This document shows positions 1 through 35,225 of a stretch of DNA of 35,225 nucleotides, piece after piece. The first letter of the stretch is position 1; each line of letters opens with the position of its first letter. This stretch comes from Bacteroidales bacterium (GTDB lineage Bacteria > Bacteroidota > Bacteroidia > Bacteroidales > UBA932), in contig JAFTMS010000003.1 in the NCBI GenBank assembly GCA_017452265.1, positions 1-35,225 of the forward strand, given 5' to 3'. The notes beneath the pieces are model-generated. The model had not been told where the DNA came from, did no database searches, and saw nothing but the letters and a program-made list of their open reading frames with translations. The position numbers were made by a program, and so were the translations under genes.

Positions 1-30
1 CAAAGATACGCCTTTTTTTTGAATCCGCAA
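1..30 (-). promoter_or_regulatory. Bacteroidota-type promoter firing left out of the window (P2)
   Basis: Read on the minus strand, TTG (28-30) is followed by exactly 19 bases and then TATCTTTG (1-8), a full match to the Bacteroidota TTG-N19-TAnnTTTG promoter. The spacer contains an A-tract just upstream of the -7 box. The gene it serves lies left of the window. Confidence 0.75.
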
Positions 31-158
31 GCGTTTCAGGAAAAATTTTTCAAAAATCTTTCGAAATGCACCCCGGAACAGCTCCCGGAGGCAGATGCAG
101 GCGTCAGTCTTCATAAGAACTTCTCCGCTTCGCAGAGCCCGCTTCTCAAATGGGAGTG

Positions 159-189
159 CAAAGGTACGACTTTTTTCAACATCTCCAAA
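159..189 (-). promoter_or_regulatory. Bacteroidota-type promoter firing left, upstream copy (P1)
   Basis: On the minus strand, TTTG (186-189) is followed by 19 bases and then TACCTTTG (159-166). Its spacer resembles that of the promoter at 1-30: an A-tract, then a G.CGTA stretch running into the -7 box. The two therefore look like duplicated promoters about 158 bp apart. The DNA upstream (190-220) is very A/T-rich, as in UP elements. Tandem strong promoters of this kind are typical of rRNA or other highly expressed operons, but the target is outside the window. Confidence 0.72.
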
Positions 190-287
190 CTTTTTTACAA
201 AAAATTTCGGGATTTTTTAATGATGGAATCCCGTTCTAAAGCGCAAAGGGCTGGATTCCAAGTAAATAAAACCATCTATATTTTTCA

Positions 288-2849
288 TCAATAAAGAGAA
301 ATCATTCCCCATGTCTGCGGACCTCCTTCAATGGTCACATATATGACTACTTCCCTTTCGAGGCCAGCAGTCGTACCCGGCCCTTTATATGGGATCTTCA
401 GTTCCTGACGAGGACTACGTATCCTGCCGTCAAGCTCCACTTTTCCGAGCCACTGAGGGCCGGACTTGAACTCCACCTTCGATATCTTCACATCCTCACC
501 GCGCGCGTTCGTGATCCGGATGCCGTTCATATCCGCGTAGTCCGTCGCCATAATCGTCATGTAGAGCCTCTTCTTTTCCTTGCCGGCGAAATCCTGAGGG
601 CACCAGTATGTGACTTCCTTCTCCGGAGCGTACGGGTTGAAGGCTTTGTCCTTATAATCTATATAGGAATATTTCTTCACGAGTGACACTGCCGCTCCAA
701 GAGGATCTTCGTATGGCTCCGCCGATGAGATCATCGGTTCACCGGACGGACATACATCCTCAGCACTGCCATAGCCTGTTCCATAATGGAACCCTCCGTC
801 GAATTCAACCATGTCCGCTACCTTGCCCTCTATCGCATTTGTGAAATAGTAGTCCAGACGCGGCACATAATAGTCACGCACGAGTCCGGACCAGACGCGC
901 GCCGAATAGTCCTTGAGCGACGGGCCCGACCATGTCGAGACGAGACGCTTCACCTCCTTTCTGAAAGCAGCGGCCTCTTCCGGTGATGTAGCGGACTCCC
1001 CTGCCATATCCAGCCACCTCTGGATCCGCAGAATCGGGTGGGATTCCAGCAGACGGTCCATTTCAAGCAGCATTTCCTTGAGCTGCTCCTTGAGCGCTTC
1101 AGCCTTCGGTGCATCTCCGGCAACAATCGCCCAGTTGGCGGCCTTCAGCACACAATCCGCCTTTGCGGCGATATAGAGGGCGGCATACTGCACGACGTCC
1201 GTCACATAAAGCTCGTTGTCCTTATATTTGTCGGCTACGGAAAGGAAGGACTCTATACCTATATAATAATGCTCGTTTATATTCATGGTCTCGCCCCTGT
1301 GGTATGCAGGGCGCTGCTGCCAGAGGAAACGGGCGTTGTTGGTGAAGTTGTCATATACGGACTGGCGGAGCTCGTTCCAGAACTCGGTGAATGCCGGATT
1401 TGAGGCTCCGTAGCGTGCCTTGCTGTAGGCATCAAGGAAGGCATCGAGGTCTGTTTCCTCGGAACTCCATGCCGCAGCCGATATGAGTTCATAGAGGATT
1501 TCATTGTTTTCCACGCCTTCAGGAGATGTGCCGAAGCCTGTCAGATGGCCCTTGTTTTCAGAGCGGAGTGCGTCCAGATGCCCGTTGAGATAGAAGTCAA
1601 GAGGGCCTTTGAGGGCTGTACGGCCACCGAAATTCGGGACGGTGCTCCATATCCAAGGCTTACCGAAGAAGCCGCTGAGATTGTCCCAGCTGTTGCCGTT
1701 TTTCCAGACGTAGTTGTTGAAGTCCACGGCAAGGTCTATGACCATAAGCTTATCGTCCGGAGCACCGCTCAGAAGAGCCTCGACGCTCTGCGGATCCCAC
1801 TGGTCACGCTGATAGCCGAACATCCAGCCCTGCATCACCCACACGGCATCAGGATTTGCAGCAGCAAGCGTATTATATATAGTCTTTCCGTAGTGCTGGA
1901 GCTTGTCATGGCGCTCCTGCGAGCCTTTTTCACCGAACGGGATGTCGAGCTCGTTGAAACTGTCTATGAGATAGTATTTTCCCTTGCCGAACTCATTTTC
2001 CCACTCACGGATGAATTCTGTGCCTATCACGCTGAAGAGGGAATCCACCGGTGAGAGCATATAGCTTTCATGGCCAGACCATTTTGTCGTCATCATATCC
2101 ACTTCCGGATAATGTTCCTTCACGGCCTTGGGCACAAAGCCGGCAAATCCCTGGTATACCGGAGTCATTCCGAGAGCAAGCATCCTGTCGTCGATCCTGT
2201 GCTGAAGCTCGATCTGCTTCCTGTGCCATTCCTGTGACATGCCGCCGTCTACAGCAGTCATGTTGCCCATGCGCATCCACGGGAAATGGGCAGGGCCGGT
2301 AAAATAGGCGTCGATCTCTTCCTGCGAGAGGCCGAGCTTCGACCATACACGCGACAATATCGCCTCACCGGCTATCGGAGCAAGCGGCATGCTGAAGCCG
2401 TGAAGCGCTATCCAGTCTATCTCGCGTTCCCACTCGTCCCAGCCCCAGAACGGGGTCGTATATCCATATGTACATACATTATAATAAAGGCGGTCGCAGA
2501 ACGGAGACGTCACGCTTTTGCGAGGCATATCTTCCAGCTCCGACGGGAAGTCGAGGCGGTCTCCAGTCCAGCTTGCGATTCCGTATCCGTTTGCAAGCAC
2601 ATAATCGTAGAAGCCCTTGCAGAGCGCCACCGTCGACGTTCCTTCGACCGTAAGCACATCGTCCTGCACGGACAGGGCATACGTATCCAGACTGTCCGGC
2701 TTGTCCAGAAGCACGAATTCGACATTGGAAGGAATTTCTCCAAACGTACGCTCCACCACGCCTTCGGCCTCCTTAACCTGAGACGGGGTGCAGCTGCAGA
2801 AAAGGATGGCAAAAATAGTGAGAATTGAGAAACTTGCTTTCGGTTTCAT
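288..2849 (-). CDS. Alpha-N-acetylglucosaminidase, GH89 family, lipoprotein
   Basis: This protein hydrolyses terminal alpha-linked GlcNAc, as human NAGLU does on heparan sulfate and bacterial GH89 enzymes do on alpha-GlcNAc-capped mucin glycans. It is 853 residues from the chosen ATG. The N-terminus is a lipoprotein signal ending in a FCSC lipobox (Cys20), so it should be membrane-anchored outside the cytoplasm. The order is a small alpha/beta domain (about 30-110), a catalytic barrel (about 120-460) and an all-helical C-terminal domain. Glu300 in the NELD motif and Glu444 in the TSPEGVENN motif match the two catalytic carboxylates of the family. An in-frame ATG at 2873 was rejected because it lies inside the -7 box at 2871-2878. 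The gene is divergent from the acetyltransferase-like gene. The family call is firm; the natural substrate is inferred only. Confidence 0.93.
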   Translation of the reverse strand: MKPKASFSILTIFAILFCSCTPSQVKEAEGVVERTFGEIPSNVEFVLLDKPDSLDTYALSVQDDVLTVEGTSTVALCKGFYDYVLANGYGIASWTGDRLDFPSELEDMPRKSVTSPFCDRLYYNVCTYGYTTPFWGWDEWEREIDWIALHGFSMPLAPIAGEAILSRVWSKLGLSQEEIDAYFTGPAHFPWMRMGNMTAVDGGMSQEWHRKQIELQHRIDDRMLALGMTPVYQGFAGFVPKAVKEHYPEVDMMTTKWSGHESYMLSPVDSLFSVIGTEFIREWENEFGKGKYYLIDSFNELDIPFGEKGSQERHDKLQHYGKTIYNTLAAANPDAVWVMQGWMFGYQRDQWDPQSVEALLSGAPDDKLMVIDLAVDFNNYVWKNGNSWDNLSGFFGKPWIWSTVPNFGGRTALKGPLDFYLNGHLDALRSENKGHLTGFGTSPEGVENNEILYELISAAAWSSEETDLDAFLDAYSKARYGASNPAFTEFWNELRQSVYDNFTNNARFLWQQRPAYHRGETMNINEHYYIGIESFLSVADKYKDNELYVTDVVQYAALYIAAKADCVLKAANWAIVAGDAPKAEALKEQLKEMLLEMDRLLESHPILRIQRWLDMAGESATSPEEAAAFRKEVKRLVSTWSGPSLKDYSARVWSGLVRDYYVPRLDYYFTNAIEGKVADMVEFDGGFHYGTGYGSAEDVCPSGEPMISSAEPYEDPLGAAVSLVKKYSYIDYKDKAFNPYAPEKEVTYWCPQDFAGKEKKRLYMTIMATDYADMNGIRITNARGEDVKISKVEFKSGPQWLGKVELDGRIRSPRQELKIPYKGPGTTAGLEREVVIYVTIEGGPQTWGMISLY

Positions 2850-2870
2850 ATGAATGAATGTTAATTGTTG

Positions 2871-2878
2871 CAAAGATA
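2871..2878 (-). promoter_or_regulatory. -7 element of the GH89 gene promoter
   Basis: The minus strand reads TATCTTTG, a perfect TAnnTTTG box about 20 bp upstream of the GH89 ATG. A clear TTG at the right distance is not evident; the nearest gives a 23-bp spacer. It lies back to back with the opposite-strand box at 2883-2890. Confidence 0.55.
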
Positions 2879-2882
2879 TTAT

Positions 2883-2890
2883 TATTTTTG
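2883..2890 (+). promoter_or_regulatory. -7 element of the acetyltransferase-like gene promoter
   Basis: TATTTTTG matches TAnnTTTG and sits 25 bp upstream of the ATG at 2916. The -33 region is poor. Only 4 bp separate it from the divergent box, so the two RNA polymerase sites must overlap. Confidence 0.5.
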
Positions 2891-2915
2891 CACGTCTGCA
2901 TCAATTCTGTAAACA

Positions 2916-4031
2916 ATGGAAAACAAATCTCAAAGACTTATGTCGCTGGATGCGCTCCGCGGATTCGACATGCTTTTCATAATGGGTTTCTCATCACTCG
3001 TGATGTCCGTATGCTCACTCTTTCCCGGAGGGGAAGACTGCTGGCTCTCACAGACGATGGAGCATGCTGAATGGAACGGCCTCAGGCATCATGATACGAT
3101 CTTTCCGCTATTTCTGTTTCTTGCCGGGATGTCGTTTCCGTTCTCATATGCGAAGCAGATTACTCTCGGAACGCCTGCAAGGAAGATATATCTGAAGATT
3201 TTCAAGAGGGCGCTGATACTCGTATGTCTGGGAATAGTGTACAACGGATTCTTCAAACTGGAGTTCGATAGCCTGCGAATATGCAGTGTACTGGGCAGAA
3301 TCGGCCTTGCATGGATGTTTGCAGCAATCATGTACATACATTTCAAGCCGGCTACGCGCGCAGCAATATGCGGTGTAATCCTGATAGGATACTGGCTGCT
3401 CATATGCTTTGTGCCGGCGCCGGACGTGCCGGGAGCGGATCCGCTTACGATGCAGGGCAACCTTATAGGCTATGTGGACCGGATGATTACACCGGGAAGA
3501 CTCATCTATGACGGCGGACGATTCGACCCTGAAGGCCTGCTGAGTACGATTCCGGCAATAGTTACAGCCATGCTGGGCATATTCACGGGAGAGTTCGTGA
3601 GGATATCCGACGAGAAGCTCCCGGGAAACAGGAAGACCTTGTACATGGCAGGAGCAGCTGTCGTGCTTCTCGGCCTCGGACTGCTCTGGAGCCTCGTATT
3701 TCCTGTCAACAAGATGCTTTGGTCAAGCTCGTTCGTACTGGTAGTAGGAGCATACAGTCTCGGCATGTTCGCGCTCTTCTATTATATCATTGACGTGAGG
3801 AAATGGCAGAAGTGGACGCTTTTCTTCAGAGTCATCGGTCTGAATTCCATCACCATCTACATGGCTCAGAGGATATTCAGCTTCAGCAGCATAAACAGGT
3901 TCTTCCTCGGAGGACTTGCAGCGAAACTTCCGGAGCAGTGGGCAGATGTCCTGTTCGATTTCGGATACGTCGCAATCTGCTGGCTCTTCCTCTATTTTCT
4001 TTACAGAAAAAAGACTTTTCTCAAGATCTGA
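2916..4031 (+). CDS. Heparan-alpha-glucosaminide N-acetyltransferase-like membrane protein (HGSNAT/DUF5009 family)
   Basis: This is a 371-residue polytopic inner-membrane protein with about ten hydrophobic segments. It opens with SLDALRGFDM (residues 10-19), the hallmark of the HGSNAT/NagX-type acyltransferase family. His50 in HAEWNGL sits in the motif that carries the histidine reported as catalytic in human HGSNAT. Human HGSNAT passes acetyl from cytosolic acetyl-CoA across the lysosomal membrane to terminal glucosamine; bacterial relatives are thought to acetylate amino sugars at the inner membrane. It is divergent from the GH89 gene, which would remove the resulting GlcNAc. A phosphoesterase pseudogene begins 1 nt downstream, so the two were probably co-transcribed. 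The family is clear; the substrate is inferred from context. Confidence 0.82.
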   Translation: MENKSQRLMSLDALRGFDMLFIMGFSSLVMSVCSLFPGGEDCWLSQTMEHAEWNGLRHHDTIFPLFLFLAGMSFPFSYAKQITLGTPARKIYLKIFKRALILVCLGIVYNGFFKLEFDSLRICSVLGRIGLAWMFAAIMYIHFKPATRAAICGVILIGYWLLICFVPAPDVPGADPLTMQGNLIGYVDRMITPGRLIYDGGRFDPEGLLSTIPAIVTAMLGIFTGEFVRISDEKLPGNRKTLYMAGAAVVLLGLGLLWSLVFPVNKMLWSSSFVLVVGAYSLGMFALFYYIIDVRKWQKWTLFFRVIGLNSITIYMAQRIFSFSSINRFFLGGLAAKLPEQWADVLFDFGYVAICWLFLYFLYRKKTFLKI

Positions 4032-4032
4032 C

Positions 4033-5709
4033 ATGTAATCTCATTTCAAGACTTTATATGTATCTGCACTGGCCGTCTTAATGGCGGCCGGTTGCGCAGA
4101 TAAGAATGCCGCTTCGTCCGGCCAGAATGACAACGTCAGCATTCCGCAGACCTGCACAGTCCATGGGCACGTAACCTGTTCAGGCAAGCCGGTTGAAGGT
4201 GTGACCGTATCGGATGGTGTGGAAGTGACACGCACAGATGCCGATGGATATTATGAATTGGTATCTTCCTCCAGATACGGATACGTGTTCATATCCGTAC
4301 CGGGAGGATATATGTGCGAGGAGAACGGTGCACTGCCGCTTTTCTGGCAGACGGTCAAAGGCAAGACCGGTAACGAAGAACATTCCTTCAGGCTTGTCAG
4401 CGAGCCTAACGACAATCACCGGCTCATCGTTTCAGCAGACTATCATCTCGGGGACATATATGACAGCCAGGACATCAGGTGCTTCGAGCAGTTCTTCCTT
4501 TCCGACATCGGAGGCTATGCCGCCGGACAGAACAGCGCGAAAGTGTACGGCATCGTACTCGGAGACATGACCTGGGACATATTCTGGGAGCAATACGACA
4601 TGGAAAGATACACCGCCGCTGCGGAGGACTTCCCTATGACCACATTCCATGTCATAGGAAACCATGATTACGACATGTCCCGTACCGACGACTTCAAGGC
4701 GGAGAACGTCTACAGAAAGTATCTTGGTCCGACATTCTATTCCTTCAATCTCGGCAAATGCCATTACGTCGTGCTCGACAATATGGTGTACACGAATACG
4801 TTCTCCGGTGGAGAATACACGAGAAGCCACGACACATATGTCTCGCAGGAGCAGCTCTAATGGCTTGCCAAGGATCTCGAGAACGTGGAAAAGGATACGC
4901 CTTTGTTCATCTGCATGCACTGCCCGGGCTTTTCAGTGAACGGAGTCAGCGATACGGGAGGCATCATGAACGTAAGCCTCGGCTTTTCCGACGGCGGTAT
5001 GGAGCAGCAGCTTGCGGACTGTCTGAAAGGCTACACCCAGATGCATCTGCTGACAGGAGACACCCACATAAACCGGAGCATTCCGCAGGGAAGCATGCCG
5101 TCCGGATACGGCAATCTGCATGAGCACAACATTGCCGCAGTCTGTGCATCATGGTGGTTGACAAACTATATCAGCGGTAACAGCATCTGCAAGGACGGAA
5201 GCGAAGGAGGATACATGGTGTTCGATAATTCCGGTTCAGACATAAGCTGGAAATACCGTTCACTCAAATATGGTGACGAAAAGCAGTTCCGCGCATATGA
5301 CATGAATACGGTACTTGACTTTTTAGCCACTGGCACCATGGTTTCCAAATTCTATGAGAAGTATCCGGACCGGGAAAGATATTCGGAATTCGGTGAGAAC
5401 ACCGTGCTTATCAACGTATGGAACTGGGATCCTTCGTGGGAAATCTCCGTCACGGAAAACGGGAAAGAGCTGGCCCTAACACAGCATTACATCGAAGATC
5501 CGCTGCACACAATCTCATATGACATTCCGAGGACATACACCAACGGCGAACTCACAAGCAGCTTCAGGACTATAAAGACACATCACATCTTCAGCGCACA
5601 GGCCGCTTCCGCCACCTCAGCTCTTGAAATCACTGCCACAGACGGTTTCGGGGATGTATACAGAGAAACGATGTCACGCCCGAAACCATTCAACGTAGAC
5701 ATCGACTGA
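4033..5709 (+). pseudogene. Calcineurin-like metallophosphoesterase lipoprotein (MetallophosN/Metallophos/MetallophosC type), broken by two in-frame TAA codons
   Basis: A single reading frame runs from ATG 4033 to TGA 5709, but codon 2 is TAA (4036-4038) and a second TAA lies at 4858-4860. Between the first stop and 4101 the frame encodes a clear lipoprotein signal (SHFKTLYVSALAVLMAAGC), so the natural start must have been ATG 4033. The ATG at 4081 would leave no signal peptide. After the signal come an Ig-like N-terminal domain, then the phosphoesterase motifs ADYH, GDMTWD and GNHD. Past the second stop the same frame continues with WLAKDLENV, a MHC histidine motif and a C-terminal domain. 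The last metal motif reads GDTH (5056-5067) where the superfamily has GHxH. Codon quality is otherwise intact, so decay looks recent, or the stops may be sequence errors. The gene starts 1 nt after the acetyltransferase-like gene. Confidence 0.85.
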
Positions 5710-5777
5710 CACTCATTTTCTGCTGAGCGCCCCGAACACAGGTCAGTATAGAAACCTAATAATCAAACATTTATAGG

Positions 5778-5811
5778 AAATCGCCTGCGTCATTTGGAGC
5801 AGGCGATTTTT
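5778..5811 (+). terminator. Intrinsic terminator
   Basis: There is a perfect 11-bp stem (5778-5788 with 5799-5809, core ATCGCCTGC), a 10-nt loop and a run of five T at 5807-5811. It lies 69 nt after the phosphoesterase pseudogene and between two convergent genes, so it may also act on the minus-strand transcript, although the T-run is better on the plus strand. Confidence 0.88.
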
Positions 5812-5871
5812 CGTAAAGGGTTCGTTGTCAGGATTTTGCGGTTTGGAGGCACAAAAGAGGAAGGAGCCGGA

Positions 5872-6927
5872 TTATGCGAGGTGGGGCATGCCGCGGGTCA
5901 AGTGGAGGCGTCGGGAGGTGCCTTGGCCATGGAGGCGGATCCAGGTGCTGAAGCCGGGGGTGCCTTCACGGAATTCGAAGATGCGGGCGCCGCTTGGGCC
6001 GATGTTGTTGTAGACCGTATCACAGCCGCTGAAACGTCCGAACATGTAGAACATGTCACCGTACTTCATGACATAGTCGTTGTCGTGGTCATGGCCGCAT
6101 ATCACGGCTTCGACATCCCCCATTTCCTTGAAGTTGGCTATCAGACCGGAATTGTAGTTTGACGGGCAAGGCTTCTCGCATGACGTGCCTATGAGATCGC
6201 GTTCATCGGTGCGGAGAGCATCGTTGAATTCACGGACTGCGATATGGAAAAAGGCATACGACGGAACCGGTACGCCTCCGTTCGCTTCAGTCAAAGACTG
6301 ACTGTGGCCACGGTACCAGCCTATCTGGCTGTGACGTATGTAATCATATCCCTTTTCACCACGAAAATCTATGTAGGAGCCTGAATCGAAGAGGTAGAAG
6401 ACACGTTCGACACCTTTGGACGAGGACAAGGTGATGACATCGTTGGAACAGCCGTATATGCCTTCCTTCACAGGAGAATTGATGTTTCCGCTTATGCTGC
6501 GCACGACATCGAAGATTTCGCTGCGGCTCAGTTCGAAGTCGCTGTCATGGTTTCCGAGAGCTACCGCAAAAGGGATTCCTCTTTCCACCATCGGCTGCAG
6601 GATTTCACGCGCAGACTGTGCAGCCGGATTACCGAATATGATATCACCGGTATGTATTACCAGATCAGGTTTTTCAGCATCAAGCATCTCACGGACATTG
6701 TCCAGTGCCCTCTGCGACCTCGGATCGCCTGCAACATAATGAGTGTCGGTGAACTGCAGAACCTTGAAGCTTCCGTCCGGTCTGAAACGGAAATCGTGCA
6801 CATCGGAGGCCGATGAAGCCGGTTCTTGTTCTTCACGGCGTGCAAGAAGGCTTACGCCTGGAACGGTCATGGCCGCGCCCGTAAGCGCGGCCATCACAGA
6901 CCCTTTCAGAAAGTCTCGTCTTTCCAT
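5872..6927 (-). CDS. Periplasmic metallophosphoesterase with a twin-arginine signal (Dcr2-like calcineurin fold)
   Basis: This phosphoesterase is 351 residues from the ATG at 6927. That start was chosen because it gives MERRDFLKG, a twin-arginine motif followed by a hydrophobic stretch and a small-residue cleavage region, and because it begins 5 nt after the porin stop. An ATG 54 nt upstream would bury the signal and overlap the porin gene. All metal-binding blocks are present in order: FTDTH, HTGDIIF, GNHD, a late His (FFHIAVREF) and ICGHDHDND. It should fold in the cytoplasm with its metals and be exported by Tat to hydrolyse phosphomonoesters or diesters in the periplasm. The spacing indicates translation coupling to the outer-membrane barrel. 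It resembles the Dcr2/purple-acid-phosphatase-29 branch; the true substrate is unknown. It is not closely related to the broken phosphoesterase at 4.0-5.7 kb. Confidence 0.88.
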   Translation of the reverse strand: MERRDFLKGSVMAALTGAAMTVPGVSLLARREEQEPASSASDVHDFRFRPDGSFKVLQFTDTHYVAGDPRSQRALDNVREMLDAEKPDLVIHTGDIIFGNPAAQSAREILQPMVERGIPFAVALGNHDSDFELSRSEIFDVVRSISGNINSPVKEGIYGCSNDVITLSSSKGVERVFYLFDSGSYIDFRGEKGYDYIRHSQIGWYRGHSQSLTEANGGVPVPSYAFFHIAVREFNDALRTDERDLIGTSCEKPCPSNYNSGLIANFKEMGDVEAVICGHDHDNDYVMKYGDMFYMFGRFSGCDTVYNNIGPSGARIFEFREGTPGFSTWIRLHGQGTSRRLHLTRGMPHLA

Positions 6928-6932
6928 ATATT

Positions 6933-8258
6933 TTAGAATGTATATTTTACCATCATCTGGACACGGCTGTTGGCTACCCAACGGAGGTTCTCAGTGGCGA
7001 GGGCGTTGGCGTTGTAGTTCTTGTCGCCGTACTGCACCGCCGTGTACTGGTACTCAAGACCGAGGGTGAACTTGCCGAAGTTGTACATGACCTCAGGGTT
7101 GATGCGGTACATCTGATTGAGATTGGCGAAGCCGTTCTTGCAGAAGTATATGTCATCGGCTACCACCGGTCCGTCAGCCGCTCCGTCAGCAAGACCGAGA
7201 TTCTTCATGTAGCCGAGGAAAAGGACTCCCTGCCACTTCTTTCCGTATGAAAGCGAAAGCCATGATGAAGAGTTGCGCAGAGGGGCGTATTCCCAGCTTC
7301 CGTCAGCATTCTCGGCAACCTTCGCGTATCCGCTCATGAGGTTGAAATGGTCACCGCCCTGACCATAAACGGTCTTGGCCTTTACAGAGAACTTCTTGTA
7401 TGAATACTGGGCATATGCGAACGGAGATACTGTCGTGATGCGGTCATCTACCTTTACGGTCACTCCTGCGGCATTCTCGCCCTGAATACGCGGTTTGATG
7501 CTGAGCATGTCTACCCCCACCCTCATAAGGAAGCCGTCTGTCTTATAGGTCACTCCTGCATACATTTCAGGAGTGCAGCCATACTTTATATAGTCTGCAG
7601 AAGCTCCATTTGGGCCCGCAGAAGTATACTGCATCTGCCATATCGCCGCCGCAGTAATGGTCCAATGGTCACCGAGATTCGCGTCCATAGCCACCTGCGG
7701 AGTCCTTGAGAACGGGCCGAAAGGCGCACCTACCTCAAGGCTGAACACATGCGGATGGTCAGCAGCCATAGGATGCCATGCCTGACCGATCTTCAGACCG
7801 ACAGAAGCCTTGCCGTCACCGTTCATCGGAAGATCCTTCCATGTAATGGTGGCATAGGCCTGACGGAGACGGAGGCTCGCTGTTCCTGTGGAGCCGCTGA
7901 GTCCGTTGTAGAAATCGGCCTCGACCTTTGCTCCGAAATGTACATTATTCACATAATATCCGCTTACATCCACGCCGACACGCGAAGTGAGGGCAAGGAA
8001 ACGGAATGAAGACTGCTGGTTCAGATCCTCTCCGAGGCTGTTGAGGCTCTGATCCTTAGGCAGATAGTAGAACAGGTTACCTGTTCCGGACACGCTTTCA
8101 CGTGAATCATAAGCAAAATAGTTCCTTATGAATCCGTAGAATTTGAAATGGTTCTGCAGATGCTCCTTGGCCTCTGACTTTGTGTCCTTGTCCTTCTCTG
8201 CTGCAAATGCAGGGGATGCAAGAATGAGAAGTGCCAGAAAAATTGTAATTCGTTTCAT
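6933..8258 (-). CDS. Outer-membrane beta-barrel protein (porin-like)
   Basis: The protein has 441 residues with a Sec signal peptide ending in AFAA (about residues 1-20). It has no hydrophobic helices but many alternating polar/aromatic segments typical of transmembrane beta-strands. It ends in MVKYTF, whose C-terminal Phe is the usual BAM recognition residue. After the signal comes a charged segment and then FYGFIRNYFAYDSRES, like the first strand of Bacteroidota porins. It lies downstream of a DASS symporter and 5 nt upstream of the Tat phosphoesterase. This suggests it lets an anion or phosphorylated compound into the periplasm. I recognise the fold class but not a named family. Confidence 0.8.
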   Translation of the reverse strand: MKRITIFLALLILASPAFAAEKDKDTKSEAKEHLQNHFKFYGFIRNYFAYDSRESVSGTGNLFYYLPKDQSLNSLGEDLNQQSSFRFLALTSRVGVDVSGYYVNNVHFGAKVEADFYNGLSGSTGTASLRLRQAYATITWKDLPMNGDGKASVGLKIGQAWHPMAADHPHVFSLEVGAPFGPFSRTPQVAMDANLGDHWTITAAAIWQMQYTSAGPNGASADYIKYGCTPEMYAGVTYKTDGFLMRVGVDMLSIKPRIQGENAAGVTVKVDDRITTVSPFAYAQYSYKKFSVKAKTVYGQGGDHFNLMSGYAKVAENADGSWEYAPLRNSSSWLSLSYGKKWQGVLFLGYMKNLGLADGAADGPVVADDIYFCKNGFANLNQMYRINPEVMYNFGKFTLGLEYQYTAVQYGDKNYNANALATENLRWVANSRVQMMVKYTF

Positions 8259-8315
8259 GACTTCTAAAGGTTTAGATTTAGTTTAACTCACTGGTAATCA
8301 GTAATAATAACGTAT

Positions 8316-8330
8316 TTAATAACTTATTAA
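8316..8330. repeat. 15-bp palindrome upstream of the porin gene
   Basis: TTAATAA and TTATTAA arms are separated by one base. The palindrome sits about 58 bp upstream of the porin ATG in an A/T-rich 145-bp gap after DASS symporter 1. It could be an operator. No TAnnTTTG promoter was seen in this gap. Confidence 0.4.
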
Positions 8331-8403
8331 CACTGCGAATTAAGCAATTTTTCCGTTAAAATGCAATGAAATTTCAGAGAAATCACACAAAACATCGGTC
8401 AAA

Positions 8404-9870
8404 TCAGAATCCGATGAATATGAGCATGGCATATCCGAGTATGAATCCTACCACGCCGATGATGATTCCCACTGTCGCCATCTGCTTTGTCGTAATCATG
8501 CCCGTCGAGTGCGCCAGAGCATTCGGAGGCGTACTTACAGGGAGGCACATGGCAAGTGAAGCGGATATTGCGATACCGATGACCATAGCAGGAACGCCTC
8601 CGCAGTTTTCAAATAGCGGATTGCCCTTCATTGCCGTTCCAACTACCACAAGAATCGGAACGACAAGGTTTGCAGCAGCCGAATTCGAGATGAAGTTCGA
8701 AAGGAAGTAGCAGATGAAGCCGCCGACAAGCATCACCACTATCGGATTCCAGCTTGAGAATGGAATGATCTCTATGAGAGTCGATGCCAGTCCGGTCTGG
8801 TTGAGGGCAGTTCCGAGGGCGAAACCGCCGGCCACCATCCAGAGCACAGCCCAGTTGATGCTTTCAAGGTCGCGCGCCTTGAGTATGCCCGTTGCAGAGA
8901 ATACGGCGAAAGGAATCATGGCAACGATATTTGAATTGATGCCGAAGAAGCTCTCGCCCATCCAGAGAATGATGGTCATAGCGAAAGTCACCCACACGAC
9001 GTATTTCTGGAAAGGAGTGGTCTTCACCGGAGCACCTTCGATCTTGAGCTCGATGGACTTAGCCTTAAACGGGAAAAGCTTCGAAAGAAGGAACCACGCG
9101 AACACGAGCATAATGAGCACATATGGCACCATCCTTATCATCCAGCTGACGAAAGTGACATTGTATCCTGCCTCCTGAAGGGCTCCGAGGGCGATTGCGT
9201 TAGGAGGAGTACCGATAGGTGTACCCATACCTCCGATGTTTGCGGCAATCGGGATGGCAAGGGCAAGCGCTATTCTGCCGCCGCCGTCCTTCGGAAGAGT
9301 CGCGAGAACCGGTGTAAGGAACGTAAGCATCATGGCGGCTGTCGCTGTGTTGCTCATGAACATGGAGAATATTCCAATGACGAGAAGGACTCCTAGAAGC
9401 ACAGTCTTAGGATTCGTGCCGAAAGGCTTGAGCATCACGCGTGCGAGCTGCACGTCGAGTCCGACCTTTGTGGCTGCGAAAGCGAGGACGAATCCTCCGA
9501 GGAAGAGCATGATCACAGGATCGGCGAAAGATGCCATTATATCCTTATAATGAGTCAGGGCACCGACATTTTCCTTTGCTATCAGGAAGCCGAGGCCCTT
9601 GTTGGAAGTCGTAAGAAGAATCGCCACTATGGCAACTACAGACGTCGTCCATGTCGGAATCACCTCAAGAATCCACATGAGGGCCGTGAAGACGAAGATT
9701 GCGATCACACGCTGCTGAGTGAGCGTAAACAACGGAAGACCGGTTGCCGGATCAGTTCCAAAGAAAGTTGCAGGCACCAAGGCCAGGAAGAAAGTGATAG
9801 CGCAGACAACTAAGAACTTGAGGCAGCGCTGCAGGTTCATTGGATGACCTAAAAAAGAAAAATAAGCCAT
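8404..9870 (-). CDS. DASS/SLC13-family sodium:dicarboxylate (or sulfate/phosphate) symporter, copy 1
   Basis: This is a 488-residue polytopic transporter of the divalent anion:Na+ symporter family, the VcINDY fold with two inverted repeats. The first binding motif is canonical (SNTATAAMM, residues 173-181) and is followed by GTPPNAIA (220-227). The second repeat reads SNSAAA (395-400) where the family consensus is SNT, followed by STPPNALA (446-453). In VcINDY these two SNT motifs contact substrate and the adjacent loops hold Na+. It imports C4-dicarboxylates or a related dianion in family members; the exact anion cannot be read from sequence. A second in-frame ATG at 9840 is also possible. 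It is separated from copy 2 by a terminator, and may be co-transcribed with the downstream porin and phosphoesterase. Confidence 0.9.
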   Translation of the reverse strand: MAYFSFLGHPMNLQRCLKFLVVCAITFFLALVPATFFGTDPATGLPLFTLTQQRVIAIFVFTALMWILEVIPTWTTSVVAIVAILLTTSNKGLGFLIAKENVGALTHYKDIMASFADPVIMLFLGGFVLAFAATKVGLDVQLARVMLKPFGTNPKTVLLGVLLVIGIFSMFMSNTATAAMMLTFLTPVLATLPKDGGGRIALALAIPIAANIGGMGTPIGTPPNAIALGALQEAGYNVTFVSWMIRMVPYVLIMLVFAWFLLSKLFPFKAKSIELKIEGAPVKTTPFQKYVVWVTFAMTIILWMGESFFGINSNIVAMIPFAVFSATGILKARDLESINWAVLWMVAGGFALGTALNQTGLASTLIEIIPFSSWNPIVVMLVGGFICYFLSNFISNSAAANLVVPILVVVGTAMKGNPLFENCGGVPAMVIGIAISASLAMCLPVSTPPNALAHSTGMITTKQMATVGIIIGVVGFILGYAMLIFIGF

Positions 9871-9920
9871 AACGGGATTGGTTATCAGTTACGGCATGTA
9901 AAGTTGGATAAAATATTTAT

Positions 9921-9953
9921 AAAAAACAAGAGGACAGCCATCTGACCGTCCTC
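9921..9953 (-). terminator. Intrinsic terminator after DASS symporter 2
   Basis: Read on the minus strand, there is an 8-bp stem (9953-9946 with 9937-9930, GAGGACGG pairing with CTGTCCTC including one G-U) followed by a TTGTTTTTT tract. It starts 21 nt after the DASS2 stop, which implies that DASS1 has its own promoter or depends on read-through. Confidence 0.82.
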
Positions 9954-9974
9954 CCGTGTATATCAATATGTCTT

Positions 9975-11477
9975 TTAGAACAGACCTGCCGATCCGAGAA
10001 GGATGAGCATCACGTATCCGAGCACGAGGCCGACGACACCCATGATAAGACCTGTCTTCACCATATCTTTCTGCTCGATCATTCCTGTAGCGGCTGCGAT
10101 TGCATTCGGAGGTGTCGAGATCGGGAGCACCATTCCGAGTGACGAACCGATTGCAACACCGATAAGGAGCGTTGACACGCCTCCGAGCGGGATAAGGTTC
10201 TCAGCAACCTGTGCGCTTGCTCCGACCGCTGCAAGAATAGGAACGAGAAGTGATGCCGTCGCTGTGTGCGAAATGAAGTTCGCCATGAGGTAGCAGATGA
10301 GTCCTGAACCTACGACCATGACTACTGCAGGCCATGAGCCGAACGGAATTGCATTGATGAGTGTCGTTGCAAGACCTGTCTCCTGAAGTGCCACACCGAG
10401 GGCAAAGCCACCGGCAACCATCCAGAGCACTGACCAGCTGATTTCCTCAAGGTCACGCTTTGTAAGGATACCGCAGATTGCGAATACACCTACAGGGAGC
10501 ATCGCCACTACATTTGCATTCACGCCTGTCACATCACCGAGGATCCAGAGAAGAACGGTCGCGATGAATGTAACATAAACCACCTTGGATCTCCAATCCT
10601 TCTTGAGGTCTCCCTCGATATTGAGCTCGATTGACTGAGCCTTGAACGGGAAGAGTTTCTTGAGCATGATCCATGCGATGAAGAGAAGAAGGAGCGAGAA
10701 CGGCACCATGAAGAGCATCCACTTGCCGAAGCCTACGGTTATGCCGATTTCCTCAAGGTACTTGAGGGCGATTGCGTTCGGAGGAGTTCCGATAGGCGTT
10801 CCGAGACCACCGACATTGGCAGCGATAGGAATTGCGAGTGCAAGAGCTGTCTTACCCTTTCCGTCAGCAGGAAGAGCCTTGAGGATAGGGCCGAGGAATG
10901 TGAGCATCATCGCAGCTGTCGCTGTATTGCTGAGGAACATGGAGAAGATACCCGTCACCATGAGGAAACCGAGAAGCACAAACTGAGGCTTCTTTCCGAA
11001 AGGCTTGAGCATAACGCGTGCAAGCCAGAGATCCAGGCCGCTCTTGGAAGCTGCTATCGCAAGGACGAATCCACCGATGAACAGCATGATGATAGGGTCA
11101 GCAAAGCAGTGCAGGAGCGACTTGTAGCTTGTCTGCGCACCGAGTGCCTCGACTCCGCCGTTTTCAAAGAACACAAGACTGCTGTTCGATGTCGTGAACA
11201 GGAGCAGGACCACCACCATGACAGATGTAGTCCATGCAGGTACGGCCTCGAAAAGCCACATGAGGATGGCGAAAAGGAAGATTGCGAGCGTCCTCTTCTG
11301 GATGACAGTCATGCCGTCCACCCAGTTCTCGACAGGGAGGCACCACACGACAAGAGCAGCAACGATAGCGATTATAAGGCGTATCGCTCTTGAAATGGTC
11401 TTGTCATCAGTCTTATGAGCCTTCTTCCAGTTATGGTAGGACTCAACAAGGTGATAACCAGAGAAATTTTTAAACAT
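9975..11477 (-). CDS. DASS/SLC13-family sodium:anion symporter, copy 2
   Basis: This 500-residue paralogue of the downstream symporter has the same topology. An extra 25-30-residue hydrophilic N-terminus (YHLVESYHNWKKAHKTDDK) is predicted to lie in the cytoplasm. The first motif is SNTATA (183-188), with GTPPNAIA after it. The second motif reads SHTATA (403-408), with His replacing the Asn of the SNT consensus, then STPPNAIA. So both tandem copies keep motif 1 but differ from the consensus and from each other at motif 2, which suggests different substrates. It has its own promoter (11525-11554) and terminator (9921-9953). The family call is firm; substrate is unknown. Confidence 0.91.
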   Translation of the reverse strand: MFKNFSGYHLVESYHNWKKAHKTDDKTISRAIRLIIAIVAALVVWCLPVENWVDGMTVIQKRTLAIFLFAILMWLFEAVPAWTTSVMVVVLLLFTTSNSSLVFFENGGVEALGAQTSYKSLLHCFADPIIMLFIGGFVLAIAASKSGLDLWLARVMLKPFGKKPQFVLLGFLMVTGIFSMFLSNTATAAMMLTFLGPILKALPADGKGKTALALAIPIAANVGGLGTPIGTPPNAIALKYLEEIGITVGFGKWMLFMVPFSLLLLFIAWIMLKKLFPFKAQSIELNIEGDLKKDWRSKVVYVTFIATVLLWILGDVTGVNANVVAMLPVGVFAICGILTKRDLEEISWSVLWMVAGGFALGVALQETGLATTLINAIPFGSWPAVVMVVGSGLICYLMANFISHTATASLLVPILAAVGASAQVAENLIPLGGVSTLLIGVAIGSSLGMVLPISTPPNAIAAATGMIEQKDMVKTGLIMGVVGLVLGYVMLILLGSAGLF

Positions 11478-11524
11478 AGTCAGTATTTTTGTTAATAATT
11501 ACAATCGGTTTTTCAAAACGGCGG

Positions 11525-11554
11525 CAAAGTTAACCTTTATTTACGATAAAGCAA
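11525..11554 (-). promoter_or_regulatory. Promoter of DASS symporter 2
   Basis: On the minus strand, TTG (11552-11554), 19 bases, then TAACTTTG (11525-11532): an exact Bacteroidota promoter. The expected transcript start is about 40 nt upstream of the ATG at 11477. Confidence 0.82.
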
Positions 11555-11565
11555 CCCCAAAAGCA

Positions 11566-11600
11566 AAATAAAAAGGGAATGAAAAGATATTCACTCCCTT
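11566..11600 (-). terminator. Intrinsic terminator of the korA-korB-gdhA transcript
   Basis: The minus strand shows an 11-bp stem (11600-11590 with 11583-11573, one G-U) with a 6-nt loop and a TTTTTATTTT tail. It lies about 80 nt beyond the gdhA stop and immediately upstream of the DASS2 promoter. Confidence 0.85.
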
Positions 11601-11678
11601 ACGTGTATTATAGCAGTCTCAAAAACGGTGGCGATAGATTTTCCCTATGCCGTCATTATTGTTTTCGATAGCCGCATA

Positions 11679-13019
11679 CTATATGATACCCTGTTCGAGC
11701 ATTGCCTGGGCCACCTTCATGAAGCCGGCGATATTTGCGCCCCTTACATAGTTGATGTAGCCGTCAGGCTGCGTTCCATACTTCACACATGCTTCGTGGA
11801 TATTGGACATGATGGCGTGCAGCTTCTCATCCACTTCGGCCGCGCTCCAGCTTATGTGCATGGCGTTCTGAGTCATCTCAAGACCGGATGTCGCCACTCC
11901 GCCGGCATTCACAGCCTTACCAGGAGCGAACATGATGCCGGCCTTCTGGAATGCCGCGATGGCCTCCGGAGTACATCCCATGTTCGAAACCTCGGCCGCG
12001 AGCCATGTGCCGTTTGCGAGCAGTTCTTCAGCATCCGCACCTGTAAGCTCGTTCTGGAATGCACAAGGCATCGCTATGTCGCACTTGATGCTCCAGGCCT
12101 TCTTTCCAGGATAGAATGTAGCAGACGGGAACTTCTCAGCAAAAGGAGCCACGACGTCGTTGTTCGATGCACGAAGTTCAAGCATATAGGCAATCTTCTC
12201 GGCGTTCATTCCTTCCGGATCATAGATGGCACCGTCAGGACCTGAAATCGCGATTACCTTTGCGCCAAGTTCCGTAGCCTTTGTAGCAGCGCCCCATGCG
12301 ACGTTGCCGAATCCCGAGAGAGCAACGGTCTTGCCCTTGATGTCCTTGCCGGCCATATGAAGCATATGCTGAACGAAATAAACAGCTCCGAAGCCCGTCG
12401 CCTCAGGACGAAGGATAGAGCCTCCCCAAGTCATGCCCTTTCCCGTGAGCACTCCTGTGTTGTACTGCTGCGCGAGTTTCTTGTACATACCGTAGAGGAA
12501 GCCTATTTCACGGCCGCCCACTCCGATATCGCCTGCAGGCACATCCTGGTCCGGACCGAGAATCTTCCAGAGTTCCAGCATGAAGGCCTGGCAGAAACGC
12601 ATGATTTCAGCATCCGACTTTCCGCGCGGGTTGAAATCCGAACCGCCTTTGCCACCTCCCATAGGAAGGGTTGTAAGGGCATTCTTGAATGTCTGCTCGA
12701 ATCCGAGGAACTTCAGGATAGAAAGGTTCACCGACGGATGGAAGCGGAGGCCTCCCTTGTACGGGCCGATTGCCGAGTTGAACTGCACACGGTAACCTGT
12801 GTTCGTCTGAACCTCGCCGTTGTCGTCAACCCATGTCACCTTGAATGTAAGGATACGCTCAGGCTCGACGATGCGCTCGACGATCTTTGCGTCCTCGAAC
12901 TCAGGGTGCTGGTTATATACTTCCTCGATAGACTCCAATACTTCGTGTACCGCCTGGAGATACTCCTTCTCGTAAGGGTACTTGGCCTGAAGTCTGGCCA
13001 TCAGTTCTTTTGTGTTCAT
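11679..13019 (-). CDS. gdhA: Hexameric glutamate dehydrogenase, NAD(P)-specific
   Basis: This enzyme interconverts 2-oxoglutarate plus ammonium and glutamate. At 446 residues it matches the roughly 445-450-residue hexameric class. The substrate-binding and catalytic region is intact: YKGGLRFH (87-94), PMGGGKGGSDF with Lys124, and PAGDIGVGG with the catalytic Asp near 164. The Rossmann domain shows GFGNVAWGAA (about 236-245). NADP versus NAD use cannot be settled by eye. The start lies only 22 nt after the korB stop, so it is the third gene of a korA-korB-gdhA operon: KorAB handles 2-oxoglutarate and succinyl-CoA, and GdhA aminates or deaminates the same 2-oxoglutarate. A terminator follows. 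Confidence 0.95.
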   Translation of the reverse strand: MNTKELMARLQAKYPYEKEYLQAVHEVLESIEEVYNQHPEFEDAKIVERIVEPERILTFKVTWVDDNGEVQTNTGYRVQFNSAIGPYKGGLRFHPSVNLSILKFLGFEQTFKNALTTLPMGGGKGGSDFNPRGKSDAEIMRFCQAFMLELWKILGPDQDVPAGDIGVGGREIGFLYGMYKKLAQQYNTGVLTGKGMTWGGSILRPEATGFGAVYFVQHMLHMAGKDIKGKTVALSGFGNVAWGAATKATELGAKVIAISGPDGAIYDPEGMNAEKIAYMLELRASNNDVVAPFAEKFPSATFYPGKKAWSIKCDIAMPCAFQNELTGADAEELLANGTWLAAEVSNMGCTPEAIAAFQKAGIMFAPGKAVNAGGVATSGLEMTQNAMHISWSAAEVDEKLHAIMSNIHEACVKYGTQPDGYINYVRGANIAGFMKVAQAMLEQGII

Positions 13020-13041
13020 TATTTTGTGTATTATGTAGTGT

Positions 13042-14061
13042 CTATTTCACTTCCCACGTTGAGCCGCTGCGGAGCAGGTCGTCCACGCACCGGATCTTCG
13101 ACTTCGCCTTCACCTGGGCCACCTGATCGCGCACTCCATCGTCATATGTCACATCCTTCACGTCACGTATGACTCCGAGGGCAACAGGGAAATCCGGATA
13201 CTTCATGTCCGCGAGCATCATGTGTATGCCCACGTTCTCGGAATGTGCATCATGCACGAGGATGTCGTCCTCAGCGACACCATTCTCGCCTATAGTCACC
13301 ACCCTGAGGCCCATACCGTCCAGAACAAGACCCTTGTCACGGTTCTTTCCGAATATCATCTTCTCACCGTGGCGGAGGACAATCGTCCTGTCCGCACGCA
13401 CTTCCCTGTCTGAAATGACCTTATGCGTTCCGTCATTGAATATCACACAGTTGGTCAGCATCTCCATCACGGAACAGCCGGCATGCTTTGCTGCAGCGAG
13501 CATGATCTCGGAACTGAGCTTCAGCTCCGAATCAAGACTGCGGGCAAAGAACGTACCTTTTGCACCGAGCACGAGGCTTCCCGGATTGAACGGATGCTCC
13601 ACTGTACCGTACGGCGATGTCTTGGTGATGGCTCCGAAACGTGATGTCGGCGAATATTGCCCCTTTGTAAGACCGTAGATCTGGTTGTTGAATAGGATTA
13701 TGTTTATGTCAACGTTCCTTCTTATGGCGTGGATGAAGTGGTTTCCGCCTATCGCAAGGGCATCGCCGTCACCGCAGGCCTGCCATACGGCAAGATCCGG
13801 ATTCGCGACCTTGATTCCTGTCGAAATCGCCGTCGCACGGCCGTGTATGCTGTGAAAACCGTATGTATTCATATAATACGGAAGGCGTGACGAACATCCG
13901 ATACCGGACACGATCACATATCTTTCCTTGCTGTAGCCCAGCGCTTCGGTTACGTCCGGCAGGGCTCTCTGAAGGGCTGCGAGCACTCCGTGGTCGCCGC
14001 ATCCCGGGCACCACCTGACCTCCTGGTCGCTCTTGAATTCCTTGAATGTATATCTTGGCAT
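13042..14061 (-). CDS. korB: 2-oxoglutarate:ferredoxin oxidoreductase, beta subunit
   Basis: This is the thiamine-diphosphate-binding subunit of a 2-oxoacid:ferredoxin oxidoreductase, which reversibly converts 2-oxoacid plus CoA into acyl-CoA, CO2 and reduced ferredoxin. It has 339 residues. CPGCGDHG (18-25) and further Cys at GIGCSS (56) and LTNC (about 210) are the expected four Fe-S ligands. The ThDP motif runs from GDGD (97-100) to NN (125-126). It pairs with the gamma-alpha subunit upstream. Close linkage to gdhA favours 2-oxoglutarate over pyruvate as substrate, but this is inference. The 83-nt gap to korA holds a large hairpin element. Confidence 0.92.
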   Translation of the reverse strand: MPRYTFKEFKSDQEVRWCPGCGDHGVLAALQRALPDVTEALGYSKERYVIVSGIGCSSRLPYYMNTYGFHSIHGRATAISTGIKVANPDLAVWQACGDGDALAIGGNHFIHAIRRNVDINIILFNNQIYGLTKGQYSPTSRFGAITKTSPYGTVEHPFNPGSLVLGAKGTFFARSLDSELKLSSEIMLAAAKHAGCSVMEMLTNCVIFNDGTHKVISDREVRADRTIVLRHGEKMIFGKNRDKGLVLDGMGLRVVTIGENGVAEDDILVHDAHSENVGIHMMLADMKYPDFPVALGVIRDVKDVTYDDGVRDQVAQVKAKSKIRCVDDLLRSGSTWEVK

Positions 14062-14085
14062 AATAATAAATCGTTTTTAGATCCT

Positions 14086-14137
14086 CACGTCGCTTCGCTC
14101 CTCAGGATGACGTCATTGCGAGGAGCGAAGTGACGTG
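14086..14137. repeat. Long inverted-repeat hairpin between korA and korB
   Basis: The arms CACGTCGCTTCGCTCCT (14086-14102) and AGGAGCGAAGTGACGTG (14121-14137) are reverse complements at 16 of 17 positions. The 18-nt loop contains the palindrome TGACGTCA (14108-14115). The arm sequence GAGGAGCGAAG resembles short dispersed repeats known from many bacterial genomes. No second copy was seen in this window. It may act as a REP-like or mRNA-processing element within the operon. Confidence 0.8.
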
Positions 14138-14144
14138 GCAATCC

Positions 14145-15974
14145 CTACATTGATGTCTTTATCGCTCCGACTATTTCCTTCACGAGGAACGGCTGGCCCT
14201 GTACCTTGTTGTACTGTCTGTATTCAAACTGCGGCAGTTTTCCACGCAGATAGTTTACAAAGTGGCCGCTGTTCAGCTCACATACGAGAATCCTGTCGAA
14301 CTTCGAGAACACTTCTTCCGTATTGCGAGGAAGCGGCATGATATAGTCGAAATGCGCGAAGCTCACTTCCACACCCTCAGCCCTTACCTCCTGCACGGCT
14401 GAAAGAAGATGGCCGAACGTACCGCCCCAGCCTACGAGCAGCAGCTTTCCGCTCTCAGGGCCGTTCACCTCGAGCTCAGGAATGAAGTCCGCCACCTTCT
14501 CCACCTTCATTTCACGCTCACGCACCATCATGGCATGGTTCTGCGGATCCGACGAAAGGACACCGGCGTGGTTCTTCTCCAGACCACCCACCCTATGCTC
14601 GTATCCGGCCATTCCAGGTACCGCCCATTTGCGGACATATGTCTCGGGATCGCGTTCGAACGGCTTGTATGTCGTATTCGGCTGCACGAACGGAGGCGCG
14701 ATCTTAGGGTAGTCCTTCATCGACGGAATGAGCCACGGCTCCGAACCGTTTCCAAGGAAGCCCTCCGTAAGCAGGAGGACAGGTGTCATATGCTCGAGTG
14801 CAATCTTTGCAGCGTTGAAGGCGGCATCGAAGCAGCCGGCAGGAGAGTGCGCCGCCATTACGACCATCGGGCATTCTCCGTTGCGGCCGTAAAGAGCCTG
14901 GTTCAGGTCTGTCTGCTCGGTCTTCGTCGGGATGCCGGTCGAAGGACCGGCACGCTGGACATCGATCACGACGAGAGGAAGCTCAGTCATGACGGCAAGT
15001 CCGAGGGCCTCAGACTTGAGTGAAAGACCCGGGCCGGATGTCGTGGTCACCGCAAGGTTTCCGGCAAAAGCGGCTCCTATAGCCGTACAGATGCCTGCAA
15101 TCTCATCCTCGGCCTGGAGCGTCTTTGCTCCGAGGCTCTTATGGATGGCAAGTTCTTCAAGGATGCCCGTCGCAGGGGTGATCGGATACGAACCGCAGAA
15201 AAGCGGCAGGCCCGACTTCTCCGAAGCGGCGAGAAGCCCCCATGCGGTGGCCTGGTTGCCGGTGATGTTCCGGTAAAGGCCTTTAGGCTGGTGCGCCGGC
15301 TCGATATTGTATGTATTCGGAATCGCCTGAATGTTGGCAGCATAGTTGTAGCCGTCGTTCAGCACCTTCTTGTTCGGTTCGATAAGCTCCGGCTTCTTCT
15401 TTCCGAACTTACGTTCCAGATACTGGAATATATACTCCATCGGACGGTTGTATATGTAGCAGGCCATTCCGAGGGTGAACATGTTCTTGCACTTGTCTAT
15501 GGTCTTCTTGTCGAGGCCGCTGTCCTTGAGGCTTTCCTCTGTCAGAGTCGTGATCGGGGCGATGATAATCGTCCTGTCCTCTATGTACAGTTCAGCAATC
15601 GGATCGCTTTTCAGACCGGCCCTCCTGAGGCCTTCCTCATCGAAGGTGTCTGAATCGATAAGGACCATAGCTGTCCTTTTAAGCCATTTTGCATTCGCCT
15701 TCAGAGCGGCAGGGTTCATGGCCACGAGAAGGTCGCAGAAATCACCCGGCGTGGTGATGTGCTCGCTTCCGATGTGCACCTGAAAGCCCGAAACGCCTGA
15801 AACCGTGCCGTGGGGAGCCCTGATTTCCGCAGGATAGTCCGGGAATGTTGAAAGTTCGTTTCCGAATATTGCCGACATATCAGCAAAAAGAGACCCGGTG
15901 AGCTGCATGCCATCTCCCGAATCTCCAGCGAACCTTATGACAACATCTTTAGTATCAATAACCTTGTGTTGCAT
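14145..15974 (-). CDS. korA: 2-oxoglutarate:ferredoxin oxidoreductase, fused gamma-alpha subunit
   Basis: The protein has 609 residues with two parts. An N-terminal gamma domain (about 10-190) carries FAGDSGDGMQLTG (15-27). An alpha domain begins around 230 with NQATAWGLLAA and SYPITPATGILEEL, the typical CoA/2-oxoacid pocket motif. Gamma-alpha fusions of about 600 residues with a separate beta subunit are the common KorAB architecture in Bacteroidota. No ferredoxin-type Cys cluster domain is present, so external ferredoxin is used. It is the first gene of korA-korB-gdhA. In anaerobic Bacteroidota the enzyme is known to run in the carboxylating direction to make 2-oxoglutarate for glutamate. 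The start ATG gives MQHKVIDTKDVVIRFAGD, as expected for the family. Confidence 0.93.
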   Translation of the reverse strand: MQHKVIDTKDVVIRFAGDSGDGMQLTGSLFADMSAIFGNELSTFPDYPAEIRAPHGTVSGVSGFQVHIGSEHITTPGDFCDLLVAMNPAALKANAKWLKRTAMVLIDSDTFDEEGLRRAGLKSDPIAELYIEDRTIIIAPITTLTEESLKDSGLDKKTIDKCKNMFTLGMACYIYNRPMEYIFQYLERKFGKKKPELIEPNKKVLNDGYNYAANIQAIPNTYNIEPAHQPKGLYRNITGNQATAWGLLAASEKSGLPLFCGSYPITPATGILEELAIHKSLGAKTLQAEDEIAGICTAIGAAFAGNLAVTTTSGPGLSLKSEALGLAVMTELPLVVIDVQRAGPSTGIPTKTEQTDLNQALYGRNGECPMVVMAAHSPAGCFDAAFNAAKIALEHMTPVLLLTEGFLGNGSEPWLIPSMKDYPKIAPPFVQPNTTYKPFERDPETYVRKWAVPGMAGYEHRVGGLEKNHAGVLSSDPQNHAMMVREREMKVEKVADFIPELEVNGPESGKLLLVGWGGTFGHLLSAVQEVRAEGVEVSFAHFDYIMPLPRNTEEVFSKFDRILVCELNSGHFVNYLRGKLPQFEYRQYNKVQGQPFLVKEIVGAIKTSM

Positions 15975-16014
15975 CGCAGTCGTTAATAATTTTAATTAAA
16001 TATAAGGTTTTCCC

Positions 16015-16053
16015 TACAAATGTATACAAATTTCCTGAAAAGAGGATACAAAT
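16015..16053 (-). promoter_or_regulatory. korA upstream region: -7-like box and three ATTTGTA repeats
   Basis: On the minus strand TACATTTG (16017-16024) fits TAnnTTTG, but no TTG lies at 19-21 bp, so promoter support is partial. The plus-strand heptamer TACAAAT occurs at 16015, 16025 and 16047, that is at spacings of 10 and 22 bp, close to one and two helical turns. This would suit a regulator bound on one DNA face. Confidence 0.4.
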
Positions 16054-16072
16054 TCAAAGTTTTTTAATGCAC

Positions 16073-16111
16073 ATGCGGCCACAATCCGTCCGAAGAGGAT
16101 TGCGGCCGCAT
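16073..16111 (-). terminator. Strong hairpin after ompH, probable terminator of the nadK-uppS-bamA-ompH transcript
   Basis: The 15-bp arms 16073-16087 and 16097-16111 pair with one G-U on the minus strand, around a 9-nt loop. It begins 22 nt after the ompH stop. There is no U-tract right after it (GTGCATTAAAAAAC), so it may be a non-canonical terminator or a 3'-end stabiliser. Confidence 0.6.
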
Positions 16112-16133
16112 ATAATCTTCTGATTGCCAGATG

Positions 16134-16712
16134 TTACTGAGCCTGTGCAGCCTGAGCGGCCTGTGCCTTTGCCTGAAGCTCTGCCTGAAGCGACTCGAGT
16201 GTCCTTCCCTCAGGAATGTTGAGGGCCTTGCGTGCTGCAGGAGTAAGGTCAGTCCCCTGTGCAGGATCGAGGTAAAGGAGCGAGCTCTTCTCGAATACGA
16301 GAGCCATGCCCTGAGCCTTTGCAAGCTCGTTCACAGTGTTCTGAGCCTTCTCATAGATAGGGGCCTGAAGCTGCTGCTGAAGCTGCTGAAGTTCCTGCTG
16401 AAGGCTCTGCTGAGTCTGCTCGAGTCTTGTCTGGATGTCCATGATCTCCTTCTCCTTGCTCTCGCGGATTGCAGGAGTCCAGGACTCAGCCTTCTGCTGA
16501 TACTGCTGGTACTTTGTCTGATACTCCTCGTACATGGCCACGAGTATCTCTTCGTTTGTCTTCTGGTTCTCCTCCATTGTAGCCCTTGCAGAATCCATTT
16601 CCGGCATGAGCATCACGAGCTCGTTGAAATCAACGTATGCCCATTTGAAGTTCTGTGCGCCTGCTGCCACAGACATTACAGCCATTGCTGCGATCAAAAA
16701 AAACTTTTTCAT
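16134..16712 (-). CDS. OmpH/Skp-family periplasmic chaperone, copy 1
   Basis: The protein is 192 residues from the ATG at 16712, chosen because it directly gives the signal peptide MKKFFLIAAMAVMSVAAGAQ; an ATG 24 nt upstream is possible. After the signal, a short beta element (FKWAYVDFNELVMLMPE) is followed by a long Gln/Glu-rich coiled coil (about 45-125) and a C-terminal beta/helix. This is the Skp jellyfish layout that cradles unfolded outer-membrane proteins. The C-terminus is an Ala/Gln run. The start is 23 nt downstream of bamA, a standard pairing, so it is co-transcribed with the barrel-assembly machinery. Confidence 0.88.
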   Translation of the reverse strand: MKKFFLIAAMAVMSVAAGAQNFKWAYVDFNELVMLMPEMDSARATMEENQKTNEEILVAMYEEYQTKYQQYQQKAESWTPAIRESKEKEIMDIQTRLEQTQQSLQQELQQLQQQLQAPIYEKAQNTVNELAKAQGMALVFEKSSLLYLDPAQGTDLTPAARKALNIPEGRTLESLQAELQAKAQAAQAAQAQ

Positions 16713-16735
16713 AATATCTATAATTTTAATTTTCA

Positions 16736-19333
16736 TCAGAACTGCTGACCGATCACGAAGTGGAACTGGCTTCCGCCGTAACCGTCGTGGTTGTCGAATC
16801 CGTATCCCCAGTCGACGCCGAGCAGACCGATCATCGGGAGGAACACCCTCACACCGACACCTGCCGACCTTCTGATCTGGAACGGATTGAAGTCCCTGAT
16901 GTCCGACCAGCAGTTACCTCCCTCAAGGAAGAGCAATGCAAAGATGGTAGACTGCGGCTGCAGGATGAGCGGATAACGGAGCTCGACCGTGAACTTGTCA
17001 TATACGTTGCCGGCATAGTAGTTTCCTGTCGAGTTGTATGAAGACAGAGCCTGCGGCGTGAGCGAATAATTCTCGTATCCACGGAGAGATATGATTTCCG
17101 AACCGTATGTGTCGTATCCGGACATACCGTCACCACCGACACGAAAGCCTTCGAACGGCGAATATCCCCAGTTCCGGTTATAGTATCCGAGATATCCGAA
17201 CTGTGCACGGGCCATCAGGACGAGGTCGCCGACGAGCTTGGTGTACACAGCACCCTTAAAGCTCCACTTGTGGTACTCGATCCACTTGTACCGGTCTTCC
17301 GAAGACTGGATGTTATAGTTGATGTCCTTCCAGCTGTCGGCCTTGTAGCGTATTGCGTTTCCATTTTCATCATATCCGCCGATGCCCTTCTTTCTCAAGA
17401 GAGAATATGGCGGAGTCAGCTGAAGCGAAAGGCTGAATTCAGAACCCTGACGCGGATATATCTGCTGGTCTGTCGACGTCCTCGACAGGCTGAGCGTATA
17501 GCTGAGGTTGTGCGAGATACCCGTATTGAAGAGGAACTGGTATGCCCAGTTCTGGAGCCTGTACGTCTGCCAGCTCAACTGGTTGTAGAGGACGAAATAC
17601 CTGTCCGGCCATTTCAGACGCTTTCCGATACCGGCAGCAAAACCGTACACCTCCATGAACTCGTCGTTGTTGAGTATGTTGTAATATATATAGGAGTTCG
17701 TCTGTCTCGTATAGTAGAGCGACATGTTGAGCGACGTCGGCTTCTTTCCGAAGAGCCAAGGCTCCGAGAAGCTGGCAGAGAGGCTCGTATAATATGTACC
17801 GTTGGTCTGGAACCTGATCGCGAGATTCTGGGCGTCTCCAAGCGGAACCGGACGCCATGCGGTCTTGTCGAAGAGCCTGCGGGTCGAGAAATTGTTGAAG
17901 CTTACACCGACGGTCGCCACAAACGTGTTTCCGCCCCATCCGCCAGAAAGCTCAAGCTGGCTGGAAGGCTTTTCGGTCACGTTGTACACGATGTCCACGG
18001 TGTTGTCCAGCTGGTTAGGTATGATGGAATATCCGCCTTCGCCCATGATGGCCTCAGGGTCGAACTGGCCGAGGGACGCGATCTCACGGATGGAACTCTC
18101 GAACTCCGACTGGCTGAAGAGGTAGCCCGGCTTCGTGTACACCTGACGACGGATGACCCTTTCATTGGTAAGGTCGTTTCCGTTTATCACGATATTGTTC
18201 AATGTCGCCGGCTTGCCCTCCACGATGCGCATCTCCACGTCCACGGAATCGCCCTCGATGTTCATCTCCACGGGCTGGAGGTTGAAGAAGAGGTAGCCGT
18301 TGTCACGGTAGAGCTTCGTCACGTCGTATTCGCTCTGCTTTCCGCCTCCGAAGAGCCTCTTTTCCATGGTCACGACATCATAGACATCTCCCTTGTTTAT
18401 CATGAGCACCTCGTTCAGGGTCTCGGCGCTGTACACCGAGTTGCCGGTCCACGTGATGTCCCTGAAATAGTATTTGCGACCTTCGTCTATGTCGAAGTCA
18501 ATCTGCACACGTCCGGGCTCCACATAATACATCGTATCCTTCACGATCCTCGCGTCGCGGTATCCCGCCTCGTTGAACGCGCTCAGGAGCGCCCTCTTGT
18601 CGTTCTCGTATTCCTTTTCGTTGAATTTCTTGGAGCTGAAGAAGTTCATCAGACGCTTGTCCTTGGTCTTCTTCATGGAACGGACGAGCTTGCCTTCCTT
18701 GACGTTTTCCGCACCGTTGAACGTGATCTTCTGAATCTTCACCTTCTCGCCTCTATCCACCGCGAACTGCACTCGTATCGCACTGCGGATCATCGTATCG
18801 CGCTTTGTGTTCACATCCACCTTGACATTCAGGAAGCCCTTTTCCTTATAATATCTCTTGATGATGCCCGTCGCCGTGCTTGCCACATAATCGGAGAATT
18901 CACCTCCACGACGCAGATTCAGACGCTCCATGAGTTCCTTCTGCTCTCCGCTCTTGACACCGCTGAAAGTCCAGCGTGACACACGCGGACGCTCAATGAT
19001 GCTGATCTTGAAGAATGCGGTGTCGCGTGACGGAGCGATGGAATCCACTGCGATGGCCACGTCTTCAAAGTATCTCTGAAGCCACAGCCTTTCCACTATC
19101 GATGACAGTTCCTCGCTCGGCACGGTCACCTCCATGCCCTTCTGGAGTCCCGTCACCTGAAGTATCTGGTCCGGCGAGAAATATTGGTTGCCTTCCACCC
19201 TTACGCCTCCGACGACGTATTTCCTTGGATTGTTGTAGTCCACCACGACATCCTCTCCCGGCTGTTGTGCCAGGACAGGCACAGAAAAGGCCAAAAGAAG
19301 CGCGAGGAAGACCAATTGTCTGACTCTCATCAT
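16736..19333 (-). CDS. bamA: Outer-membrane protein assembly factor BamA (Omp85)
   Basis: BamA is the central barrel of the BAM complex, which folds and inserts outer-membrane proteins. At 865 residues, with a signal peptide ending in VLAQQ, it has five consecutive POTRA domains (about 35-450; starts such as YVVGGVRVEGNQYFSP and LNNIVINGNDLTNERVIRR) and a C-terminal 16-strand barrel. The loop-6 signature is ISLRGYENYSL, the (V/I)RG(F/Y) motif. The protein ends in HFVIGQQF with a terminal Phe. It lies between uppS and ompH. A perfect -7 box between uppS and bamA (19357-19364) suggests an extra promoter. Its partner BamD is encoded about 8 kb away in this window. Confidence 0.96.
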   Translation of the reverse strand: MMRVRQLVFLALLLAFSVPVLAQQPGEDVVVDYNNPRKYVVGGVRVEGNQYFSPDQILQVTGLQKGMEVTVPSEELSSIVERLWLQRYFEDVAIAVDSIAPSRDTAFFKISIIERPRVSRWTFSGVKSGEQKELMERLNLRRGGEFSDYVASTATGIIKRYYKEKGFLNVKVDVNTKRDTMIRSAIRVQFAVDRGEKVKIQKITFNGAENVKEGKLVRSMKKTKDKRLMNFFSSKKFNEKEYENDKRALLSAFNEAGYRDARIVKDTMYYVEPGRVQIDFDIDEGRKYYFRDITWTGNSVYSAETLNEVLMINKGDVYDVVTMEKRLFGGGKQSEYDVTKLYRDNGYLFFNLQPVEMNIEGDSVDVEMRIVEGKPATLNNIVINGNDLTNERVIRRQVYTKPGYLFSQSEFESSIREIASLGQFDPEAIMGEGGYSIIPNQLDNTVDIVYNVTEKPSSQLELSGGWGGNTFVATVGVSFNNFSTRRLFDKTAWRPVPLGDAQNLAIRFQTNGTYYTSLSASFSEPWLFGKKPTSLNMSLYYTRQTNSYIYYNILNNDEFMEVYGFAAGIGKRLKWPDRYFVLYNQLSWQTYRLQNWAYQFLFNTGISHNLSYTLSLSRTSTDQQIYPRQGSEFSLSLQLTPPYSLLRKKGIGGYDENGNAIRYKADSWKDINYNIQSSEDRYKWIEYHKWSFKGAVYTKLVGDLVLMARAQFGYLGYYNRNWGYSPFEGFRVGGDGMSGYDTYGSEIISLRGYENYSLTPQALSSYNSTGNYYAGNVYDKFTVELRYPLILQPQSTIFALLFLEGGNCWSDIRDFNPFQIRRSAGVGVRVFLPMIGLLGVDWGYGFDNHDGYGGSQFHFVIGQQF

Positions 19334-19356
19334 CTATTATTCTTAATTCAAAACTG

Positions 19357-19364
19357 CAAAGATA
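19357..19364 (-). promoter_or_regulatory. -7 element upstream of bamA
   Basis: The minus strand reads TATCTTTG, about 23 bp upstream of the bamA ATG and just after the uppS stop. The -33 position, inside the 3' end of uppS, reads ATG rather than TTG, so strength is uncertain. Confidence 0.5.
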
Positions 19365-19369
19365 AGCAA

Positions 19370-20098
19370 TTATTTAACTTTTCCATAACGTCGGTCGCGT
19401 TTTGCATACGATTCGAGGGCCGCACGGAACTCGTCCTTTCTGAAATCCGGCCAGAGGATGTCGGTGAAAAGCAGTTCCGAATATGCTCCCTGCCAAAGCA
19501 GGTAATTGCTAAGACGGCTTTCCCCCGAAGTCCTCACTATCAGATCCGGATCCGGAATTCCTGCCGTGACAAGATACCTGTCGAAGCCGTCCACACCCAT
19601 GTTCTCCATCTCCTCCCGGCGCTCAGGATGCTCCAACATTTCAGCCGCCATCTTCTTCGCCGCCTGCAGGATGTCCCATTTTCCGCTGTAGCTCAGCAGC
19701 ACGATCAGAGTCAGCGTGGAATTATGTGCGGTCATCTCCATGCATCTGTCAATCGTATCGTTCAGTTCCTTGTCCAGACGGGCCCTGTTTCCGAGAACCA
19801 TGAAGCGTACTCCGTTCCTGTCAAGCGACTCCATTTCCGCCGCCATAGCTTTGACCATCAATCCCATAAGAGCCGTCACTTCATCCTGCGGCCTGTTCCA
19901 GTTCTCTTCCGAGAAGGCGTATATCGACAGATACTTCACACCTGCCTCCACGGCGGTCTCCACACATGCACGCACACTCTCCACCCCCTCGAAATGACCG
20001 TATACCCTTTCCTTTCCGCGTTCCATGGCCCAACGTCCGTTGCCGTCCATTATCAGCGAGACATGGACAGGCACGTTGGTCTTTGATTCCGTTGCCAT
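19370..20098 (-). CDS. uppS: Isoprenyl transferase / undecaprenyl diphosphate synthase
   Basis: This cytosolic enzyme condenses isopentenyl diphosphate units onto farnesyl diphosphate to make the C55 lipid carrier for peptidoglycan and surface glycans. It is 242 residues, a normal length for the cis-prenyltransferase family. Signature motifs are SLIMDGNGRWA with catalytic Asp18, YAFSEENWNRP, and IVRTSGESRLSNYLLWQ with the diphosphate-binding Arg residues. The region usually read as NYGGR is LSYSGKWDI here. It is placed between nadK (13 nt upstream) and bamA, a recurrent arrangement in this phylum that couples lipid carrier supply to envelope assembly. Confidence 0.95.
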   Translation of the reverse strand: MATESKTNVPVHVSLIMDGNGRWAMERGKERVYGHFEGVESVRACVETAVEAGVKYLSIYAFSEENWNRPQDEVTALMGLMVKAMAAEMESLDRNGVRFMVLGNRARLDKELNDTIDRCMEMTAHNSTLTLIVLLSYSGKWDILQAAKKMAAEMLEHPERREEMENMGVDGFDRYLVTAGIPDPDLIVRTSGESRLSNYLLWQGAYSELLFTDILWPDFRKDEFRAALESYAKRDRRYGKVK

Positions 20099-20111
20099 AC
20101 TTTTTTCTTAC

Positions 20112-20930
20112 TTACTTGTTGTTTCTGACATCTTCGCCCCAGAACAGCTTTTCCGTAAGGGCGTTGATGAAGTCCGATTTGTTGAGCCGGACACGCTTTA
20201 GCGAAAACTGTGCCACAGAGACATCCATCCTCGCACCGGCATCGATTTTTGCCGTCCTGTTGTCGGCAGTGAATATCACACTCTCGTCCCTCGACTGCAT
20301 TCTGAGACTTATCCCGGCCGTATCAGGTACAACCAGAGGACGCATGTTAAGGTTGTGAGGAGCTATCGGAGTCAGGATGAGCACCTTCGCAGCCGGAAGC
20401 ACAATCGGGCCTCCTGCGCTGAGCGAATATGCCGTCGAGCCTGAACTTGTCGATATTATGAGTCCGTCCGCCCAATACGTCGGAAGCCATGCGCCGTCAA
20501 CGCACACATCCACCCCGAGTATTGCCGCACCACTCCTGTGCACCGTCACCTCATTGAGGGCGTAGGGCCATGAATCGACCGTACCACTGCCTGTCACCGG
20601 CGAGAAATGCAGAAGCGAGCGTTCCTCTATCGTATACTCACCTGCAAGCAAGGCATGAGCGACGTCCTCAGGCCTGTTCTCGGACAGGAATCCGAGCCTT
20701 CCCAGATTCACGCCGGCGACAGGGATGCCGCTTTCCACGACAAAACCCGCAGCGGACAGGAAGGTTCCGTCACCTCCGACGCTCAGCACCATATCCGTGC
20801 CCTCCTGAGGTCTTTCATCATGATGAAGACGATACAGGGCACAGCCACCCCTCTCAAGCTCCTGCGTCAGCCTCACAAGCCTTGCATCTGTCTCCAGACC
20901 ATCCTTACCTATATAAATAGCAGCTCTCAT
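20112..20930 (-). CDS. nadK: NAD kinase
   Basis: NAD kinase phosphorylates NAD to NADP. It is 272 residues. The GGDGT motif (52-56) carries the catalytic Asp54. NLGRLGFLSE follows, then a NEVTVHR segment for NAD binding and SSGSTAYSLSAGGPI, the glycine-rich loop of the second domain. It is the first gene of the apparent nadK-uppS-bamA-ompH transcription unit. The gene is divergent from pdxJ, with a 136-bp shared upstream region holding a -7 box on each strand. Confidence 0.95.
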   Translation of the reverse strand: MRAAIYIGKDGLETDARLVRLTQELERGGCALYRLHHDERPQEGTDMVLSVGGDGTFLSAAGFVVESGIPVAGVNLGRLGFLSENRPEDVAHALLAGEYTIEERSLLHFSPVTGSGTVDSWPYALNEVTVHRSGAAILGVDVCVDGAWLPTYWADGLIISTSSGSTAYSLSAGGPIVLPAAKVLILTPIAPHNLNMRPLVVPDTAGISLRMQSRDESVIFTADNRTAKIDAGARMDVSVAQFSLKRVRLNKSDFINALTEKLFWGEDVRNNK

Positions 20931-20985
20931 CTCTTGTCTTGTTGAATTTTCACGGCGGGACAGCCCGCAGCATGCAAACAGGCGT

Positions 20986-20993
20986 CAAAATTA
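20986..20993 (-). promoter_or_regulatory. -7 element of the nadK promoter
   Basis: The minus strand reads TAATTTTG, about 56 bp upstream of nadK. No convincing -33 TTG is present at 19-21 bp. A small GCGGG/CCCGC hairpin lies in the predicted leader. Confidence 0.4.
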
Positions 20994-21026
20994 GCACTTA
21001 ATTCTTTAAAATTGAAGTTTATTATA

Positions 21027-21034
21027 TAATTTTG
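21027..21034 (+). promoter_or_regulatory. -7 element of the pdxJ promoter
   Basis: TAATTTTG lies 32 bp upstream of the pdxJ ATG; the -33 region is TTTA at an 18-bp spacing, a weak match. The box is identical to the divergent nadK box. Confidence 0.45.
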
Positions 21035-21066
21035 TCTTTTAAAACGACCGATAAAACGATTTGAAG

Positions 21067-21786
21067 ATGACAAGACTCAGCGTCAACATAAACAAGATAG
21101 CGACCATCAGGAACGCACGCGGAGGCAATATGCCGGATGTGCAGAAGGCCGCCGTGGACTGCGAAAGATTCGGAGCGGAAGGCATCACGGTGCATCCCAG
21201 GCCGGACGAAAGGCACATAAGATACAGCGATGTGAGGCTGCTCAAACCGCTCGTGACGACGGAATTCAACATTGAGGGAAACCCAATACCGTCATTCATC
21301 GACCTCGTCCTCGAAGTCATGCCGACACAGGTCACCCTCGTCCCCGATGCCCACGATGCCATAACATCGAACGCAGGCTGGGACACCATCCACAACAGGG
21401 ATTTCCTGACGGAAGTCTGCTCCGAGTTCAAGAGACACGGCATCAGGACGTCCATATTTGTGGATCCGGACCCGAAGATGGCTGAAGGGGCGGCTCTATG
21501 CGGATGCGACAGGGTGGAACTGTACACGGAATCGTATGCCAGCGGATACGGCAGGGACAGGGAGGCGGCCATTGCGCCGTTCGTAAGGGCAGCAGAAGCT
21601 GCACGCGAATGCGGACTCGGACTGAATGCAGGACACGACCTGAATCTCGAGAATCTGGAATTCTTCATAAGGAACATTCCGTGGACAGACGAGGTATCGA
21701 TAGGCCATGCAATCATCTGCGACGCCCTTTACATGGGTCTGGAGCAGACAATTAAGGCATATCTCTCGAAAGTTAGGATTTTTTGA
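21067..21786 (+). CDS. pdxJ: Pyridoxine 5'-phosphate synthase
   Basis: PdxJ condenses 1-deoxyxylulose 5-phosphate with 3-amino-2-oxopropyl phosphate to form pyridoxine 5'-phosphate, the last ring-closing step of the DXP-dependent vitamin B6 route. It is 239 residues from the ATG. A TTG two codons earlier is possible, but the family starts [33 protein letters not shown] (about 38-50) and the C-terminal [12 protein letters not shown] and [12 protein letters not shown] phosphate-binding segments are all present. It is divergent from nadK and upstream of the second ompH. Confidence 0.95.
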
Positions 21787-21787
21787 C

Positions 21788-21795
21788 TATATTTG
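21788..21795 (+). promoter_or_regulatory. -7 element upstream of the second ompH
   Basis: TATATTTG matches TAnnTTTG, right after the pdxJ stop and 62 bp upstream of the ompH ATG. There is no clear -33. A small GCGGA/TCCGC hairpin follows in the predicted leader. Confidence 0.42.
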
Positions 21796-21857
21796 CAGTC
21801 TTGTTGCGGAAACTCCGCCATTTGCACAGAACAAACAATATAATCAGATAGACAGAA

Positions 21858-22478
21858 ATGAAAAACACATCACTTATCCTCAGCGTCATCTCACTTGTCG
21901 CTGTTGCAGTATTCGGAATCCTTTCTCTCACCAAGGACGGCAAGAAGGCAGAGGCATCTGCAGAGGGCGGCGCGACAGAAGTGACCGCAAGCAAGGGAGA
22001 CATCGTGTATGTAGACCTCGACAGGATCCTCATGGAGTATGACATGGCAAACGACCTCAGGTCGGTCGTAGAGACAAAGGTGCAGAGCATCCAGGCCGAG
22101 GTGAACAGGAAGGGCAAGAAGCTCGAGAACGATGTGAAGGCCTTTCAGGAGAAGATCGACAAGGGCCTCATGACACGCTCGGTGGCCGAGGTGCAGGGCC
22201 AGAAGCTCCAGCAGCAGGAAGTGGACTTCAACAACTACGCTGCACAGAAGCAGCAGGAGATCAACGAGGAGCAGGTGGTCATGATGAACCAGCTCGGCGA
22301 CGCTATCCAGACATTCATCAACAAGTATAACGAGGAGAAGCAGTACGCGATGATCCTTACCAATTCAGGCGGAGCTCCTGTCATCACAGCCGATCCGGCA
22401 CTCGACATCACTGATGATGTGCTCGCAGGACTCAACGAGGAATACATCAAGTCGAAGAACGAGAAAAGCAAGGAGTAA
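21858..22478 (+). CDS. OmpH/Skp-family protein, copy 2
   Basis: This 206-residue protein has an N-terminal hydrophobic segment (about 6-25) that lacks a good cleavage site and may remain as a membrane anchor. It is followed by a short Ala/Glu linker, DIVYVDLDRILMEYDMA (about 48-64) and a long Lys/Gln/Glu coiled coil (about 70-150). The order beta strand, coiled coil, terminal strand (AMILTNSGGAPVIT) is that of Skp/OmpH chaperones. It differs from copy 1 in having a likely retained anchor and a Lys-rich tail instead of an Ala/Gln tail. It is followed 3 nt later by a glycosyltransferase gene. Confidence 0.83.
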   Translation: MKNTSLILSVISLVAVAVFGILSLTKDGKKAEASAEGGATEVTASKGDIVYVDLDRILMEYDMANDLRSVVETKVQSIQAEVNRKGKKLENDVKAFQEKIDKGLMTRSVAEVQGQKLQQQEVDFNNYAAQKQQEINEEQVVMMNQLGDAIQTFINKYNEEKQYAMILTNSGGAPVITADPALDITDDVLAGLNEEYIKSKNEKSKE

Positions 22479-22481
22479 TCA

Positions 22482-23603
22482 TTGAAGATAGCTTTACTGT
22501 CCTGTTTCTATCCCTACAGGGGAGGAATCTCCCAGTTTAACGCTTGCCTTTACGGTGAACTGGGCAAGAACCACATTGTCAAGGCATTCAATTTCAGCAG
22601 GCAATATCCGGAGTTCCTCTTTCCGGGAAAGACACAGTTCGTGACAGAAGACGACGAGGCCGTACCGGTGGAGAGTGAATCTCTGCTGGATACGGCCAAT
22701 CCTTTTACATACCACAGCACCTATAAGGCTATAAGGGACTGGAATCCCGACGTGCTGATAGTCAGGTACTGGATGTCGTATTTCGCTCCGTCCCTCGGCT
22801 ACATCACGAGGAGGATGAAGAAGTACTGCAAGGTGGTGTCCATTCTGGACAATGTCGTTCCGCATGAGCCGCGCTTCTTCGACACACTTCTCACGAAATA
22901 TTTCCTGAAGGGCAGTTCCGGCAGCGTGACCCTGTGCGAGGCGGTTTCGCACGACCTGCTCAGAATTCAGCCGGATGCGAAATTCACCGTGATACAGCAT
23001 CCTCTATACTCGCATTTCGGCAGGAAGAAGGACAGGGCCGAAGCAGAACGCAAACTCGGGCTCAAGGGCGGGATGAAGAACATACTGTTCTTTGGGCTTA
23101 TAAGGACATACAAGGGGCTGGACATCCTCCTCGAAGCCTTCGGGCTGCTTCCTGAGGGCTATCAGCTAATCATCGCCGGCGAGCCATACGGTCCGTTCGA
23201 AAAATATCAGCAGATAATCGACCGTCTGCCGAACAAGGAATATATCTCCATGAATCTCAAATACATAAAGGATTCGGAGGTGACGGATTACTTTTCAGCC
23301 GCAGACATTGCCGTACTGCCATACCGAAGCGCGACACAGAGCGGCATCAGCTCGGTATCCTATCATTTCGAAGTGCCTATGATAGTGACGGATGTCGGCG
23401 GTCTCAAGGAGACCATCGGCGACAGGGGGACGGGGCTCGTCTCTCCGGAGGGCACGCCGGAAGCAATCTGCAAGGAGATACTGAGATATTTCAGCGACCC
23501 GCGCATCAGGGAAAGATGCATAGAGAACATCAGGGTCGAGAAGGAGCGTCTTTCATGGAAGACGTTCGCACAGAAACTGACAGAGTTCATCGGCACACTT
23601 TAA
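22482..23603 (+). CDS. Glycosyltransferase family 4 (GT-B fold)
   Basis: A sugar-nucleotide-dependent glycosyltransferase of 373 residues, probably acting at the cytoplasmic face of the inner membrane on a surface polysaccharide or lipid-linked glycan. The start is TTG at 22482, 3 nt after the ompH stop; it gives MKIALLSCFYPYRGGISQFN, the canonical GT4 N-terminus with a glycine-rich acceptor loop, and no upstream ATG is available. The C-terminal donor domain shows ILFFGLIRTYKGLDILLEAF (about 204-223), IADIAVLPYRSATQSG-like and PMIVTDVGGLKETI with the conserved Glu. The acceptor and sugar cannot be inferred. It probably lies in an operon with ompH2 and the LysM protein. Confidence 0.9.
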   Translation: MKIALLSCFYPYRGGISQFNACLYGELGKNHIVKAFNFSRQYPEFLFPGKTQFVTEDDEAVPVESESLLDTANPFTYHSTYKAIRDWNPDVLIVRYWMSYFAPSLGYITRRMKKYCKVVSILDNVVPHEPRFFDTLLTKYFLKGSSGSVTLCEAVSHDLLRIQPDAKFTVIQHPLYSHFGRKKDRAEAERKLGLKGGMKNILFFGLIRTYKGLDILLEAFGLLPEGYQLIIAGEPYGPFEKYQQIIDRLPNKEYISMNLKYIKDSEVTDYFSAADIAVLPYRSATQSGISSVSYHFEVPMIVTDVGGLKETIGDRGTGLVSPEGTPEAICKEILRYFSDPRIRERCIENIRVEKERLSWKTFAQKLTEFIGTL

Positions 23604-23615
23604 CATATACGGAAA

Positions 23616-25400
23616 ATGCGCAGAAAATCCATCATATTTCTTCTGACGGCGCTGCTTATGGCGTCCGGCACAGCCGCAACGGCTCAGGAATACAGCTGTA
23701 CCCCTGTCACGGTATCAAGCGAAAAGGTGCGGTACAACGGCAAGGTCTGCTACTCGCATATCGTACTGGAGAAGCAGACACTGTTCTCCATCAGCAAGGC
23801 GTACGGAGTCAGCGTAGAGGACATATACAGGTTCAATCCGTCCCTTAAGGAGACAGGCCTGAAGAAGAACACTATCATTCTTATTCCGTCGGCAGAAGCG
23901 CTGATGGAGGAGCCGAAGCCTTTGGAGAAGCAGGAAATACAGGCGGCGGACCAGACTGCCGCCGAGGCGAAGGCCACCGAGCCGGAGACGGTCGTGAAGG
24001 AGACGGTCGTGAAGGAGGAAGTCAGGAAAAAAGAGGTGAAGAAGGAACAGAAGAAGAAAAAGTCAAAGCAGACCGTCCATGTCACCAAATGGTATGAGGA
24101 TCTGGACACAATAGCCCGGAAGTACGGGGTGAGCGTTGAAGCCATCATGAAGGCCAACAACCTCACGGGCAGGAAACTGACCAGCCGGCAGAAGCTGATC
24201 ATTCCGGATCCGGAAGATGCACTTGTGCAAGACGACGCAGCTGAAGTGACAGGGGAGTTGCCGGCAAGTGCTCCGGATGCAGAGATGCCGGAAGAGACAT
24301 CCGCAGACACATTGCAGGTTCAGGAAACGGACTCATTGTCTGCCGCTCCCGCCGTCCTGTTCCCGAAGGAGAAGGTCACGGCAACGCTGCTGCTGCCTCT
24401 CAAGGCTGACGGTGCGACAAGCAGCAGAAACAACATGGACTTCTACAGCGGCGTGCTGCTTGCTGTGAACGACCTTGCAGAAGAAGGAATCAGCACAGAC
24501 CTCAACGTATATGACATATCGGGAGGAAAAGCCGTAACCGAAGAAGATATCGAAGGCAGCGATCTCGTCATAGGGCCTGTTTCGGCCGGTGACATAAGCA
24601 GATACTTCTCCATAGTCCCTCAGACGACATCACTCATCTCGCCTCTTGATCCGAGGGCGGACAGGCTCGTCGCCGCTCATGAGAACATGGTGCAGGCCCC
24701 TACACCGCATGAAATCCAGTACAGGGATCTTGTGGAGTGGCTGAAGGAGGACATGACCCCGGCCGACACCGTACTGATGATTACGGAAAAGGGGATGCAT
24801 TCGGATGTCGCAGTGCAGATCAAGGCCATCATGGATTCGTCATACATCGCATATAATCCGTTCTCGTACAGCATCCTCGAAGGCAGGGACGTCACCGATC
24901 CCCTGTACGGCATAATGACCAAGACCGGCGTGAACAGGATAGTGATAGGATCGGACAGCGAGGCCTTCGTGAACGATGTCGTGAGAAACCTCAACATGCT
25001 CATTCACAGAAAGCTGAACATAGTTCTCTACGGAACGTCAAAGATACGCGGCTTCGAGACCATCGAGGCAGAAAACTTCCACAACACTTCGATGCACGTA
25101 AGCCTCACATATTACATCGACTACGAGGATGTGCGCGTCAAGGCATTCCTGATGAAGTACAGGGCTCTGTTCAACACCGAACCTACGCAGTTCGCCTTCC
25201 AGGGATATGACATAGCGAAATATTTCATTCCGCTTGCATATAAATATGGCGGAAGATGGCAGGAAATGCTTTCAGAATCGGAGAAGGCGATGCTTCAGAG
25301 CACGTTCAGATGCCTGCGCAAGGGCGACGGCGGATTCGTGAACCATGGAATCCGGAGAATAGTATACGGAAAGGACTGGAATGTCGTGAAAGTAAGGTAA
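23616..25400 (+). CDS. LysM-domain protein with periplasmic-binding-protein-like C-terminal domain
   Basis: The protein has 594 residues and a Sec signal (about 1-24). LysM 1 spans about 46-92 (HIVLEKQTLFSISKAYGVS). A highly charged Lys/Glu linker follows (about 97-152), then LysM 2 at about 153-197 (KYGVSVEAIMKANNL). From about 250 the sequence resembles a type 1 periplasmic binding fold (VTATLLLPLKADG, FYSGVLLAVNDL, LVIGPVSAGD, PTQFAFQGYDIAKYF). LysM binds peptidoglycan GlcNAc, so the ligand-binding lobe would be tethered to the wall in the periplasm. This architecture is widespread but functionally uncharacterised in Bacteroidota. No transporter partner is adjacent. The stop lies 3 nt from the convergent recN stop. 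Confidence 0.86.
   Translation: MRRKSIIFLLTALLMASGTAATAQEYSCTPVTVSSEKVRYNGKVCYSHIVLEKQTLFSISKAYGVSVEDIYRFNPSLKETGLKKNTIILIPSAEALMEEPKPLEKQEIQAADQTAAEAKATEPETVVKETVVKEEVRKKEVKKEQKKKKSKQTVHVTKWYEDLDTIARKYGVSVEAIMKANNLTGRKLTSRQKLIIPDPEDALVQDDAAEVTGELPASAPDAEMPEETSADTLQVQETDSLSAAPAVLFPKEKVTATLLLPLKADGATSSRNNMDFYSGVLLAVNDLAEEGISTDLNVYDISGGKAVTEEDIEGSDLVIGPVSAGDISRYFSIVPQTTSLISPLDPRADRLVAAHENMVQAPTPHEIQYRDLVEWLKEDMTPADTVLMITEKGMHSDVAVQIKAIMDSSYIAYNPFSYSILEGRDVTDPLYGIMTKTGVNRIVIGSDSEAFVNDVVRNLNMLIHRKLNIVLYGTSKIRGFETIEAENFHNTSMHVSLTYYIDYEDVRVKAFLMKYRALFNTEPTQFAFQGYDIAKYFIPLAYKYGGRWQEMLSESEKAMLQSTFRCLRKGDGGFVNHGIRRIVYGKDWNVVKVR
23985..24014 (+). repeat. Tandem 15-bp duplication in the LysM protein linker
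   Basis: GAGACGGTCGTGAAG occurs twice in direct tandem, encoding a repeated ETVVK in the charged linker between the LysM domains. The copies are identical, which suggests a recent in-frame duplication. Confidence 0.85.
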
Positions 25401-25403
25401 CAG

Positions 25404-27077
25404 TCATTCGTTCAGCAATGCCTTGGCATTGGCTATGGCGGCATCGGTAAGAACGGAACCGCTCAACATCCTTGCTACTTCAAGAACTCTCTGCTCCGCG
25501 GAGAGTTTCTTTATTGTAGACACGGCCTTTGAAGCCGCCGGATCGATTTCCTTGGATACAAGATAATGAGCCGAACCTTTGGCTGCGACCTGAGGAAGGT
25601 GGGTTATTGCAAAGACCTGCATATATGAGCCCATAGAACATATCATCGAGCCCATCTTGTCGGCAACGCTTCCTGAAACGCCGGTGTCGATTTCGTCGAA
25701 GATCATGGTCGGCATATTCGTAAAACGAGCCATCATAGCCTTGAGGGACAGCATGATACGAGACATTTCACCACCAGAAGCACATTTGGCGACATCGACG
25801 GCATTGCGTCCTGTAGCAGAGAAACGGAACATCACAGCATCACGTCCATAAGCCCCGACGGGGATGTCTTCAAGAATGACCTCGAACACGGCATACGGCA
25901 ACTCAAGCGAACGTATTGAACCTGTGATGCTTTCTGCGAATCCTCCGGCTGCCTTTTCCCGGGCGTTATGCAGACGGTCAGCCGCAGCATCCAGCCTTGA
26001 AGCCGTATCTGCGATTCTTCCTGCAAGTTCTCCGCGCCTCTCCTCCAGCCTCGTGGAATCGAAAAGGGCTTCTGTCAGCCTGTCCCGGCATCCGATGAGC
26101 TGAGCCTCATCCGTACAAGAATGCTTGTGCATAAGGCCGTATATCAGCGACATCCTGTCCTCCACTTCCTGCAGGCGTGTTTCCGATAGGTCCGTGCGCG
26201 CATTCAGCGACGAGACTTCCGACAGGATGTCGTCAAGTTCCCTGCGGCAGGACTCTACCCTTTCGGCGAGTCCTGCTGCCGACGGGATGTAGCGGCTGAC
26301 CTTTGACAGCTGCTTCTGTGCTTCCTTAAGCGATGCGTCAAGCGAAATGCCTTCGCATGATGCTGCCGTGAACATCTCCTCCACTGCCCCAAGGCCGAGC
26401 TTTATCTCTTCCGCATTGGCGAGCTGCTTCTGCTCTTCCTCAAGCTCCGCAAGTTCCCCGGCCCTGAGCTTCGCCGCATCAAGCTGACGGTACTGCGCCT
26501 CATTATATTCACGTTCTCCTGCAATACGGGCTATGTCCGCGTCAAGCTGAGCCATCTCAGACCTCATCGCGCCCAGTTCATGCCACAGAACTGCACATTC
26601 ATCACGAAGAGCGGCATTGCCTGCGTAATGGTCCAGAATTTCAAGCTGGAACTTCCTGTCCGAAAGGAGAAGGGTCTGATGCTGGGAGTGGACATCCACA
26701 AGACGTGATGAAATCCCCTGAAGTACGGTCACGGGCACAGGGCTGTCGTTGACGAAAGCCCTCGAACGACCGGAGCGGTTCACGACCCTCCTTATGATGA
26801 GACGTCCCTCGTCCCATTCCACCTCGTTTTCTTCCAGCGTGCTGCGGAGCTCTTCGTCATCGGCTCCGACTTCGAATTCCGCTTCCACGACGCAGTTCTC
26901 TGCGCCCTCGGAAAGCATGGCAGCATCCGCCTTCGACCCCATCACAAGCGACAATGCTCCCAGAAGAATGGACTTGCCCGCTCCGGTCTGGCCCGTAATA
27001 ATGACCAGACCCTCCGGAAAATCAATTTCCAGAGAGTCTATCAATACGTAGTTCTTTACCTGTAAGCGGCTGAGCAT
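25404..27077 (-). CDS. recN: DNA repair protein RecN
   Basis: RecN is an SMC-like ATPase that acts in double-strand-break repair. It is 557 residues. The N-terminal Walker A is GQTGAGKS (29-36). A long coiled-coil middle (about 150-370) contains a break, and the C-terminal part holds GGEMSRIMLSLKAM (signature) and MIFDEIDTGVSG (Walker B). It follows rpoZ by 7 nt and so probably belongs to the trxB-bamD-rpoZ-recN unit. It converges on the LysM gene with a 3-nt gap and no room for a terminator. Confidence 0.96.
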   Translation of the reverse strand: MLSRLQVKNYVLIDSLEIDFPEGLVIITGQTGAGKSILLGALSLVMGSKADAAMLSEGAENCVVEAEFEVGADDEELRSTLEENEVEWDEGRLIIRRVVNRSGRSRAFVNDSPVPVTVLQGISSRLVDVHSQHQTLLLSDRKFQLEILDHYAGNAALRDECAVLWHELGAMRSEMAQLDADIARIAGEREYNEAQYRQLDAAKLRAGELAELEEEQKQLANAEEIKLGLGAVEEMFTAASCEGISLDASLKEAQKQLSKVSRYIPSAAGLAERVESCRRELDDILSEVSSLNARTDLSETRLQEVEDRMSLIYGLMHKHSCTDEAQLIGCRDRLTEALFDSTRLEERRGELAGRIADTASRLDAAADRLHNAREKAAGGFAESITGSIRSLELPYAVFEVILEDIPVGAYGRDAVMFRFSATGRNAVDVAKCASGGEMSRIMLSLKAMMARFTNMPTMIFDEIDTGVSGSVADKMGSMICSMGSYMQVFAITHLPQVAAKGSAHYLVSKEIDPAASKAVSTIKKLSAEQRVLEVARMLSGSVLTDAAIANAKALLNE

Positions 27078-27084
27078 AAATCAA

Positions 27085-27405
27085 TTACTCCTCGTCCTGC
27101 CTTGCCATTCTGTAGGACACCTCGCCTTCCTGAAACTCCTCTATCGCAACAAGGCTCGGCTTAGGCTGCCTTTCATAATACTTCGAGATTTCGATCTGTT
27201 CGCGGTTTTCGAATACCTCCTCCATGGTATCGCGGTCGTTCTTGAAATCCTCAAGCTTTCTTGTAAGCTCCTTCTTCTCGGCAATCGCTATCTGGTTTGC
27301 CCTCTTTGAAAGGATTACCACTGTCTCATAGATGTTTCCGGTCGGAGCCGCGAGATCGCAGAGATCTCTTGTCTGTGTGTTTACAGGTGTTTTCTTGCTT
27401 GCCAT
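27085..27405 (-). CDS. rpoZ: DNA-directed RNA polymerase omega/Rpb6-type subunit
   Basis: A 106-residue protein of the Bacteroidota omega family (RNA_pol_Rpb6). The core NIYETVVILSKRANQIAIAEKKEL (about 24-47) resembles the omega/Rpb6 helix pair that clamps the beta-prime C-terminus. An acidic tail (EEFQEGEVSYRMARQDEE) follows. It lies between bamD and recN, a recurrent setting that supports the call over an unknown small protein. Confidence 0.86.
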   Translation of the reverse strand: MASKKTPVNTQTRDLCDLAAPTGNIYETVVILSKRANQIAIAEKKELTRKLEDFKNDRDTMEEVFENREQIEISKYYERQPKPSLVAIEEFQEGEVSYRMARQDEE

Positions 27406-27461
27406 TTTATATATTTTTTATATCTCTCTATTTAATTATACCGCCGGTTTCGGCCCGGGTT

Positions 27462-28364
27462 TCATTTTTTTGCAGCCTTGGCTTCCTTTTTTGCCTCCTT
27501 GAGGAGCCTCTTCCTCTCCTTCTCGAAGTCCTTCTCGCTCATTTCCTTGTCGTCATCTGTCTCCACGACAGTCTTTCCAAGGGCCTTCTGGGCCTTCTGA
27601 TATACGGAATCAAGCTCCTTGCGGTAATGCGAGTACGGAATCTCTCCGATGAAGTTGTAATAGTCATCCACGAAGGTGAGATACCTTTCCTTCTGCTTTG
27701 CCGGCACACTGAGCTGTGCATATTTATATGAAGACATCGCGATGTAATAAAGGATATCCTCCCTGTACACGTTGTCCGCATCGTCCTTGAGGACATTTCG
27801 GAAGGCAACGCGGGAAGCGAGATAGTCCTCCATCCTGTAATACAGCTTCGCACTCTCATATGCCTTCTTGTCCAGACGCTCGTTCAGTTCCACAAGCATG
27901 TCCCGGCACTCCTGCATATGGGTATTTGCCGGGAATTCGAGTATATATTCCGAAATCGCGTTTATGGCCTTGTAGGTCGGTGTCTGGTCGAGTTCATACC
28001 TCAACGTCGAGCGATAGAGGCAGTCCAGACGGAGATAACGAGCCTCAGACGTGAACGGGCTTCTCGGGAAGCTCTCGATGAACTTGTCGAAATTCGTCTC
28101 CGCCGTATAATAATCCTTGAACTTATAGTTGCTCAGGCCCCAGTAATATCTCACAGTGTCGTCACGCTCCGTACCGTTCGTAAGAACCGAAAGCGACTCG
28201 AAGAGAGCTGCCGACTTTGAATATTTTCCCTCGTTGTAATACTTGAAGGCGGCCTCGTACTTCGCGTCCGAATCATTGCTGTTGAGCAGCATCTCATACT
28301 GTGATTTGCATGAGCTCAGGGCGGCGACTGCTGCGAGCGCCATGATAAGATTTCTGAATTTCAT
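27462..28364 (-). CDS. bamD: Outer-membrane protein assembly factor BamD (YfiO family)
   Basis: This lipoprotein partner of BamA has 300 residues. The signal ends in LSSC (Cys19). It is followed by TPR-like helical repeats with KYEAAFKYYNEGKYSKSAALFE (about 35-56), a YTAETNFDKFIESFPRSPFTSEARY motif near 85-110 and further repeats to about 230. The C-terminal 45 residues are a charged Lys/Glu tail (ERKRLLKEAKKEAKAAKK), an extension often present in this phylum. trxB ends 16 nt upstream and rpoZ begins 56 nt downstream, within a probable operon. Confidence 0.93.
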   Translation of the reverse strand: MKFRNLIMALAAVAALSSCKSQYEMLLNSNDSDAKYEAAFKYYNEGKYSKSAALFESLSVLTNGTERDDTVRYYWGLSNYKFKDYYTAETNFDKFIESFPRSPFTSEARYLRLDCLYRSTLRYELDQTPTYKAINAISEYILEFPANTHMQECRDMLVELNERLDKKAYESAKLYYRMEDYLASRVAFRNVLKDDADNVYREDILYYIAMSSYKYAQLSVPAKQKERYLTFVDDYYNFIGEIPYSHYRKELDSVYQKAQKALGKTVVETDDDKEMSEKDFEKERKRLLKEAKKEAKAAKK

Positions 28365-28380
28365 TATGTTTATCTGTCCT

Positions 28381-29304
28381 TTATTGCATTTTCAGGAATT
28401 TCTCGGCATCAAGGGCGGCACGGCAGCCTGATGCAGCGGCTGTAATCGCCTGCCTGTACATCGGATCCTGCACGTCACCGGCCGCAAAGACTCCTTCGAC
28501 ATTCGTCTTCGACGTCTTTCCGTCAGTGATGATGTAACCTTCCTTATCCACAGCAACCCACTTGCTGAAAAGTTCCGAATTAGGATGATGTCCGATGGCC
28601 AGGAAAAAACCGTCGACGGCTATATCAAAAACCTCGCCATTCTTTCTTTCTATTCTGGCTCCGGTCACTCCGTACTCGTCTCCGAGCACTTCCTGCGTAT
28701 TGCAGTTCCAGAGAATTTCGATGTTTTCCGTGTTGCGTACACGCTCCTGCATGGCCTCCGACGCCCTCAGGACATCCCTGCGGACAATCATGTACACCTT
28801 CTTGCAGAGACCGGCCAGATAAGTCGCTTCCTCGCATGCTGTATCTCCGCCTCCGACGACAGCCACGGTCTTCTTTCTGTAGAAAAAGCCGTCGCAGGTC
28901 GCGCATGCGGACACTCCGAGGCCTCTGTACTTCACTTCCGAAGGCAGTCCGAGATATTTTGCAGTTGCGCCCGTCGCGATGATGAGCGCGTCCGCAGCGA
29001 TTTCATGCGAACCGTCAATCACGATCCTGAACGGACGTGAAGATAGGTCTGCATCGGTGACCGCTCCTGTGCGCACATCAGCCCCAAGACGTACTGCCTG
29101 AGCCCTCATGGTCACCATAAGTTCCTGACCTGCGATTCCGTTCTCAAATCCCGGGTAGTTTTCGATATCTGTTGTGGTGGTGAGTTGTCCTCCCGGCTGT
29201 ACACCCTCATATACAACAGGGGCGATATCCGCCCTTGCTGCATAGATGGCAGCTGTGTATCCTGCTGGGCCGCCACCAATGATCAAGCATTTGATTTTTT
29301 CCAT
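28381..29304 (-). CDS. trxB: Thioredoxin-disulfide reductase
   Basis: This flavoprotein reduces thioredoxin with NADPH. It is 307 residues. FAD-binding GGGPAGYTAAIYAA is at 10-23, the redox pair is C134-A-T-C137, and the NADPH-binding GGGDTACEEA follows near 151. A GVFAAGDVQD motif close to the C-terminus completes the FAD site. The length and order match low-molecular-weight TrxB. A -7 box lies upstream at 29325-29332. It is the first gene before bamD-rpoZ-recN on the same strand. Confidence 0.96.
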   Translation of the reverse strand: MEKIKCLIIGGGPAGYTAAIYAARADIAPVVYEGVQPGGQLTTTTDIENYPGFENGIAGQELMVTMRAQAVRLGADVRTGAVTDADLSSRPFRIVIDGSHEIAADALIIATGATAKYLGLPSEVKYRGLGVSACATCDGFFYRKKTVAVVGGGDTACEEATYLAGLCKKVYMIVRRDVLRASEAMQERVRNTENIEILWNCNTQEVLGDEYGVTGARIERKNGEVFDIAVDGFFLAIGHHPNSELFSKWVAVDKEGYIITDGKTSKTNVEGVFAAGDVQDPMYRQAITAAASGCRAALDAEKFLKMQ

Positions 29305-29324
29305 TTTATATAAATTGCAACCTG

Positions 29325-29332
29325 CAAATATA
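29325..29332 (-). promoter_or_regulatory. -7 element of the trxB promoter
   Basis: The minus strand reads TATATTTG, about 20 bp upstream of the trxB ATG in the 38-bp gap after the SDR gene. No good -33 was found. Confidence 0.45.
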
Positions 29333-29342
29333 GTAATTAATT

Positions 29343-30191
29343 TCAGACATTCATCAGATGATCCTGCACCTTTCTGTATACCCAGCCCAAAAGGCAGTCG
29401 GGCAGGATTACGATGAACGGCCAGAATATCTTGTTGAGCAGGCCCGGCATCGTGCCTCTACGCCTTCTGAATGTGGCATTGAGGGCCTTCTCCGTCGCCT
29501 TTTCGGGCGTTATCATCACTGTCAGATTCCGTGCCAGCCTGCGCAGACTGTCCTTGAGCGGAATCAGCGGCGTATCCACAGCACCGAAATATGCATTTGT
29601 CACACTTACCCCCGTCTTCTGACACTCGATCCTCAGTTCGCGAGAATAGTCCCTGACGAAGCGCTTTGTAGCCCCGTACATGCCTATTCCCGGCCAGGAC
29701 ATCCATGCAGCGAGCGACGAAATATTCAGTATATATCCGCATCCCCTTGCCTTCATGGCTCCGACATACTTGCGGCAGAGCATCAGAGGCGTGTTCATAT
29801 GAACCATCATTATCAGCTTCAGCATACGCTCGGACGTCCTGTCGATGGCCTGACAGTACATCACACCGGCATTGTTCACCAGCACCTCCACCTCACAGCC
29901 CTCGGCCTCAGTACGCTCAAATACGCGGTCAGCCGCATCCTGTGCCGACAGATCCTGCACAACCTCCAGCACCCTGAAACTTTTCTTTGTCTCCGCATCC
30001 ACCTGCCGCAGAGCATCCACATCCGCCTTCACTATCTCAGCCGTCTGTGCGAGCCTCTCTGCGTTGATGTCCACGATGACAAGGTTATAGCCCCTTGCGG
30101 CCAGCTTCTGAGCATATACACGCCCCATTCCCGACGCCGCTCCCGTCACGAGCGCATATGCCTGATAATTTCTGAAATCTCTTTTTTTCAT
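29343..30191 (-). CDS. Short-chain dehydrogenase/reductase (SDR family)
   Basis: A classical SDR NAD(P)-dependent oxidoreductase of 282 residues from the ATG at 30191 (MKKRDFRNYQAYALVTGAASG). Earlier in-frame ATGs up to 30227 add only a non-conserved leader. It has TGAASGMG (cofactor loop), VNNAGV, a catalytic ISS serine and YGATK (Tyr and Lys). Asp after the second strand (VIVDINAERL) favours NAD over NADP. The C-terminal part has a hydrophobic segment (IFWPFIVILPDCLLGWVY), suggesting membrane association as in lipid-modifying members. The substrate is unknown. Confidence 0.85.
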   Translation of the reverse strand: MKKRDFRNYQAYALVTGAASGMGRVYAQKLAARGYNLVIVDINAERLAQTAEIVKADVDALRQVDAETKKSFRVLEVVQDLSAQDAADRVFERTEAEGCEVEVLVNNAGVMYCQAIDRTSERMLKLIMMVHMNTPLMLCRKYVGAMKARGCGYILNISSLAAWMSWPGIGMYGATKRFVRDYSRELRIECQKTGVSVTNAYFGAVDTPLIPLKDSLRRLARNLTVMITPEKATEKALNATFRRRRGTMPGLLNKIFWPFIVILPDCLLGWVYRKVQDHLMNV

Positions 30192-30247
30192 ATACATGTG
30201 TGCAAACGGAGGCATCATGAGACGCACTTCCCTGTTAAAAACGGCCG

Positions 30248-30255
30248 CAAAATTA
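30248..30255 (-). promoter_or_regulatory. -7 element upstream of the SDR gene
   Basis: The minus strand reads TAATTTTG, about 56 bp upstream of the chosen SDR start. The nearest TTTG on that strand gives a 26-bp spacer, so this is a partial match. Confidence 0.4.
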
Positions 30256-30326
30256 CCATTTTAAATCGGGATTTCCTCTTTCAAAATGTTTTTTCGGTCG
30301 AAATAATTTAGAATATTTCAAATTTA

Positions 30327-30358
30327 TTTGGAGAATATGTCCAAAAGTCATAACTTTG
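30327..30358 (+). promoter_or_regulatory. Promoter of the Fur-family gene
   Basis: TTTG (30327-30330), a 20-bp spacer and TAACTTTG (30351-30358) form a near-ideal Bacteroidota promoter. The transcript would start about 15 nt before the ATG at 30380, which rules out a TTG start at 30356. Confidence 0.8.
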
Positions 30359-30379
30359 CGACTTTCAGAAAGAACGCTT

Positions 30380-30832
30380 ATGAACACGACACACAGATGC
30401 CCGACCGTCGAGGAATACAGGGAAATACTTAAAAAGCATTCGCTCAAGGCCACACCGCAGAGACTGGCCGTCCACGAAGCGATGTCTGAACTCGGCCATG
30501 CATCCGCAGATATGGTCACGGAGACGATCAAGGCCAAAGGTACGGCTAAAGTCACGCTGGCCTCAGTCTACAACATCCTGACACACATGGCGATGCTTGG
30601 AGTGTACAACTACAGGCTCAGTTCGAACAACAAGATGTATTTCGACGTGAACACCTTCAAGCACATACATCTGTACGACAAGGAGAATCATATCTTCAAG
30701 GACGTGGTCGACGACGAACTCGTATCGATAATAGAATCCTACCTCGGGCGCAAGCGCTTCAAGGGCTACAAGATCGAAGGCATAGACATCCAGATCATCG
30801 GACGCCCGACCAGAAAGAAATATTTCGCCTAA
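30380..30832 (+). CDS. Fur-family transcriptional regulator (lacks CxxC zinc motifs)
   Basis: This protein is 150 residues from the ATG downstream of the promoter. The winged-helix part (LKKHSLKATPQRLAVHEAM, then VTLASVYNILTHM as recognition helix) is typical of Fur/PerR/Zur. The dimerisation part has FDVNTFKHIHLYDKENHIF, where the HxH of the family is kept. The structural-zinc CxxC pairs are absent; the only Cys is near the N-terminus (HRCPTVEEY). It therefore lacks the stable Cys4 zinc site. The metal or peroxide sensed cannot be told. It is convergent with cstA, the stop codons overlapping in the 4-nt CTAA. Confidence 0.88.
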   Translation: MNTTHRCPTVEEYREILKKHSLKATPQRLAVHEAMSELGHASADMVTETIKAKGTAKVTLASVYNILTHMAMLGVYNYRLSSNNKMYFDVNTFKHIHLYDKENHIFKDVVDDELVSIIESYLGRKRFKGYKIEGIDIQIIGRPTRKKYFA

Positions 30833-32298
30833 GCCGCACGTTTTGAAGCGCGCCCTTTCATGATGCAGAAGATGAGCAGGGCAAGTGCTGCAGCCACTCC
30901 GGCCACATAACCTATCATCGGATTCAGATGCAGGCCGCCGTTAGGATGCGGAGCCATAAGGAAATAGCTGACGCAGACGAACGTCAGGAAAGTCGCAGGA
31001 AGGGAGCACATCCAGTGCGCCTTTCCTTTGTTTATGAGGTAGGCCGCCGCCGTCCAGAGCACAATGGAAGCGAGGAGCTGGTTTCCTATGCCAACGTAGT
31101 TCCATACGGTCGAGAAGTTCATCTTGCAGCAGAAGAATGCCAGCAGGAAAATCGGAATGGAAATGAGGATACGCTTCCCTACCGGCTTCTGGTCGCTCTT
31201 GAGAAAGTCCGCAATCGTAAGGCGGAGACTTCGGAACGCCGTATCGCCGGACGTGATCGGGCACACGACGACACCGATCACCGCAATCACGGCACCGACC
31301 TTTCCGAGCCAGCTCTTGCATATCATGTCCACGGCAATCGCAGGCGTGACCTTCGTCAATACGCCGTCAATCATTACGCCGTCGGTCATGGCATTATTAA
31401 GTCCCTCAGGACCACCGAAATATGCCATAGCGGCAGTCGCCCATATCATTGCCACGACACCCTCGGCTATCATCGCACCATAAAATACGGGGCGGGCATA
31501 CTTCTCGTTCTTCAGGCAGCGGGCCATGAGCGGCGACTGAGTGGAATGGAAACCGGAAATCGCTCCGCATGAAACGACGATGAAGAGCATCGGAATCATG
31601 ATGTTGTTCTGCGGATCGAAGTGCCAGTTCTTCAATGTGGCCGGCGTCAGTTCGGCCATCTCATGCGAACCGTTCAGGTCTCCGACAATCAGCATTGCAC
31701 CGACACCGACAGCCATGAACAGAAGAGCCGCACCCATATAAGGGTATATCGTACCGATGATCTTGTCAATCGGAAGGATGGTTGCAAGAAGATAATATGC
31801 GAATATGATATATAGCCATATCTCCTTGTTCATCTTTGTAAGCGAAGCTATCAGGTCTGCAGGCCCGGTCACGAAAGACACGCCCACAGCAAGCAGAAGA
31901 AAGGCCACAATCACGTTCATGGCCCCCCTCATGCCCTTTCCGAGATACTTTCCCGTGATGTCAGGCATATTTGCGCCGCCGTTCCTTATAGACATCATTC
32001 CGGCGAAGAAGTCATGTACCGCACCCATGAAGATGCAGCCTATCACTATCCACAGATAAGCCGCAGGGCCATAGGCCGCTCCCATGATGGCGCCGAAGAT
32101 CGGGCCGAGACCGGCTATGTTCAGGAACTGTATCACGAAGACCTTCCATGTGGCCATCGGCTGGAAGTCCACACCGTCCTCCTGGGCATATGCCGGAGTC
32201 CTCCTTGTGCTGTCCGCTCCGAAAAAGCGGTCGACGAATTTTCCGTAGACAAAATAGCCTGCAACGAGCAGGACGATAGATAAGACAAAGGTAATCAT
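30829..32298 (-). CDS. cstA: Carbon-starvation/peptide transporter CstA family
   Basis: A 489-residue polytopic membrane protein of the CstA family, whose characterised members import peptides or pyruvate. Family motifs include FLNIAGLGPIFGAIMGAAYGP, IFMGAVHDFFAGMMSIRNGG and GAISGFHSTQSP. It is shorter than E. coli CstA (about 700 residues), which is usual for this phylum. The start at 32298 (MITFVLSIVLLVAGYFVYG) was chosen over in-frame ATGs up to 32481 because a promoter lies at 32355-32385 and the extra 61 residues are hydrophilic and not family-like. Roughly 12-13 hydrophobic segments are visible. No partner gene is obvious. Confidence 0.93.
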   Translation of the reverse strand: MITFVLSIVLLVAGYFVYGKFVDRFFGADSTRRTPAYAQEDGVDFQPMATWKVFVIQFLNIAGLGPIFGAIMGAAYGPAAYLWIVIGCIFMGAVHDFFAGMMSIRNGGANMPDITGKYLGKGMRGAMNVIVAFLLLAVGVSFVTGPADLIASLTKMNKEIWLYIIFAYYLLATILPIDKIIGTIYPYMGAALLFMAVGVGAMLIVGDLNGSHEMAELTPATLKNWHFDPQNNIMIPMLFIVVSCGAISGFHSTQSPLMARCLKNEKYARPVFYGAMIAEGVVAMIWATAAMAYFGGPEGLNNAMTDGVMIDGVLTKVTPAIAVDMICKSWLGKVGAVIAVIGVVVCPITSGDTAFRSLRLTIADFLKSDQKPVGKRILISIPIFLLAFFCCKMNFSTVWNYVGIGNQLLASIVLWTAAAYLINKGKAHWMCSLPATFLTFVCVSYFLMAPHPNGGLHLNPMIGYVAGVAAALALLIFCIMKGRASKRAA

Positions 32299-32354
32299 CC
32301 GATTATGTTCTGGCCGGTCGGCTTTGTTCCTTTCCCGGCAACGGTTAGCGAGGA

Positions 32355-32385
32355 CAAATCTAACAAGTTTCATCCGCAAATGCAA
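32355..32385 (-). promoter_or_regulatory. Promoter of cstA
   Basis: On the minus strand, TTG (32383-32385), 20 bp, then TAGATTTG (32355-32362). It predicts a leader of about 50 nt before the cstA ATG at 32298 and fixes the start choice. Confidence 0.7.
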
Positions 32386-32455
32386 CGATTCCGGCACACT
32401 TTGCATCTTATAACCCGTCGTCTGCGGAAGCAGCGGCTTTAGACGTGTAGAGACA

Positions 32456-33211
32456 ATGAGAAAAATATCAGGAATCATCATCGCAGCAGCTGTCCTGCTT
32501 CTTTCGGCAGCAACATCGTGTCAGAAGGATGACACATTGAGATACGGGAACGTAACAATGGGAAATATCGTGAACGGCAGATTCGTCAGCGACCAGGGAA
32601 ACATCTTCAACGTCGTCGACCAGACATGCAGCGGAGATCTTGAGGAACTCGAAAGAGCCATAATCTCGTGTGACGTGCTCAAGAAGGTGAACGGGGCGGA
32701 GAACGAATACGACGTCAGGCTCAACCAGATGGCCTCTGTCTTCACAAAAGCCCCTGTCAAGGCTGCGGAAATTACGGATGAGGATGCCCTTGTGCAGAAC
32801 CCGATATATGTCGACCTCGTGTGGTTCGCCGGAGGATACGCCAACATGTACATCATATTCATGGTGAAGGAAGGCAGCGAGCAGGCGCACCTGATCAACT
32901 TCGTGCTTGAGGAGGCATCGGACGGTTCTTACGTATTCAACCTCAGGCACAACGCATTCGGAGAGCTGCCTCAGGAAGGCGCAGACGAAGGCTTCGTGCT
33001 GGCCGGAACTTATGTCAGCTTCCCTCTAAGCGGGCTGATAACGGAAGACACTGCCGACATAACGATCCGCTACGACTGGTACAAGTCCGCAGGAGTCGGT
33101 CTCACTACCGAAATCGAAGAGAACTCCATAGAATACACCTGGATCCGCAGCGGTTTCGAGCAGGCCCCGGCCTCAGCCCTCGCCACCAAAGCCGCAGGAA
33201 CAGTAAGATAG
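32456..33211 (+). CDS. NigD-like lipoprotein
   Basis: This protein has 251 residues. The signal peptide ends in AATSC (Cys22), giving a lipoprotein. After QKDD comes a beta-rich N-terminal domain (about 30-105; YGNVTMGNIVNGRFVSDQGNIFNVVDQ) and a C-terminal beta domain (about 110-240; DLVWFAGGYANMYIIFMV, TADITIRYDWY), the two-domain layout of the NigD-like family. The family has no established function; the first member was described near a bacteriocin-like locus. It is divergent from cstA, ends before a terminator, and precedes the collagen-like lipoprotein. No TAnnTTTG box was found upstream, the best being ACACTTTG near 32407. Confidence 0.82.
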   Translation: MRKISGIIIAAAVLLLSAATSCQKDDTLRYGNVTMGNIVNGRFVSDQGNIFNVVDQTCSGDLEELERAIISCDVLKKVNGAENEYDVRLNQMASVFTKAPVKAAEITDEDALVQNPIYVDLVWFAGGYANMYIIFMVKEGSEQAHLINFVLEEASDGSYVFNLRHNAFGELPQEGADEGFVLAGTYVSFPLSGLITEDTADITIRYDWYKSAGVGLTTEIEENSIEYTWIRSGFEQAPASALATKAAGTVR

Positions 33212-33238
33212 ACAATTTCCGTAACAACAACCAACGCA

Positions 33239-33280
33239 ATCCGGTGATCCTTCTGACGGAAGGGCCACCGGATCTTTCTT
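33239..33280 (+). terminator. Intrinsic terminator after the NigD-like gene
   Basis: ATCCGGTG (33239-33246) pairs with CACCGGAT (33266-33273). An inner CCTTC/GAAGG stem extends the hairpin, and a CTTTCTT tail follows. Confidence 0.75.
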
Positions 33281-33459
33281 CTGCAGGATTCCGTCCGACA
33301 GCCATTTTTCAAGCGACCCGACCACCTTTCCAATCTTGACGGCCGCCCCTCGTCCGGAGAAACGGGCCTGTTTCCGGATGAGGAGCGGATTTTGACGGGG
33401 TGCTCCGGAAAAAGGCGCGGTTTTCCGGATGAGGGGATGTTCATATTTTCTTTCGAGAT
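33281..33459. other. Intergenic region with two adjacent imperfect hairpins and a repeated 13-mer
   Basis: Within the 304-bp gap between the two lipoprotein genes no gene is seen. TTTCCGGATGAGG occurs at 33371-33383 and again at 33422-33434. The first copy pairs with a near reverse complement at 33348-33363 (CCTCGTCCGGAGAAAC). The second overlaps a perfect 8-bp inverted repeat, CCGGAAAA (33405-33412) with TTTTCCGG (33421-33428). The role is unknown. Confidence 0.6.
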
Positions 33460-33490
33460 TTTGTCAATGTCCTAAGGATTACTATCTTTG
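33460..33490 (+). promoter_or_regulatory. Promoter of the collagen-like lipoprotein gene
   Basis: TTTG (33460-33463), 19 bp, then TATCTTTG (33483-33490): an exact consensus match, 25 bp upstream of the ATG at 33516. Confidence 0.85.
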
Positions 33491-33515
33491 CGGGCTTAAA
33501 CCAATCATTATCAAC

Positions 33516-35225
33516 ATGAAGAAACTTCTTTACCTCGCCATCGCGATGCTTTTCGCCGTGTCATGCGAGTACAATGACGACTGGATCAAGGACCAGTTTC
33601 AGAATCATGAAGAGCGCATTGCGACACTCGAAACATTGTGCGCCCAGATGAACACGAACATAACATCTCTGCAGGCAATCGTGAATGCACTTCAGAAGAA
33701 TGATTATGTCACAGGCATCGCACCGATAGAGGAAGGCGGCAAGGAAATCGGCTACACCATAACATTCTCAAAATCCGGCTCGGTGACAATATATCACGGG
33801 CAGTCCGGAGCAAGCGGATGGACACCTATAATGGGAGTAAGACAGGATTCTGACGGGAAATATTACTGGACCATCGACGGAGAATGGATTGTTGACGATT
33901 ATGGCAACAAGATTCCGACGACAGGTACCGATGGTGAAGACGGCGAAGACGGAACGGACGGTAAACCGGGAGCGGATGGTGCTGATGGAAAGCCGGGAAC
34001 AGACGGTTCTGACGGCAGGCCAGGTGCGGACGGAGCGGACGGTAAACCGGGAACAGATGGTGCTGACGGGAAGGATGGTCAGGACGGAGCAAATGGCATA
34101 ACTCCCCTATTGAAAATACAGGAGGACTACTGGTATGTATCTTATGACAATGGTATGACTTGGCAGAAGCTCGGCAAGGCGACAGGAGAGGATGGACAGG
34201 ATGGAGCAGATGGTCAGGACGGCAAAGATGGGACTTCCGGCAAGGACGGAACTGACGGCGATTCGTTCTTCTCATCGGTGGATACATCTGACCCCGCATA
34301 CGTAGTCATAACCATGGCTGACGGCACTGTGATAAAGCTTCCGACATGGAGCTCATTCGAGAGTCTGCAGGCACTGGTAGACAAGCTGAACACCAACGTA
34401 TCCTCACTACAGGCCATTGTCGAAGCTCTTCAGAACAATGACTACGTGACCTCGGTCGTCCCGCTCACAGAAGGAGGAAAAGTGATCGGTTATACAATGA
34501 CCTTTTCAAAAAGCGGATCAGTAGTCATATATCATGGCAAAGACGGTGCTGACGGAGCAGACGGCAAGGATGGCGTAGACGGAACGGATGGAGCAGCAGG
34601 CGTAGACGGTTGGACACCCGTCATAAGTGTAAAACAGGATGAGGACGGCAGATATTACTGGACACTCGACGGAGAATGGATGCTCGACGAAAACGCTAGC
34701 AAGATACCGACAACCGGTGAAGACGGAAAGGACGGAGAGGACGGTTCGGATGGAGCTCCGGGCACCCCTGGCACTCCAGGAAATGATGGTATCGACGGGC
34801 AACCTGGCTCGAACGGCACAGATGGCATCACGCCCCTGCTGAAGATAGAGGAGGGCTACTGGTACGTATCTTACGATGAAGGCCAGACATGGCAGGAACT
34901 TGGAAAGGCAACCGGAGAAAATGGAAAAGACGGAGCAGACGGTGCTCCGGGACAGGATGGTGCTGATGGAAGGGAGGGCGCTGATGGAGTACCGGGAAAA
35001 GACGGAGCGGACGGTCAGCCAGGAAAAGATGGTGACGCTTTCTTTTCAAGCGTAGACACATCAAATCCGAACTATGTAGTAATTACGCTGACAGACGGAA
35101 CGACGATGCAGCTTCCGACATGGAAGGCATTCGAGGAACTGCAGGGGCTGGTTGACAAGCTGAATACCGACCTGTCTTCTCTGCAGACTATCGTCGAGGC
35201 TCTTCAGAACAACGACTATGTGACA
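33516..35225 (+). CDS. Modular DUF4988-type / collagen-like Gly-X-Y repeat surface lipoprotein (partial, continues past window end)
   Basis: The frame is open for 570 codons to the window edge. The signal peptide ends in FAVSC (Cys17), followed by EYNDD, an acidic start like Bacteroidota surface-export signals. A short helical, coiled-coil-like segment (LETLCAQ to LQKNDYVT, about 36-66) leads into a module that repeats. It runs GYTITFSKSGSVTIYHG, WTPIMGVRQDSDGKYYWTIDGEW, a Gly-X-Y tract, ITPLLKIQEDYWYVSYDNG, a second Gly-X-Y tract, and VITMADGTVIKLPTW, then the helix again. The repeat point NDYVT ends at residues 66, 312 and 570, so modules are 246 and 258 residues. Gly-X-Y tracts (about 137-194, 224-249, 341-365, 401-437, 467-507) are rich in Asp, Ala, Lys and some Pro. 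The non-collagen parts match the DUF4988 type, also used as the N-terminal domain of PL29 lyases. The C-terminus and function are unseen. Confidence 0.85.
   Translation, partial: MKKLLYLAIAMLFAVSCEYNDDWIKDQFQNHEERIATLETLCAQMNTNITSLQAIVNALQKNDYVTGIAPIEEGGKEIGYTITFSKSGSVTIYHGQSGASGWTPIMGVRQDSDGKYYWTIDGEWIVDDYGNKIPTTGTDGEDGEDGTDGKPGADGADGKPGTDGSDGRPGADGADGKPGTDGADGKDGQDGANGITPLLKIQEDYWYVSYDNGMTWQKLGKATGEDGQDGADGQDGKDGTSGKDGTDGDSFFSSVDTSDPAYVVITMADGTVIKLPTWSSFESLQALVDKLNTNVSSLQAIVEALQNNDYVTSVVPLTEGGKVIGYTMTFSKSGSVVIYHGKDGADGADGKDGVDGTDGAAGVDGWTPVISVKQDEDGRYYWTLDGEWMLDENASKIPTTGEDGKDGEDGSDGAPGTPGTPGNDGIDGQPGSNGTDGITPLLKIEEGYWYVSYDEGQTWQELGKATGENGKDGADGAPGQDGADGREGADGVPGKDGADGQPGKDGDAFFSSVDTSNPNYVVITLTDGTTMQLPTWKAFEELQGLVDKLNTDLSSLQTIVEALQNNDYVT

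Follow-up and report, generated by a model that had tools for sequence, protein, structure and literature searches.

A lipoprotein gene that runs to the end of a Bacteroidales contig

The window, a 35,225-nt stretch of a Bacteroidales genome analysed here as a whole, ends inside a forward-strand gene for a collagen-containing stalk protein. Its frame, 33516–35225, is open up to the last base, which is also the contig end, and the coordinates given by the initial annotation were right. The C-terminal head of the protein lies beyond position 35225. The following features, all on the forward strand, were assigned:

33460–33490, +, promoter-like site TTTG-N19-TATCTTTG (pattern scan)
33516–33563, +, signal peptide, residues 1–16, MKKLLYLAIAMLFAVS ahead of Cys17
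33564–33584, +, predicted lipidated Cys17 with acidic residues (CEYNDDW), a possible lipoprotein export signal (lipobox scan)
33585–34343, +, module 1, a DUF4988 domain whose sites 2 and 3 hold long tracts and whose site 1 keeps a three-triplet remnant (PF16378 positions 1–111 at 33585–33938 and 106–183 at 34083–34343; tracts of 3, 20 and 9 triplets)
33924–34103, +, Gly-X-Y tract of 20 triplets, module 1 site 2 (triplet count)
34185–34265, +, Gly-X-Y tract of 9 triplets, module 1 site 3 (triplet count)
34359–35117, +, module 2, a DUF4988 domain, each of its three sites holding a long tract (PF16378 pieces at 34359–34553, 34581–34730 and 34812–35117; tracts of 9, 13 and 14 triplets)
34536–34616, +, Gly-X-Y tract of 9 triplets, module 2 site 1 (triplet count)
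34716–34832, +, Gly-X-Y tract of 13 triplets, module 2 site 2 (triplet count)
34914–35039, +, Gly-X-Y tract of 14 triplets, module 2 site 3 (triplet count)
35118–35225, +, beginning of module 3 (heptad helix), truncated where the contig stops (68-nt repeat copy at 35158–35225)

The stalk protein opens with the lipoprotein signal MKKLLYLAIAMLFAVSC, downstream of the promoter-like site at 33460–33490, which resembles the Bacteroidota-type promoter consensus. No inverted repeat of at least 12 nt was found in 33000–33640, so there is no sign of an invertible promoter and phase-variable expression from this site is unsupported. A NigD-like protein (NigD_C, 6.8e-12) is encoded at 32456–33211, about 300 bp upstream of the stalk gene. 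No SusC or SusD was found among the 10 window proteins scanned, the contig ending downstream within the stalk gene.

The lipobox Cys17 is followed by EYNDD, the sequence pattern of Bacteroidota surface lipoproteins. Acidic residues behind the lipidated cysteine form the lipoprotein export signal (LES), described in the relevant passages of PMC5080379 as established for surface export in this phylum. At least two acidic residues occupy positions +2 to +7 in 58 of the 65 N-termini with a script-found lipobox (76 examined, the window's included), a loose rule applied to these N-termini alone. Of the surface lipoprotein proposed initially, the lipid anchor and an N-terminus resembling a surface-export signal (CEYNDD) are supported by the sequence; the protein is predicted to be an outer-membrane lipoprotein and is probably surface-exposed.

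Each module is a DUF4988 domain with up to three tract sites

Copies of a 68-nt stretch lie at 33646, 34384 and 35158. The spacings of 738 and 774 nt correspond to 246 and 258 residues and match the two complete modules, plus the start of a third, that had been described for this gene. The protein belongs to Pfam DUF4988 (PF16378; 198.6 bits against a gathering cutoff of 30, E = 1.1e-58) and, with glycine at every third residue, to Pfam Collagen (PF01391; 96.5 bits against 27.2, E = 7.8e-28).

Relatives poor in or free of collagen match DUF4988 in one piece, for example at residues 36–242 of L007 and 69–245 of L115, both from the window's own genome. Alignment of 33 N-terminal regions gave an N-terminal helix followed by four units read as β, with the tracts located at three junctions; relative L045 carries about two triplets at each of these. 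The one-piece domain in collagen-poor relatives and the fixed position of the junctions indicate that the window protein is a tandem DUF4988 protein with collagen insertions. As read from the sequences, one module is one DUF4988 domain, made of a heptad helix and four predicted β units and open to Gly-X-Y insertions at as many as three fixed positions. Of the alternation of DUF4988-like segments, helix and tracts in the initial annotation, the helix and the tracts are present, but the segments are parts of one interrupted domain, not separate pieces.

Tract length per site ranges from 0 to 23 triplets in 98 parsed modules. DUF4988 does not need a triple helix, as tracts of at least five triplets are missing altogether from 18 of 95 modules. 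β unit 3 contains an Asp-box-like motif (BNR, 26.3 bits, under the cutoff of 27). Weak PDB matches of the DUF4988 profile A2 comprised the coiled coils of fibritin (4.3e-4) and spike S2 (4.1e-5), dispase autolysis-inducing protein (2e-4) and sialidase (0.0099). The strongest PDB match of the raw window protein, 8zxl, was rejected as a match of Gly-X-Y composition only.

The tracts are rich in aspartate and poor in proline

Tracts of at least five triplets in the window protein number five (20, 9, 9, 13 and 14 triplets), within the range of roughly 8–20 estimated before. The longest run of 20 triplets and the 65 triplets in runs of at least five compare with maxima of 7 and 11, respectively, in 1000 shuffles of the same residues. 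Aspartate fills 66.2% of Y positions, and proline accounts for 8.5% of X and Y positions together. Codons for glycine (GGA 27, GGT 19, GGC 16, GGG 3) and aspartate (GAC 26, GAT 19) are mixed, so simple slippage is not supported as the origin of the tracts. The Asp-dominated Y position, sparse proline and synonymous codon mixing noted initially are all confirmed by these counts.

The accompanying remark that such tracts are unlike typical bacterial collagens needs qualifying, since low-proline, Lys/Asp-rich Gly-X-Y sequence has a precedent in Scl2.28. According to the passages of PMC8968730 on this protein, it is low in proline and rich in lysine and aspartate, and it folds, with a Tm of 35.6 °C at neutral pH and 24.2 °C at pH 2.2; an Asp-rich tract is therefore no bar to a triple helix. 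The window tracts are strongly net negative, with 52 acidic versus 14 basic among 195 residues. Lysine stands at Y in no triplet of these tracts, and the stabilizing KGD/KGE pairs consequently cannot occur in them. Host-guest peptides, as summarized in the relevant part of PMC7824840, indicate that charged residues are generally unfavourable except for Arg at Y and KGE/KGD pairs. Because of the net negative charge and the missing KGD/KGE pairs, the stability of a triple helix at body temperature is uncertain for the window tracts, and divalent cations may matter.

Glycine and triplet register are conserved

We compared tract positions in 37 overlapping pairs of at least 70% identity, read in both directions, so that events are not independent; the count was one-sided (a tract was required in one sequence) and used residue-neutral scoring. 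Changes affected 5 of 807 glycine sites, 471 of 807 X sites and 210 of 820 Y sites, against 3558 of 18308 sites for other stalk residues, and 437 sites had a synonymous glycine codon change. Anchor-to-anchor lengths fell into one class modulo 3 in 46 of 52 cases at site 1, 60 of 77 at site 2 and 37 of 46 at site 3, leaving 6, 17 and 9 outside the main class. The near-copy L010, cut by its contig end, was left out of this comparison as well as of the module tree, the heptad, Cys/charge and tract-length comparisons and the composition of relatives.

The near-fixed glycine and the kept register point to a collagen-type helix, since a loose linker needs neither. The tracts behave like a periodic, probably triple-helical shaft, and to this extent the possibly triple-helical fibre proposed for this gene gains support. 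For the Ca2+ binding considered alongside it, the analysis gave no evidence. They could also be flexible, highly charged linkers, entropic spacers that join small β units into a monomeric string with no triple helix. Low proline, the strong net negative charge and the lack of KGD/KGE pairs would fit such linkers, as would tract lengths that differ between proteins with similar heads (12 versus 8 triplets in L054 and L065). A flexible linker, however, requires neither the nearly invariant glycine beside a free X nor a mostly preserved triplet register, and we consider this explanation unlikely.

With three tract sites per module, a single chain might also fold its own tracts into a triple helix or a polyglycine-II-like bundle, and site lengths do correlate (Spearman 0.72 for sites 2 and 3, 0.43 for 1 and 2, 0.45 for 1 and 3). 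The lengths within modules nevertheless mismatch: in 13 of 95 modules a single tract reaches at least eight triplets and both others have at most four, and lengths agree within two triplets in just 5 of the 39 modules in which all three tracts reach at least five. These figures favour separate chains and leave the single-chain arrangement unsupported and very improbable.

A heptad pattern was found in the helix of 87 modules and was reached by 1 of 2000 column shuffles. A heptad core alone does not select a trimer over a dimer. One core position of the helix is a cysteine in 43 of 66 first modules, Cys42 of the window protein being an example, and in 10 of 21 later ones; this residue might link chains through a disulfide or have a binding role. 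In L015 (frame 7977–12332) all four site 3 tracts are of GPQ type, whereas those at sites 1 and 2 are mostly of Asp type, indicating that tract type can be site-specific.

Module number and tract length differ between relatives

Scanning genome contigs for similarity to the window protein yielded 92 relatives, the best 80 of which correspond to 78 distinct loci. Motif counts in 79 proteins (the window's and those from the best 80 of 92 relatives) gave one module in 52, two in 12, three in four, four in one and six in one; in the other 9 of 79 the motif patterns failed, which does not make the domain absent. The three-module proteins include L009, its near-copy L010, and L008, whose third module is truncated by the end of its contig.

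L009 and L010 are 99.1% identical over 2157 nt and share the same three modules, and their tract counts agree over the part that L010 covers. The expected variation in module number was seen between species, with one to six modules among relatives, but not in this one near-identical pair.

From a quick-search module tree of 44 of the 92 extracted modules, in which 20 of 41 inner branches had support under 80, we used solely the groupings of L014, L015 and L016–L018. Modules 2–4 of L015 group together (88), as do modules 2, 4 and 6 of L014 (99), whose modules 3 and 5 fall outside these within the same clade (95); the second modules of L016–L018 group by position (99). The within-protein grouping in L014 and L015 is compatible with module duplication, perhaps in pairs. 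Stalk length can differ between proteins with similar heads: the heads of L054 and L065 are 88% identical, yet their site 2 tracts differ as given above, and those of L015 and L016 are 46% identical on four versus two modules.

The contig ends inside the repeat and its genome is split into 45 contigs at 84.49% completeness, so errors of metagenome assembly or binning might be suspected behind the repeat number. This is highly improbable, as the module copies differ from each other (71–74% DNA identity over the reported repeats) and other assemblies contain complete frames with two, three, four and six modules.

The stalk carries unrelated C-terminal heads

C-terminal regions were scanned for 69 of the 78 loci, leaving out eight frames open at a contig end and one short frame. 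Pfam matches among the 69 were LRR_5 (23), LRR_8 (17), BACON (15), DUF4465 (12), DUF4988 (4), LRR_4, Peptidase_M64, LRR_EndoS, Big_2 and Lcl_C (3 each), CotH (2) and six families once each, the four DUF4988 matches being stalk remains left by the cut point. Clustering placed 66 heads in 25 clusters (coverage >0.6, identity at least 25%). At least 100 residues follow the point 60 residues after the last recognized unit-3 motif in 66 of the 70 frames with a complete 3' end.

Within the window's own genome, contig C15 encodes BACON and LRR/DUF285 heads, C13 a GDPD head, and C30 a BACON head with a part lacking a Pfam match. Enzymatic heads in relatives include GDPD, M64 peptidase and Metallophos. 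The DUF4988 stalk thus carries unrelated heads, among them BspA-type LRR, BACON, DUF4465, Lcl_C and enzymes. This variety makes the original proposal of a fibre for adhesion or glycan contact too narrow; the relatives suggest a spacer for many heads, some of them enzymatic.

Alternatively, activity could reside in the repeats themselves, which would form an anionic adhesive fibre, possibly binding Ca2+ or glycans, with the head in a secondary role. We regard this as decidedly unlikely. The high aspartate content and the Asp-box-like motif of unit 3 would agree with it, as would two precedents: the collagen region of Legionella Lcl contributes to fucoidan binding, in the passages of PMC11162425 concerned with it, and BT3329, which has the same N-terminal region, is a surface glycan-binding protein that binds glycosaminoglycans (PMC6994673). 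The passages on BT3329 leave the binding part unspecified, however, and X residues diverge fast (the 471 changes in 807 sites counted above) while nearly all frames with a complete 3' end continue well past the stalk.

Another contig of the same genome (L148, G000:C33:1-6000) begins, at positions 1–740, inside a BspA-type LRR_5 gene that continues in another frame. This gene may continue the window gene and encode its head, or may be a separate broken gene; the observation is compatible with the former and proves nothing.

DUF4988 is concentrated in one genus

DUF4988 was found in 77 of 101 sampled genomes of the genus (74 over the cutoff) and in 4 of 296 sampled across the phylum (3 over the cutoff), the window's own genome being included in both. 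Collagen repeats, counted separately as a family, occurred in 51 of the 101 genus genomes (31 over the cutoff) and 72 of the 296 phylum genomes (47 over the cutoff). Collagen repeats are therefore widespread in the phylum, whereas DUF4988 is concentrated in this genus.

Paralogues lie side by side in several relatives: G080:C3 (L152, 1000–12000), from the genome of L008, which belongs to the same genus, has three, G009:C51 (L118) likewise three and G004:C5 (L116) two. These neighbours share one strand and have different or short C-terminal parts (the L118 frames have 325–341 residues), forming local gene families. The window's genome also encodes two distant DUF4988-like lipoproteins (G000:C14:46508-46885 and G000:C45:41131-41391), with no collagen tracts in the stretches read and the second under the Pfam cutoff. 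A DUF4988 stalk protein, L042, occurs on a contig labelled Rickettsiales (CALXSC010000117.1), perhaps mis-binned, and among 14 control genomes PF16378 scored over the cutoff, unexpectedly, in Corynebacterium glutamicum.

A search with module 2 returned no plasmid match, none of 32 candidate stretches on viral contigs was confirmed, and two matches in unannotated faecal phage records were weak; a plasmid or phage origin is thus unsupported.

Comparison with known systems

A close parallel is the pair BT3328 (a PL29 lyase) and BT3329 of Bacteroides thetaiotaomicron, which likewise combine a DUF4988-containing lipoprotein N-terminus with unrelated C-terminal parts; BT3329 is named as a DUF4988 protein in the passage of PMC10434189 that mentions it. 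The common N-terminus of about 300 residues was proposed in 2020, in section 8 of PMC6994673, to be a "spacer" for extension out of the capsule or a gain in mobility. That section mentions neither collagen tracts nor module duplication, whereas the window stalk runs through two modules into a third and bears long tracts at two or three sites of each complete module. The collagen-inserted tandem DUF4988 stalk is a variation on this already proposed spacer. Consistent with a BT3328-type N-terminus, model NF058554 (BT3328 family hyaluronic acid endo-lyase, PL29) scored 84.8 bits against a cutoff of 1100, best over positions 1–132 of 840, with the C-terminus of the window gene beyond the contig; a match by the N-terminal part alone, under the cutoff, does not imply lyase identity, although a lyase head could lie past the contig end.

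Legionella Lcl, as described in the structural passages of PMC11162425, is a lollipop-shaped trimer with an N-terminal helix, a collagen-like rod of variable repeat number and a C-terminal head. The helix–collagen–head layout is shared, and three of the 69 C-termini of relatives match Lcl_C. Lcl differs in being a type II secretion substrate bound to the surface via its N-terminal region and in its 15-residue repeats, GPQGLPGPKGD(K/R)GEA, and no DUF4988 is named in those passages. The Lcl adhesin model NF046116 gave 20 bits for the window protein against a cutoff of 500, the head lying beyond the contig end.

Streptococcal Scl2/SclB shares the Gly-X-Y rod, and its model NF038329 matches the window tracts (93.5 bits against a cutoff of 325, the window C-terminus again lying beyond the contig). 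In contrast to the LPXTG anchor given in the name of that model, the window protein has a lipobox N-terminus.

In the GH98 enzymes 9h6f, 9h6g and 9h6h, the N-terminal ~160 residues match DUF4988 profile A2 (E = 3.1e-19 to 5.1e-19), a sequence match alone that places the domain ahead of the enzyme; unlike the window protein, they show no Gly-X-Y expansion in the aligned stretch. Searches of the open-licence PMC literature found no paper for these three structures and no title or abstract on collagen tracts in DUF4988-type proteins.

A proposed trimeric, length-adjustable stalk

Our best reading, which we hold to be fairly likely from the sequence comparisons, is that the gene encodes a trimeric, length-adjustable, collagen-like lipoprotein stalk that acts as a spacer for a C-terminal head. 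Three chains would probably assemble in parallel, with the helices (often with a core cysteine) and the β units serving as trimer clamps and the tracts forming triple-helical rods between them. A triple helix rises by about 0.86 nm per triplet, and the 68 triplets seen in the window would span about 58 nm if fully triple-helical. Stalk length would be tuned in evolution by in-register insertion and deletion of triplets and by duplication of whole modules. The stalk would probably hold an exchangeable head, whether for binding or catalysis, clear of the capsule and surface polysaccharide.

A broader proposal is tentative, and we hold it with more doubt than conviction. DUF4988 might be a trimeric shaft module with three built-in collagen sites that provides a general display chassis in this Bacteroidales lineage. 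Triplets and modules would then set the reach of the head, from a few to more than 100 nm, heads would be shuffled on and off, and length would be an adaptive trait matched to the thickness of capsule or mucus.

These results offer a concrete structural proposal for DUF4988, a functionally uncharacterized domain that many genomes of this genus encode and that also fronts glycosaminoglycan-foraging proteins of B. thetaiotaomicron. The low-proline, Asp-rich tracts without KGD/KGE pairs would be natural collagens whose stability could test current rules. The source bacterium belongs to a gut-dwelling group. If the trimer is real, such cells would present their enzymes and binding proteins in trimeric form and at a tunable distance, a point of interest for how gut bacteria reach beyond the capsule that surrounds them.
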